Shown here: positions 1 through 64,000 of the stretch, in pieces
Position numbering within the stretch: position 1 is the stretch's first letter
Layout of the letters: each line of letters starts with the position of its first letter
NCBI GenBank assembly: GCA_947313885.1
Contig: CAMZNU010000007.1
Span: forward strand, 1-64,000
Source: an uncultured Clostridia bacterium
GTDB lineage: Bacteria; Bacillota; Clostridia; Lachnospirales; CAMZNU01
DNA length: 64,000 bases
Reading direction: 5' to 3'
Translations under genes and position numbers: made by a program
The notes under the pieces: model-generated
Seen by the model: the letters and a program-made list of their open reading frames with translations, nothing else
The model's database searches: none
Told to the model about the DNA's origin: nothing

Positions 1-30
1 AAATTATTGTGTATATAGGAGGGTTTTATC

Positions 31-1041
31 ATGAAAAGAAATCAATTAAAAAGATTAAAAGTGGTGGCGCTAGTACCAATGACATTAATAGGAGCATTAG
101 GGGGGAATGTAAAAGTATATGCTAAAGAAGGGGATGGAGTAGAACAAAAAATGGCAGTAGTGCAATTAAAAAAAGTACCAGATGGAATGGAATTAGAAGA
201 TGTAACAGAAGAAGAACAAAAAGAAATATTCAATAATTTACATAAAGAGCCAGAAGAAATAACAGATATAAAAATAATAGAAGTAGAAGAAATACCAGAT
301 GATGTAAAAGTAGTAGAAGTAGAGGAAGAGAAGGCAAATGAGTTTGTAGGTAAAGTAAAAGTATTAAAAGAAGAAAGTAAAATAGAAACAGGAGAAAAAA
401 TTGAAACAATATATATAGGTAATACAAAAGTTATTATAGAAAAAGACAATGAGGAAGAAAGAGTAGCGGTAACTATAGATGAAAATGGCATTAAAAATAA
501 AGCTACGTACAATAAAAAAAGTAAAGTATTAGTTTTAGAAGAAATATTAAATGGGATAACTATAAGTGAAGAAAAAATAAATTTAGAAGAAAAAGAGACA
601 AAAAACATAGGAAGAAAGAGTAGCAAAGAGAAAACATTTACTAATTATGAGTTTAGTTATTCAGGCGATAAATGGAAATTAAGAGCACCAGCAAAACAAT
701 TTTCATTTCATAGAACAGAACGTAAAACTATAATAAATAATAGGAATACGTCGCGACAATTAGGAAGGTTTCAAAAATCGGTTATTAGGATAAATGAACT
801 GGAAGAATTAATAGTATTAGGTGGAGTCGGGATGACAATGACAAGCATACTATCGGTATTAACAGCAGGTGGAAATATTGCCACAGGTGGGTTAGCTACT
901 CCTTTAGCTGTGGCATCATCTCTTTCAGCAGTAGGGATAACAGGCAAAACAGCTGAGAATGTTGTGAAATTAAGAACTGAATGTAAAAAAGCACATGAAA
1001 TATTTCATGAAAAATTACAAGATAAGGTGGAAATAAATTGA
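31..1041 (+). CDS. hypothetical secreted protein (signal peptide, Glu/Lys-rich middle, Gly/Ala-rich hydrophobic C-terminal segment)
   Basis: ORF with GGAGG-like RBS upstream of ATG; N-terminal K-rich plus hydrophobic signal-like segment ending near VYAKE. Confidence 0.75.
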   Translation: MKRNQLKRLKVVALVPMTLIGALGGNVKVYAKEGDGVEQKMAVVQLKKVPDGMELEDVTEEEQKEIFNNLHKEPEEITDIKIIEVEEIPDDVKVVEVEEEKANEFVGKVKVLKEESKIETGEKIETIYIGNTKVIIEKDNEEERVAVTIDENGIKNKATYNKKSKVLVLEEILNGITISEEKINLEEKETKNIGRKSSKEKTFTNYEFSYSGDKWKLRAPAKQFSFHRTERKTIINNRNTSRQLGRFQKSVIRINELEELIVLGGVGMTMTSILSVLTAGGNIATGGLATPLAVASSLSAVGITGKTAENVVKLRTECKKAHEIFHEKLQDKVEIN

Positions 1042-1685
1042 TTAAAAATAAGTTAAAAGTAACGGGGATGTATATATTTACAACAATAATAATTTTCGTT
1101 ATGTTAGTATTTAATATAGGTAATACTATTGGTAGCTATGAATATATTTATGATGAACATAAAACAACAATTTATAATAAAAATCAAGATAGTGTAGAAA
1201 TATCAAAAGGTGAAAATGAAAAAACTTTAAAAAAATTTAAGAAGAAAACAGATGAGTTAGGTACAGCACAGTTATACTTATATATAGATTTTATATTTTT
1301 TATTATACCAACAATAATTGTATTAATAATTTTAATTACGACTTATTTAGATAAAGAAAAAATAAAAATAACTATGAAAGAAAAAAGTGTATTAACAAGT
1401 TTGATAGTAGTTGCAATTATAATAGGGGATAAATTAAATACGAGTAGATTAATAGATTTTGTTATATTAACATTATTGTTTTATGTGTTAAATTTATATT
1501 CATATAAAAAATATGAAAAGAAAGACCAAAGAAAAAAGTATTTATGGGTGATTATAATTTTAACAATACTTATTATGCAACCACTGTACAACACAAATAT
1601 AATTGAAAACATAAAAATAATAAAAAATAATAATTATGAATTGTCAATATTATTTGACCAAATTTTAGAAAGTGGAAACAAGTAA
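1038..1685 (+). CDS. hypothetical multi-pass membrane protein
   Basis: ORF overlaps the upstream stop by 4 nt (translationally coupled pair); several hydrophobic segments. Confidence 0.7.
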   Translation: MIKNKLKVTGMYIFTTIIIFVMLVFNIGNTIGSYEYIYDEHKTTIYNKNQDSVEISKGENEKTLKKFKKKTDELGTAQLYLYIDFIFFIIPTIIVLIILITTYLDKEKIKITMKEKSVLTSLIVVAIIIGDKLNTSRLIDFVILTLLFYVLNLYSYKKYEKKDQRKKYLWVIIILTILIMQPLYNTNIIENIKIIKNNNYELSILFDQILESGNK

Positions 1686-1696
1686 ATTTAAAAACA

Positions 1697-1724
1697 AAAA
1701 AAAGAGCTTACAGCTCTTTTTTTA
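1697..1724 (+). terminator. intrinsic terminator (AAAAGAGCT-TAC-AGCTCTTTT)
   Basis: inverted repeat followed by T tract. Confidence 0.7.
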
Positions 1725-1964
1725 TTGTATAAAACTAAAAATGAATACTACGAGGAAATATTTTTTATATAAAGAGAGATTAGTGCATATAGAAATAGTA
1801 TATAAAGTTACAAGAGGGGTATATAAAATAATTATAGAAGATGACATAATAATAGAAGAAGCGTAAAACATTAGTACTAATAAAAGTTAAAGAAGTAATA
1901 ATATTAGTGGAAAAAAAACATTAAATAGGTTAATATATATGTATATAAAAAAGGAGATACGAAA

Positions 1965-3293
1965 ATGAAAAAAAGAGATTTAACAAAAGGTGATATAAAA
2001 AAATCACTATTAGTAGTAGCGATACCAACAATATTAAATATGTTATTGTTATTTTCATACAATATAATAGATATGTATTATGTAGGACAGTTATCAGAAA
2101 TGTCTGTAGCAGCAGTGGGGACGGCGGCATTATTTCTAAATTTTGGGATGGCAGTAAGTCCAATAGGTGTAAATGGTGTAGCGATAAAACTAACCCAGTC
2201 ATTGGGGGCAGATGATGATGAGAGTTTTAAAAAGTACTTTAGTACGGGAATATATATAAATATAGCACTTAGTATTGTAGTATTTTCAACATTACATTTT
2301 TTTAGTAATGGATTATTAAATTTACTAAATATAGAAAATGATGAGTTGTATAAACTATCAAACTTATATTTATCAAGTTATGCATTTGTGTATTTAATTT
2401 CATTTTTCAACATGTTTTTTAATAGAGTAATGGGATCGTTAGGAAAAAGTGACGTTGCCTTAAAAGTAAATGCTACAGGAGTTATATTAAATATTATATT
2501 AGATCCAATATTTATATTTACATTTGATATGGGGTTACGAGGTGCAGTAATTGCAAGTTTTATAGGTACTTTTGTAAATTTCGCAATATATATTTATATA
2601 TTTAGAAAAACGTTAAAAGAAACTATAACAACAATACCTAAAAAAATATATATGATAAATAGTATAAAATTAGGGTATCCATACATGTTACAAAGAGTGT
2701 TATTTACATTTATAGGACTGGGAATGGGAAAAATAATATTAGACTATTCACCGCGAGCAATAGCAGCACAAAAAATAGGTTTTCAAATAGAAACAGTAAC
2801 ATTAATGGTTATAGGTGGTACATTACAGGCGTTAGTAGCATTTACAGGACAAAATTTTGGTGCTAAAAATTATGACAGAATAAAAGAAGCATATTCTATA
2901 GCCATTAAATTAGGGTTAATATATGCATCATTTACAAGTGTAATATTTTTTATATACGGTGGAGAAATAGTTAAGCTGTTTGCAACAGAGGCAGAAACTA
3001 TATATTATGGGCATATATATTTAAAAGTAATAGCGATAGGACAATTGTTTGGAGTTTTAGAAATGATAAGTAATGGTTTATATTCTGGAATAGGAAAACC
3101 AAAAATACCAACAACTATAAGTATGGCAATAACACCGTTTAGATTAGTGTTAGCACCATTATTAGGTAGTTATTATGGAGTAGAAGGAGTTTTTTATAGC
3201 ATACTAATAACGACTATTGCAAAAGGGTTAATATCTTTTGGATATTATCATTTGAAAATAAAGAATGAAATAGGATTAACAATTGTAAAATAA
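1965..3293 (+). CDS. MATE family efflux transporter
   Basis: 442 aa, about 12 TM, MATE-like N-terminus (LTKGDIKKSLLVVAIPTILNMLLLFSYNIIDMYYVGQL). Confidence 0.9.
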   Translation: MKKRDLTKGDIKKSLLVVAIPTILNMLLLFSYNIIDMYYVGQLSEMSVAAVGTAALFLNFGMAVSPIGVNGVAIKLTQSLGADDDESFKKYFSTGIYINIALSIVVFSTLHFFSNGLLNLLNIENDELYKLSNLYLSSYAFVYLISFFNMFFNRVMGSLGKSDVALKVNATGVILNIILDPIFIFTFDMGLRGAVIASFIGTFVNFAIYIYIFRKTLKETITTIPKKIYMINSIKLGYPYMLQRVLFTFIGLGMGKIILDYSPRAIAAQKIGFQIETVTLMVIGGTLQALVAFTGQNFGAKNYDRIKEAYSIAIKLGLIYASFTSVIFFIYGGEIVKLFATEAETIYYGHIYLKVIAIGQLFGVLEMISNGLYSGIGKPKIPTTISMAITPFRLVLAPLLGSYYGVEGVFYSILITTIAKGLISFGYYHLKIKNEIGLTIVK

Positions 3294-3353
3294 AATGATT
3301 GAAAATGATAATAAATAATTATATAATTATATAATTATGAAGAATATAAAAGA

Positions 3354-3614
3354 ATGAGGTGCATTATGGAGAAAGAAGAAGAGAATGAAGAGTATGTTAC
3401 AATAACATTAGAAGATGAAACGGAAATGCAATGCGAAGTAGTAGGTGTGTTTAATGCATTAGAGAGAGAATATATTGCATTATTACCAAAAGATAAAAAA
3501 GATACAATAATTTATAGATATAGTGAAAATGAAGATGGGGAATCCATTTTAGATGTAATAAATGGAGATGAGGAATTTAATGCGGTTGTAAAAGAATTTT
3601 ATAACTGTTTTTAA
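3354..3614 (+). CDS. DUF1292 domain protein (YrzB-like)
   Basis: acidic 86 aa protein with VTITLEDETEMQCEVVGVFNALEREYIALLP pattern. Confidence 0.8.
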   Translation: MRCIMEKEEENEEYVTITLEDETEMQCEVVGVFNALEREYIALLPKDKKDTIIYRYSENEDGESILDVINGDEEFNAVVKEFYNCF

Positions 3615-3649
3615 GAAATATAATAAAATAAAGAAGGGAGGGCTAGTAT

Positions 3650-4273
3650 ATGTTGACGAGCTTGTACTATTACAACAATTATAGAACGGAATTTAAAAGT
3701 AATAAGGTGACTAATGGAAAAGTTAAAGTTAAATTAAATGTTGCGTATAATAAAGATGTAGTAAATAATATAAACGAGTTATCAAAAGGTATAAATGATT
3801 TAAATGTATCTATAAGAAGAGTAAGTAATACGTTAGATGGTAGAAGAGGGAATAGCGAAAAATATATAAAAAAAATAAAAGAACAGGTTGAAGATTTTGT
3901 TAATTCATACAACGAATCTAAAAAAAATATAGAAGGTAACAGTTCGTACCTCAAAAATTATTATAATAATATGGAAAAACAAATAATTGAAAACGAAAGC
4001 GGACTAAAAAAAATAGGAATAACATTTAATGATGGCATATTAACATTTGATAGTGAAATTTTTGATGCTATAGATAAAAAAAGTAAAGTATCGGAAACAA
4101 GAACTTTAATATCTAACATGATGGAAAGTGGTTCAAATATATTAAAACTGCCCCTATATAAACATATGGAATATAAAGAGTTTAAATATTATTTTACGTA
4201 TAATTTAGAAAACATATATAAAACAAACACACGATTAGTAGAAACAGGACAAATTTTAGATGTAGAAATTTAA
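3650..4273 (+). CDS. hypothetical protein, possibly FliD-C-terminus-like
   Basis: 207 aa coiled-coil-like protein; 'LKKIGITFNDGILTFDSEIFDAI' resembles FliD C-terminal segments. Confidence 0.5.
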   Translation: MLTSLYYYNNYRTEFKSNKVTNGKVKVKLNVAYNKDVVNNINELSKGINDLNVSIRRVSNTLDGRRGNSEKYIKKIKEQVEDFVNSYNESKKNIEGNSSYLKNYYNNMEKQIIENESGLKKIGITFNDGILTFDSEIFDAIDKKSKVSETRTLISNMMESGSNILKLPLYKHMEYKEFKYYFTYNLENIYKTNTRLVETGQILDVEI

Positions 4274-4304
4274 AAGTATTATCCTATGAGGTAATACTTT
4301 TTTT
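4272..4304 (+). terminator. intrinsic terminator
   Basis: AGTATTATCC-TATGA-GGTAATACT followed by T7. Confidence 0.65.
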
Positions 4305-4608
4305 GGTTAAAGACATTAGCCAATTAAGATATTAAATAATTAAATAATAAAAAAGCATATTTGCTGAAGTGGGCAAAAAATGAAACAAATGATATAGAAG
4401 AAGATGGTTATGAATAGTTAGCAAATCACATAGACTATATAACAAAAGTAATGGAGATGAAAATTATAAATAAACTTTATGATTTTCAAAGTAACTGTAT
4501 TAAATACATTTATAAATAGGTATGTGTATCTTTTGAAAAAAACAGCGGATAAGATAATATTTTATAGTTATTATAAATTTTTAGAAAAAATGGAGATGAA
4601 TGTAGATA

Positions 4609-5160
4609 ATGAAGGAAAAAATAATAAGTAGTATACTATTAATATTTTTTGTACTAGGGTATATAAATATTCAGTTTAGCATTTTAGCATTAATATGTTA
4701 TATTTTTGCATTTGGAATATTGCTAAAAACAAAAAGAAAAATATATTGTTCTAATTATTGCTTTAGAAAAGGTATATTTGATATTACGAGTAAAATAAAA
4801 ATAGTTAAGTTTAATATAAATAAATTTGATTCTAAATATTATAGACAGATAGTATTTTTTTATTTCATGTTGAGTTTTATAATATTAATAATGTCAACAA
4901 TAGCTGTTTATAGTGGGAAAATAGATCCGATTAATGAAGTTAGGTTTTTATTTGCGGTAAAAGTTCCTTTTAAAAGTTATGGAACTTTTTCTGTAATTTT
5001 ACCAGTTTGGATAATACATTTATGTTATAGATTGTATTCTATGACATTAACAACAGTAGTGTTAGGAGTTTTATTATCAATACTTTACAAACCTAGAACA
5101 TGGTGTAGCATATGTCCATATACAACAGTAGCAAATAAATACATAAAAAAGGAGACTTAA
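4609..5160 (+). CDS. small membrane protein with C-terminal WCSICPYTTV motif (NapH/polyferredoxin-like fragment)
   Basis: four hydrophobic segments and CxxCP motif near C-terminus. Confidence 0.5.
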   Translation: MKEKIISSILLIFFVLGYINIQFSILALICYIFAFGILLKTKRKIYCSNYCFRKGIFDITSKIKIVKFNINKFDSKYYRQIVFFYFMLSFIILIMSTIAVYSGKIDPINEVRFLFAVKVPFKSYGTFSVILPVWIIHLCYRLYSMTLTTVVLGVLLSILYKPRTWCSICPYTTVANKYIKKET

Positions 5161-5191
5161 TAGTCTCCTTTTTTATGTATTTATTTGCTAC
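5128..5191. terminator. bidirectional terminator, 30-bp perfect inverted repeat spanning the 3' ends of both convergent genes
   Basis: GTAGCAAATAAATACATAAAAAAGGAGACT-TAAT-AGTCTCCTTTTTTATGTATTTATTTGCTAC. Confidence 0.9.
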
Positions 5192-5687
5192 TAATATTTT
5201 TAAAAATACCATTTATATAATTATTACGTTGTTTCACCGTGTCGCCTTCGTCCCTTAATTGCTTATCACGTGCAACGTCACCAATAGCGAAATCAGTTAT
5301 ATAAACCTTATCTACTACTAATCGTGGAAATGCACGCCCAACACTAGCCAAAATTTCAGCTGTAATGTTGTTAATAGCATTTTTTCCAGTCACATCTTCA
5401 TAGCTCATGTTACTAATATCGTTAATGATAGCTTTTTCAATTTCACGTTTGTTAAAGTACTTAGGTTCTTCGATAGATAGAGAGATATCTAGGGATATTT
5501 CTACAGCACCTGTATTAGCTTTGACTTTAGTATACATAGTAGATAGTTCACGTATTTTATCATTAGATGGGGATGCTTCTTTAAAATTATTATCAAAGAG
5601 AGCCGTAAGTAGTATTACAATTACGATTAAGGTAAGAAGACTAATAGTATATATTAATCCTTTATTTTTTTTTTTAGGTTCTGACAT
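5181..5687 (-). CDS. FliL-like flagellar basal body-associated protein
   Basis: single N-terminal TM; C-terminal pattern (KREIEKAIINDISNMSYEDVTGKNAINNITAEI...VVDKVYITDFAIG) typical of FliL. Confidence 0.65.
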   Translation of the reverse strand: MSEPKKKNKGLIYTISLLTLIVIVILLTALFDNNFKEASPSNDKIRELSTMYTKVKANTGAVEISLDISLSIEEPKYFNKREIEKAIINDISNMSYEDVTGKNAINNITAEILASVGRAFPRLVVDKVYITDFAIGDVARDKQLRDEGDTVKQRNNYINGIFKNISSK

Positions 5688-5705
5688 ATTAACACCTCCA
5701 TATTT

Positions 5706-6776
5706 TTAAAATAAATTAGTTTTTATTTGGTTAACTGCTTTTAAAAGTTCTTCACGCTTAGAAAGAATGCCTTCTTCTATAGAATTCATTTTAAAAGAGA
5801 TACCCTTAATGCCGTAGGGATCATTAATGTTGACATATTCTAAAACATCATTAAAATATACCAGGGAATTATAAATGTATTTTGATACTTCAAAATTGTA
5901 TTTCAAAGCATCTTTAAAACTTAATACTTGAAGTTCTATTAGTAATTGGTTTTGTTGTGCAATAGAAATATCTATTATTTCAATAAAATCTTCTTTGCTT
6001 AAGTTATTATTTTGATAAAGCATAAATTGTGACTCTACATGTTCATGGGAATCTTTAGAAGATAAAAATATTTCGTATATATCTTTTTCTAATTTTAAGA
6101 GTTCTTTGGGTTCTAAAGACATGTCATAAAAAAGCATATTTTCATAAATTCTAATTCTAATAAAATTATATGCTATAAAACCGCAAAGAATAACACTTAC
6201 TAGAGTTAAAGAAATAAATTTTAAAATTAATTTTCTTAACATATTAGGTTGATTTTTTTGAGAATTATTATGATCTTTTCCGTACCCTTTTCGTTTTATA
6301 TCATCTCTTATTAAATGCGTTAAGGACGTAGATAAATCTTTGGCATCCAAATCGGCATCCATTTTTTCTTGGATAGATACATTGTCGCCTACATCTAAAA
6401 GCTCTTTTATTTCGTTAAAATCATTTTCGTCATCTTCTTCATGAACAATGTCTATAGCAGAGTCTAAATCTAATAATAAAGAATCAGTGTTAGCAAAATC
6501 GTCTTCATCAGTAGGACTGAAATCAATAGAACTAACAACATCAATAGAATCAACATCAATAGAATCATCATCAATAGAATCATCATCAGTAGAGTCATCA
6601 TCAGTAGAGTCATCATCATCATTTAAAAGACCACTACTTGGTATTAAGCGCTTCAAATCGTTTAAATCTAGATCGAAATCATCATCACTATTCAAATCAT
6701 CTTGAATGACAGAATCACAATAAGGACATTTCGTCAGACCATCATCTATAATGTTACTACAATTATTACATATCAA
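5706..6776 (-). CDS. zinc-ribbon membrane protein with Asp/Ser repeat region
   Basis: N-terminal CxxC...CxxC (MICNNCSNIIDDGLTKCPYC), DDDS repeats, one TM. Confidence 0.7.
   Translation of the reverse strand: MICNNCSNIIDDGLTKCPYCDSVIQDDLNSDDDFDLDLNDLKRLIPSSGLLNDDDDSTDDDSTDDDSIDDDSIDVDSIDVVSSIDFSPTDEDDFANTDSLLLDLDSAIDIVHEEDDENDFNEIKELLDVGDNVSIQEKMDADLDAKDLSTSLTHLIRDDIKRKGYGKDHNNSQKNQPNMLRKLILKFISLTLVSVILCGFIAYNFIRIRIYENMLFYDMSLEPKELLKLEKDIYEIFLSSKDSHEHVESQFMLYQNNNLSKEDFIEIIDISIAQQNQLLIELQVLSFKDALKYNFEVSKYIYNSLVYFNDVLEYVNINDPYGIKGISFKMNSIEEGILSKREELLKAVNQIKTNLF
6541..6615. repeat. five tandem 15-bp units encoding (DDDS[T/I])n on minus strand
   Basis: tcaatagaatcaaca/tcaatagaatcatca x2/tcagtagagtcatca x2. 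Confidence 0.9.
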
Positions 6777-7224
6777 TATTATTCACCTCGTTTATACGTG
6801 AAAGACTGTTTTTTAGTGAAAGACAAACATCCTCAAATTTGCTGTGAGAAAGTTTTAAAGGTTCATAGGTTTTAGAAGAAGAAACGATAAAATTATCATT
6901 TTCAAATCTCGGAATAATATGGATGTGAAAATGTTCTACCGTTTGCCCAGCTAAAGAACCGTTATTTTGCATTATGTTAATGTCATTGACATTAAAAGTA
7001 TTTTTTAATGCACAAGCAACATCAATAGATTTAGAAAACAACTTAGAGCCTAAATTATTTTCTAAAGAGAAGATATTTTCAACGTGTAATTTTGGTATAA
7101 CAAGGCAATGTCCTACGTTAGCAGGAAAAGCATCAAGTATACAAATAATGTATTCATCTTCATATAAAATATGAGATGGAATTTGTTTATCAATAATTTT
7201 ACAAAAGATACAATTGCTACTCAT
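6766..7224 (-). CDS. HIT family protein
   Basis: CIFCKIIDKQIPSHILYEDEYIICILD... and histidine triad HFHIHIIPR. Confidence 0.95.
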   Translation of the reverse strand: MSSNCIFCKIIDKQIPSHILYEDEYIICILDAFPANVGHCLVIPKLHVENIFSLENNLGSKLFSKSIDVACALKNTFNVNDINIMQNNGSLAGQTVEHFHIHIIPRFENDNFIVSSSKTYEPLKLSHSKFEDVCLSLKNSLSRINEVNNIDM

Positions 7225-7380
7225 AATATAACCTCCTATTTAACATAAATACATTTTAGCACGAAAGCATAAAATATACAACGTTGCACATTAAAAAAAT
7301 GAAGTAGAAAGTAAAATATAATAGCATTGAAAAAGAGAAAAAAAAATAGTAAAATTATATAAGATGAAAAGGAGGTATTT

Positions 7381-8793
7381 ATGAAAATTTTAATGGTAAC
7401 GTCAGAGGTGAAACCTTTTAGTGAAACAGGGGGATTAGGGGATGTATTAGGTTCGCTACCGAAGTATTTAAAAAAATTAGAATTGGATGTGAAAGTAGTA
7501 AGTCCTTTATATGCGGACACGAGTAATAAATATAAAGACAAAATGAAAAAACTATGTAGTATAAATATAGATTTTGGTGAAAAAATAGAAATTGCAGAAA
7601 TATATAGTATTAAAGAAGAAAAAGTAGAATATTTGTTTATTAAAAACGATGAATACTATGGACGTGAACAGTTATATGGATATGAAGATGACTATAAAAG
7701 GTTTGCGTTTTTTAGTAAAGTAGCGTTGCATATGTTAACGGAAATTAATTTCAAAGTAGATATTATACATTGTAATGACTGGCAAAGTAGCTTAGTACCG
7801 ATATATTTAAAAGATAAATATAAAAGACAAAAATTCTATAAAGAGATAAAAACTGTGTTAACAATACACAATTTACAATATCAAGGTGTGTTTGATAAAA
7901 AAGTGTTAAAAGAAATAGATTTAGATGATAGTTATTGTAGTGTTGACAAAATGGAATTTTATGGTCAAGTAAACTTTTTAAAAGGTGGACTAATTTACTG
8001 TAATAAAATAACAACGGTAAGTCGCAAATATTCTAAAGAGATACAGGAGACGGAGTACGGGTTTGGCTTAGATGGAGTTATGAGGCATTTAGAAAACAAA
8101 GTAACAGGGATAATAAACGGTATAGATTATGTAGCAACAAATCCAAAAACAGAAAAAGAGTTATATAATTTTGATAAAAGTGATTTAAAAAATAAGTATG
8201 TAGGACAAAAGGAATTGAGAAAAAAATTGGGATTAGAAGATAAAGGATTACCGTTAGTTGGAATGGCAACAAGATTAGTTTCACAAAAAGGGTTGGACAT
8301 ATTACCTATGGATATAAAAAATATAGGAATACAATTAGTGGTATTAGGAACAGGTGATAAATTGTATGAAAACAAAATTAGAGATATGGAAAAAATAAAT
8401 AAAGGGTTAGTAAAAGCGGTATTAAAGTACGATAACGAAATTGCAAAAAGTATATTAGCGTATTCGGATATGTTTTTAATGCCGTCGTTATTTGAGCCAT
8501 GTGGGTTAGGACAAATATATGCTTTAAGGTATGGGACGGTGCCGATAGTAAGAAATACAGGCGGATTAAGTGATACGGTGGATAATTATAATAATGATAA
8601 TAGAAATGGTTCGGGTATAGTATTTGATGATTTTTTAGAAAGTGGCGTTGTGTGGGCATTAAAAAGAAGCGTAGAAATATATAATAAAAAAGAAAATTTA
8701 AAAGAATTAATAGAAAATGGAATGAATAAAGACTATTCTTGGAACAGTTCAGCGAAAAAGTATAAAGATTTATATTTAGAATTAAAAAAATAG
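7381..8793 (+). CDS. glgA: glycogen synthase
   Basis: MKILMVTSEVKPFSETGGLGDVLGSLPK..., PSLFEPCGLGQIYALRYGTVPIVRNTGGLSDTV. Confidence 0.97.
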   Translation: MKILMVTSEVKPFSETGGLGDVLGSLPKYLKKLELDVKVVSPLYADTSNKYKDKMKKLCSINIDFGEKIEIAEIYSIKEEKVEYLFIKNDEYYGREQLYGYEDDYKRFAFFSKVALHMLTEINFKVDIIHCNDWQSSLVPIYLKDKYKRQKFYKEIKTVLTIHNLQYQGVFDKKVLKEIDLDDSYCSVDKMEFYGQVNFLKGGLIYCNKITTVSRKYSKEIQETEYGFGLDGVMRHLENKVTGIINGIDYVATNPKTEKELYNFDKSDLKNKYVGQKELRKKLGLEDKGLPLVGMATRLVSQKGLDILPMDIKNIGIQLVVLGTGDKLYENKIRDMEKINKGLVKAVLKYDNEIAKSILAYSDMFLMPSLFEPCGLGQIYALRYGTVPIVRNTGGLSDTVDNYNNDNRNGSGIVFDDFLESGVVWALKRSVEIYNKKENLKELIENGMNKDYSWNSSAKKYKDLYLELKK

Positions 8794-8806
8794 AAGGGGT
8801 TTTACT

Positions 8807-9991
8807 GTGCACAAATCAGATAGATCTAAAGTAGTTAAAAAAGATAAGCTAGAAAGAAGAAGGAGAAAAAGAAAAAAAAAAAGAATAGTAATAATAATAA
8901 TAGTTTTAATAATTGGTACAGTAATTAGATTAAATATTAAGGAGTATACAGAAAGAGGTTACAAATTATATGAAACTAATATTACGTTACCAATAGATAG
9001 ATTAAGTAGGGGCGAATTTGTAAAACCAGATGTAGAAAATTTTTATTATGTAACAAAAAATAAAATAGCATTATATGATAGCAAGACAACGAAAAAGTGG
9101 GAATACATATATAGCTTAAATTCTATCAGTACACATAATAGAGGAAATTATATCGTGGTGTATGAATTTGGGAGTAAAAAAAGTATATATGTGTATAATG
9201 AAAAAGGGCATAAATATGATTATATGCCGGAAGGTGACATAGAGAATATAAAAATAAATAAAAATGGATATACGGTAATAAGTAGTATAACAGGGGATGA
9301 ACGTAATATAGTAATTTTAAATAGCGTAGGTGTAGAAATTTTCATAAAAAAAGAAAACAGCAAGAAAAATGTGTTATTAGATCTAGATATATCAGAAAAT
9401 AATGAAGTTTTAGGTATGAGTTATTTAAATCTTGACTATATAAAACCGCAAACAGAAATATCTTTTCAGGGTGTATTTAAAAAAGATAATGAAAAAGGTG
9501 TATTTAGTAGTTTAGTGCGGGAAAATAGAATAGTCAGTAAAATAGTATTTGTAGAAAATGATTTATATGGAATATCGGAAAATGAAGTAGAGAAATTTGA
9601 AGTAACAAACTCGAAAGTGTATCCATTATATGAAATACATATGCCAAACGTGGTAGAAGAAATAAAAATAGTAAATAATAAGTATATAGCAATTTTATAC
9701 GGAAATAAAAAAATGAATGAAACAAGTTTTAAAGAGAATACAATAATATTATATAGGAATGGAAAAATAAAAACGAAAATAAAACTAGAGGACAAAGTTG
9801 AGTTTATGGAAAAAGGAATAGATTCAATTATAGTTAGTAAAAGTAATGAAGTAACAAACTATGATCTGTCGGGGAATATAATTTGGACATTTGAGAATAA
9901 AGGGATATTAAAAAAATTCATACTATTAAATAAAAAAAAGGGACTTAGTGTAAGAAGTGAAGATGGGATAATTGTAGAGAAGAGAAAATAA
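8807..9991 (+). CDS. DUF5711-like membrane-anchored beta-propeller protein
   Basis: N-terminal basic plus TM, repeated beta-rich segments; conserved clostridial type. Confidence 0.6.
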   Translation: MHKSDRSKVVKKDKLERRRRKRKKKRIVIIIIVLIIGTVIRLNIKEYTERGYKLYETNITLPIDRLSRGEFVKPDVENFYYVTKNKIALYDSKTTKKWEYIYSLNSISTHNRGNYIVVYEFGSKKSIYVYNEKGHKYDYMPEGDIENIKINKNGYTVISSITGDERNIVILNSVGVEIFIKKENSKKNVLLDLDISENNEVLGMSYLNLDYIKPQTEISFQGVFKKDNEKGVFSSLVRENRIVSKIVFVENDLYGISENEVEKFEVTNSKVYPLYEIHMPNVVEEIKIVNNKYIAILYGNKKMNETSFKENTIILYRNGKIKTKIKLEDKVEFMEKGIDSIIVSKSNEVTNYDLSGNIIWTFENKGILKKFILLNKKKGLSVRSEDGIIVEKRK

Positions 9992-10002
9992 GGGAGCAAG
10001 AA

Positions 10003-10683
10003 ATGTTAGATATAATGTTAATAGCAATGATGGTAGTGATATTTTTCGTAGGAGTTAAAAAAGGTGCAATAATAATGATATATAATTTATTATCATTTGT
10101 AGCATCAATAATGCTTACAAAATATTTAGCACCTTTTGTTTCGGTATTTTTAAATGATAAAACATACGAATATATAAAAAGCAAAATCATGGAAAAATTA
10201 AAAATAGGAGAAGTTACTAAAGAAACAGTGCAAAAGAATAGAGAAATAATAGAAAACTTTGAAACCCCAGAGTTTTTCAAACAAAGTCTTTTAGAAAATA
10301 ATAATACAGGAGTATACGAGAAATTAGGAATAACGGGTATAGAAGACTACATAGCAACATTTATTACAACGTTAGCGATCAGCATTAGCTCGATAGTTAT
10401 AACATTTATAATAGTAATAATATTAATAAAAGTGGTAGGAAAATTTTTAGGTATTTTCAACTACATCCCTGTGATTTCAACGATAAACAAGATAATAGGA
10501 GGAGGTATAGGAGTTGGTATAGCATACCTAGTTACGAATATAGTATTTTTAATATTGCCGTTAAATTTAACTATTTATGAAAATGCTACAAAACTTATTA
10601 ATGAAAGTGTAATAGGGATGTATATATATGAAAATAATATTTTTTACAGTCTAGTAAATTTATTAGTGGTAGGTATTTTATAA
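10003..10683 (+). CDS. CvpA family membrane protein
   Basis: MLDIMLIAMMVVIFFVGVKKGAIIMIYNLLSFVASIMLTKYLAPFV typical CvpA N-terminus. Confidence 0.8.
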   Translation: MLDIMLIAMMVVIFFVGVKKGAIIMIYNLLSFVASIMLTKYLAPFVSVFLNDKTYEYIKSKIMEKLKIGEVTKETVQKNREIIENFETPEFFKQSLLENNNTGVYEKLGITGIEDYIATFITTLAISISSIVITFIIVIILIKVVGKFLGIFNYIPVISTINKIIGGGIGVGIAYLVTNIVFLILPLNLTIYENATKLINESVIGMYIYENNIFYSLVNLLVVGIL

Positions 10684-10729
10684 ATAAAAATGAAATAGAT
10701 ACGAAACAAGTTACAAAAAATAAAAAAGG

Positions 10730-10758
10730 TTGACAAAAAAACAAAAAAACATTACAAT
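10730..10758 (+). promoter_or_regulatory. sigma-A-type promoter for tRNA-Arg
   Basis: TTGACA - 17 nt - TACAAT. Confidence 0.8.
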
Positions 10759-10798
10759 AACTAATGTACAATTCAAGTATAAAAGCTTAAAAAAATCT

Positions 10799-10872
10799 GT
10801 GGATGTAGCTCAGCTGGATAGAGCGTCTGGCTACGGACCAGAAGGCCGAGGGTTCAAATCCTTTCATCCACG
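10799..10872 (+). tRNA. tRNA-Arg (anticodon ACG), no encoded CCA
   Basis: cloverleaf: GTGGATG/CATCCAC acceptor, TCTGG-CTACGGA-CCAGA anticodon arm, TTCAAAT T-loop. Confidence 0.95.
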
Positions 10873-10874
10873 TT

Positions 10875-10915
10875 AAAGAGAAAATTACACAATGTAATTG
10901 TCTCTTTTTTTTTAT
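10875..10915 (+). terminator. intrinsic terminator after tRNA
   Basis: AAAGAGAaaATTACA...TGTAATTgTCTCTTT followed by T tract. Confidence 0.8.
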
Positions 10916-10941
10916 AATATTACTATATAGGGGAGGAAATT

Positions 10942-12393
10942 ATGGTTAAGTTTTTTCAAAAGTTAGGAAAGGCAATAATGTTACCAGTTGCGTGTTTACC
11001 AATTGCGAGTATAATGATGGGTGCAGGATATTGGATTGATCCAACAGGATGGGGAGCAAACAACGTAATAGCGGCATTTTTACTTAAAGGTGGTGGAGCG
11101 TTAATTGATAACATGGCAATTTTATTTGCTGTAGGTATTGCTGTAGGAATGTCAGATGATAATGATGGTACATCAGCATTAGCAGGGCTAGTATCTTGGT
11201 TGGTAATGACCACATTGTTAGCACCTGGGGCAGTAGCATTTTTCCAAGGGATAGATATATCATTAGTAAATCCAGCATTTAGTAAAATTGAAACACAATT
11301 TGTAGGTATATTAGCAGGTATTATAGGAGCATCAACTTACAACAGATTTAAAAATACTAAATTACCAGATTTTTTAGCGTTTTTTAGTGGGAAGAGAAGT
11401 GTTGCTATAGTTTCGGCATCAGTATCTACATTAGTTGCCGTTGTATTATTTTTTGTATGGCCAGTAGTGTATACATCACTAGTAAACTTTGGTACAGGAG
11501 TAGTTAGCACAGGAGCAATAGGGGTAGGTATATACGGCTTCTTAAACAGGTTATTAATACCAACAGGGTTACACCATGCTATGAACTCAGTATTTTGGTT
11601 TGACGTTGCAGGAATAAACGACCTTGCTAACTTTTGGTCAGGTCAAGGAGTATTAGGAGAAACAGGAATGTACATGACGGGATTTTTCCCGGTTATGATG
11701 TTTGGATTACCAGGGGCAGCACTTGCAATGTATCATACAGCTAAACCAGAAAGAAAAAAGATAGTAGGTGGGATATTATTAGCAGGAGCTGTATCATCAT
11801 TTTTTACAGGAGTAACAGAGCCATTGGAGTTTTCGTTTATGTTTGTTGCACCGTGGTTATATTTTACACATGCAATATTATCAGGAATAACAAACTTTGC
11901 AGTTGCACTATTACCAGTAAGAGCTGGATTTAATTTTAGTGCTGGTTTTGTAGATTTTGTTTTAAGTTCAAAAACGCCTATGGCATTAAATCCAATATTA
12001 TTAATACCTATTGGATTAGTTGTAGGTACAGTATATTATGTAGTATTTAGAACATTAATAGTAAAGTTTAACATCAATACTTTAGGGCGTGAAGATGAAG
12101 AAGTTGTAGAAGATAGTATAAGTGTTACTGACACGGCTACGAGTGTGAGCGAAGAGTTTACTAAAAAAGGTGAAAAAATATTAGAAGGGTTAGGGGGAAA
12201 AGAAAACATATTAGGTGTTGATAACTGTATAACAAGACTAAGAGTAGAAGTTGAGGATATGGACTTAATCAACGAAAATAAAATAAGAGAAGCAAATATT
12301 TTAGGAATTATAAAGGTAGGAAAAAAGAATATACAAATTATAATTGGACCACAAGTTCAATTTGTAGCAGATGCGATTAAAAAACAATTGTAA
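10942..12393 (+). CDS. PTS glucose/N-acetylglucosamine-type transporter EIICB
   Basis: EIIC (LGKAIMLPVACLPIASIMMGAGYWIDP...) and C-terminal EIIB with DNCITRLRVEV. Confidence 0.92.
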   Translation: MVKFFQKLGKAIMLPVACLPIASIMMGAGYWIDPTGWGANNVIAAFLLKGGGALIDNMAILFAVGIAVGMSDDNDGTSALAGLVSWLVMTTLLAPGAVAFFQGIDISLVNPAFSKIETQFVGILAGIIGASTYNRFKNTKLPDFLAFFSGKRSVAIVSASVSTLVAVVLFFVWPVVYTSLVNFGTGVVSTGAIGVGIYGFLNRLLIPTGLHHAMNSVFWFDVAGINDLANFWSGQGVLGETGMYMTGFFPVMMFGLPGAALAMYHTAKPERKKIVGGILLAGAVSSFFTGVTEPLEFSFMFVAPWLYFTHAILSGITNFAVALLPVRAGFNFSAGFVDFVLSSKTPMALNPILLIPIGLVVGTVYYVVFRTLIVKFNINTLGREDEEVVEDSISVTDTATSVSEEFTKKGEKILEGLGGKENILGVDNCITRLRVEVEDMDLINENKIREANILGIIKVGKKNIQIIIGPQVQFVADAIKKQL

Positions 12394-12441
12394 TAAAAAA
12401 ATGACAGAATTTATTCTGTCATTTTTTTATTACAATTGTTT
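12382..12441 (+). terminator. terminator; 29-bp perfect inverted repeat including the upstream stop codon
   Basis: AAACAATTGTAATAAAAAAATGACAGAAT-TT-reverse complement. Confidence 0.9.
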
Positions 12442-12557
12442 ATAAAAATTAATGAAAGTGTGTAATATATATATACAAAAATTTAAAAAGATGATAACAT
12501 ATATTCATTACATGAAAACAAAATAAAATATATTAATTAAAAAACCAAGGTGAGAGC

Positions 12558-13718
12558 ATGGATAAAATATTAGTTTTAGGTGGAACATTTAACCCGATAC
12601 ATGTAGGACATTTGTCTATACTAGAGGAAGTACGGTCAAAATTAAAAATAGACAAAGGTATATTAATGCCGAACGGTAATCCACCACACAAAAAAACAAT
12701 AAATAAAATAGATGTATTTAATATGTGTATAGAAGCGATAAAAGAAAACAATAAATTAGAAATAGATACATATGAATTAGAAAGTGAAGAAAAAAAATAT
12801 ACGATAGATACTTTAAAATATTTAAAAAAGAAACATGAAAAAGAAATATATTTTATTGTAGGGTCGGATTTTTTAACAACACTAGGCGCATGGACAGATA
12901 TGGATGAAATAGTTAAGCTGTGTACTTTTGTAATAGTAAACAGACCTTCTATAGAAGGTGATTTTAAGAGTAAAGTAAAAGATTTTGAGGTTAAATATAA
13001 CACAAAAGTTAAAACAATGGAAGTAGGGTATTTTAATGTATCATCATCCCAAATAAGGGAAAAAGTAAAAAACAGAGAAAATATAAAATATTTAGTACCA
13101 GAAAGCGTGCGAGAGTATATATACAAAAAAAATATATATGAAGTGAATTATAAAGATTTAATAGAACATTTAAAAAAGGAATTAAAAATAAATTTAACTA
13201 ATAGAAGATATGAACATACACTAGGAGTTGCAAGACTCAGTAAGGAACTAGCAAAAATATATGGAGTAAATGAAGATAAAGCGGAGCTTGCGGGAATGTT
13301 ACATGACTATGCAAAAGAGTTTAGCCAAAGTGAAATAAAAGAATATGGAAAACGTTATAATCTATCAGACGAAAAAGCAAAAAGTACAGGATTAGCCCAT
13401 GGTTATATAGGCAGTAAAATAGCAGAAGATAAATATAATATAAAAGATAAAGAAATATTATTAGCTATTAAAAATCATACGACAGGTCGTAAAGATATGA
13501 CAACGTTAGAAAAAATAATATATGTTGCAGATTTAGGAGAAGAAAATAGAGAAGAAAAATACGTTAAAAAAATAAGATGGTACATGTATACAAGTTTAGA
13601 TAAAAGCCTTGAAGAGGGCGTTAAGTATAAAGTAAGGTATTTAAAAAGTAAAAATTTAGAAGTAGATAAAAAAACGTTAGAACTAATTAAAACATTTGAT
13701 AAATTAAATACGAAGTAA
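12558..13718 (+). CDS. nadD-yqeK: fused nicotinate-nucleotide adenylyltransferase (NadD) / HD-domain hydrolase (YqeK)
   Basis: N-term LGGTFNPIHVGHL; C-term HTLGVARLSKELAKIYG...AGMLHDYAKEF, HTTGRKDMTTLEKIIYVADL in a single ORF. Confidence 0.93.
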   Translation: MDKILVLGGTFNPIHVGHLSILEEVRSKLKIDKGILMPNGNPPHKKTINKIDVFNMCIEAIKENNKLEIDTYELESEEKKYTIDTLKYLKKKHEKEIYFIVGSDFLTTLGAWTDMDEIVKLCTFVIVNRPSIEGDFKSKVKDFEVKYNTKVKTMEVGYFNVSSSQIREKVKNRENIKYLVPESVREYIYKKNIYEVNYKDLIEHLKKELKINLTNRRYEHTLGVARLSKELAKIYGVNEDKAELAGMLHDYAKEFSQSEIKEYGKRYNLSDEKAKSTGLAHGYIGSKIAEDKYNIKDKEILLAIKNHTTGRKDMTTLEKIIYVADLGEENREEKYVKKIRWYMYTSLDKSLEEGVKYKVRYLKSKNLEVDKKTLELIKTFDKLNTK

Positions 13719-13745
13719 AGTATTTAATAAATAGAGGAGAAAACA

Positions 13746-14087
13746 ATGGATAAAAATATTAAAATAATAGTAGATGCAATAGAAGAAAAATTTGGAATGG
13801 ATACGTGTGTAATAGATATAGATAAAGTATCATCAGTAGCCAATTATTACGTAATAACAACAGGAAAAACGCCAACACAAGTACACGCAATAAGTGAGGA
13901 AGTGCAGTTTAAAATGGATATAGGAAAAGTAAAATTATTGCATTCAGAAGGAAGAGATAGAAATAATTGGGTGTTATTAGATTATGGAAATATAGTAGTG
14001 CATGTATTTAATAAAGATGAAAGAGAGCAATATAAGTTAGAAGAGTTATGGTCAAAGGGAGAAGTATTGGACTTAGGTAAAATATAA
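13746..14087 (+). CDS. rsfS: ribosome silencing factor RsfS
   Basis: NYYVITTGKTPTQVHAISEEVQFKM...HSEGRDRNNWVLLDYGNIVVHVF. Confidence 0.95.
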   Translation: MDKNIKIIVDAIEEKFGMDTCVIDIDKVSSVANYYVITTGKTPTQVHAISEEVQFKMDIGKVKLLHSEGRDRNNWVLLDYGNIVVHVFNKDEREQYKLEELWSKGEVLDLGKI

Positions 14088-14807
14088 ATGAACACTCTAA
14101 AAATTAGAGGAGTAATAATAAAGGAGGTATGTATAAGAGAAACGGATAAAATATTAACAGTATTTGCAAAAGGAAGGGGAACAGTTGTAATAAATGCTAA
14201 AGGTTGTAGAAAAAGTAATAGTAAACTATTAGCAGGAACATCATTGTTCTCATATTGCGATTTTATAATAAGTAAAAATAATAAATTTAACAACTTAATG
14301 CAAGTAGATATGATAAGAAGTTTTCATTCTTTAACAAAAAATTATGAGAATATATTTATAGCAAGTTATTTAGTAGAAAACTGTTACAAAGGATTGTTAG
14401 ATAATGAAATAAATGACAATATTTTAAAACTATTAATAGCAAGTCTAAATTATTTAAGTAATGGAAAAGTGGATAATAAAATAATAATTTCTGTATTTGA
14501 GTTAAAGTTTTTACAGTTTAATGGATATGAGCCGTATATGGAAAATTGTAGCTGTTGTGAAAATATAAAAGATATTAATTATATAGGAGTAGAAGGTATT
14601 ATATGTGGAGATTGTAAAAAAAGTAGTCATAAAAAGATTAATGAAACAATAAAATATTCAATAAAATACATATTAAATAGTGATATAAAAAAATCTTTTG
14701 AATTTAAAATACCGAAAAAAGATATAAAGAGCATGAATAAAATTACAAATATGTTGCTTTTAGAACAGATAGACTATAAATTAAATAGTTTATATTTTTT
14801 AAAGTAA
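14088..14807 (+). CDS. recO: DNA repair protein RecO
   Basis: RGVIIKEVCIRETDKILTVFAKGRGTVVINAKGCRK plus 4-Cys zinc motif. Confidence 0.92.
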   Translation: MNTLKIRGVIIKEVCIRETDKILTVFAKGRGTVVINAKGCRKSNSKLLAGTSLFSYCDFIISKNNKFNNLMQVDMIRSFHSLTKNYENIFIASYLVENCYKGLLDNEINDNILKLLIASLNYLSNGKVDNKIIISVFELKFLQFNGYEPYMENCSCCENIKDINYIGVEGIICGDCKKSSHKKINETIKYSIKYILNSDIKKSFEFKIPKKDIKSMNKITNMLLLEQIDYKLNSLYFLK

Positions 14808-14833
14808 CATAATTGAAATTAAGGGGGTAGATT

Positions 14834-16291
14834 GTGAAAAATAAAAAAAGTATAATAATTATCGCGACAACATTAATAACAATTTTATTATTGGGTATAA
14901 CAGTAAGTATGTTAACAGCACCATCATTAAAAGATAAAGCAAGTGCTAACAAAAAAATAAATAAACAGCAAAAAGTATATATAAATAATGTGGAAGTAAC
15001 AGGGTTAAATAAAAAAGAGAGTATAGAAAAATTAGAATCAAAGTCTTTATTAGCGGATAATAAAATCAGTATAGTAGTAGATGATAAAACATATATTTTT
15101 GGTTTAGAGGACGTTGGAGCAGAATTTTTATACAATGAAGCATATGATAAAATAAGCGATAGAAAAAATAGTGATTCTAAAATAACAATTAATGAAGATA
15201 TATATATAGATGCGGAAATAGTAGTAAATAAAGACACAGTAAAATCTATTGTAGAAGCATTATATTTAGAACATAATACGGATCCTTCTTTTCCGATTAT
15301 CCAGAGAGAAGAAGGAATATTTGTAGGGGAAGAAGGTAAAATAGGACATAAGATAGATAAAGAAAAATCTATAGATTTAATAATTCAAAGTATATACAGT
15401 AGAAAAAACAGAGTAACGTTAGATTTATATGAAATACCGCCTAAATATACTATAAAAGATTTAAATGATAATATGACATTACTAGGTACATCTACTACAG
15501 TATTTGATGCTGATGAAGAAGCAAGAGCAACAAATATCCAAATAGCATCAAAAAGTATAGATGGTAAATTAGTATTACCAGGGGAGGAGTTTTCTACAGA
15601 AGAAAAATTTATACCGTATACAGAAGAGAAAGGTTATAAAAATGCAGCAGTTATAGTTGGGAATGTTTTTTCGACAGATATAGGTGGAGGGGTATGCCAA
15701 GTATCTAGTACTTTGTATAATACGTTGTTGGCATCAGAGTTAAAAGTAACAGAGAGACACAACCATTCTCTAAAAGTTGGGTATGCAGATTATGGATTTG
15801 ATTCTGTATTGGCGGAAAATTATATGGACTTAAAATTTGTAAATGATACAGAATATCCTGTATTTATCGAAAGCATTGTAAAAAATGAGGAAGTCACAGT
15901 AAATATATATGGTAAAGATACAAGAGCTGATGGATATAAAGTAGAGTATAAAAAAGAGTTAGTAACAGTAATAGAACCTCCAGCAGAAGAAATAATAATT
16001 GATAAAGAAATGCTAGAAGGTGAAGAAGAAATAATAGCATCATCATTAAATGGGTATACATATAAAGTGTATAAGTATACGTATATAGACGGCATTTTAA
16101 ATGAAAAAATATTAGTGGATACAAGTTATTATAGAAGTAGACAAGGTAAAAAAATAATTGGTGGGAAAAAAGTAGATGAAGATACTGTAGAATTAAAAGA
16201 TGGTGAAATAGAAGCTATAGAAACTATAAAAATAGAAGATATAGAAAAAGAAAATATAGAAATAGAAGATGTAGAAAGTGATGACCGATAG
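14834..16291 (+). CDS. VanW family protein
   Basis: FSTEEKFIPYTEEKGYKNAAVIVGNVFSTDIGGGVCQVSSTLYNTLL VanW core. Confidence 0.92.
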   Translation: MKNKKSIIIIATTLITILLLGITVSMLTAPSLKDKASANKKINKQQKVYINNVEVTGLNKKESIEKLESKSLLADNKISIVVDDKTYIFGLEDVGAEFLYNEAYDKISDRKNSDSKITINEDIYIDAEIVVNKDTVKSIVEALYLEHNTDPSFPIIQREEGIFVGEEGKIGHKIDKEKSIDLIIQSIYSRKNRVTLDLYEIPPKYTIKDLNDNMTLLGTSTTVFDADEEARATNIQIASKSIDGKLVLPGEEFSTEEKFIPYTEEKGYKNAAVIVGNVFSTDIGGGVCQVSSTLYNTLLASELKVTERHNHSLKVGYADYGFDSVLAENYMDLKFVNDTEYPVFIESIVKNEEVTVNIYGKDTRADGYKVEYKKELVTVIEPPAEEIIIDKEMLEGEEEIIASSLNGYTYKVYKYTYIDGILNEKILVDTSYYRSRQGKKIIGGKKVDEDTVELKDGEIEAIETIKIEDIEKENIEIEDVESDDR

Positions 16292-16340
16292 AAGTAAATA
16301 AAAAAATCTCCCTTGCGGAGATTTTTTTATTTACTTCTAT
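16288..16340. terminator. bidirectional terminator, 24-bp perfect inverted repeat
   Basis: ATAGAAGTAAATAAAAAAATCTCC-CTTGC-GGAGATTTTTTTATTTACTTCTAT; begins inside the vanW-like gene stop. Confidence 0.9.
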
Positions 16341-16964
16341 TTAATTTTTCCATTGTTTAGGATTTAAATTCCATTGCTTAGCTTCGATAGAATCCTCTAT
16401 AGATAAATAATTTTCATCTACAGCTAAATTTATTAAATCAGGAAAATTACATAAAGTTTCGAAATTACAGTTAGCCTTTTTAAAATTATTTTTAGTGCTT
16501 TCAAAGTCATAAGAAAATATAGCTACTACTTCAACAGAAGATGCGCCGGCATTTCTAGAAGCTTCCACAGCGGAAATACAGCTACCACCAGTAGAAATAA
16601 GGTCTTCAATTACGATAACTTTTTTATTTTTAAGAGAACCGCCTTCAACTTGGTTACCTGTTCCGTGAGCTTTAGGTTTAGAACGAATGTATGCCATAGG
16701 TATATTATATCTTTCGGCGATGAAACTAGCCCATGGTATTCCAGCTGTAGAAGTACCAGCGATAATATCAAAGTCCTTAGTTTTAAGAACGGTAGAAAAG
16801 GCATCAACAATAATATCACGTTGTTTAGGAAAACCGATAACTGTGCGATTATCACAATAAATAGGCGACTTAATACCAGATACAAAAGTAAAATGATCTT
16901 TAACATTTAGTTTTACAGCTCCTACAGATAATAATGATTGTGCTACTAGTTTTGAGTTATTCAT
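16341..16964 (-). CDS. pyrE: orotate phosphoribosyltransferase
   Basis: VIEDLISTGGSCISAVEA PRPP motif; YCDNRTVIGFP. Confidence 0.95.
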   Translation of the reverse strand: MNNSKLVAQSLLSVGAVKLNVKDHFTFVSGIKSPIYCDNRTVIGFPKQRDIIVDAFSTVLKTKDFDIIAGTSTAGIPWASFIAERYNIPMAYIRSKPKAHGTGNQVEGGSLKNKKVIVIEDLISTGGSCISAVEASRNAGASSVEVVAIFSYDFESTKNNFKKANCNFETLCNFPDLINLAVDENYLSIEDSIEAKQWNLNPKQWKN

Positions 16965-18159
16965 AATTTATTTCCCTCCCTGTATTGTTAAAAAAAACGT
17001 TGTCATTAAAAACTATATTACCATTTACAATAGTTGTTAAAACATCACCGAAGCCACTAAAATTATGGAAAGGTGTCCATTTGCATTTGGAAACAATAGT
17101 ATCATTAGTAATTTTAAAAGGTTTGTTTAAGTCAACAATGACTAAGTCAGCACAAAAATCTTTTTTAAGAAACCCTCTTTTTTCTATGTTAAATATTTGG
17201 CTTGGGTTGTTACACATAAGAGATATAAGTTTTTCCATAGTAAGTTTGTTTTGATTAACGGAATTTAACATAAGAGGTAAAGAAGTTTCAACACCGCCAA
17301 CGCCAAATGTAAGATTTTCTAATTTTTCATTTAATAAATGAGGTGCATGATCAGAACCTAATGTATCTATAATTCCGTTGTTAATACAGTCCCATAAATA
17401 ATTACAATCTAAATTACTTTTAAGTTCGGGTTTCATTCTAAGTAATGGATTATTTTTAAGATCATCTTCATTTAAAAATAAATGATGGGGTGTAACTTCT
17501 ACTGTAAAATTACTAGTAGATTTGTATTTTTCTATAGTTTTCAATTCATCTTTAGAAGAAATATGACAAAGATGTAAAGGGGTAGAACATTTGTTACTTA
17601 TGTTAATAGATTTTTCTACCATTTCATTTTCGCCGTGTACAGTAATTAACTTTGACTTTGAAAAAATATTTTCAAGAGTGTCATTATCTTCTACTAACAT
17701 TTTTCCAGTTGATACGTTCATAAATACTTTAGTAGATGCTATATTTAATTTTGGAATTTCATTAGAGTTATCATAATTAGAACCACCGAAATGAAACCCA
17801 TAATTAACGACAGAAGTTTTAGAAGCTAAATCTCTTTTTAAATTTAGATTATTAACAGTAGTCGTAGTAGGTATAGTATTTGGCATATCGATAAAAGTAG
17901 TAACACCACCTTTAGCACAAGCTAAAGAACCAGAATAAAAATCTTCTTTGTGACTAAGTCCAGGAGTACGCATATGAACATGACAATCAATGACTCCAGG
18001 GATAACATAATATAATCCTTTCAAATCAATTATTTTTACATTAGTGTCATCAACGTTAATAATATTTTCTATTTTACTTATTTTATCATTTTGGATAAGA
18101 ATATCTTTAAGTACGAAATTGTTGCCATGAGTAATAACTCTAGCATTTTTAATTAGCAT
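16957..18159 (-). CDS. pyrC: dihydroorotase
   Basis: PGVIDCHVHMRTPGLSHKEDFYSGSLACAKGGVTTFIDMPNT; DTLGSDHAPH. Confidence 0.96.
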   Translation of the reverse strand: MLIKNARVITHGNNFVLKDILIQNDKISKIENIINVDDTNVKIIDLKGLYYVIPGVIDCHVHMRTPGLSHKEDFYSGSLACAKGGVTTFIDMPNTIPTTTTVNNLNLKRDLASKTSVVNYGFHFGGSNYDNSNEIPKLNIASTKVFMNVSTGKMLVEDNDTLENIFSKSKLITVHGENEMVEKSINISNKCSTPLHLCHISSKDELKTIEKYKSTSNFTVEVTPHHLFLNEDDLKNNPLLRMKPELKSNLDCNYLWDCINNGIIDTLGSDHAPHLLNEKLENLTFGVGGVETSLPLMLNSVNQNKLTMEKLISLMCNNPSQIFNIEKRGFLKKDFCADLVIVDLNKPFKITNDTIVSKCKWTPFHNFSGFGDVLTTIVNGNIVFNDNVFFNNTGREINYE

Positions 18160-18875
18160 AAAAGTAACCCCTCCTCAATTTCGTTAATAATTAAATCGAT
18201 AGCTTTAATAGGGTCATGAGATTTAGTAATAGGACGACCTATTACTAAAAAATCAGCACCGTTTTTAATAGCATCTTTAGGAGTCATAATTCTTTTTTGA
18301 TCATCTACAGATGCAAAAGATGGTCTAACGCCAGGGCAAATAGTATAAAAATCATTACCGCATAAATTTTTGATTTTTTTAGCTTCTATAGGAGAGCAAA
18401 CAACACCGTTAAGTCCAGCATTTTTACTTTGGACGGCAAGGTGAGTAGCAAGTTCTGAGGCATTTAAAGAAGTTTTAAACTGTTCCATAATTTCTTTATC
18501 AGAAAAAGAAGTTAGGACAGTAACGCCAATACATAATGAATTAGAATTAGAAGTTTTTATAGTAGTTACAACTTTCTCCATGGCGGTAACGCCTATAGAA
18601 CAATGTACATTAAACATAAAAACTTTTTCTTTAATGGCAAAAAGTGAAGCCATAGCAGTTGTATTAGGAATATCATGAAATTTTAAATCTAAAAAAACTT
18701 TTTTATTTAAACTGTGTAAATAGTCTATAGCTTCTCCGCGGGTGTTAAGGAACAATTCAAGACCAACTTTATAAACGTTAACTTTATCGCCTATAGAGGT
18801 AACTATTTTTTTAACATCATTTAAATTTGTATAATCTAAAGCTACTATTAATCTGTCGCAATTATTTAAAATCAT
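18153..18875 (-). CDS. pyrF: orotidine 5'-phosphate decarboxylase
   Basis: DRLIVALDYTN...VFLDLKFHDIPNT...FLVIGRPIT. Confidence 0.96.
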   Translation of the reverse strand: MILNNCDRLIVALDYTNLNDVKKIVTSIGDKVNVYKVGLELFLNTRGEAIDYLHSLNKKVFLDLKFHDIPNTTAMASLFAIKEKVFMFNVHCSIGVTAMEKVVTTIKTSNSNSLCIGVTVLTSFSDKEIMEQFKTSLNASELATHLAVQSKNAGLNGVVCSPIEAKKIKNLCGNDFYTICPGVRPSFASVDDQKRIMTPKDAIKNGADFLVIGRPITKSHDPIKAIDLIINEIEEGLLLC

Positions 18876-19822
18876 AATTTTATCCTTTCTCTATAAGAAA
18901 CTCCGTTATCAGGATGTGCAAGCCCAATTAAAGATGAAATACAATCTATACCGTTATCATTTAAATATTTTTCAAGTCCTTGTTTAATTTCTAATGGAAG
19001 TGTAGGGTTTGAAAATAAAGAACTACCAAGAGAGATACAAGTAGCACCCGCCATAAAAAACTCTATAGCATCATTAGTTGATGATATTCCGCCCATACCT
19101 AAAATAGGTATTGATACTTGTTGTGAAACTTGATAGATCATTCTAAGGGCGATAGGTTTTATAGCAGGACCAGATAACCCACCCATAACATTACCGAGTA
19201 AAGGTTTTTTACTTTTAATATCAATAGAAATACCTAATAAAGTATTTATTAAAGCGATAGCATCAGCCCCTTCTTCTTCTACTATTTTAGAAATTTCAAC
19301 GATGTTAGTAACGTTAGGAGATAATTTAACTATAAGAGGCTTAGATAAAACTTTACGAACTTCATGAGTTACATGTCTAGCCATTTTAGGGTTAGACCCA
19401 AATGCCATACCACCATCTTTAACGTTAGGACATGAAATATTAAGTTCTACAATATCAATTTCTTTTATAAGTTCGATTTTTTTAGCAAGCTGTACATAGT
19501 CATCTAGTACACTACCGTTAATATTAGCGACTAGAGGTATAGAAATTTCTTTTTTTATTGATGGTAATAATTTTTTAAATTCATTTATACCAGGATTTTC
19601 AAGACCTACACAATTTAACATACCAGAAGGCGTCTCAGCGATGCGAATACCTTTGTTACCGTTACGAGGTTCTAAAGTTATACCTTTTAAAACTACAGCA
19701 CCTAGTTCATTTGGATTAAAGTAATCTTTATATTCAAGACCGTAGCCAAAACAACCAGAGGCTGTTAATAATGGATTATTTAAATCAATACCTAAAAAAT
19801 TTAAATTCAAATTATTATTCAT
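18872..19822 (-). CDS. pyrD: dihydroorotate dehydrogenase (class 1B catalytic subunit)
   Basis: NPLLTASGCFGYG...ELNISCPNVK...GGLSGPAIKPIALRM. Confidence 0.96.
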   Translation of the reverse strand: MNNNLNLNFLGIDLNNPLLTASGCFGYGLEYKDYFNPNELGAVVLKGITLEPRNGNKGIRIAETPSGMLNCVGLENPGINEFKKLLPSIKKEISIPLVANINGSVLDDYVQLAKKIELIKEIDIVELNISCPNVKDGGMAFGSNPKMARHVTHEVRKVLSKPLIVKLSPNVTNIVEISKIVEEEGADAIALINTLLGISIDIKSKKPLLGNVMGGLSGPAIKPIALRMIYQVSQQVSIPILGMGGISSTNDAIEFFMAGATCISLGSSLFSNPTLPLEIKQGLEKYLNDNGIDCISSLIGLAHPDNGVSYRERIKL

Positions 19823-20597
19823 TAGTACCTCCTATATTTTCTTCTATAATGTCTAAACTGTTAAAAACAGGACCATCATAGCAAACTTTTTTCATGCCAT
19901 TTTTTGTAATGATAGAACAACCAACACATGCTTTAATACCGCAGGCCATTCTTTCTTCTAAAGAAATTTCACACAATATGTTGTGTTTATGGCTAAGACG
20001 TGCGACAGCTTCCATCATTTTAAAAGGACCACAAGTATAAATTAAATCTATATTATTTTTTTCTAATATGGGATTTAAAGCATCTATAACATTACCAGTA
20101 ATTCCAGTAGAGCCATCTAACGTTGTAATTATGTTATGTACATTAGGAAAATTAAAACGTTCAACGATTTTAATAGAATGCGAATCACTAGCACCAGCTA
20201 TAAAAGTTATGTTGTTATTAGGTAATAATGATTTAATTAAATATTTCATAGGTGCGATACCAATGCCACCGCCGATAACAACAATATTTTTGTTAATGGG
20301 AGTTGTAGAAAAACCGTTACCTAATGAACCATGAATGTTAATAACGTCATTAGGACGTAAGTTAGAAATTTCATAAGTGCCAGATCCTAATGCTTCATAA
20401 TAAAATTCTAAAATGTTACCGTCTATATTGTGCAAACTTATAGGTCGTCGTAAAATACGAGAATTATCATTACTTTTAATCATAAAAAATTGTCCAGCTT
20501 TAGCATTGGTACATAATTTTTTAGTAAGTACTTTTAATAAAAAATAATTATTTGAAATATTAATATTTTCTAAAACTATTACGTCTTCTAAAAACAT
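19815..20597 (-). CDS. pyrK: dihydroorotate dehydrogenase electron transfer subunit
   Basis: FAD/NAD binding motifs and CGIKACVGCSI...C [2Fe-2S] ligands. Confidence 0.94.
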   Translation of the reverse strand: MFLEDVIVLENINISNNYFLLKVLTKKLCTNAKAGQFFMIKSNDNSRILRRPISLHNIDGNILEFYYEALGSGTYEISNLRPNDVINIHGSLGNGFSTTPINKNIVVIGGGIGIAPMKYLIKSLLPNNNITFIAGASDSHSIKIVERFNFPNVHNIITTLDGSTGITGNVIDALNPILEKNNIDLIYTCGPFKMMEAVARLSHKHNILCEISLEERMACGIKACVGCSIITKNGMKKVCYDGPVFNSLDIIEENIGGTNE

Positions 20598-20613
20598 AAA
20601 TTAACCTCCACAT

Positions 20614-20654
20614 AAAAAAAGGAATAAATGCAAAATGAATTAGCATTTATTCCT
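20614..20654 (-). terminator. attenuator terminator in pyrK operon leader
   Basis: minus strand AGGAATAAATGC-TAATTCATTTT-GCATTTATTCCT then U7; lies between leader ORF and pyrK RBS. Confidence 0.92.
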
Positions 20655-20735
20655 ACAACATATTAAATTATTAATTAAAAAAAACGGGGCAAACACAATT
20701 AAAAAAAATTCATTTACAATATAAAATTTTTTCAT
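20640..20735 (-). CDS. pyr leader peptide, 31 aa: MKKFYIVNEFFLIVFAPFFLINNLICCRNKC
   Basis: minus strand AAGGAGG RBS 9 nt before ATG; stop TAA at the loop-side end of the terminator 5' arm; two U8 tracts. Confidence 0.8.
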   Translation of the reverse strand: MKKFYIVNEFFLIVFAPFFLINNLICCRNKC

Positions 20736-20766
20736 AAGCGTGTGCCTCCTTTTTCATATTAAAAAG

Positions 20767-20795
20767 ATAGTAACATAAGTAAAAAAAATTGTCAA
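20767..20795 (-). promoter_or_regulatory. promoter of pyrK-D-F-C-E operon
   Basis: minus strand TTGACA (20795-20790) - 17 nt - TACTAT (20772-20767). Confidence 0.85.
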
Positions 20796-20892
20796 AGGAA
20801 ATATATATAATATATACAACAATAAGTAAATACTGTATAATTTTAAAAAAAGAACATATATTTAATAAAAATCTTTATAGGAGGTAAGTTAA

Positions 20893-21474
20893 ATGTGTGA
20901 AAATAATTTTAAAATTGTATATTCAAAAGATGTTCAAAACATTAACTTTTTAGATGATATATTAAAGCTAGATAAAGAGGTATATGAAGATAGTATGTTA
21001 GGAACTAAAAAAAAATTAGAAGAGGAATTTATGAAAAATAAAGAAAGCTATATATTACTTTATAATAAAGAACAATTAATTGGATACAAATGTTTTTTTC
21101 CAGTTACTAATGAAGCAAAAAAAGAAATATTAACAGGGGAAGAAAATTTTGACGATAATATTACAAATGATGATATTTGCGAGTATGGAAACATAAACAA
21201 CTTATTTTTAATATCAATAGTAATATCAAAAAAATATCAAAATACAAAAGGTATAGTGTATTTAAATGAAGCGTTTAAAAAATTTTTATTAAATAAAAAC
21301 GAAGATGGTAAAAAAATAAAATCAATAATGGCTATAGCAGTTAGTGGAAATGGTGTTAAATACTTAGAAAGAAATAATTTTAAAGAAAAGAAAAAAATAG
21401 ACGATAACCATAAATTATACGTATGCGATGAAGAGGGAGTTAGGGGAATATACAATGGAGAACATAGAAAATAA
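20893..21474 (+). CDS. hypothetical protein, possibly GNAT-like acetyltransferase
   Basis: GAGG RBS; size and pattern (…YILLYNKEQLIGYKCFFPV…VISKKYQNTKG…) suggest GNAT fold. Confidence 0.5.
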   Translation: MCENNFKIVYSKDVQNINFLDDILKLDKEVYEDSMLGTKKKLEEEFMKNKESYILLYNKEQLIGYKCFFPVTNEAKKEILTGEENFDDNITNDDICEYGNINNLFLISIVISKKYQNTKGIVYLNEAFKKFLLNKNEDGKKIKSIMAIAVSGNGVKYLERNNFKEKKKIDDNHKLYVCDEEGVRGIYNGEHRK

Positions 21475-22756
21475 AAAAGAGAAACCAGAAGAACAAAAGG
21501 TAGCAAGTCATATATATCTTATATTTCCAGTTAGTAAAATGAACGGTTATGATGAAAAAATTAATATTAAAAACGGTAAAATGAAAAAAGAATATGATGC
21601 CTATGAAAAAGAAATGGAAGCTACTTATAAATATGAATGTATAGAAGAAGTTTCTAGTAGTATAAAAAAGAAATATTTAGGGTCATATAAATTTCCGATT
21701 ATTAAAGATGATAAATATGGTGAATTTAATGGATGTGTAAAATATGAAAAATGTATAAAACGTATAAAAGAGGTTGATGTTTTCGTATCTATGTCTAGCC
21801 ATGAAGATAGTAAAACGTATTTATTAACTATTGTAATACCGATACCAGAAGATAGTTATTTAGTTACAAATATATTAGACCAAATATCAAGTTCGAACAT
21901 TTATTTAAGGAATAAAAAATATGATAAAGAATATGATAAAGTAGATAGTTTTAAAGAATATGATAAAGTAGATAGTTTTATAAAAGAGAATTTAAAGGTA
22001 GAAAGAGAAGGGGATTATAAAACGGTTATTTGTTTAAAAGAAAAACCAGAAGAAGAAATATTAACAGCGATATTAGCGGGAGAAAGTTATGATAGTAAAG
22101 AAGTAGATTATGGAATTAATAAAGGCGTTATGAAAGAAAGCCTTGAAAATAACATAGCTAAATACAATTTTTATGAAGCGTATATATCGAGAAAAGTTTT
22201 TTTGTATGCTTTAAAGGACTTTAATGAGGACTATATTAAAAATGTAGAAAAAGAAACGTTGTTATTATATATAATAGAATTAGTAATATTTAAATATGGA
22301 GCATTAAAAATAGCAACAAAGAAGATTAGTAAAATAGAAAATGGAGCAAAATTAGAAAAAGTGATAAAAATAAATGAATATGTAGAAAAAAGTCCTATGT
22401 CTTGGAATAATGATACTGTGAAATATTTGTTAGCTAAAGAATTATATCAAGACATAGAGAAATGGTTTAAGATAAATGAAGCAGAAGAGTATTATGTAAT
22501 GAAAAATAATTTAATTGAAAAAAGACTAGAGTTATATGAGATGAGAAAAATAAAAGAACTAACGAAAGACGCTATAACTATAGCGATTAAATCTTTAGTT
22601 GTGGCTATAATAGGAATATACATAAGTACACAGAAAAATTACAAAATTTGGAGAAACATAGAAAGAAACGAATATATTATTGCTATTGTGATTACATTAA
22701 TATTAATAATGCCAGCACTATTAGCAGTAAAACATTACTTTTCAAATAAAAATTGA
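21455..22756 (+). CDS. hypothetical protein with two C-terminal TM helices
   Basis: ORF listed from 21428; ATG at 21455 preceded by AGGGG is the more likely start. Confidence 0.6.
   Translation: MENIENKKEKPEEQKVASHIYLIFPVSKMNGYDEKINIKNGKMKKEYDAYEKEMEATYKYECIEEVSSSIKKKYLGSYKFPIIKDDKYGEFNGCVKYEKCIKRIKEVDVFVSMSSHEDSKTYLLTIVIPIPEDSYLVTNILDQISSSNIYLRNKKYDKEYDKVDSFKEYDKVDSFIKENLKVEREGDYKTVICLKEKPEEEILTAILAGESYDSKEVDYGINKGVMKESLENNIAKYNFYEAYISRKVFLYALKDFNEDYIKNVEKETLLLYIIELVIFKYGALKIATKKISKIENGAKLEKVIKINEYVEKSPMSWNNDTVKYLLAKELYQDIEKWFKINEAEEYYVMKNNLIEKRLELYEMRKIKELTKDAITIAIKSLVVAIIGIYISTQKNYKIWRNIERNEYIIAIVITLILIMPALLAVKHYFSNKN
21929..21982 (+). repeat. 27-bp in-frame tandem duplication (EYDKVDSFK x2)
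   Basis: gaatatgataaagtagatagttttaaa / gaatatgataaagtagatagttttata. Confidence 0.95.
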
Positions 22757-22781
22757 CACTACATAAAACAATTGATAATAT
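22753..22781 (+). promoter_or_regulatory. promoter of carA-carB-pyrB operon
   Basis: TTGACA - 17 nt - TAATAT; -35 overlaps the upstream gene's stop codon. Confidence 0.8.
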
Positions 22782-22816
22782 AATAAAAATCAACAAAAAT
22801 AAGGGAGGCAAATATA

Positions 22817-22930
22817 ATGGAAATCAAATTTAAAAATATACAGTTTAAAAATAAAAAATTTAGAAGTGATATTTTTTTAATTGATTCATTAGACAATGCT
22901 TTTTATTTATATTTAAGGAATAATAACTAA
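22817..22930 (+). CDS. car leader peptide, 37 aa: MEIKFKNIQFKNKKFRSDIFLIDSLDNAFYLYLRNNN
   Basis: AGGGAGG RBS; stop TAA forms the end of the 5' arm of the downstream terminator. Confidence 0.8.
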   Translation: MEIKFKNIQFKNKKFRSDIFLIDSLDNAFYLYLRNNN

Positions 22931-22957
22931 TTTATTTTAGTTATTGTTCCTTTTTTT
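22916..22957 (+). terminator. attenuator terminator in carA operon leader
   Basis: AGGAATAATAACTAA-TTTATT-TTAGTTATTGTTCCT (15 bp, one G.U) then U7, immediately before carA RBS. Confidence 0.92.
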
Positions 22958-22971
22958 ATGAGGAGGAAAAT

Positions 22972-24039
22972 ATGAAAGGTAGATTAATATTAGAAAACGG
23001 ATTAGTTTTTGAAGGAAAAGTTTTTGGGTATATAGAACAGTCAGTAGGTGAAGTTGTATTTAATACATCAATGACAGGATATCAAGAAATATTAACAGAC
23101 CCATCATATTACGGACAGATGGTAGTGATGACGTACCCAATGATAGGTAATTATGGTTTAAACCTTGATGATTTAGAAAGCGACGGAGGAAAAGTTAGAG
23201 GTTTAATAATAAAAGAGCCTGCAAAGTTACCAAACAACTTTAGATGTGAGATGACATTAGAAGGGTATTTAAGACAACATAAAATAATAGGGTTTAAAGG
23301 AATAGACACAAGACACCTAACAAAAGTAATAAGAGATAAAGGTGTAATGAAAGGAATAATTACAACAGAAGAATTAACCCAAGAACAAATAAAAAAAGAG
23401 ATAGGAAAATTTTCGAATTTAGAAGCTGTGAGTATAGTAAGTACAAAAAATACATATGAAATGCCATGTAATAAAAAAGAGGTAGTAGCTAAAATAGGGA
23501 TGATAGATTATGGAATTAAAAGAAATATAATAAGATCATTTCATGAAAAGGGATGTGACTTAACGGTATTTCCATGGGACGTTACAGCTAAGGAAGTTTT
23601 AGAACATAATATAGATGGAATATTTTTATCAAATGGTCCAGGAGATCCAGCACAATTAAAAGAAGTAGTTGAGGAAATAAAAAAGATGATAGGTAAGAAA
23701 CCTATAGTAGGAATATGTTTAGGACATCAGTTGTTAGCAATTGCGTTAGGTGGAAGTACGATGAAATTAAAATTTGGACATAGAGGGGCAAACCACCCAG
23801 TAAAAGATTTAGAAAAAAACAAAATATTTATAACGTCGCAAAACCATGGGTATGTAGTAGATAAAATACCAGAGGGAGTAGATGTAACACAAATAAATTT
23901 AAATGATAATTCTATTGAGGGTATGAAAGATTATAAAAATAAAATAGCGTCAGTACAATATCATCCAGAGGCATCACCAGGACCTAAAGATTCAAAATAT
24001 ATTTTTGATGATTTTATAAAGTTAATAAAGGAGGCATAA
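22972..24039 (+). CDS. carA: carbamoyl-phosphate synthase small subunit
   Basis: [31 protein letters not shown] glutaminase motif. Confidence 0.97.
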
Positions 24040-24040
24040 C

Positions 24041-27000
24041 ATGTTAGATAAAAGTATAAAGAAAACTTTAGTAATAGGTTCAGGACCAATAGTAATAGGA
24101 CAAGGAGCAGAGTTTGACTATTCGGGGACACAAGCATGTGAGACGTTAAAAGAAGAAGGTATAGAAGTAGTATTAATAAATTCAAATCCAGCAACGATAA
24201 TGACGGATAAAGAAGTAGCAGATAGAATATATATAGAGCCGATAACGTTAGAATATGTAAAAAAAGTTATAGAAAAAGAAAAACCAGATTCTGTATTAGT
24301 GGGAATGGGTGGACAAACGGCGTTAAATATGGCGATAGAATTAGAGGAAAGTGGGTTACTAAAAAAACATGGAATAAAAGTGCTAGGTAGTAGTATTAAA
24401 TCTATAAAGCGTGGAGAAGATAGAGATTTATTTAGGGAAGCGATGGATAAAATAAATGAACCTACTATAGAAAGTGCCATAGTAGAAAATTTAGAAGATG
24501 GTTTAAAATTTGCAAATAAAGTAGGATATCCGTTAATAGTGAGACCAGCGTATACGTTAGGTGGAACAGGTGGCGGAATGGCAGACGATGAAGAGCAGTT
24601 AAAAAATATATTATTAAAAGGGTTAGTATTATCACGAGTTGGACAGGTATTAGTGGAAAAATCTATATTAGGGTGGAAAGAAGTAGAATATGAAGTAATG
24701 AGAGATGAAAACGGAAATAAAATAACAGTATGTAATATGGAAAATATAGATCCAGTAGGAATACATACAGGAGATAGTATAGTAGTAGCACCATCACAAA
24801 CGTTATCAGATAAAGATTATCAAATGTTAAGAACGTCGGCATTAAATATAATAGAAGAAATAGGAATAGTAGGTGGATGTAACGTACAATTTGCATTACA
24901 TCCAGATTCTTTTGAGTATGCCATTATAGAAATAAACCCAAGGGTATCGAGATCATCGGCATTAGCATCAAAAGCTACAGGATATCCAATAGCAAGAGTT
25001 GCGACAAAGCTATCATTAGGGTATACGTTAGACGAAATAAAAAATGACGTTACGGGAAAAACTTATGCGTGTTTTGAACCAGCGTTAGATTATATAGTAG
25101 TTAAAATACCAAAATGGCCATTTGATAAATTTATGAAGGCAGATAGAAGGTTAGGAACGAAGATGATGGCAACAGGGGAAGTAATGGCTATAGGTAATAA
25201 CTTTGAGTCAGCATTTTTAAAAGGGGTAAGGTCGTTAGAGATAGGGCAATATGGATTAGAACATAGTGTATCAAAATCTATGTCATTAGAACAATTAAAA
25301 AAGAGAATAGTAAACCCGAATGATGAAAGAATATTTGACCTTGCGGAAATGTTAAGACGAGGGTATACAAAAAGTATGTTACAAAAACTAACGGGAATGG
25401 ATCCATTTTTTATGGAAAAACTTCAATGGATAGTAGGGCAAGAAGAAATATTAAAAAAGACAAAATTAAGTGATTTAACGAAAAAGAAACTAAAGAATTG
25501 GAAGAAAAAAGGATTTTCAGATAAGGCAATATCAAATTTTATGGGAATAGAAGAAGAAGATTTAGTAGTAAAAAGAAAATCTTTAGGAGTTATACCAGTT
25601 TATAAAATGGTAGATACTTGTGCAGGTGAATTTGAAGCTACATCATCATATTTTTATTCAACATATGACGATGTAGATGAAGTAGAAGTATCAAATAAAA
25701 GAAAAATAATAGTAGTAGGTTCAGGACCAATAAGAATAGGGCAAGGAATAGAATTTGATTACTGTACAGTACATACTGTAAAAACATTAAAAAAATTAAA
25801 TATAGAAACGATAATAATAAACAATAATCCAGAGACGGTATCAACGGATTTTTCTACAGCGGATAAATTGTATTTTGAGCCGTTAGTGTTAGAAGACGTA
25901 ATGAACATAATAGAAAAAGAAAAACCAGAAGGGGTAATATTACAATTTGGAGGACAGACGGCAATAAAGCTAGCAAATGACTTACATAGATTAGGAGTAA
26001 ATATAATAGGAACGTCAGCAAAAAACGTTGACCGTGCAGAAGATAGAGAAAAGTTTGAGGAAGTATTAGAAAAATTAAATATAAAGAGACCAAAAGGTAA
26101 AGGTGTATGGAAAGTTCAAGATGGAATAGATGAGGGAAATAGATTAGGTTATCCTGTGTTAGTTAGACCATCATATGTACTAGGTGGTCAAGGAATGGAA
26201 ATATGTTATGAAGAAAAAAACTTAAAAATGTATTTAGAAGATTCATTTATAAGAGACCCTAAAAATCCTGTGTTAGTAGATAAGTATTTAAATGGTATAG
26301 AAATAGAAGTAGATGCAATATGTGATTTAGAAGATGTATTAATACCAGGGGTGATGGAGCATTTAGAAAGAGCGGGAATACATTCGGGAGATTCTATAAC
26401 GGTGTATCCGCAACAAAATTTATACGAAGGTACAGAAGAAAAAATATTAGAGATAACGAAGAAGTTAGCAAAAGAGTTAGAAGTAATAGGGATGATGAAT
26501 ATACAATTTATAGCATATGAAGGGGAAATATATATAATAGAAGTTAATTTAAGATCATCAAGAACAGTGCCGTACATATCAAAAGTATCAGGAGTACCGA
26601 TGATAGAATTAAGTACAAAAATAATGAACGGTGAAAAATTAAAAAACTTAGGTTACGGAGTAGGACTATATAAGAAACCAGATATAGTAGCAGTAAAAGT
26701 GCCAGTATTTTCTACAGAGAAATTAGGAGGAGTAGAAGTATCATTAGGACCAGAAATGAAATCAACGGGGGAAGTATTAGGAGTAGGAAAAACAGTAGAT
26801 GAGGCGATATATAAAGGATTAGTAGGCGGGTATAGAATACATGATATAAAAAATAAAAAAATATTAGCAACAATAAAAGAAAGTGATAGAGAAGAGTTTT
26901 TAAGTTTAGCAAAAAGATTAAAAAACCAAGGTTGTGAACTTATAGGAACAAAAGGTACAGCAAAATTTTTAAACGATAACGGTATAGTGTGTGGCGGAGT

Positions 27001-27247
27001 AAATAAAATAAATGAGGAGTCACCGAATATAATAGATAAATTAAAAAATCAGAAAATAGATTTATTAATAAATACGCCGACAAAAGCAAATGATGCACAA
27101 AGAGATGGATTTAAAATAAGAAGAACGGCGATAGAGTACGGGGTAGAAGTAATGACGTCACTAGATACGTTAGGGGCAGTATTGAATATAATAGAAAGTA
27201 AAATTGATAAAGAGGATTTAGAAATATTTGATATTAGTAAATTGTAG
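24041..27247 (+). CDS. carB: carbamoyl-phosphate synthase large subunit
   Basis: 1068 aa with duplicated ATP-grasp halves. Confidence 0.98.
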
Positions 27248-27256
27248 GAGGATACG

Positions 27257-28279
27257 ATGAAAGAAATATTAACTCTTAATAATTTAGATAAAGAAGACAT
27301 AATAAAAATATTAGATAAAGCAAGTGAAATAGAAGAAGGTGGAGGAAAAAAATACGCAGATAAAATTATGTCAGCGATATTTTTCGAACCATCGACGAGA
27401 ACAAAACTATCATTTATAAGTGCCATGTATAGGTTAGGAGGTAAAGTAATTGAATTAGATGGTGGTGGAAATAATTCTTTAAAAAAAGGTGAAAGTATAT
27501 CAGACACGTTAAAAACTATGGGATTATATACGGATATAATGGTAGTTAGAAGCCCCTATGAAGGTACAGCAAAAAGAGGCAGTGAAATAGTAGATATACC
27601 AGTAATAAATGGAGGAGATGGATCGAACCAGCACCCGACTCAGACGTTATTAGATTTATATACGATAAGAAAAGAAAAAGGAAGGTTAGATAATTTAAAT
27701 GTTGCTGTTGTTGGAGATTTAAAATATGGCAGAACAGTACATTCTTTAGTAGAGGCATTAAATAAATTTAAGGGGAACAAAGTATATTTTGTTGCACCTA
27801 AGGAAATGATGATACCAAAATATGTAACAGATAAATTAAAATTAGAATATGAAATAACGGAAAATTTAGAAGAAATTGTAGGAGACGTTGATATTTTGTA
27901 TATGACAAGAATACAAGAAGAAAGGTTTGAAAATAAAGAACATATTAAAAGATGTAAAGGTAAATATATAATAGATAAAGAAATTTTAAAAATAAGTAAA
28001 AAAGATATGAGTATATTACACTCGTTACCACGTGTTGATGAAATACATACAAATTTAGATGATACGCCAAATGCATTGTACTTTGATCAAGCAAAAAATG
28101 GAATATACGTAAGAGAGAGTATAATTTCTATGTTGTTAGAAAAAAATGAAAAACCAAAATATGATGGAAAAGGGTATGAATGTAAAAATAAAAAATGTAT
28201 AAGTTACATAGAAAAGTTAGAAGGCAAATATATAGGTAACGAAAGTAATAAAATATGTTTTTATTGTGAGAAAAAATAG
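27257..28279 (+). CDS. pyrB: aspartate carbamoyltransferase with C-terminal PyrI-like zinc domain
   Basis: FFEPSTRTKLSF; GGDGSNQHPTQTLLDLYTI; C-terminal CKNKKCIS...ICFYCEKK. Confidence 0.95.
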   Translation: MKEILTLNNLDKEDIIKILDKASEIEEGGGKKYADKIMSAIFFEPSTRTKLSFISAMYRLGGKVIELDGGGNNSLKKGESISDTLKTMGLYTDIMVVRSPYEGTAKRGSEIVDIPVINGGDGSNQHPTQTLLDLYTIRKEKGRLDNLNVAVVGDLKYGRTVHSLVEALNKFKGNKVYFVAPKEMMIPKYVTDKLKLEYEITENLEEIVGDVDILYMTRIQEERFENKEHIKRCKGKYIIDKEILKISKKDMSILHSLPRVDEIHTNLDDTPNALYFDQAKNGIYVRESIISMLLEKNEKPKYDGKGYECKNKKCISYIEKLEGKYIGNESNKICFYCEKK

Positions 28280-28323
28280 AGAAAGCCTTGTAGCGAATTG
28301 CTACAAGGCTTTCTCTATTTTTT
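28271..28323. terminator. bidirectional terminator, 24-bp perfect inverted repeat including pyrB stop
   Basis: AAAAAATAGAGAAAGCCTTGTAGC-GAATT-reverse complement. Confidence 0.92.
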
Positions 28324-29540
28324 TACTTTTTAGTTTTAAAAAAGCGTAAAAATAAAATTTCGTAATAGTATCCTAAATATCCGCCTAAAATTATTGATGG
28401 CATTAAAAGCCAAGCGGATAATGAGAAGCTAGCAAAGGTTGCAAAAAGTGAACCAACGACACAACCGTAAATTATTCTTGTAGTTATACCTAAAATGAAA
28501 GAGCCTATAGTAGCGCTAAAAAAAGTAGATCTAGACATTTTAAAAGTATGAAAATAAGTACAAGAAGTTAATTTATAAGAAATAGAACCTATAAAAAGTC
28601 CAATATTTTGCATAGTAAAAGGTAAATTATAAAAGGGCGTTGTAAAAGATACAGGTGATAAATTTGTGTAATTAACAACGGAATCTAAAGGCATGCCAAA
28701 AAATATAAGTACTTTGCCAAAAAATATACCTAATGAAGTTGAGAAGCCAAAATAAGATTTTGTAATAAAAACTATAGTAATAGTAATTAAAAACAATAAA
28801 ATTACAGTAGTGCGTTGGCTAAAATAATCAACGAAAACATCTTCAAAGAAAGTGTATCCTTGTTCACTTTCTTGAATTTTTTCTATGTAAAACTCTTTAT
28901 ATGTACCTTGTTTTTTTCTATGGAGTTCATATTTTTTAGCTAAAAAAACTAGAAAGTATAAATAAGCTAAAGAAATTAAAACAGAAATAACGATACTGAT
29001 AGTATTGTTATAAAATAAATCTGGTATATAAATTTCTTTACCAGAAGTTACAAAATTATTAGTAGGTGGGTTTTGTAATGGAAAAGCTATAAAAATACCA
29101 AATCCAAAGAAAAAAACCGCTAATAAAAAGGATGTAACAGAAGTTGTATAGCTAAGAAAAACACCAGAGGCACATCGTGTTGGTGTATGTTTACTAGCAA
29201 CTATAGTAGCACCCATAACAATGCCACCTAAAATTAAATAGGGGTTTGTAGGATTTATAAAAAGATCATAATAAGATGGGTCAAAAACTAAAAAAATACC
29301 AGTAAATAAAACCATTAACATAAAAAGTTGAATAAAACTAATAGCAGTTTTAGAAGTACCGTAATGAAAAAGTCTATACAAAGAGCCAGAAAAAGCAAAC
29401 CTTCCACGTGCTATTACATAGCCTAGTAATATTCCGTAAATGAATCTAAAACTAACATTACTATTAAAAATAAAAGGACTTAAAGTAAAAGATAGTATTA
29501 ATAAAATTATACCGCTATAAAACTGTTTTTTATTTTTCAC
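28323..29540 (-). CDS. YeeE/YedE family (sulfur-transport type) membrane protein
   Basis: two halves with G-x-CxR(L) type motifs (TPTRCASGVFLSY, RIIYGCVVGSLFATFASFSLSAW). Confidence 0.8.
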   Translation of the reverse strand: MKNKKQFYSGIILLILSFTLSPFIFNSNVSFRFIYGILLGYVIARGRFAFSGSLYRLFHYGTSKTAISFIQLFMLMVLFTGIFLVFDPSYYDLFINPTNPYLILGGIVMGATIVASKHTPTRCASGVFLSYTTSVTSFLLAVFFFGFGIFIAFPLQNPPTNNFVTSGKEIYIPDLFYNNTISIVISVLISLAYLYFLVFLAKKYELHRKKQGTYKEFYIEKIQESEQGYTFFEDVFVDYFSQRTTVILLFLITITIVFITKSYFGFSTSLGIFFGKVLIFFGMPLDSVVNYTNLSPVSFTTPFYNLPFTMQNIGLFIGSISYKLTSCTYFHTFKMSRSTFFSATIGSFILGITTRIIYGCVVGSLFATFASFSLSAWLLMPSIILGGYLGYYYEILFLRFFKTKK

Positions 29541-30268
29541 TATAAGTAACCCCCATCTATAGTAATAACTTGACTAACCATATATGTGTTTTGAGTGCTT
29601 AAAAATAAGCAAAAGTTGGCAATATCATTTGGTGTACCTATTTTATTTAAAGGAATATCATTAACGAAATTATTAATATCAGATGATGATAAACTATTAT
29701 TCATATTCGTATCGATAAGACCACAGGCTATAGAATTAACAAAAATATTAGACGGTGCAAGTTCTTTACCAAGGGCTTTAGAAAATCCATTAATAGCGGA
29801 TTTAGTCATAGAATATATAACTTCGCAAGAAGCACCAGATATTCCCCAAATAGAACTAATGTTAATAATATGTCCAGATTTTTGTTTAATCATATGAGGG
29901 GTAAAAATGTGACAGGTATTAAGAACCCCTTTAATGTTAGTGTTAATAAGTGTATCCCAATTTGAAATATTAGAGTCAGTAAATAAACCTATGTGGCTAA
30001 TACCAGCATTGTTAATGACTACATCAATAGTTCCAAAAGTGGAAATAATAGAATTGAACATATTTGTGACGTCGCTATAAATAGAGACGTCACATTTAAT
30101 AGCTAAAATATTTTTATTTATTTTGAGTAATTGTTTTTCTAAAGATTTAAGGGAATCGGTATCAGATTTACAGTTAATAACTACTTTAAAATTATTTTTA
30201 GCAAATAAGGTAGCTATACTTTTTCCTATGCCTCTAGATGAACCAGTAATTAAAACTACTTTAGACAT
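29540..30268 (-). CDS. SDR family oxidoreductase (FabG-like)
   Basis: LITGSSRGIGKSIA, NNAGIS, YSMTKSAINGFSKALGKE. Confidence 0.92.
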   Translation of the reverse strand: MSKVVLITGSSRGIGKSIATLFAKNNFKVVINCKSDTDSLKSLEKQLLKINKNILAIKCDVSIYSDVTNMFNSIISTFGTIDVVINNAGISHIGLFTDSNISNWDTLINTNIKGVLNTCHIFTPHMIKQKSGHIINISSIWGISGASCEVIYSMTKSAINGFSKALGKELAPSNIFVNSIACGLIDTNMNNSLSSSDINNFVNDIPLNKIGTPNDIANFCLFLSTQNTYMVSQVITIDGGYL

Positions 30269-31122
30269 TATTCACCTCGTAATAATTTAATTTCTTGTTT
30301 ATATAAATTTTCTGTTTTGCTAATCCATGGCGTTTCAAGAATTAAAAACTTATCAGTAGCATATTTAGAATGAACAATATTATAAATAGCATCAAAACCA
30401 ATATTATCAAAACCTTTAGGATTTGTAGAAGTTGCTCCTATGTTAGCGTGTCTATCTTTTTTAGAACCTAAAATATTTAGTGATCCATTAATATGAAAAA
30501 CTTTAAGATAATGAAGACCTATAATGTCGTCAAATTGTTTCATAACACCATCAAGATCGTTAACAATGTCATAACCGCTATCAAAAACATGACAAGTATC
30601 AAAACATACTCCAATTTTATCTTTAAATTTAACGCCGTCGATAATACGAGCTAGTTCGTTGAAGTTACGACCTACTTCAGTACCTTTACCGGCCATAGTT
30701 TCAAGACAAACGCAAACGTCCATATCATTATCAAGAACATTGTTTAGAACATTAATGATACGATCTATACCAAAATCTAAATCCTTATCAGTAAAAGCAC
30801 CAGGGTGAACTACTAAATGTTTAGCACCTATTTCAAAAGTACGTTTTATTTCAACAGCAAGAAATTCATTAGCAAGAGTATATATTCTATCTTTATAAGA
30901 TGCCATGTTTATAATGTATGGTGCATGAACTACAAAATCTTTAATATTATTTTTAGCCATAAGAGAATGAGCTTCATCTATTTTAAAAGTATCTGTAGGT
31001 TTACGTACAGTATTTTGAGGTGCGCCAGTGTATACCATAAATGTACTAGCACCGTATTCGGTAGATTCTTTTACAGCGCCTAATAGGCCTTTAGAAATAC
31101 TTACATGTGATCCAATTTTCAT
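30268..31122 (-). CDS. nfo: deoxyribonuclease IV
   Basis: MKIGSHVSISKGLLGAV...; CLETMAGKGTEVG; VCFDTCHVF. Confidence 0.95.
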   Translation of the reverse strand: MKIGSHVSISKGLLGAVKESTEYGASTFMVYTGAPQNTVRKPTDTFKIDEAHSLMAKNNIKDFVVHAPYIINMASYKDRIYTLANEFLAVEIKRTFEIGAKHLVVHPGAFTDKDLDFGIDRIINVLNNVLDNDMDVCVCLETMAGKGTEVGRNFNELARIIDGVKFKDKIGVCFDTCHVFDSGYDIVNDLDGVMKQFDDIIGLHYLKVFHINGSLNILGSKKDRHANIGATSTNPKGFDNIGFDAIYNIVHSKYATDKFLILETPWISKTENLYKQEIKLLRGE

Positions 31123-31240
31123 ATATTACCTCCGAGTTAATTTATAATTTTATAAGCATTATAACAAATAAAAAATAATAATGTTATTATTTCGATAAAA
31201 AAAACATAAAGTATAGAAAATAATGAAGAGAGGTAGTAAT

Positions 31241-32017
31241 ATGAATAAAAATAAATTAAGCGATTATATGTTATCTATAATGTTAGTACTAGTTACAGTT
31301 TATTGTGGAATATTAATATTTAACTTAATAGAAAACGAAATAGTTAGCGTAAGTGGAATGAAAGAAAATAAATTTATGCCAATAGTAGAAGTTAGTAAGG
31401 AAGAGAAAGAAGTAGCTATTACAATAAATACAGTTTGGGGAAGTAAGAATATATATAAAATATTAGATGCATTAGATGAGGAAGGTGTTAAAGCGACATT
31501 TTTTTTCACTGGGTATTGGGTAAGCGATAAAGCAGACGAGGCTCATGAAATATATGAAAGGGGTCATGAAATAGGATCTTTAGGAAACAATCACATACAT
31601 AATAATAATATTTCAACGGAAAAGAGCATATTTGAAATAGTAGAAGGAGTAAATAAAATAGAAAACGTATTAGGATTTAGAACAAAATTATTTCGTCCGC
31701 CTTTTGGGGAATATAATAATGAAATGATTTTAATAGCGGAGGAATTAAATTTACAACCGATATTGTGGAATATAGATAGTAATGATTGGATGGAGGTATC
31801 GGCAGAACATGAGGTGAAAAGTGTATTAGAAAGTAAACAGTTAAATAATGGTTCAATAATTTTATTTCATAATGACACTAAATATACGTCAGAATCTCTA
31901 GTAAAAATAATAAGAGGCTTAAAAGGTGATGGATATAATATAGTTCCAGTAGGTGAATTAATACATAAAGAGAATTTTTATATAGACGATGATGGGGTTC
32001 AAAAGAAGAATAGGTAA
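31241..32017 (+). CDS. polysaccharide deacetylase (NodB/PdaB-like) family protein, motif 1 degenerate
   Basis: GVKATFFFTGYWV, FRPPFGEYN, WNIDSNDW, IILFHND; AITINTVWG in place of xxFDxxxG; ATG at 31241 has the better RBS. Confidence 0.88.
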   Translation: MNKNKLSDYMLSIMLVLVTVYCGILIFNLIENEIVSVSGMKENKFMPIVEVSKEEKEVAITINTVWGSKNIYKILDALDEEGVKATFFFTGYWVSDKADEAHEIYERGHEIGSLGNNHIHNNNISTEKSIFEIVEGVNKIENVLGFRTKLFRPPFGEYNNEMILIAEELNLQPILWNIDSNDWMEVSAEHEVKSVLESKQLNNGSIILFHNDTKYTSESLVKIIRGLKGDGYNIVPVGELIHKENFYIDDDGVQKKNR

Positions 32018-32211
32018 TATAAAAAATACATGTTGTATAAAAAAATATATGACGTGTATTTTTTTATTAGAAAAGAAAAGGAGTTAGAAAAGAAAAAATA
32101 TATTTACTGTAAAAATAAAAGTGCTAAAATTATATAAACAAGTATGTTATAATAGAAAATAAGTTAAAAATACTTTATTAAACAGTAGTGAAATTAAAAG
32201 GAGTAAGATAG

Positions 32212-33459
32212 ATGAAAAAGAAAAAAGTTATTTCATTATTCTCTGGTGCAGGAGGAATGGACTTAGGGATAATTTGTGCTGGATTTGAAATAATATGGGC
32301 AAATGATTTTGATATAGATGCTGTAAATAGTTATAGAAAAAATATAGGAACTCATATTGAACACGGCGACATTTGCAAAATTGATGGTAGTGACATACCA
32401 GGGGAAGAAGGTGAAGTTGATTTAATAATTGCAGGTTTTCCGTGTCAAGGCTTTAGTATAGCAAATAAAAATAGAAATATAGAAGATAAACGTAATTATT
32501 TATATAAGGAGATGTTACGTATAATTAAAATAAAAAAACCGAAATTTATAGTTGCTGAAAATGTTAAGGGATTACTAAGTTTAAATGAAGGTAAAATAAT
32601 AAAAATGATTATTCAAGATTTAGAAAAACTTGGATATAAAACAAATGTAAAACTATTAAATGCAGCAGATTATGGTGTGCCTCAACAAAGAGAAAGAGTT
32701 ATTATAATGGGAAATAGGATAGGTGCAGACAATGAATATCCGCAGATTACTCATGCTGACTTATATCCGGGAGAAAATAATTATAAGGTACTAACGGAAA
32801 AATATGAAAATTCAAAATTACAACCTTATGTTACGGTGGAAAAAGCAATAGCACCACTAAGGTATATACCTATTAGGAATGGTAAAATAGATGAGTTTAT
32901 AGAAATAGAGGGAAGGAAAATATATAATCATATTGCAAGTACAAAGGTAAAAGATACATTTTGGGGAAGAAAATACGAAGTGAATCAGCATGAAATATGT
33001 GATTATTTAAAGTATTGGAGAGATAATTCAAAATGGACTACAAAGAAGATTGATGAATATTTTGGATATAGGCATACAGCGGGACATTGGTTTAGAAAAG
33101 ATAACAAATCAGGAAGTATTCCTAATCCATCAGATTGGATAAAATTGAAGGAGATACTTAAATTTGATGATAAATATGATAAAGCGGTAACAGAGTTAAT
33201 TGAAAAGCCTATTAAATTTGAACAGTCATTACGGGTAACGAATTGGAATAGACCTAGTGATACAATAACAGCTACATCACCAGAAATACATATTGACAAA
33301 AAGCGAAGGCTTTCAGCAAGAGAATGTGCAATACTGCAAACATTTCCAGATAATTATATTTTTGTAGGATCTTTGAGTTCTATATATAGACAAATTGGAA
33401 ATGCGGTTCCTGTTTTATTAGCGAAAAAAATAGGTGAAAAAATACTAGAAAAATTATAG
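32212..33459 (+). CDS. DNA (cytosine-5-)-methyltransferase
   Basis: LFSGAGGMDLG, AGFPCQGFS, AENVKGLL, RQIGNAVP motifs. Confidence 0.97.
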   Translation: MKKKKVISLFSGAGGMDLGIICAGFEIIWANDFDIDAVNSYRKNIGTHIEHGDICKIDGSDIPGEEGEVDLIIAGFPCQGFSIANKNRNIEDKRNYLYKEMLRIIKIKKPKFIVAENVKGLLSLNEGKIIKMIIQDLEKLGYKTNVKLLNAADYGVPQQRERVIIMGNRIGADNEYPQITHADLYPGENNYKVLTEKYENSKLQPYVTVEKAIAPLRYIPIRNGKIDEFIEIEGRKIYNHIASTKVKDTFWGRKYEVNQHEICDYLKYWRDNSKWTTKKIDEYFGYRHTAGHWFRKDNKSGSIPNPSDWIKLKEILKFDDKYDKAVTELIEKPIKFEQSLRVTNWNRPSDTITATSPEIHIDKKRRLSARECAILQTFPDNYIFVGSLSSIYRQIGNAVPVLLAKKIGEKILEKL

Positions 33460-33470
33460 AGGGATTAAAT

Positions 33471-34285
33471 ATGGAAGGATTAGAATTAAAACAGATTAAA
33501 TCATCACAGGAGAGTGATTATGAAAAAAACTAAAGCAAATTGAAGAAATAGAATTTAAATATTTAAATAAATATTATTATTTTTTAAAATTTGCAGAAGA
33601 TGAAATGTTTTTAGGATTTAAGACTAAAGAAAAAATCAAGAAAGATTGGATCGATTTTTATGGTAAAAATAATGAAAATAAACAAATAAGTGATTTTGCA
33701 GTAGGTGCGGAAAGAATAGTTTACGCACTATTAAATGGAAAAGGAATAGGGCAACCTAATTCTGCACCGGTAGGATCAGATCTATTTTTTGAAATAGATG
33801 ACGCATATATTCATATAGACATGAAAACAGTTCAAAAAGAGAATATTAATGATTTTGCAAAAGCTATAACCATAGGTAAAAATCAAAATAGTTATAAAGG
33901 TGAAATTAAAACTGATAAAGATGAAAAAAGGGAATATGTGCCATCATTACCAACGTATTATAACAAAGGTGGCTTATTGGAAAAAATATGTTTATCATAC
34001 TTTATTACTATTCTATATGATAGGGACGATTTGAATATTTTAGTAATTGCTATTAATTCAATGCCAAATGGAGAACTAGAAAAACATTATAAAACTAGAG
34101 TTTTAAAACCAGGTAAAAACAAAGATAAAGCTAGATTTAATATTAGTGAAGTTAATAAATTTGAATTACTGAAAAATAAACCATCAAGAATTAAGGTAGT
34201 ATATTTTAATGAATCTATGGAAGAAAAATTAAAAAAGAAGCTAACATTGTTTAAAAGTATATACAATGAAGAAAAAAATATATAG
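33471..34285 (+). CDS. putative type II restriction endonuclease (partner of the methyltransferase), split by -1 frameshift at A AAA AAC TAA
   Basis: ORF track starts at 33605, but an RBS-preceded ATG at 33471 reads MEGLELKQIKSSQESDYEKN*; a -1 shift at 33523-33530 joins it in frame with LKQIEEIEFKYLNKYYYFLKFAEDEMFLGFK...; PD-(D/E)xK-like SDLFFEIDDAYIHIDMKTV. Confidence 0.6.
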
Positions 34286-34336
34286 TATAAAAAATATATA
34301 TTTGTTATAATTATATAAAAATTGTAGGGAGAAAAT

Positions 34337-35053
34337 ATGAAGTTTGAAGTAAAAGAAATAACAAAAAATATTGTTAGTTGGATAAAGATACAATTAAAAA
34401 ATAGTGATACGACAGGATGCGTAGTTGGAATATCAGGAGGGAAAGATAGTGCTTGTGTTTTAGCGTTGCTAGTGAAGGCATTAGGAAAAGATAATGTAAT
34501 AGGTGTATTAATGCCAAATGGAGTTCAAGAAGATTTAGAAGATTCAAAAAAACTAGTAAAACATTTCGGCGTTACAAGTTATGAATGTAATATGGAAAAC
34601 GCGTATAAAAGTTTAATAAATGAGTTGCCAACTAATAAAGAAGAAGCAATTATAAATGTATTACCAAGGTTAAGAATGACTACATTGTATGCAATAGCAT
34701 CAGAAAATGAATATTTAGTAGTGGGAACGAGTAATTTAAGTGAAATCCACATAGGATATAATGCAAAATGGGGAGATTTAGCTTATGATTTTAACCCTAT
34801 AGCTATGTTTACTACAAAAGAAGTTATAGAAATTGGAGAGTATTTAAAAGTACCAAAAGATATACTTAATAAAACGCCACGTGATGGAATATCAGGTAAA
34901 ACCGATGAAGAGAAAATAGGGTTTTCGTATAATGAATTAAATAAATATTTAAGAGAGAATATATGTTCATCAAGGGATTTAAAAGAAAATATAGATTTAA
35001 TGCATAATAAAACAAAACACAAAAGAGAAAAACCACCTGTATTTAAATACTAA
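34337..35053 (+). CDS. nadE: NH3-dependent NAD+ synthetase
   Basis: VGISGGKDSACVLALLVKAL; VVGTSNLSE. Confidence 0.95.
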   Translation: MKFEVKEITKNIVSWIKIQLKNSDTTGCVVGISGGKDSACVLALLVKALGKDNVIGVLMPNGVQEDLEDSKKLVKHFGVTSYECNMENAYKSLINELPTNKEEAIINVLPRLRMTTLYAIASENEYLVVGTSNLSEIHIGYNAKWGDLAYDFNPIAMFTTKEVIEIGEYLKVPKDILNKTPRDGISGKTDEEKIGFSYNELNKYLRENICSSRDLKENIDLMHNKTKHKREKPPVFKY

Positions 35054-35069
35054 ATAAAAGGGAGATATT

Positions 35070-35489
35070 ATGGAAGAAACTTTAATAATAATAATGTTAA
35101 AAAATAAGAGAACAGGTTTTTTTGAAGAGGAGTTAGGGGCTTTTTCTTTACTAGAGCTAGAAAATTATTTAGTAAATATTTATGGTGAAGAAGATGATAA
35201 AAAAGAAATAATGATAACAATGGGTTTAACTACAGAAAGAGATGTATTAGATTGGGAATACAATGCAATACTAGATTATTACGATGAAAAAAAAATAAAG
35301 TTGTTAGAAGAAATAATAACTTTTAAAGAGGAAGAAGATAGCTATAATCCGACATGGATTATTACATTTAAATATGAAGAAGATATAGTTAAGATGAGAA
35401 ATATTTTAATTAAAATATTAAATACACATAAAAAAGAATTAGAAGATGTTTATAAAGAAGTAAAAAATAGAGAAGAAGAATATTTATAA
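35070..35489 (+). CDS. conserved clostridial hypothetical protein (DUF6762-like)
   Basis: acidic 139 aa ORF with GGGAG RBS. Confidence 0.55.
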   Translation: MEETLIIIMLKNKRTGFFEEELGAFSLLELENYLVNIYGEEDDKKEIMITMGLTTERDVLDWEYNAILDYYDEKKIKLLEEIITFKEEEDSYNPTWIITFKYEEDIVKMRNILIKILNTHKKELEDVYKEVKNREEEYL

Positions 35490-35497
35490 ATAAATGC

Positions 35498-35535
35498 AAA
35501 CTATTTAAGTAAAAGGTCTTAAGTAGTTTTTTTGT
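35498..35535 (+). terminator. intrinsic terminator
   Basis: AAACTATTTAAG...CTTAAGTAGTTT then T tract. Confidence 0.65.
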
Positions 35536-35629
35536 GAGAAAAAAGTATAAATATTAAATATATTGACCAATGTAGCAATATTTGATATTCTACATAAGAT
35601 AAATTATTTAGGCGACTAGAGGAGAAGGA

Positions 35630-36472
35630 ATGGAAAAAAACTATTTAGCACCAAATGAAATAGCAAAGTATGTAGTGTCAGCAGGTGAGAAGAAAATTGG
35701 TTTAAAAGTTACAAACACATTAATATTGTCAGCAATAGCAGGCGCATATATAGCATTAGCATCAGCAGGAACAAATAATGCAGTGCATACTATGACAAAT
35801 GGAAGTGTTGCAAAACTTATAGCAGGATTATTATTCCCGATAGCATTAATATTAATATTAGTAGCAGGTGGAGAGTTGTTTACAGGAAATACATTAACGA
35901 TAGTAGGGGCATTAGAAAAAAAATACCCTATTTCAAAAGTGTTTAAAAATTTAGGATTAGTATTAATTGGAAATGGTATAGGAGCAATTATAGTATCATT
36001 ACTAGTAGTTAAAAGTGGACAATACGATATAAGTGGTGGATTATTAGGTGGATATACTATAAAAGTAGCTGTAGCAAAAGTAGGGTTATCTTGGGATAAA
36101 GCATTTTTATTAGGAATTTTATGTAACTGGATAGTAAGTGTTGCAGTATGGATGAGTTATGCAGCTAAAGATGTTACAGGAAAAGTAATAGTATCATTTT
36201 TTGCTATATGGTTATTTGTAGCATCAGCGTATGAACATGTAGTAGCTAATTTATTTTATATACCAGCTGGTATTTTAGCTAAGAGTAATCCGCAGTATTT
36301 AGAAAAAGCGATAGCGGAATATGGAGTAACTGTTGAGAAGTTAGATGGACTAACATGGATGAATATGATAACTAACAACATAATACCAGTAGCATTAGGA
36401 AATATAGTAGGTGGGTCATTATGTGTAGGAGCAGTATATTGGTTTGTATATTTAAAAAATAGTGAAAAATAG
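35630..36472 (+). CDS. formate/nitrite transporter family protein
   Basis: AGAYIALASAG...; LVAGGELFTGNTL; GILCNWIVSVAVWMSYAAKD. Confidence 0.93.
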   Translation: MEKNYLAPNEIAKYVVSAGEKKIGLKVTNTLILSAIAGAYIALASAGTNNAVHTMTNGSVAKLIAGLLFPIALILILVAGGELFTGNTLTIVGALEKKYPISKVFKNLGLVLIGNGIGAIIVSLLVVKSGQYDISGGLLGGYTIKVAVAKVGLSWDKAFLLGILCNWIVSVAVWMSYAAKDVTGKVIVSFFAIWLFVASAYEHVVANLFYIPAGILAKSNPQYLEKAIAEYGVTVEKLDGLTWMNMITNNIIPVALGNIVGGSLCVGAVYWFVYLKNSEK

Positions 36473-36496
36473 TGAAAAATAAAAAAATAAAAAAAA

Positions 36497-36545
36497 ACAA
36501 AAAACACATTTACTTCGGCGTAAATGTGTTTTTTGTTTTTTTTAT
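36497..36545. terminator. bidirectional terminator
   Basis: ACAAAAAACACATTTAC-TTCGGC-GTAAATGTGTTTTTTGT. Confidence 0.85.
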
Positions 36546-38804
36546 TTAATTATGTTTTAATAATATTTTTTTAGCATCAACATCTAAAAGAGGAGGGCTA
36601 AAATAGTAACCTTGTAAAATATCACAACCATTACCTTTAAAGTAATCAACAACTTCTTTATCTTCAATACCCTCAACAACTGTTTTAAGATTTAAGTTTT
36701 GACACATAGACAAAATAGATTTAGCGACTACTTGTTTTTTATCATTTTCTAAAATACCTAAAGTAAAAGATCTATCAATTTTAAGAGTATCAATAGGCAA
36801 GTCAACTAAATAGCTAAATGATGAATATTTTGTACCAAAGTCATCAAGTGCAATAGTAATACCTTGTTTTCTAAAATCGTTTAAAGTTTGAATAGTACTA
36901 TCCATATCAGAAATTAATAAAGTTTCAGTAATTTCAAGTTGTAAATAATGATAAGGAAGGTTATGTGAATCTAATATACTAAAAACATTGCTCAAGAAGT
37001 TTTCTTCTTCTAATTGTAAAGCGGAAATGTTAACAGATATGAAGTCAAAATCACAATCTGAAACGATTAAATCTTTAGCAAAAGAAATAGCTGTATCTAA
37101 AATAATGTATCCAAGATTAATAATATAACCGTGTTCCTCTAAAGTTGGAATAACTTCATGAGGAGATACTTTACCAAGAATTTTATCATCTATACGAAGT
37201 AAAGATTCAAAGCCAACAATTTTATTGGATTTAAGTGATAATTCTGGTTGATACATTAAATAAAAAGCATTAGCCCTAGATGCTGATCTGCACAAATCAG
37301 TTATAGCGGTTTTACGACTAATCGTATCAATAAACGTAGAATCAACATGCTTAGGTTTTTTCGAAGGACTATGATTAATACGATTACTGTATTTAAGATT
37401 AGTAATGGTATCACTAAATGTAGAAAATTCGTCATCAAAAAACATATATGAAATGTTACAATCAACTTTCAAAGAAAAATTAAGTATAAAAATAGATGAT
37501 TTAAAAAGATCGTTTATTGTATTAGAAAGATCTTCGGTTTCATGGTGACTAGACGTAGTTGTGATAAAAAAATCTGTCGTCGTGGTACGACCAATACTAA
37601 GATTTTCACCGAGTCTACGAATTTTATTAGCAATTTCTAATAGAACCATATCACCAACTTTAATAGAATACATTTTATAAATATATTGTAAATTTGTAAC
37701 AGTAACTAAAATAGAGCCAAAAGGTTCTTTTTTAGTTACCAAATTATTATATTCAAGAGCCGTAGAATTAAAATTAAAAGTATTAGTAACAGCATCATAA
37801 GATTGAAGGAAAGTATTTTCATATTCTAAATGTTTTAAATCTTTAAAAGTGCCATTAATTTTACTTAAAAACTTATGTGTATTAATATTATTATTGTCTG
37901 TGTTATCTTTTAAAAAATCAATCATTTCTATAAGAGGTGCAGAATATTTATAAATCGATTTTTTAACATATTGCATAGAGAACAATAGTAAAATAAGTAA
38001 AAGTAAAAGAGTGAGTAATAAAATCATAAAGTCGCTATCTTCAATAGAGAAAAGAGGAGACGCACATATAAAATATAAGTCAAGGCTGTCTACATAAAGA
38101 TAAGAAGCTACAAATATTTGACCAGAGGAATGGAAATATACAATATTAGGCGTATCATTACTATTATCAATTTTACTATAAGGGAAACCATCAACAACAG
38201 CATTTAGATTCTGAGCATAACTATTACCATATGAAAATAAAAAACCTGTCTCCTTATTTAGTAAATAAGAGGATGTGGAAGTGTTATTAATATATGCATC
38301 AAGAATAGTAGCAGCAAAGTCATTATTAAGTTCTAAAAGATAATAGTACATCTCATTATTTTTAGTTAACTGTTTACGAAAAGAATAGAAACTTTCGTTC
38401 ATTTTGAAACGAACAATTTTATTTATAGGCACACTTTCTAAATTAATCGGTAAAGAAGTAATAGAAAAAGAATCACCAGAGTTAAAGAGCATAGATCCAG
38501 AATCATCAAAAACGTACAAGTTATCATATCTAACGAAAATGGTATCTAAAAATGTAAGGGGTGAAGAGCCTTCATTTTTTATTTTAATAAAGGTGGTATC
38601 TAATAATTGCTCAAAGATGTAGTTTTCAGAAAATGCATAAGATTCGAACAGTGCATTTTTAGAATATGAAGTTAAATTAAGATTATTTTTTTTGTTATTT
38701 ATGTAGTAAAAGGTTAATGATATTGCTAAAAATAAATTAATTAGAAGTAGTAAGTATATTAGAAACTTGCTAAGTTTTTTATTTATTTCTTTTTCTATGT
38801 TCAT
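36546..38804 (-). CDS. membrane sensor with degenerate GGDEF and apparently intact EAL domain (c-di-GMP phosphodiesterase)
   Basis: RTTTTDFF at GGDEF site; GFESLLR, LEITETLL, LDDFGTKYSS, LKIDRSF, GIEDKE. Confidence 0.88.
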   Translation of the reverse strand: MNIEKEINKKLSKFLIYLLLLINLFLAISLTFYYINNKKNNLNLTSYSKNALFESYAFSENYIFEQLLDTTFIKIKNEGSSPLTFLDTIFVRYDNLYVFDDSGSMLFNSGDSFSITSLPINLESVPINKIVRFKMNESFYSFRKQLTKNNEMYYYLLELNNDFAATILDAYINNTSTSSYLLNKETGFLFSYGNSYAQNLNAVVDGFPYSKIDNSNDTPNIVYFHSSGQIFVASYLYVDSLDLYFICASPLFSIEDSDFMILLLTLLLLLILLLFSMQYVKKSIYKYSAPLIEMIDFLKDNTDNNNINTHKFLSKINGTFKDLKHLEYENTFLQSYDAVTNTFNFNSTALEYNNLVTKKEPFGSILVTVTNLQYIYKMYSIKVGDMVLLEIANKIRRLGENLSIGRTTTTDFFITTTSSHHETEDLSNTINDLFKSSIFILNFSLKVDCNISYMFFDDEFSTFSDTITNLKYSNRINHSPSKKPKHVDSTFIDTISRKTAITDLCRSASRANAFYLMYQPELSLKSNKIVGFESLLRIDDKILGKVSPHEVIPTLEEHGYIINLGYIILDTAISFAKDLIVSDCDFDFISVNISALQLEEENFLSNVFSILDSHNLPYHYLQLEITETLLISDMDSTIQTLNDFRKQGITIALDDFGTKYSSFSYLVDLPIDTLKIDRSFTLGILENDKKQVVAKSILSMCQNLNLKTVVEGIEDKEVVDYFKGNGCDILQGYYFSPPLLDVDAKKILLKHN

Positions 38805-38943
38805 GTGAAAATCTCCTATGTAAAGTATAAGTTAATCAATATTATCATATTAAGATAAAAGATACAATCATGTAGTAAAAAAAATTTGAATATATATATA
38901 TATTTATTCAAAAATCTGATATAATGAGAAAAATTTAATTTAA

Positions 38944-40239
<1,296 letters not shown>

Positions 40240-40261
40240 AACAAGTTTATAAGGAGAAAAA

Positions 40262-40555
40262 ATGTTAAATAGTAAAGAAAGAGCATATTTAAAAAAATTA
40301 AGTAGTAAAGTAGAAGCGTCATTACAAGTTGGTAAAGGCGGAAGTAGTCCAGAAGTGAGTGAGGCATTAAATGAATTATTAGAAAAAAGAGAGCTTGTTA
40401 AAATAACACAATTAAATAATAGTAGTGAAAATATAAAAGATATGGCAAATGTATTATCAGAAAGAACGAGATCAGAAGTTGTACAAGTTATAGGTAAAAA
40501 AATAATTTTTTATAGAAAATCAAAAGAAAACAATAAAATTACATTACCGAAATAA
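40262..40555 (+). CDS. YhbY family ribosome assembly RNA-binding protein
   Basis: LNSKERAYLKKLSSKVEASLQVGKGG. Confidence 0.92.
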   Translation: MLNSKERAYLKKLSSKVEASLQVGKGGSSPEVSEALNELLEKRELVKITQLNNSSENIKDMANVLSERTRSEVVQVIGKKIIFYRKSKENNKITLPK

Positions 40556-40670
40556 GTTAAGCTAAAAGGTTTAGGAAATAGTAGTATACGTGTTGAAAAG
40601 CATAGAAAAAAAGTATAAAATATTATTAGAGTAATTTAATTTTGAAATATATAAAATAGGAGGAAATAAT

Positions 40671-41534
40671 ATGTTAGTTTCAGCAAAGGATATGTTAACA
40701 AAAGCAAAAAAAGGTAAGTATGCAGTAGGTCAATTTAACATAAACAACTTAGAATGGACAAAAGCAATATTATTAACAGCAGAAGAAAATAAATCACCAG
40801 TAATTTTAGGAGTATCAGAAGGTGCGGCCAAGTATATGGGTGGATTTAAAACAGTTACAAACATGGTTAATGGTTTATTAGAAGATTTAAAAATAACTGT
40901 ACCAGTTGCATTACATTTAGATCATGGTAGTTATGAAGGTAGTTACAAAGCGATAGAAGCAGGATTTTCTTCAATAATGTTTGATGGTTCACATTATCCA
41001 ATCGATGAAAACATTGCAAAGACAAAAGAATTTTTAAAAATAGCCGAAGAAAAAGGTTTATCATTAGAAGCAGAAGTAGGATCTATTGGTGGAGAGGAAG
41101 ATGGAGTAGTTGGAACAGGAGAATTAGCAGATCCATTAGAATGTAAAATGATAGCAGATTTAGGTGTTACAATATTAGCAGCAGGTATTGGTAATATTCA
41201 TGGACAATATCCAAAAAATTGGACAGGATTGGATTTTGGAGTGTTAAGAAATATTATTAAAGAGACGGGCGAAACGCCATTAGTATTACATGGCGGGACA
41301 GGAATTCCAGAAGATATGATTAAAGAGTCAATATCATTAGGTGTTGTTAAAATAAATGTTAATACAGAATGTCAATTATCATTTACAGCCGCTACAAGAA
41401 AATATTTTGAAGATAATAAAGATAAAGAAGCTAAAGGATTTGACCCAAGAAAAGTGTTAGCACCAGGTGTAGAAGCTATTAAAAATACAGTTAAAGAAAA
41501 AATGGATTTATTTGGCTCAACGAACAAAGCTTAA
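40671..41534 (+). CDS. fba: class II fructose-1,6-bisphosphate aldolase
   Basis: VSAKDMLTKAKKGKYAVGQFNINNLEW; HLDHGSYEG; LVLHGGTGIPE. Confidence 0.96.
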   Translation: MLVSAKDMLTKAKKGKYAVGQFNINNLEWTKAILLTAEENKSPVILGVSEGAAKYMGGFKTVTNMVNGLLEDLKITVPVALHLDHGSYEGSYKAIEAGFSSIMFDGSHYPIDENIAKTKEFLKIAEEKGLSLEAEVGSIGGEEDGVVGTGELADPLECKMIADLGVTILAAGIGNIHGQYPKNWTGLDFGVLRNIIKETGETPLVLHGGTGIPEDMIKESISLGVVKINVNTECQLSFTAATRKYFEDNKDKEAKGFDPRKVLAPGVEAIKNTVKEKMDLFGSTNKA

Positions 41535-41549
41535 TTTGAACTACAAAGC

Positions 41550-41587
41550 AAAAAAGATTGTATTCATTGAATACAATCTTTTTTATT
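41550..41587 (+). terminator. intrinsic terminator
   Basis: AAAAAAGATTGTATTC-ATT-GAATACAATCTTTTTT. Confidence 0.9.
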
Positions 41588-41612
41588 TGGAATTTTTTTT
41601 ATTTGGAAAAAG

Positions 41613-42395
41613 TTACATTGCCTGTTTCATCTCAAGACGTAATTTGTCAGCGATAATAGCGATGAATTCGCTATTAGTAGGTTTACCTTTTGTACTACTA
41701 ATTATATAACCAAAAACATTATCCTTAGCCTCTAAAGTGCCACGAGACCAAGCAACTTCTATTGCATGACGTATAGCACGTTCTACGCGACTAGGTGTAG
41801 TGTTGCATTTAGTTGCGATTGTAGGGTATAGTTCTTTAGTTATGTAATTTAAAACATCCATGTCCTCAACAGCAATCATAATAGATTCACGCATATAATG
41901 ATATCCTCTAATATGTGCAGGTACACCTATTTCATGGAGAATATTAGTAACTTTAGCTTCTAAATTAAAAGAATTAGTACGATTATTGTAATTAGTAGAA
42001 TTAATAGTATCGTTACTAACTACTTGTCTAATACGATTAACTAAAGCGTTCATATCAAAAGGTTTGGCCATATAATAATCTACACCTAAGTTAACAGCTT
42101 GTTGAGTAACTTTCTCTTGGGTCATAGCAGATACCATGATGCAAAATGTATCATTTGTGAGGTCTTTATTAGCTTTAATTTTTTCTAATAAACCAAGACC
42201 ATCTAATTCTGGCATAATTCCATCCATAAGAACTAGATCAGGTTTAGAACTACAAATCTTTTTGTAAGCATCGAGACCATTATGAGCTGTAGAAATCACC
42301 TCTAAGCCATCTTGCATATTAAGAAAAGATTTTAAAACATCACAAAATTCTACGTTATCATCGGCTAAAACTATTTTTATTGTATCATTATCCAT
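41613..42395 (-). CDS. spo0A: sporulation transcription factor Spo0A
   Basis: receiver domain ([11 protein letters not shown]...[13 protein letters not shown]) plus Spo0A effector domain ([17 protein letters not shown]...[20 protein letters not shown]); start 42395 because the upstream GGGGG is its RBS. Confidence 0.97.
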
Positions 42396-42680
42396 CGAAT
42401 TGTCCCCCAATTATTTAATAAGTGTTATTTACTAACTAAACATAGTATAATACCAAAAAATGGTAATTGCAAGGAAAAAAGGTAAAAAAATACAATTTGG
42501 AACGGGAAATATAATGATAAAATGGGGAAATGTATAATATAAGGAAGATGTAGAAGATAAAATAAATTAGGGTAATATTTTGGGAAATTTGAAAAAATAA
42601 GAAAAATAAATTTAATGTGAAATTTTTATTAGTAACATATTAAAGAGTAATAAAAATTTAAATATAAATATGATAAAAAA

Positions 42681-42960
42681 AAATAAATAAAAAAAATAAA
42701 TAAAAAAGATAAATAAAAAAGATAAATAAAAAAGATAAATAAAAAAAATAAATAAAAAAGATAAATAAAAAAGAGTAAATAAAAAAGAGTAAATAAAAAA
42801 GAGTAAATAAAAAAGATAAATAAAAAAGAGTAAATAAAAAAGAGTAAATAAAAAAGAGTAAATAAAAAAGAGTAAATAAAAAAGAGTAAATAAAAAAGAG
42901 TAAATAAAAAAGAGTAAATAAAAAAGAGTAAATAAAAAAGAGTAAATAAAAAAGAGTAAA
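42681..42960. repeat. tandem array of about 19 units of AAATAAAAAAGA(G)T (13/14 bp)
   Basis: at least 13 'gagt' 14-bp units, ten of them in uninterrupted 14-nt register at the distal end. Confidence 0.95.
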
Positions 42961-42995
42961 AAGAAAATTTTCTTTTTACTCTTTTTTATTTATAC
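42945..42995 (-). terminator. terminator of the tcyP-like gene, contiguous with the tandem array
   Basis: TAAATAAAAAAGAGTAAAAAGAAAA / TTTTCTTTTTACTCTTTTTTATTTA 25-bp perfect inverted repeat. Confidence 0.88.
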
Positions 42996-44369
42996 TACTT
43001 TAACTTTTTTTGCATTGTAAACATCTTTATCTAAGTCACCAACTACTTTAGCAGTTACGACGCCAGCAACCATGGCACCAGAAACATTAAGCGCTGTTCT
43101 ACCTTGATCTAAAATAGGTTCAATAGCTATTAATAATCCGACAAGTTCTATAGGAAGTCCCATAATTGGTAAAACTATTAAAGCGGCAATAGTAGCACCG
43201 CCACCAATACCAGCACCGCCAAGAGAGGCTACCATAATAACTATTATTAATTTAACAAAAAATATAGGTGCTAATATTTCAATACCTAAAGCTGTTGCGA
43301 TCATAACAGCGAGCATAGCGGGGTATACTCCACCGCAACCATTTTGACCAACAGTAGCCCCGACACTAGCTGACATACTAGCAATAGAATTAGGTACACC
43401 TAATTTTTTAACTTGACAATCTATGTTAAGGGGGATAGCACCTGCAGACGTTCTAGAAGTAAAAGCGAAAACTAGAACAGTCCAAGATTTTTTCAAAAAT
43501 ATAATAGGTGATACACCACATAGCATAATTAAAAGTAAATGAACTAAAAACATAAGTATTAACGCAACATATGTAGCTACAACGAAATTTCCAAGTCTAG
43601 AAATTTCAGTCCAGTTAGAAGATGCAGCAACTTTAGTCATCAAAGATAAAACCCCAAAAGGTGTAAGAGCTAAAACCATTTGAACGAGTTTTAAAACTAC
43701 GTCTTGAGATGCGTTAACAAGGTTTTGAATAAGTTCGAAGCTTTGTTTATTATTGCTTTTAATTTTTCTAGTAGCCATGCCTATTAATGCAGAAAATATA
43801 ACGACACCGATAGTAGCATTATTACCGCTACCAGTCATTGCTTTAAAAGGATTTGTAGGTATAATACTTACAAGTTGACTAATTAAATCAGACGTACCGC
43901 CAATAGAAGATGCACGTTGTTCTAGAGCTTCAGCTCTTGCGATTTCATTAGCACTAGATACTAGTCCTTCGGCTGTTAAGTTAAAAGCCAAAGATGTGAA
44001 AGTAGCTATTATGGCGGCAATACCGCAAGTAACTAATAAAAAAGTTACGATAATACTACTAATTTTTGCGATAGAAGTATTTTTTGATTCTTCCGCATTT
44101 ATTACGGCACTAGTAATAGAAACCATAATAAGAGGAATTACAATCATTCTTAGCAAAGAAACATAACCAGTTCCTACTATATTAGTCCATAATAGTGTAC
44201 TAGAAATTACATTAGAACCTTGACCATAAGCAAGTTGTAAAGATACACCAAAAACGATACCCAAACCTAGACCTGTAAAAACTCTAGAGGTAAAAGATTT
44301 AAATGATTTTTGCATCCAAAACAAAATGTATAACAAAGTTGCCATAATTAATAAATTTAAAATTTGCAT
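42990..44369 (-). CDS. dicarboxylate/amino acid:cation symporter (L-cystine TcyP-like)
   Basis: 459 aa; RVFTGLGLGIVFG, SLLRMIVIPLIMVSI, TRTSAGAIPLNIDCQ. Confidence 0.88.
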   Translation of the reverse strand: MQILNLLIMATLLYILFWMQKSFKSFTSRVFTGLGLGIVFGVSLQLAYGQGSNVISSTLLWTNIVGTGYVSLLRMIVIPLIMVSITSAVINAEESKNTSIAKISSIIVTFLLVTCGIAAIIATFTSLAFNLTAEGLVSSANEIARAEALEQRASSIGGTSDLISQLVSIIPTNPFKAMTGSGNNATIGVVIFSALIGMATRKIKSNNKQSFELIQNLVNASQDVVLKLVQMVLALTPFGVLSLMTKVAASSNWTEISRLGNFVVATYVALILMFLVHLLLIMLCGVSPIIFLKKSWTVLVFAFTSRTSAGAIPLNIDCQVKKLGVPNSIASMSASVGATVGQNGCGGVYPAMLAVMIATALGIEILAPIFFVKLIIVIMVASLGGAGIGGGATIAALIVLPIMGLPIELVGLLIAIEPILDQGRTALNVSGAMVAGVVTAKVVGDLDKDVYNAKKVKVV

Positions 44370-44468
44370 AAAATCTCCTTTATATTTTTTTAATAAGATG
44401 ATATTTTATTTAAAATACAATGTAAATATCCCTATTCCGTAAACCTAAACTAGGTTTTAGAGTTTCTA

Positions 44469-44837
44469 TCATGTACCACAACCATCTAAGTTTGCAAACC
44501 ATGCGTTTGTACCATACTTAACGTTAAAAGAATTTTCAACACCAATAGAACGTAAAAGCCTAACAGCTTTTAAACCTTTAGAGCCTGATTTACAAAAAAC
44601 TAAAAACAAGTCATCTTTTTTAAATAAATTTTTCTCTAAAGATTCGTTGAATTTTTTTTCGAATTCTGAAAATTCTAGATGAAAATTTTCTTCGAAAATA
44701 GGTTCTACATTTTTTATTTGTTTTCCAGAACGAACATCTAAAATAACAGCGTCATCACCAATTAGTTCTAATGCCTTATCTTTATCAACTTCTAAATGCT
44801 TGTACCAACCAAATATATCACTAATAATGCCAGCCAT
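44469..44837 (-). CDS. rhodanese-like domain protein
   Basis: VILDVRSGKQ and FCKSGSKG active-site loop. Confidence 0.85.
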   Translation of the reverse strand: MAGIISDIFGWYKHLEVDKDKALELIGDDAVILDVRSGKQIKNVEPIFEENFHLEFSEFEKKFNESLEKNLFKKDDLFLVFCKSGSKGLKAVRLLRSIGVENSFNVKYGTNAWFANLDGCGT

Positions 44838-45046
44838 AATATCACCTCCAACTTAATAAAATTATACTGTATTATATTATTTATAAGGTATGAAGTAAAG
44901 GTAAATATAAAAAAATAACTAAAAATAGGGGTAAAATTCAAAAAATGTATATATTAAAATTTTGAAAAAATATAAAAATATGATATAATTCATTAAATAT
45001 AAAGTAGATAAAGTAGAGATTAATGTTAGTACAATAGGAGAAAAAA

Positions 45047-45547
45047 ATGAGTGAGTATTTTGAAATAGGAAAAATAGTAAATACACAAGGAGTCCGCGGT
45101 GACGTACGAGTAGTACCGATGACAGATGATATAAAAAGATTCGAAAAATTAAAAGAGGTAGAAGTTGTTAGTAGGAAAAAAACAGAAATTTTAACGATAG
45201 AAAAAGTTTGGTACAATAAAAAATTTGTAATAATAAAATTTGAAGAAATACCAGACATGACAGAAGGTGAAAAATATAAAAATAGTATAATTAGAGTACC
45301 AAGAAGTGAAGGAATCAAATTAAATACAGATGAATATTATATGCGTGATATATATGGACTAGAAGTATTTGAAGAAAGTGAAAAAATAGGAGTTATAAAA
45401 GATATAATATTTACAGGTGCAAATGACGTATATGTAATAGAAAGAACAGATGGAAGCGAATTGTTAATACCAGCTATAAAAGATTGTATATTAGATGTGG
45501 ATATTGAAAATAAAAAAATGGAAATACACATTATAAAGGGGTTATAA
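45047..45547 (+). CDS. rimM: 16S rRNA processing protein RimM
   Basis: IGKIVNTQGVRGDVRVVPMTDD; YYMRDIYGLEV. Confidence 0.96.
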   Translation: MSEYFEIGKIVNTQGVRGDVRVVPMTDDIKRFEKLKEVEVVSRKKTEILTIEKVWYNKKFVIIKFEEIPDMTEGEKYKNSIIRVPRSEGIKLNTDEYYMRDIYGLEVFEESEKIGVIKDIIFTGANDVYVIERTDGSELLIPAIKDCILDVDIENKKMEIHIIKGL

Positions 45548-45548
45548 C

Positions 45549-46232
45549 ATGAAGTTTACGGTATTAACATTGTTTCCAGAAATGATAGAACAATCAGTAA
45601 CTCATAGTATAATGAAAAGAGCTATAGAGAATAAAATTATAGAAGTAGAGGCATTAAATATAAGAGAGTTTACGATTAATAAACATAAAAAAGTAGATGA
45701 TTATCCATATGGCGGTGGTTGTGGAATGGTAATGCAAGTAGAGCCGATTTATAATTGTTATAAAAGTGTGGAAAAAAAGTTGTCGAAAAATAAAAAGGTT
45801 ATTTATATGTCGCCAAAAGGTAAACCATTAACACAAAAAATAGTAGAGGAATTAGGGTATGTAGATGATATAGTAATATTATGTGGACATTATGAAGGGG
45901 TGGATCAGCGAATAATAGATGAAATTATTACAGATGAAATATCAATAGGTGATTATGTGCTAACAGGTGGTGAACTACCAGCATTAGTTTTAATGGATAG
46001 TGTAGCAAGATTAATAGATGGTGTAATAAGTAAAGAAGAATCTCATCAAAAAGAAAGTTTTTCAAATGGGTTGTTAGAGTACCCCCAATATAGTAGACCA
46101 AAAGAAATACTAGGAAGAGAAGTACCTGCTGTTTTATTATCGGGCAACCATAAAAAAATAGAAGTATGGCGTCATGAACAATCTTTAAAAATAACAAAAA
46201 AAAATAGACCTGATTTAATTAAAAAAAAATAG
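45549..46232 (+). CDS. trmD: tRNA (guanine-N1)-methyltransferase
   Basis: DDYPYGGGCGMVMQVEP; LCGHYEGVDQRI; GDYVLTGGELPAL. Confidence 0.97.
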   Translation: MKFTVLTLFPEMIEQSVTHSIMKRAIENKIIEVEALNIREFTINKHKKVDDYPYGGGCGMVMQVEPIYNCYKSVEKKLSKNKKVIYMSPKGKPLTQKIVEELGYVDDIVILCGHYEGVDQRIIDEIITDEISIGDYVLTGGELPALVLMDSVARLIDGVISKEESHQKESFSNGLLEYPQYSRPKEILGREVPAVLLSGNHKKIEVWRHEQSLKITKKNRPDLIKKK

Positions 46233-46260
46233 ACTAATTAGTCTGTTTTTTTTTAATTAA
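46215..46260. terminator. bidirectional terminator spanning trmD stop (21-bp inverted repeat, one G.U)
   Basis: TTAATTAAAAAAAAATAGACT-AATT-AGTCTGTTTTTTTTTAATTAA. Confidence 0.88.
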
Positions 46261-46858
46261 CTTTTAATCGTCCTTCTAAAGCTCTAGCTAATGTTATTTC
46301 GTCAATATATTCAAGATCGCTACCTACGGGAACACCGTGTGCTATTCTAGAAATTTTAATATCAAAATGTTTTAAAAGTTTGACTATATACATAGCAGTA
46401 GCTTCACCTTCTACATTAGGGTTAGTAGCTAAAATAATTTCTTCAATATTATCATTAGTACCAACACGAGTTACAAGTTCTTTAATTTTAATTTCATCAG
46501 GACCGATTCCGTGCATAGGAGATATACTACCGTGTAGTACGTGGTATAAGCCTTTAAATTCTCTAGTACGTTCATAAGCGGCCATATCTCTTGAGTCTTC
46601 AACGATCATAATAATATTTTTATTACGTTTAGAACTTTTACAAATATGACAAATATCGTTATCTGAAATATTATGGCAAATAGAACAATGTTTAATATTT
46701 TTTTTAGCATTAATAATAGCAGAGGATAAAGATAAAACTTTTTCTTCTGGCAAACTAATAATATGGAATGCAAGGCGTTGTGCGGACTTGTTGCCTATGC
46801 TAGGTAGCTTAGCAAGTTCTTCAATTAATATTGTTAAAGAGTTACCGTAAAAATTCAT
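46253..46858 (-). CDS. recR: recombination protein RecR
   Basis: [19 protein letters not shown]; zinc finger; [13 protein letters not shown]. Confidence 0.95.
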
Positions 46859-46868
46859 AAAATCACCT

Positions 46869-47210
46869 CTAAAACATTCCAGGCATTCCCATACCACCAG
46901 TAAGTTTACCCATTTCATTGTTAGATAATTCTTCTACTTGTCTAATTGCTTCATTAACAGCAGACATAACTAAATCTTCAAGCATTTCAACATCATCAGG
47001 ATCAACAACATCTTTGTTAATAGTTAATTGTTTAATAACTTTTTTACCGTTAATAAGAACTTTAACAGCACCGCCACCAGATGTAATTTCTAGTTCTTTA
47101 GTTTCTAATTCACTTTGAGCTTTTTCCATTTGTTGTTGCATTTTTTGGGCTTGCTTCATTAAATTGTTTATATTCATACCGCCCGGCATACCGCCTCTAC
47201 CTCTAGCCAT
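46869..47210 (-). CDS. YbaB/EbfC family nucleoid-associated protein
   Basis: [44 protein letters not shown]-type sequence. Confidence 0.95.
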
Positions 47211-47303
47211 AATAAAATCCTCCATATCTAATCTAATATAATTTAATATAAAATAATTGTATATTATTTTTTTTATTTTTACAATACGAAATTAACGACA
47301 GTA

Positions 47304-48884
47304 TTATATAGGTGTAATATCCATATTAATATCATTTTGTAATTTAGTGTATATGTGTGTATCATCAGCGCCATAAAAATCATTGTGAAGTTTATTATAT
47401 TCTTCATCTGTAATAGTAACGACGTCAAAAGATTTTTTATAAGTTTTTTCTAAAAGGGACAATAAATCATCTAGTCGTTCATCGATAATTATTTTAGTAG
47501 TAGAACAAGGGGCAACAATGTGTAAAACATTTTCATTAATAAAGCCAGGTTTACACTGTAATAAACTTTCTTTTAGAGGGATATTTGAAAGTTTGTTAAT
47601 AATGGTTTTAGCCTCTGAAAAAACTTTAGTAATGTCGCTGGGAACAGATTTTGTTACAGTTGTTTTTTTGGTAATGGGTTTATTATTATCAACATTAATT
47701 GAAGGTACATTTTTAATTATAGTGGTAGGAGGGTTTTTAACATTAACTTCTAAAGAGTCAAGACGTTTTATAATGCTATTATAATCTACTTTAACTTCTA
47801 AAGTGCAAAGGTTAATACAATATATTTCAAAAAGAATTTTTTTGTTATTAGAATATTTAAGGTCGTTAAGGATTTTAGAAAATTCTTTAACTAAATTAAT
47901 TATGAAAGCATCGTTGATATTTGAATAAGCTTTTTTTATGGAGTTGATATTTTCTAATGACATATTAATAGTATTAGATGGATTTGCGATAGATTTAATA
48001 ATAGTTATATCACGTAAATAGGAGATACATTCATTAATGAATTGAGTAATATCTTTGCTATTTATAACTATGTCATTTATAAAGGAGATAATAGAATTAG
48101 AGTCATTGTTGTGTAAGGCGAATATAAAAGAGTCAAGACTATGATTATCTATACCGCCTACTAGTTCACGAACGTTGTTTAAAGTAATAGTTTCGTCGAA
48201 GTAAAGGGATAAACATTGATCTAACAAACTAAGTGCATCACGCATAGAACCATCTGATAAAGTTGCTATATAAAAAAGAGCTTCATCATCAACAAGTTTA
48301 TTTTCTAATTTCATGTAAGATTTAAGGGTATCGACCATAATATTTACGGTAATACGTTTAAAATCAAAACGTTGACATCTTGAAAGTATAGTTGTGGGTA
48401 TTTTTTGAGGGTCTGTAGTTGCTAATATAAAAATAACATTTTTAGGTGGTTCTTCTAAAGTTTTAAGTAGTGCGTTAAAGGCACCAGTAGAAAGCATATG
48501 AACTTCATCAATAATATAAACTTTAAAGTTACAAAGGATAGTAGGGTATTTAGCTTCGTTAACGATATCGCGAATATTTTCAACACCGTTATTACTAGCG
48601 GCATCAATTTCAACGACGTCTAGAGAAGAACCGTTACTAATTTGAATACAAGGTTCACATTTATTGCAAGGTTCACCATTTTCAAAATGTAAACAGTTTA
48701 TAGCTTTAGCAAAAAGTTTAGCGGAAGAAGTTTTACCAGTTCCATGAGTACCGCAAAAAAGGTAAGCATGGTTAATATGATTATTAATGATTTGATTTTG
48801 TAAAGTTTTAACAATGTGATATTGACCTTGAATATCTGAAAATAATTTGGGTCTAAGTTTTCTATAAAGGGCAGTATATGACAT
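47304..48884 (-). CDS. dnaX: DNA polymerase III subunit gamma/tau
   Basis: YRKLRPKLFSDIQGQYHIVKTL; GTHGTGKTSSAKLFAKA; VVEIDAASNNGVENIR. Confidence 0.96.
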   Translation of the reverse strand: MSYTALYRKLRPKLFSDIQGQYHIVKTLQNQIINNHINHAYLFCGTHGTGKTSSAKLFAKAINCLHFENGEPCNKCEPCIQISNGSSLDVVEIDAASNNGVENIRDIVNEAKYPTILCNFKVYIIDEVHMLSTGAFNALLKTLEEPPKNVIFILATTDPQKIPTTILSRCQRFDFKRITVNIMVDTLKSYMKLENKLVDDEALFYIATLSDGSMRDALSLLDQCLSLYFDETITLNNVRELVGGIDNHSLDSFIFALHNNDSNSIISFINDIVINSKDITQFINECISYLRDITIIKSIANPSNTINMSLENINSIKKAYSNINDAFIINLVKEFSKILNDLKYSNNKKILFEIYCINLCTLEVKVDYNSIIKRLDSLEVNVKNPPTTIIKNVPSINVDNNKPITKKTTVTKSVPSDITKVFSEAKTIINKLSNIPLKESLLQCKPGFINENVLHIVAPCSTTKIIIDERLDDLLSLLEKTYKKSFDVVTITDEEYNKLHNDFYGADDTHIYTKLQNDINMDITPI

Positions 48885-49100
48885 AAGAACCTCTTTTCAT
48901 ATTTTATAAGTAAATAAATTTATAAATTTATTATAATACAAGATTAAATAGAAATGTACTAAAAATAAATTTAATGTTTAAATTTAATAAATTGGGTTAA
49001 TAATAAATTGTAAAGTGAAGTGTTAATAAAAATATAGAAACACAAACTTATATCATTGGATAGTGTAGGCAGTAAATAATATTAAAGGAGGTGCAATTCA

Positions 49101-50099
49101 ATGAAAAACTTTTTACAAGAGAATGGAATATTAGTAGTACTTTATGGAGTAGTAGGCGTACTAGCAGTAACGGCAGGAACGTTAACTTATACAGGATATA
49201 AAGAAGCTAGAAACGTAAATGTTAAAAAAGAAGAGGTTAGAGAAGTAGAATCGAATTTATCGGAAAGCTTTAAAGATAAAGAGAATGAAGAAAAGTTAGA
49301 AGCAATTAAAAAACTAAGAGAAGAGCTTAAGGAGAGTGGGGAAAAAGAAGCAAGAAAGGAGATGGAGGAAAAAGAAAGTAATAATATAGATAGTAAAAAT
49401 GCAAGTAATGAAAAAGTAGAGTTAGAAAGAGGAGATGTAGGGGTAAAAAGTACGGAAGATAAAATAGAATGGAACGATCAAAAAGAGATAAGTGAAGAAG
49501 GAATGCAAGAAGATGTTGATGAGATAGAAGAGACATTTAATCTTTTCAAGAAAAAAAGAAATGAGGACAAAGTAGATAAAATAAAAGAGCCAAAAATAAA
49601 AGAGGAGAAGGAAGAAATAGATATTGGAAATATTGGAGATATAGAAAAAGAGAACAAGGCAAATAGAACATCGTATGAAAAATTTCAGAAAGGCGATAAA
49701 TTAAAGTGGCCTGTAGAGGGTGAAGTGTTGATGCCGTTTAATGAGGAGAAGTTAGTATATGACAAAACATTAGATCAATACAGAACAAATTCAAACATAG
49801 CTATTAAAGCAGAAAAAGGAAGTAAAGTATCGCCATCAGCAGATGGAAAAATAATAGATGTAGGTGTGTCAAAAGAGGCTAATGGGTATGTAGTAATAGA
49901 ACATGGAAATGGTTATGTTACAAAATACAGTCAACTTATAAGTAAGCATATAGTAAAAGTTGGAGATATAGTTTTGACAGAAGATATAATAGGGCACGTA
50001 GGGAGTCCATCTAATAATTCTATGATGTTAGGCAATCATTTAAGGTTTGAAGTAATAGAAGAAAACAAATCAAGCGATCCAACAAAGTATTTAGAATAA
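49101..50099 (+). CDS. M23 family peptidase, SpoIIQ-like
   Basis: N-terminal TM, acidic coiled region, C-terminal LytM domain (GNGYVTKYSQLISKHIVKVGD...GNHLRFEV). Confidence 0.85.
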   Translation: MKNFLQENGILVVLYGVVGVLAVTAGTLTYTGYKEARNVNVKKEEVREVESNLSESFKDKENEEKLEAIKKLREELKESGEKEARKEMEEKESNNIDSKNASNEKVELERGDVGVKSTEDKIEWNDQKEISEEGMQEDVDEIEETFNLFKKKRNEDKVDKIKEPKIKEEKEEIDIGNIGDIEKENKANRTSYEKFQKGDKLKWPVEGEVLMPFNEEKLVYDKTLDQYRTNSNIAIKAEKGSKVSPSADGKIIDVGVSKEANGYVVIEHGNGYVTKYSQLISKHIVKVGDIVLTEDIIGHVGSPSNNSMMLGNHLRFEVIEENKSSDPTKYLE

Positions 50100-50123
50100 A
50101 ATTGTAAAGGTAAGTTTTAACTA

Positions 50124-50177
50124 AAAAGGGCTTAGTACATAAGAAATCAAAATCTTATGTACAAGGTTCTTTTTTAA
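50124..50177 (+). terminator. intrinsic terminator
   Basis: GTACATAAGA...TCTTATGTAC with flanking AAAAGG/TTCTTTTTT. Confidence 0.75.
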
Positions 50178-50323
50178 GGTTATTACATTTAAAATGATTT
50201 TAAAAAGATATATAGATATATAAATAGGAAGAAAACGGATTAAGTAGAAAAAATTCATTTACAATATGGAGTAAAATAGAGCAATAATGAAATAAATATA
50301 AAATAAAAAGTTAGTCAACAATG

Positions 50324-50352
50324 TTGACAAAAATATATTACTTTGTTAAAAT
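50324..50352 (+). promoter_or_regulatory. promoter of rpsL operon, -35 embedded in inverted repeat GTCAACA-A-TGTTGAC
   Basis: TTGACA - 17 nt - TAAAAT. Confidence 0.75.
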
Positions 50353-50439
50353 CAAAGTTGTGTGTAAGAAATTCATGGTGAACACATTAAAAATTAAAAA
50401 TTAAGGCAGATTAGTACAAATTATAGGGAGGTGTAATTA

Positions 50440-50862
50440 ATGCCAACATTTAACCAGTTAGTTAAAAAAGGAAGAAAAACTTCAGTAAAGAAATCTACGG
50501 CACCAGCATTACAAAAAGGTTTAAATAGTTTAAAAAAGAGAAGTACAAACACATCAAGTCCTCAAAAAAGAGGAGTGTGTACATCTGTTAAAACAGCTAC
50601 ACCAAAAAAACCTAACTCAGCACTTAGAAAAATAGCAAGAGTTAAGCTTTCAAATGGTATTGAAGTAACAGCATATATACCAGGAGAAGGACACAATTTA
50701 CAAGAACATAGTGTTGTTTTAATAAGAGGTGGAAGAATTAAAGATGTTCCAGGGGTACGTTACCACATTGTAAGAGGTACACTAGATACAGCAGGTGTAG
50801 CAAATAGAATGCAATCACGTTCAAAATATGGAGCTAAAAAACCTAAAGATAAGAAAAAATAA
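50440..50862 (+). CDS. rpsL: 30S ribosomal protein S12
   Basis: [13 protein letters not shown]...[19 protein letters not shown]. Confidence 0.98.
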
Positions 50863-51038
50863 ATTAGGTAAAAAATGTTAAAGATTATATATTTAATTAT
50901 CCCTGTACACTAAGTCAGCCATGAAGATATAGAAAGTACAGGCATGAAACGAGCGTATAATCATTTAGTCAACAACTATTTGATATAAGTCGAACGAGTA
51001 CCGTTGATAAAATTATAATAATTGAGGAGGGAAGAATC

Positions 51039-51509
51039 GTGCCACGTAAAGGACATGTTTCAAAAAGAGATGTACTACCAGATCCATTGTACAATAGTAA
51101 AGTAGTAACAAAATTAATCAATGCCATTATGGTAGATGGCAAAAGAGGTGTTGCACAAAATATAGTGTATAGAGCCTTTGAACAAGTTGCAGAAAAAACA
51201 GGTAATGAGGCATTAGAAATGTTTGAAGAAGCATTAGGTAATATTATGCCAGCGTTAGAAGTAAAAGCGCGCCGTGTAGGTGGAGCAACATATCAAGTAC
51301 CAACAGAAGTAAGACCAGATAGAAGACAAGCATTAGGACTTAGATGGTTAGTAATGTATTCAAGAAAACGTAACGAAAGAATGATGAAAGACCGTTTAGC
51401 GAATGAAATAATGGATGCGGTAAACAACACAGGCGGAGCTTTCAAAAAGAAAGAAGACACGCATAAAATGGCTGATGCAAATAAAGCATTTTCACATTTC
51501 AAATTTTAG
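51039..51509 (+). CDS. rpsG: 30S ribosomal protein S7
   Basis: [31 protein letters not shown]. Confidence 0.98.
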
Positions 51510-51526
51510 AATAAATAAAATGTGTC

Positions 51527-51562
51527 AACAATTTAGTGTACTTATAGGTATGCTAAATTGTT
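51527..51562 (+). promoter_or_regulatory. 15-bp hairpin in rpsG-fusA spacer, no U tract
   Basis: AACAATTTAGTGTAC-TTATAG-GTATGCTAAATTGTT. Confidence 0.7.
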
Positions 51563-51592
51563 ATATAAAGATAAAGGTAGGAGGAAAAAATA

Positions 51593-53677
51593 GTGTCTAA
51601 AAGAGAATTTAGTTTAGAAAAGACTAGAAATATAGGTATCATGGCTCATATTGATGCAGGGAAAACTACGTTAACAGAACGTATTTTATACTACACAGGG
51701 CGTAACTATAAAATAGGAGATACTCACGAAGGTACAGCAACAATGGACTGGATGGAGCAAGAGCAAGAAAGAGGGATAACAATAACATCAGCGGCAACAA
51801 CTACATCTTGGTTAGAAAATAGAATTAATATAATTGATACACCAGGACATGTTGATTTCACAGTAGAAGTTGAAAGATCATTACGTGTATTAGATGGAGC
51901 TGTAGGTGTTTTTTGTGCAAAAGGTGGAGTTGAGCCACAATCAGAAACGGTATGGCGTCAAGCAGACACATATGATGTACCACGTATGGCATTTGTAAAT
52001 AAAATGGATATGATGGGTGCAGATTTTATAAATGTTGTTGAAATGATGAGAGATCGTTTAAAATCAAATGCAGTACCTGTAATGTTACCAATAGGTGCAG
52101 AAGACGATTTCGTAGGAATAGTAGATCTTATGAAAATGAAAGCATTTATTTATAACGATGAAAAAGGTGAAGACATTTCAGAAATTGAAATACCAGAAGA
52201 ATTAAAAGAGTTATCAGATACGTATAGAGCAGAAATGGTAGAATCTATAGCAGAATTAGATGATGAATTAATTGGGAAATTATTAGAAGGCGAAGAAATC
52301 ACAGAAAAAGAATTAAAGGAAACTTTAAGAAAAGGGACGATAGCATGTGAAATCGTACCAGTATTTTGTGGTTCAGCGTATAAAAATAAAGGTGTTCAAT
52401 TATTATTAGATGGAGTAATAGATTATATGCCAGCACCTACGGATATTAAGGCTATAACAGGTCATGTTCCAGGAGATGAAGAAGACATAGTTGAAAGACC
52501 ATCATCAGACGAAGCACCATTTTCAGCATTAGCATTTAAAATAATGAACGATCCATTTGTAGGTAAATTAGCATTCTTTAGAGTATATTCAGGAACGTTA
52601 GAAGCGGGATCATACGTATATAATACGACAAAAGGTAAAAAAGAAAGAATCGGTCGTATAGTACAAATGCATGCTAATTCACGTGAAGAAATATCAAAAG
52701 TTTATGCAGGAGATATAGCAGCAGCAGTAGGATTAAAATCAACGACTACAGGTGACACATTATGTTTACAAGGTGATGATGAAGTTATACTTGAGTCAAT
52801 GAATTTCCCAGATCCAGTTATTTCTATAGCAATTGAGCCAAAATCAAAAGGCGATAGAGATAAGTTAGGAATATCATTACAAAAGCTAGCAGAGGAAGAT
52901 CCAACATTTAAAACTTTTACAGATGAAGAAACAGGACAAACGATAATATCAGGAATGGGAGAGTTACATCTTGAGATAATTGTTGATCGTTTATTAAGAG
53001 AATTCAAAGTAGAAGCAAATGTAGGAGCACCACAAGTTGCATATAGAGAAACAATAAGAGATACAGTAGAAGAAGATTCAAAATATGCAAAACAATCAGG
53101 TGGACGTGGACAATATGGTCACGCTAAAATCAGATTTGAGCCAATGGATGCAAATGATCCAGAAAAAGCTTATGAATTTGTTAATGCAACAGTTGGAGGA
53201 TCAATACCAAAAGAATACGTACCAGCGGTAGATAATGGTATCCAAGAAGCAATGAGATCAGGTATAATTGGAGGATTCCCAGTTATAGGAGTTAAAGCTA
53301 CGTGTTATGACGGATCATATCATGATGTAGATTCATCAGAGATGGCGTTTAAAATAGCAGGATCAATGGCATTTAAAAATGCGATGAGAAGAGCAAACCC
53401 AGTGTTATTAGAACCAGTTATGAAAGTTGAAGTTACAGTACCAGAGGAATATATGGGAGATGTAATGGGAGACGTTAGTAGTAGACGTGGACGTATCGAA
53501 GGTATGGAATCTAAAAGTGGTGCACAAATTATACGTGCATTTGTACCATTAGCAGAAATGTTTGGATATTCGACAGATTTACGTTCTAAAACACAAGGTA
53601 GAGGAACATACGCTATGGAATTAGCAATGTATGAACCAGTACCAAAATCAATACAAGAAGAAGTAGCAAATAAATAA
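51593..53677 (+). CDS. fusA: elongation factor G
   Basis: [25 protein letters not shown]. Confidence 0.98.
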
Positions 53678-53755
53678 AAAAAACTTGTAAAAAGTTTTGA
53701 AAGTATTTATAATAAAAATATATAGAAAAATATTCATAATTTAAGGAGGCTTATA

Positions 53756-54955
53756 ATGGCTAAAGCAAAATTCGAAAGAAATAAACCACATGTTAATATT
53801 GGAACAATAGGACATGTTGATCATGGTAAAACAACATTAACAGCAGCAATAACAAAAACGTTACATGAAAGATTAGGAACAGGAGAATCAGTAGCGTTCG
53901 AAAATATTGATAAAGCACCAGAAGAAAGAGAAAGAGGTATAACAATATCTACAACTCACGTTGAGTATGAAACAGGAGCTAGACATTATGCACATGTGGA
54001 TTGTCCAGGGCATGCCGATTACGTTAAAAACATGATCACAGGAGCAGCACAAATGGATGGCTCGATCTTAGTTGTTGCAGCTACAGATGGACCAATGGCT
54101 CAAACAAGAGAGCATATCTTACTTGCACGTCAAGTTGGAGTACCTAAGTTAGTAGTATTCATGAACAAATGTGATATGATAGATGAAGAAGATGAAGAAT
54201 TATTAGACTTAGTAGAAATGGAAATAAGAGAATTATTATCAGAATATGATTTTGATGGTGATGAAACTCCAATAATTAGAGGTTCAGCATTTAAAGCATT
54301 AGAAGACTCATCATCAGTGTGGGGAGATAAAATCGTTGAATTATTTGAAGTAATAGATGAATATATCCCAACACCAAAAAGAGAAACAGAAAAAGATTTC
54401 ATTATGCCAATTGAAGATGTATTTTCAATTACAGGACGTGGAACAGTTGCAACTGGTAGAGTTGAAGCTGGAACATTAAATATCCAAGACGAAGTTGAAT
54501 TAGTTGGATTAACAGATGAGCCAAGAAAAGTTGTAGTTACAGGAATTGAAATGTTTAGAAAATTATTAGATTCAGCAGAAGCTGGAGATAATGTTGGTAT
54601 CTTACTAAGAGGGATTCAAAGAGATGAATTAGAAAGAGGTCAAGTATTAGCTAAACCAGGATCAATTACACCACATACAAAATTTAAAGCACAAGTTTAC
54701 GTATTATCACAAGAAGAAGGTGGGCGTCACAAACCATTCTTCAATAATTATAGACCACAATTCTATTTCAGAACAACTGATGTTACCGGAGTGATCACAT
54801 TACCAACAGGTACAGAAATGTGTATGCCAGGTGACAACGTTGAGATGGATATAGAATTAATCGTACCAATCGCAATGGATGAAGGATTAAAATTCTCAAT
54901 CCGTGAAGGTGGTAGAACAGTTGGAGCAGGTTCTGTTACATCAATAACTGACTAA
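53756..54955 (+). CDS. tuf: elongation factor Tu
   Basis: [41 protein letters not shown]. Confidence 0.99.
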
Positions 54956-54968
54956 TTTAAACGATAAA

Positions 54969-55002
54969 CAAAAAAAGAGTACATTAGTACTCTTTTTTTG
55001 TG
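54969..55002 (+). terminator. intrinsic terminator
   Basis: CAAAAAAAGAGTAC-ATTA-GTACTCTTTTTTTG. Confidence 0.9.
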
Positions 55003-55086
55003 TGTAAAATTTTTCAAATGAAGTAAAAATATTATAAAAAAAAGTAAAACTGTTAATAATGTAAGTAGTATGAACTAGGAGGAGTT

Positions 55087-58041
55087 ATGAAAAAAATTAA
55101 AATGATATTAATAGTTTTATTAATAATATTTGATGCGACAGCTGTACATAGTGCAGAGTATAATCTAATAATTCATTATAAAAAAGATGATGGGTACTAT
55201 AATAATTTATTATTAATAATAGAAAGTGAAAACCATGTAAAAAAAGAACGCTTTAATTATTATGATGAATATGGAATGACATTAAAAACAAACATTATAT
55301 TTGAAGAGGAAAAATTAGTAGTAAAAATACATGATGAAATAAATAATAAAGATGTAGATGAATTTATAATTGACCTAAGAAAAGGTAATGAAGTATGGCA
55401 CGAGAAAGATGAAGGTGTAAAATATATAAGCCCTAAGTTATATGTATCTACTTATGAAGAGATAAAAGAACTAGAGGTAGAAATAAAATATATAAACTAC
55501 GAGAAAAATTACGAAGGTTTATACTTAGAAATAAAAAATGATAATGGTAGTAAAAATAAAAAATATTATATAGAGAATAAAGGTAGTTATGGAACATTTA
55601 AATTAAAAGTAAAAAATAACAAACCAATATATTTTCAAATAAAAAAAGGTTTAGAAATAATTGACTTTGAAGATGGAGTAATATATCCGAACCAAAATAA
55701 AGATGGTGTACTAAAAGCATACATGATAGAGGGTAATAAATTTGTAGGCTATGATGAGGAAAAATTTAATAACTATAAGTATATAAAATCTAGCGAAATA
55801 ATATCTTTAAATAAAATAAAGATTGAATTATCTTATCCAATTAAAATAGGAAACAATAACAAGTTTAAAATAATAAAAGAAGAATCAGATACAAATAAAG
55901 AAAATGACGATATAAAAGATCAAATTAAAAATATTATAGAAGAAAAGGAAATATTAAAAGATAAAGTAAAAGATATAGATAAGTCTAAAGAACATGATGA
56001 TGTTATAGAAAAAGAAATATTGGAACAAGGAATTGAAAAGAAGGAAGAAGAACTAGAAAGTTTGAAAAATAAAGAAAAAAGAGAAATAGAAATAAAAAGT
56101 ATTACAAATGTGAATATTATAGGTAACGATTATTGTGAAAGTTTTGAAATAAACGTTGAGAAATTAAATATAGATGATAGTTATAAAGTAGTTTTAGAAG
56201 GATATGGAAGCAGTCAAATAAGTAAAGAAAAAGCATATGATAGTGTTGAATATAATAAGAAAATGGAAAAAATTGAAGAAATGGGAATAACAAAAAAAGA
56301 TACAAAATTTAAATTTAAATTATTTATGCCACTAGAAACAGAAGTTATTTTGAATATATACAATGAAAACTTATCATTATATAAGGCTATAAGTATGGAA
56401 AAGAAAAACGATGGATTTTTTGAAATTGAAATAGAAGAAAATGATATATTAAATAAATATTATGCGTATAGATTAATAAATGTAGAAGGTAGAAGTAAAG
56501 TAATAAACGATCCATTTTTAAAAATAATAAGCGAAGATGGTTTAGGTAAAATAGTAGCTAATGATAGTATAGGTAACTATAGAGTAAAAAAAAATATAGA
56601 AATGATTTATTCGGAAAAAGCGACAAAGGTATTTGAAGTAGAAGAAAAGGTTGTAAACACAATATCTAATTTAAATGCCGAAATAAATAAATTACAAGAA
56701 AATGCCGAAGTTATAGATAGTTATATTAATAAAGATGTTATAGAAAAAAAAACGTTAGATAAGGAGTTAGATAAGTATTTGGGAGAAAAGGAAGAAAAAG
56801 ATACGATATTAAAAGATGTAGATATAATATATTATGAGTATATGTTAGATGGGTTGGTAGATATTGAGAATAGTGAAGGAACAAATGAAAAAAAAGGAGA
56901 AAATGAAAATAGAAACATAGAAAATGAAAAAGAGTTTTTTTTCCCATCTGAGCAGAAAAAACCTGTAGGAGAGAAGAAGTTAAGAACAGAAAAAAGTTTT
57001 TTAAGCGATAGAAGTATAGATGAGAAAATAAAAAAAAGTAATTTAAGTTATGAGAGTGAGAAACTAAACTATACCCATTTTTATATAAAAAATGATAGTT
57101 ATTTAAACTTGTTTAGAAATGAAGAAAACATAAAATATTTAAAAGAATTTATAAAAGATCTTCAAGAAAAAGGCAAAGGTGTAATAATAGACTATCGAGT
57201 AAATGAAAATAGGTTGCAAGGTATAAATGACAAATATTATTTTAAGAATAAGGAATTGGCAATAGAAAGAGGGTTAGTAAAGAAGCTAATAAAAGATGAT
57301 ATAGAAAGTTTAATAAATATATATGAAATAGAAGGTGTAGTTTTAAATGAGGAATATTATACGGAGGAGTTTATAGAAGAGGTAAAAGATGAGTTTTCTA
57401 ATATTCATATATTAAGTAAATATGATATGAGTGATAAAATAATTAAGAATATGATACTTGGAGAGGAAGTGAAAGATGAGATTTTAAAATTAAAAAACGA
57501 AAGTATAAATTTTTCAGAAATAAGTACAGATGTCGATAGTACAATAGATGAGTATATAACAAATGTATTATTAGTTTTAAAAGGCATTCCATATTTAAGT
57601 GAAGTAGATGAGAAAAATATTGAAGAAGTAAATAAATTAATAAAAATCAGGAAAGAGTATGATCATTTTCAAAGTGAAATTGAAATAATAAAAGACGGAG
57701 GGGGAGTGTTAATATACGATCAATTAGATAGACGGACTAATAACAACGTAAGAACATTTATAAACTATAGTGATAATGATTTGATGGTATATGTGGGAAA
57801 TATGAATGGCGATAAAAGTAAGTATAAAATAATAAGTAACAATAAGGTAGATAAGGGAGAATATTTAAATGATAAAATATTATTATCAAGTAGAAGTGTT
57901 TGGATGTTGGAAATGGAAAAAGGTAATGATATACAAAGTGAGTATGTAGATTATTCAGAATATATAATAATAGTAGGTAATTTGTTATTGTCTGTAGGTG
58001 TAATATGGATTGTAAATAAAACATATAAAAAAATAATCTAA
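55087..58041 (+). CDS. secreted, C-terminally membrane-anchored pullulanase-like protein with degenerate GH13 domain
   Basis: signal peptide; N-terminal IIHYKKDDGYYNNLLL (pullulanase-associated domain); CBM48-like FKFKLFMPLETEVILNIY...NKYYAYRL; GH13-like ELAIERGLVKKLIKDDIESLINIYEIEGVVLN; C-terminal TM. Confidence 0.6.
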   Translation: MKKIKMILIVLLIIFDATAVHSAEYNLIIHYKKDDGYYNNLLLIIESENHVKKERFNYYDEYGMTLKTNIIFEEEKLVVKIHDEINNKDVDEFIIDLRKGNEVWHEKDEGVKYISPKLYVSTYEEIKELEVEIKYINYEKNYEGLYLEIKNDNGSKNKKYYIENKGSYGTFKLKVKNNKPIYFQIKKGLEIIDFEDGVIYPNQNKDGVLKAYMIEGNKFVGYDEEKFNNYKYIKSSEIISLNKIKIELSYPIKIGNNNKFKIIKEESDTNKENDDIKDQIKNIIEEKEILKDKVKDIDKSKEHDDVIEKEILEQGIEKKEEELESLKNKEKREIEIKSITNVNIIGNDYCESFEINVEKLNIDDSYKVVLEGYGSSQISKEKAYDSVEYNKKMEKIEEMGITKKDTKFKFKLFMPLETEVILNIYNENLSLYKAISMEKKNDGFFEIEIEENDILNKYYAYRLINVEGRSKVINDPFLKIISEDGLGKIVANDSIGNYRVKKNIEMIYSEKATKVFEVEEKVVNTISNLNAEINKLQENAEVIDSYINKDVIEKKTLDKELDKYLGEKEEKDTILKDVDIIYYEYMLDGLVDIENSEGTNEKKGENENRNIENEKEFFFPSEQKKPVGEKKLRTEKSFLSDRSIDEKIKKSNLSYESEKLNYTHFYIKNDSYLNLFRNEENIKYLKEFIKDLQEKGKGVIIDYRVNENRLQGINDKYYFKNKELAIERGLVKKLIKDDIESLINIYEIEGVVLNEEYYTEEFIEEVKDEFSNIHILSKYDMSDKIIKNMILGEEVKDEILKLKNESINFSEISTDVDSTIDEYITNVLLVLKGIPYLSEVDEKNIEEVNKLIKIRKEYDHFQSEIEIIKDGGGVLIYDQLDRRTNNNVRTFINYSDNDLMVYVGNMNGDKSKYKIISNNKVDKGEYLNDKILLSSRSVWMLEMEKGNDIQSEYVDYSEYIIIVGNLLLSVGVIWIVNKTYKKII

Positions 58042-58080
58042 AAAGCATGTCGAAAATATTTCGGACATGCTTTTTAGATT
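58035..58080. terminator. bidirectional terminator, 17-bp perfect outer stem including upstream stop codon
   Basis: AATCTAAAAAGCATGTC ... GACATGCTTTTTAGATT. Confidence 0.9.
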
Positions 58081-58341
58081 TTAGATAATTGCTTGAATTA
58101 AATATAAAGTAAAAAAACCAGGTATTCCTAAAATGGCAGTAAATAAAACGGTAAAAAAATTCACTCCAATATAAATAGATGTAAAAGATAAAAGGGAATT
58201 AAAAACGTTAATTCCTAGAACGGCGAAACTACTTTTAATTAAAAATTTAAAAAAAGTAGCATATTTCACAGAAAAGATTTGTAAAACTAAAATAATGCAA
58301 CATACTAATATTAATAGAATAAAAACTGAGTTAATAGACAT
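58081..58341 (-). CDS. bofA: pro-sigma-K processing inhibitor BofA family protein
   Basis: FAVLGINVFNSLLSFTSIYIGVNFFTVLFTAILGIPGFFTLYLIQ; start at 58341 after GGAGGG RBS. Confidence 0.85.
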   Translation of the reverse strand: MSINSVFILLILVCCIILVLQIFSVKYATFFKFLIKSSFAVLGINVFNSLLSFTSIYIGVNFFTVLFTAILGIPGFFTLYLIQAII

Positions 58342-58357
58342 TGTAATCCCTCCTAAG

Positions 58358-58594
58358 TCATGAAATGTTACGTGATTTATAAAGTCTAAGATAATAACTG
58401 TATTTATTTTGTGCGGAGTTAATGTCATAGATACAACTATCTATGAGGGTAGGGTCAGTAATAAATTCAAATTGATTGTACATAGAATTTAAATAAACTT
58501 CTATTTCCCGTAGAATTGATAAAATTTCTAAATTTTCATTATGATTTTGAGATGAGTTAGCTTTTTTAATATTTTTGGTTAAAAATGTATCCAT
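58358..58594 (-). CDS. DUF2508 (YaaL-like) family protein
   Basis: start 58594 after AAAGGAGG; LSILREIEVYLNSMYNQFEFITDPTLIDSCIYDINSAQNKYSYYLRL; adjacent to bofA as in other Firmicutes. Confidence 0.8.
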   Translation of the reverse strand: MDTFLTKNIKKANSSQNHNENLEILSILREIEVYLNSMYNQFEFITDPTLIDSCIYDINSAQNKYSYYLRLYKSRNIS

Positions 58595-58725
58595 ATATGA
58601 CCTCCTTTGTACTATTTTAAATATAGTCAAAAAAAAAAGAAAATATTCCTGTATTAATAAAAATAAAAAAAAAACCGATAATAAATATAATGAAATATTT
58701 AGAATAGATAAGGAGTATTATAAAT

Positions 58726-61686
58726 ATGAGAATAGATAACAGTAATAAAATAATAATAAATAATAAAGAGGTAAAAAAGGAACTATCTATAAATGAAGGA
58801 ATTGTAAGAGGAAAAATAATAGACATAAAAAATAGCGATGTAAAAATAAGGTTGGAAAATGATAAAGAAATAGTAGGCAAAAGAAATCAAATAGATGGAA
58901 ATATAGGTGATAGCATTAAATTTAAAGTAATAGGGAATGAAAAAGGACAAATTAATTTAAAGCAGATTAGGGAAATAAAAAATAATGATAAAGTAAGTAT
59001 GGATATAGTAAAGACGTTTAATAGAAGTAATGGAAATAAAATAGAAGTAGAAGAAAAAAGTTTATTAGAAGATACGATAGAAAAAAACATAAAAAAAGAG
59101 CAGTTAAAAAGAAAACTTAATCATAATAAAAATAGTTTAACAAAAAGTGCGGTAGCATTGTTAATAGAAAATGGATTCAATGTAAATAACATTGAAATAG
59201 GGCAATTATCAGAAGTTATAGAAAGTTGTAAAAAAGGGGAAGAAAAAGATAGAAAGATAGAAGATAATATAAGTAAAGAAATAGGTATGAGTAGTTTAAA
59301 AATGCAAAATGCATATGACATAATAGAAGATAGTGTAAAAAAATTAGAAACTATTAGAGGGAATGATAACATAGAGAAAGAGAAGTTAATAAAAAGTGGA
59401 AATGAAGTAACGATAAATAATTTAATGAGTAGTAAGTATGAAGCAGATAATAACATAGAAAATAAGTATTTAGATGAAGGGATAGAAGAAAAGATAAAAA
59501 GCCATTTAAAAAAGATAGGGATAGAAGAAAGCGAAGAAAATATAAGTATTAGTAAGAAATTTATATTAGAGGATATAGAAATAAATAGAGAAAATATAAG
59601 TAAATGGAAATTTATGAATGATGATATAAAAGAGATAAGAATAGATACGTATGTAAAAAATGCTGTTAGGGGATTGGAAGAAGGAAATCATCCAAATCAG
59701 ATAAATTTAAGAGAGCTAAAGGAAAATGTAAGACCATTATTTGCCGAGATAGAGGATGCAAGAAAGAATTTAAAAATAGATGATAAAGTAATAAAATATA
59801 TGGAAGATAAAAACATACCATTTACGATAAATAGAGTAATGGAGGAAACAAGTAAATATAGAGAAGTCGAGCTAGAGGGAAGAAAAAAAGATAATGAAAT
59901 AGAGAATAAAAAAATGTTATTGGAAATACAATATAAATTAACGAGTGAAATAAGTTATAGTTTAGCAAAAAGAGGTATAGAAATAAATAATAAGCCGTTA
60001 GAAGATGCGTTAAGAGAAATAAAGAAGATAGAGGAAGAAGGATATATAAAAGCTATAAAAAAAGGTGGACTAGAAATAACAAAAGAAAATATAGCGACAG
60101 TAGAAAATACTATAACAAAAGTAAAAGGAAGTAGTCCGTTTACAAATGAGACATATAAAAGGATAGTAGATAAAAATTTTAAATTTAATATAGAAGATAT
60201 ATATGAGAGTAGTAATTTAAGAAGATTAGAGAAGGGATATGCGGTAACGGAGACAGTAGTAAACAGTAAATTCAAAGATAGTTTTAATAAAATAAAGGGT
60301 GAAATATTACCATTGTTAAAAAGTTTGGGAATAGAGGACAACGACATAAACATAAAAGCTAGTAGTATATTAATAAAGAATAATATGGAAGTGAATGTAG
60401 AAAATATAAATAAAGTTTCATTAATAGATATGGAACTAAATAAATTGGTAAAAGGATTAAAACCAGACATAGTGGTAGAGATGATAAAAGAGGGAGTAGA
60501 TCCATTAAAAGAGGAAGTAAGTAAAATTATAGAATATATAAATAAATATGAAGAGAAGGAAGGGTTTACAAAGGAAGAAGATATAATAGAAAATATACTA
60601 AGATTAGAGAAGGATAAGGGCGTAAGTAAAGAACAATTAGAGGCAGTAAAAAATGTGTATCGTGGGATGAATCAAGGGTTAAAAAATGATAGAGTAGCCA
60701 TAGGTAGTTATGTGGGAACAGAAAAAACATTAACATTAGAAAATATATTAAACAGTTCAAAGTACTATAAAAAAACAAAAGGTAAGAGTGAATTTTTAGA
60801 TGAGATAATCGATGAAAATAGGGGATTCAAAGAGAGTGAAGGAATAGCAGATAAATTAAACAAAGAATTAATGCGAGAAATAGTGAGGCAAAAAAACTAT
60901 GGGGTAGTAAAAGAGATAGTAAGTAGGAAAGAAGATGTAAGTTTAAAAAGTATGTATGAAGAAGTGATAGAAAGTGAAGGGAAGATAGAAGAAGGAAATA
61001 TAGAAAATATAGAAAAGTTAAAAAATGATATAGATGATAAAACATATAAGTGGTTAGAAAAAAACGATATTCCGATCACATTGGGAAATGCAATGGAAGT
61101 TAAGGAATTAATAAGAAAGCCAAAAGAAGTGGAAAGAAAAATAAAGGAAAGTATTAAAAATGATAAAAAGGTCAGAGAAAAGTTATTTAATGTAGAGGGG
61201 AACAATTTAGGAGAAGTAGTAGAAGAAGGAAAAATATTAGATGAGGTAATAGGAGAGATCAGGGGAAGAGATATAGGAAAAGCTATAAGTGATTTAGAAA
61301 TACACAAAAGTGTAATGAAAAGTTTAGAATTTCAAAATGAATTAAACAAGGGAAACAATGGATTTACAAAAATACCTATTAGAATGCCACTTAGTGGTAA
61401 TGAAACAAATTTAACGATGTACGTATTGGATAAAAACAAGTTAAAAAACGATGAAGTAAACATAATATTTAAATTAGAAACAAAAGAACAAGGTGAAATA
61501 AGAATAGACATGAAGCTAGATAAGGTAAAAAAGGAAAGTTATGTAGAAATACAATGTGATAATGGTAAAATATTTGAGGATAACATGGAAGAAATAAAAA
61601 AAATAATAAAAACAAAAAATATTGAAAAAGTTAATATAAAAATAAAAAAAGACGATAAGCAAAATGAAAATTTGTTTATCATATAG
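58726..61686 (+). CDS. large hypothetical protein, DUF6240 / flagellar hook-length-control-like
   Basis: 986 aa, N-terminal OB-like VRGKIIDIKNSDVKIRLENDKEIVG, C-terminal FliK-like TNLTMYVLDKNK...; next to flagellin. Confidence 0.55.
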   Translation: MRIDNSNKIIINNKEVKKELSINEGIVRGKIIDIKNSDVKIRLENDKEIVGKRNQIDGNIGDSIKFKVIGNEKGQINLKQIREIKNNDKVSMDIVKTFNRSNGNKIEVEEKSLLEDTIEKNIKKEQLKRKLNHNKNSLTKSAVALLIENGFNVNNIEIGQLSEVIESCKKGEEKDRKIEDNISKEIGMSSLKMQNAYDIIEDSVKKLETIRGNDNIEKEKLIKSGNEVTINNLMSSKYEADNNIENKYLDEGIEEKIKSHLKKIGIEESEENISISKKFILEDIEINRENISKWKFMNDDIKEIRIDTYVKNAVRGLEEGNHPNQINLRELKENVRPLFAEIEDARKNLKIDDKVIKYMEDKNIPFTINRVMEETSKYREVELEGRKKDNEIENKKMLLEIQYKLTSEISYSLAKRGIEINNKPLEDALREIKKIEEEGYIKAIKKGGLEITKENIATVENTITKVKGSSPFTNETYKRIVDKNFKFNIEDIYESSNLRRLEKGYAVTETVVNSKFKDSFNKIKGEILPLLKSLGIEDNDINIKASSILIKNNMEVNVENINKVSLIDMELNKLVKGLKPDIVVEMIKEGVDPLKEEVSKIIEYINKYEEKEGFTKEEDIIENILRLEKDKGVSKEQLEAVKNVYRGMNQGLKNDRVAIGSYVGTEKTLTLENILNSSKYYKKTKGKSEFLDEIIDENRGFKESEGIADKLNKELMREIVRQKNYGVVKEIVSRKEDVSLKSMYEEVIESEGKIEEGNIENIEKLKNDIDDKTYKWLEKNDIPITLGNAMEVKELIRKPKEVERKIKESIKNDKKVREKLFNVEGNNLGEVVEEGKILDEVIGEIRGRDIGKAISDLEIHKSVMKSLEFQNELNKGNNGFTKIPIRMPLSGNETNLTMYVLDKNKLKNDEVNIIFKLETKEQGEIRIDMKLDKVKKESYVEIQCDNGKIFEDNMEEIKKIIKTKNIEKVNIKIKKDDKQNENLFII

Positions 61687-61696
61687 AGAGGTGTAA

Positions 61697-61795
61697 ATGA
61701 GCGAAGAAGAAAAAGAAATATACGAAATAATAAATAACATAGTAAATTTTATAGATAAAAAGAATAGTGAAACTAAAATAAAAGGGAGTGTATAA
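61697..61795 (+). CDS. small ORF, 32 aa (MSEEEKEIYEIINNIVNFIDKKNSETKIKGSV)
   Basis: GAGAGG RBS; lies between the DUF6240-like gene and flagellin; stop adjacent to flagellin start. Confidence 0.5.
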   Translation: MSEEEKEIYEIINNIVNFIDKKNSETKIKGSV

Positions 61796-61796
61796 A

Positions 61797-63239
61797 ATGA
61801 GAATTAATCATAACATAGCATCATTAAATATAGCGCAACAATTAAGAAATTCAAATAAGAGGATGACGTTATCGTCAACTAGATTATCATCAGGAGTAAG
61901 AATAAATTCTGTAAAAGATGATGCAACAGGAATGGCGATATCAACAAAGTTAGAAAATCAAGAAAGAGGATTAGGAAAGGCTAGAGAAAATTCATTAAAC
62001 GGTATATCACTAATTCAGACACTAGATGGAACATTAAGTTCGATACATAGCATGGTGCATAAAATGCGTGAGTTATCGATACAAGCAAGTAATGATACGA
62101 ATACGACGTCAGATAGAGAAAAGATGCAAAAAGAGGTAGAACAATTGAAGCAAGAAATAGATGTAGCTGCGAAAAACACATCATTTAATAATATAAAGTT
62201 GTTATATGGTGATAGTGAGAGACTTGTATATAATAGTGAGCCTGTAGCAGGAGGAGTAACCTTCGTATCAGATAGTATGAAAAAAGGTACATTAGAATAT
62301 ACTGTAGATAAAATAGGAAAGCCAGCATCTTTAGATATAGAAATACCATCAGGAACAGTACCGTTAGGACTAGAAGGTAAAATTTTTGTAAATGGTGCAG
62401 AATTAAATGTGAATCTAGAAGATACAGCAGATGATATAGGTGTAAAATTATTAAAAGCTTATGACAATGCAGGGATGGAACTAATAAAATTGGGAACAGG
62501 AAAAAATAAGTTAGTAACATTAGATGAAGGTTCAGAAGAAAAAATAAACATAGAGGATAAAGATGATATATTAATGAAAGCAGGATTTATAATATCAAAC
62601 TTAGAAGATGGAACAGATGCGCAAGTAACGTTAAACGGATATACAGATAAGGAGTTTGAAAGCACAGCAAAAATAACGACGAAAGGTAATCATATAGAAA
62701 TAGTAAGTGATGGAGGAAAACAAATAAATATAGATTTAAACTTTACTGTATCAGAGAGTACAGGACAATATGAATTAAATGATGGTAATAGTGTAGGGAT
62801 AGACGTTGGTGGGGGATTAAAATTAGAAGCAAAAATAACAGAGCATGGTGGTATAAAAATACAAGTAGGACAAAATAAAGATATGGAATTAGATTTATTT
62901 GTAGAAAAAATCGATCTAAAATCATTAGGTATAGAAAATTTAAGTATAGGTACGTTTATAGGTGCACAAAAAGGTATTCAAAAATTAGACATAGCTGTAG
63001 AAAAAATATCATTAATAAGAGCAAAGGCGGGAGCGTATCAAAATAGATTTGAATATACTATAAAAAACTTAGATACAGCTCAAGATAATACAACAATAGC
63101 ATTAAGTAGAATACGAGATACAGATATGGCAAAAGAGATGACAGAGTATAGTAAGCATCAAGTAATATACCAAGCGGGAATTTCGATACTAGCACAATCA
63201 AATCAAAGACCACAGCAAATATTGCAACTATTAGGATAG
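61797..63239 (+). CDS. flagellin
   Basis: MRINHNIASLNIAQQLRNSNKRMTLSSTRLSSGVRINSVKDDATGMAIS; C-term DTDMAKEMTEYSKHQVIYQAGISILAQSNQRPQQILQLLG. Confidence 0.97.
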   Translation: MRINHNIASLNIAQQLRNSNKRMTLSSTRLSSGVRINSVKDDATGMAISTKLENQERGLGKARENSLNGISLIQTLDGTLSSIHSMVHKMRELSIQASNDTNTTSDREKMQKEVEQLKQEIDVAAKNTSFNNIKLLYGDSERLVYNSEPVAGGVTFVSDSMKKGTLEYTVDKIGKPASLDIEIPSGTVPLGLEGKIFVNGAELNVNLEDTADDIGVKLLKAYDNAGMELIKLGTGKNKLVTLDEGSEEKINIEDKDDILMKAGFIISNLEDGTDAQVTLNGYTDKEFESTAKITTKGNHIEIVSDGGKQINIDLNFTVSESTGQYELNDGNSVGIDVGGGLKLEAKITEHGGIKIQVGQNKDMELDLFVEKIDLKSLGIENLSIGTFIGAQKGIQKLDIAVEKISLIRAKAGAYQNRFEYTIKNLDTAQDNTTIALSRIRDTDMAKEMTEYSKHQVIYQAGISILAQSNQRPQQILQLLG

Positions 63240-63243
63240 GTAA

Positions 63244-63723
63244 ATGATGACAAACAAAGATTATGTTGTAAAAATAACGAATGCTACAGGGGTTCAATTA
63301 ACTATAATAACCTTTGAGTTATGTATATTAAATATAGATAATAGTATAAAGATATTAGAAGATAAAAAAGAGATAGATAAAAAAATTTTTATAGGTTATA
63401 TAGATAAGAGCAAGAGTTTTTTAGATGAGTTAATACTAAGTTTAAATTTTGAATATGAAATATCGAAATCATTATTAGAATTATATCTATACGTAAATGA
63501 GAAATTAGTACAAAGTAAGATTAAAATGAACATTGAAAAATTAGAAGAGAGTAAAAAAATATTAAGTGAAATAAAAGAAGGATTTGTAGAGGTAGAAAAA
63601 AACGTAGAAAGTAAAGTTAACGAAGTAGAGAATAAAGAAAAAATATATGCGGGGTTAACATATTCAAAAAACGAATTAAATGAGTATATAGATGATAGAG
63701 ATGGAAAACAATATAAAGCGTAA
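63244..63723 (+). CDS. fliS: FliS-like flagellar export chaperone
   Basis: ITNATGVQLTIITFELCILNIDNSI...FLDELILSLNFEYEISKSLLELYLYVNEKL. Confidence 0.75.
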   Translation: MMTNKDYVVKITNATGVQLTIITFELCILNIDNSIKILEDKKEIDKKIFIGYIDKSKSFLDELILSLNFEYEISKSLLELYLYVNEKLVQSKIKMNIEKLEESKKILSEIKEGFVEVEKNVESKVNEVENKEKIYAGLTYSKNELNEYIDDRDGKQYKA

Positions 63724-63764
63724 TAAAAAAAACTGTAAATTTATTTACAGTTTTTTTTTATTAC
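63720..63764 (+). terminator. terminator including fliS-like stop codon
   Basis: GTAATAAAAAAAACTGTAAAT-TT-ATTTACAGTTTTTTTTTATTAC (one-base bulge). Confidence 0.88.
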
Positions 63765-63901
63765 AAAGGGTATAAAATATTTACAAGAGGAAAAAATAAT
63801 AAAAAAAGGTGAAAGATGATAAAAAAAATAAAAAAATGAAGTAAATTAATTGATAAAGATGAAAAATAAATATATAATCAAATAAAAAGGATGGTGAATA
63901 T

Positions 63902-64000
63902 ATGTTAATAGAATTTAAAGGAAATAGCCCTAAAATTGAGAGTAGTGTATTTTTAGCGGAAGGCGTAAAAATAATAGGGGCTGTTGAATTAAGAGATAAT
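63902..64000 (+). CDS. gamma carbonic anhydrase family protein (5' partial)
   Basis: MLIEFKGNSPKIESSVFLAEGVKIIGAVELRDN; runs off window end. Confidence 0.75.
   Translation, partial: MLIEFKGNSPKIESSVFLAEGVKIIGAVELRDN

Follow-up and report, generated by a model that had tools for sequence, protein, structure and literature searches.

Predicted pyrBI-type leader attenuators in front of the pyrimidine operons of Fusobacteriota and of a clostridial pyr cluster most likely acquired from them

How are the pyrimidine operons of a clostridial genome controlled when each is preceded by a short open reading frame (ORF) that ends in a terminator? The question is raised by a stretch of 64,000 nucleotides from an uncultured Clostridia bacterium, hereafter the window, in which two divergent pyr operons are preceded by such leaders. 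Ribosome-blocked attenuation in response to UTP is the textbook case of enteric bacteria, in which transcription and translation are coupled. An earlier note on this DNA had proposed that the pyrK operon of the window is controlled in the same way.

All the parts that were claimed for the pyrK leader, i.e., promoter, Shine-Dalgarno (SD) sequence, 31-codon ORF, two T8 tracts, 12-bp stem, stop codon, U7 tail and pyrK ribosome-binding site, are at the positions noted (Table 1), and the pyrK start codon lies 23 nt 3' of the leader hairpin. The 11-nt loop of this hairpin exceeds the 8-nt limit of a simple terminator scan, in which it was missed for that reason, and a second scan recovers it. A second, independent copy of the leader (22753-22971, plus strand), absent from the earlier note, is found 2 kb away before carA. 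The two leader peptides of the window have no overall similarity by eye, and the register of stop codon, hairpin and U zone is alike in both.

Table 1. Leader features and downstream operons, with coordinates as positions in the window
Feature	Position	Strand	Detail or basis
pyrK-leader promoter TTGACA-17-TACTAT, TG before the -10	20767..20795	-	TTGACA 20795-20790; TACTAT 20772-20767; sequence
SD AAGGAGG of pyrK leader ORF	20745..20751	-	9 nt to ATG (20735)
pyrK leader ORF, 31 codons, MKKFYIVNEFFLIVFAPFFLINNLICCRNKC	20640..20735	-	stop TAA 20642-20640, the first three loop bases
U-rich segment, two U8 tracts 5' of hairpin, putative slow or pause zone	20677..20708	-	tracts 20708-20701 and 20684-20677
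Intrinsic terminator hairpin, perfect 12-bp stem AGGAATAAATGC/GCATTTATTCCT, 11-nt loop	20620..20654	-	hairpin scan
U7 terminator tail	20614..20620	-	first T doubles as stem-closing base
pyrK SD GGAGG	20605..20609	-	pyrK ATG at 20597
pyrK-pyrD-pyrF-pyrC-pyrE operon, behind first leader	16341..20597	-	NCBIfam
carA-leader promoter TTGACA-17-TAATAT	22753..22781	+	
SD GGGAGG of carA leader ORF	22803..22808	+	
carA leader ORF, 37 codons, MEIKFKNIQFKNKKFRSDIFLIDSLDNAFYLYLRNNN	22817..22930	+	stop TAA 22928-22930, within hairpin
U7 tract in carA leader ORF (IFLI segment)	22872..22878	+	
Intrinsic terminator hairpin, 16 pairs, AAGGAATAATAACTAA[TTTATT]TTAGTTATTGTTCCTT	22915..22952	+	
U tail of carA-leader terminator	22951..22957	+	followed by carA SD at 22961-22966
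carA-carB-pyrB operon, behind second leader	22972..28279	+	NCBIfam

We consider it likely that both leaders are attenuators of the pyrBI type, in which a ribosome gates the terminator by blocking it and UTP is sensed through the speed of RNA polymerase. Transcription would start at the dedicated promoter and the leader ORF would be translated from its strong SD, after which the polymerase would traverse up to ~90 nt of which more than half are U. With ample UTP the polymerase would be fast and ahead of the ribosome, the hairpin would fold and transcription would end upstream of pyrK or carA. When UTP is scarce the polymerase would be slow, and the leading ribosome, at the stop codon within the hairpin, would cover the 5' arm, leaving the hairpin unfolded and the operon transcribed.

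To place the two leaders in a wider context, the DNA upstream of carA, pyrB and pyrK was surveyed in 76 Fusobacteriota genomes, many of them draft assemblies, using one automatic hairpin finder. Leaders were found before carA, pyrB or pyrK in 55 genomes (54 Fusobacteriota and that of the window), 83 in all, with leaders on two different operons in 26 of these genomes. At carA and pyrB of 22 other Fusobacteriota genomes the automatic finder returned no leader, a number that is an upper limit because bulged hairpins are scored only partly (e.g., F. mortiferum pyrB, read by eye), and one automatic ORF call (L157) was removed by eye as the end of an upstream coding region. The leader peptides are divergent, forming 42 clusters at <55% identity, and their ORFs have 31-71 codons (median 42.5) and start with ATG (71), GTG (6) or TTG (6). 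An ORF with a good SD runs into the hairpin at 56 of the 61 distinct fusobacterial and window pyr leader loci that have a hairpin, against 0.8 expected from dinucleotide shuffles, and promoters matching at least 10/12 lie no more than 90 nt upstream of the leader start in 31 of 42 clusters, against 1.9 expected. The peptide motif FL(K/T)DVPYI(T/I) is common to the carA and pyrK leaders of one Fusobacteriota group (L087, L115, L169 and relatives), a sharing that hints at leader duplication.

The gap from the end of the hairpin to the start codon of the gene is only 17-81 nt (median 31), which is too short for a second promoter in nearly all loci, and expression of the gene therefore needs readthrough of the terminator. 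By position the leader terminator is an attenuator, and it must be conditional. This bears on the possibility that the ORFs are small-protein genes with terminators of their own, the pyr operons being expressed from promoters of their own, or through partial readthrough at a constant level. Genes of species with runaway transcription often end right at terminators (PMC7858274, PMC13323073), and a pN/pS of 0.51 for the leader peptides indicates weak peptide constraint, both of which would suit such genes, whereas the lack of promoter room, the absence of peptide sequence conservation between clusters and the restricted occurrence of the combination, which is typical of carA, pyrB and pyrK, argue against them. 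The background was estimated in one 1.93-Mb Fusobacteriota chromosome (G081) with 171 terminators no more than 150 nt before a gene. A short ORF with a strong SD ends at 13 of them (12 of 170 excluding carA), several of these ORFs look by eye like ordinary gene ends, and among the 13 only that of the carA leader is >50% U; the pyr loci differ from the remaining terminators with a Fisher P of 1e-35. We therefore give the small-protein reading very little probability. The same chromosome has a 47-codon, Leu-rich ORF of 44% U (MINENQFETIIDLLQKK...; C3 ~263312, minus strand) with its end in a terminator 52 nt upstream of a 245-aa gene, possibly an unrelated attenuator.

The stop codons of the leaders lie no more than 12 nt before the 5' arm in 9 cases, in the 5' arm in 13, in the loop in 14, in the 3' arm in 2 and beyond the hairpin in 4. 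Since these positions are at, in or past the hairpin, a ribosome that ends or passes there would cover the 5' arm; for ORFs that end just before the hairpin, any blocking depends on the footprint of the ribosome. In E. coli, termination falls from ~90% to <10% when a stop codon lies a few bp upstream of the terminator; the leader genes of amino-acid attenuators end more than 20 bp short of the terminator, whereas that of pyrBI contains it (PMC4824070). Judged by their sequences, the window and fusobacterial leaders have a register of the pyrBI kind, unlike that of amino-acid attenuators. Bacillota and Fusobacteria are both classed as runaway-transcription phyla, in which the polymerase outruns the ribosomes (PMC13323073). 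Terminators near stop codons are ordinary in such phyla, and therefore the register alone is weaker evidence than it would be in E. coli. Default termination at high UTP would be natural in runaway phyla, and a slowed polymerase would let the ribosome arrive.

Attenuation of transcription in the pyr operons of Firmicutes is usually PyrR-dependent (RF00515), and PyrR elements are found in 12 of 56 relatives from the order, in line with a PyrR site, a riboswitch or another RNA-binding regulator acting on the terminator. The genome of the window (G000) differs from such systems in having neither component. No Rfam family, PyrR included, matched the leaders of the window, there was no PyrR RNA elsewhere in G000, and none of the seven PRTase-fold matches in the genome (assembly 95.8% complete) is PyrR, these being Hpt, Apt, Upp and PyrE (NCBIfam) and PRPP synthetase, PurF and a ComFC-like protein (by reading). 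The earlier note, which had seen no PyrR-like site in the leader and no pyrR in the window, is borne out on both counts. Furthermore, the leaders of 20 fusobacterial loci gave no Rfam sensor match. Low-threshold Rfam matches to the plastid psbA 3'UTR fall below the gathering score and were set aside as a likeness of hairpin shape. A search for pairings that would compete for the 5' arm, i.e., for an antiterminator, found none (mean z 0.15). Of 99 Fusobacteriota genomes, only 3 (G077-G079) have a PyrR protein above cut-off, which is encoded beside pyrB (L226 region), and there is no leader upstream of carA in G077, the only one of the three whose carA upstream was read. This pattern suggests that PyrR and the leader may replace each other as pyr controls in Fusobacteriota. 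For the leaders studied here, the PyrR or riboswitch reading is already largely refuted and keeps only a trace of probability. Taken with the second copy and the conserved register, the lack of PyrR and of an antiterminator largely supports the pyrBI-type anatomy claimed in the earlier note.

The composition of the leaders points to the candidate signal. The U fraction of the leader ORF bodies is 0.47, rising to 0.54-0.60 over the final 50 nt 5' of the hairpin, compared with 0.29 in the downstream coding sequences (CDS), and the last 90 nt of the leaders are ~55% U. The excess is present at all three codon positions; at two-fold synonymous sites T:C is 591:60 in leaders and 720:185 in downstream CDS (P 9e-10), and at four-fold synonymous sites the enrichment has a P of only 0.07. 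The earlier note had put its emphasis on the U8 tracts, and this emphasis is not borne out. Tracts of U>=6 are rarer than expected from codon shuffles (40 vs 53.6), as are those of U>=8 (5 vs 15.3), so that long U tracts were rejected as the property under selection; the feature is therefore U density, enriched overall just before the hairpin, and not single long runs. Tracts of U4-5 are enriched in the leader ORFs where those of U>=6 are depleted, as if long slippery runs were avoided. The NusG-type motif TTNTTT occurs at 27.5/kb in leaders and 3.2/kb in CDS, but its 136 instances fall short of the codon-shuffled expectation of 184, so that selection for it is not indicated. Start-site reiterative transcription, known from E. 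coli pyrBI, was rejected here for lack of a consistent U run at the predicted starts (by eye). The U density fits UTP-limited elongation, though it is not proof of it.

Leader translation might control the terminator in response to something other than UTP, e.g., charged tRNA for Phe, Asn or Leu, translation initiation overall, or a polymerase speed linked to ppGpp. The distance between RNA polymerase and ribosome reacts to a change in either speed, and leader residues are rich in Phe, the most enriched (18.6% vs 5.8% in downstream genes), and Asn (10.4% vs 4.8%). Against this, the 42 divergent clusters have no shared amino-acid code, i.e., no common codon run or position, and the amino acids of the pathway are rare (Gln 0.8%, Asp 3.2%, Arg 2.8%), with none enriched. 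Moreover, the U enrichment reaches synonymous sites, the downstream genes are all pyrimidine genes, and the pyr leaders have neither the antiterminator nor the distant stop codon that amino-acid attenuators require (PMC4824070). The pathway codon run, antiterminator and early stop of trp- and his-type attenuators are all missing from the pyr leaders. A non-UTP signal is in our judgement unlikely. Another possibility is ribosome arrest by the nascent leader peptide in response to a pyrimidine ligand, as TnaC causes in response to tryptophan. The motif shared by the carA and pyrK leaders of one group would favour arrest, but it is missing from the other clusters and from the two leaders of the window, most of the 42 clusters have no shared motif, and arrest would be needed at low pyrimidine, the wrong sign for induction by a ligand. 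We regard peptide arrest as highly improbable, and UTP sensed by a ribosome-gated terminator as the preferred reading.

The leaders have one further property, in that the SD of the pyrK leader is complementary to TGTGTTTGCCCCGTTTTTTT (20697-20678) in the body of its own ORF. In 34 of 42 clusters the leader SD pairs better with its own body than with codon permutations of it (mean z -1.3, P 1.6e-7). The pairing also holds against local permutations (P 6e-4 and 7e-5) and is in the top decile against swapped bodies in 18 of 42 clusters, with the partner centred ~62 nt after the leader start codon. It is not seen in the downstream genes (z +0.23), and in the same test the complementarity of E. coli pyrL was not significant, so that pairing beyond the codon-shuffled expectation distinguishes the fusobacterial and window leaders from pyrL. 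Within clusters the pairs showed no covariation (retention 0.44, same as slid pairs). It is conceivable, and we suggest it tentatively, that the SD is masked by RNA ~60 nt downstream and that a ribosome would load only if shortage of UTP delays the polymerase in making that RNA. If true, polymerase speed would act as an initiation gate as well as in the chase to the terminator, with fast transcription hiding the SD before loading. Similar masking has been described for E. coli trpL.

It remains to be asked how a clostridial genome came to have these leaders. Among relatives from its order, 0 of 29 pyrK upstreams and 0 of 29 carA upstreams have the layout, and clostridial conservation was rejected on this basis. 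A conserved ORF and stop position, which the earlier note had named as a check on its reading, is thus present in Fusobacteriota, the probable source of the cluster, and not in Clostridia. EF-G was used as the host marker, no 16S having been found in G000, and that of the window has 72-78% identity to its own order vs 65-66% to Fusobacteriota; this affinity, together with a Spo0A-like protein (41613-42410) and a flagellin (61788-63239), the latter two identified by reading the sequence, makes a clostridial Firmicute the most likely host. The pyr proteins point elsewhere. PyrK has 50-61% identity to Fusobacteriaceae PyrK (named records) vs at most 43% to its own order, and CarA 77-79% to one Fusobacteriota group vs at most 64%; in the CarA tree the window branches within Fusobacteriota (support 100), joined to that closest group (support 99), whose named members are Fusobacteriia bacterium 4572_74, Psychrilyobacter SW_4_5 and Fusobacteriaceae UBA2433. 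In this group pyrK and carA are divergent and a few kb apart, as in the window, and therefore the cluster was most likely acquired whole. No other CarA of the fusobacterial kind was found in 392 genomes of the class. From these comparisons, the pyr cluster (16341-28279; pyrKDFCE divergent from carAB-pyrB) is most likely a horizontal acquisition from Fusobacteriota by a clostridial genome, and the leader devices very probably came in together with the genes. The PyrB of the window (27257-28279) ends in a short extension with Cys pairs (CKNKKC...CFYC), along which fusobacterial PyrB proteins align and which is similar to the PyrI zinc domain minus the allosteric domain.

The closest known system is E. 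coli pyrBI with its leader pyrL, which has in common with the leaders described here a promoter, an SD, a short ORF (44 codons in pyrL), a U-rich zone, an intrinsic terminator overlapped by the ORF, no antiterminator and pyrimidine genes downstream. The pyrL ORF stops past the hairpin, +44 nt from its start, and by the same measure the carA leaders of Cetobacterium, which traverse the hairpin and have a TAG overlapping the carA SD, stop at +42; in most fusobacterial leaders and the window, in contrast, the stop is inside the hairpin. The fusobacterial device also differs in serving the carA, pyrB and pyrK operons in parallel and in belonging to phyla classed as runaway, and its leader translation, ribosomal blocking and UTP signal, like those of the window, are what we infer from anatomy. 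By eye, pyrL has no similarity to the fusobacterial and window peptides, and the leaders are assumed to be convergent with it. In B. subtilis tlrB (yxjB), pausing at a T-rich site synchronises polymerase and ribosome and the ribosome prevents termination (PMC6851288). The leader peptide, T-rich region and runaway species are alike there, but tlrB depends on a ribosome stalled by a drug at an arrest motif, whereas the pyr leaders share no such motif and control pyrimidine genes. The carA (SRC-12-1) motif of beta-proteobacteria, an extended hairpin directly upstream of carA and a possible riboswitch, has the same position, but belongs to unrelated taxa and comes with no leader ORF in the part of its description available to us (PMC8632094). 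No prior report joining Fusobacterium, leader peptide, attenuation and pyrimidine was found in the literature searched, the scope of which mostly excluded subscription papers and preprints.

What is new is a pyrBI-type layout in phyla classed as having runaway transcription, together with the unusual complementarity of leader SD and leader body. In much of one deep phylum, most of which is without PyrR, the layout is apparently how pyrimidine operons are normally controlled. The presence of the device in Fusobacteriota, from which it would have moved intact to a clostridial genome, implies either a separate origin or one much older than thought. If the proposed mechanism is right, these leaders would be a natural readout of when a ribosome catches a runaway polymerase, and would bear on the coupling of transcription and translation outside E. 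coli.
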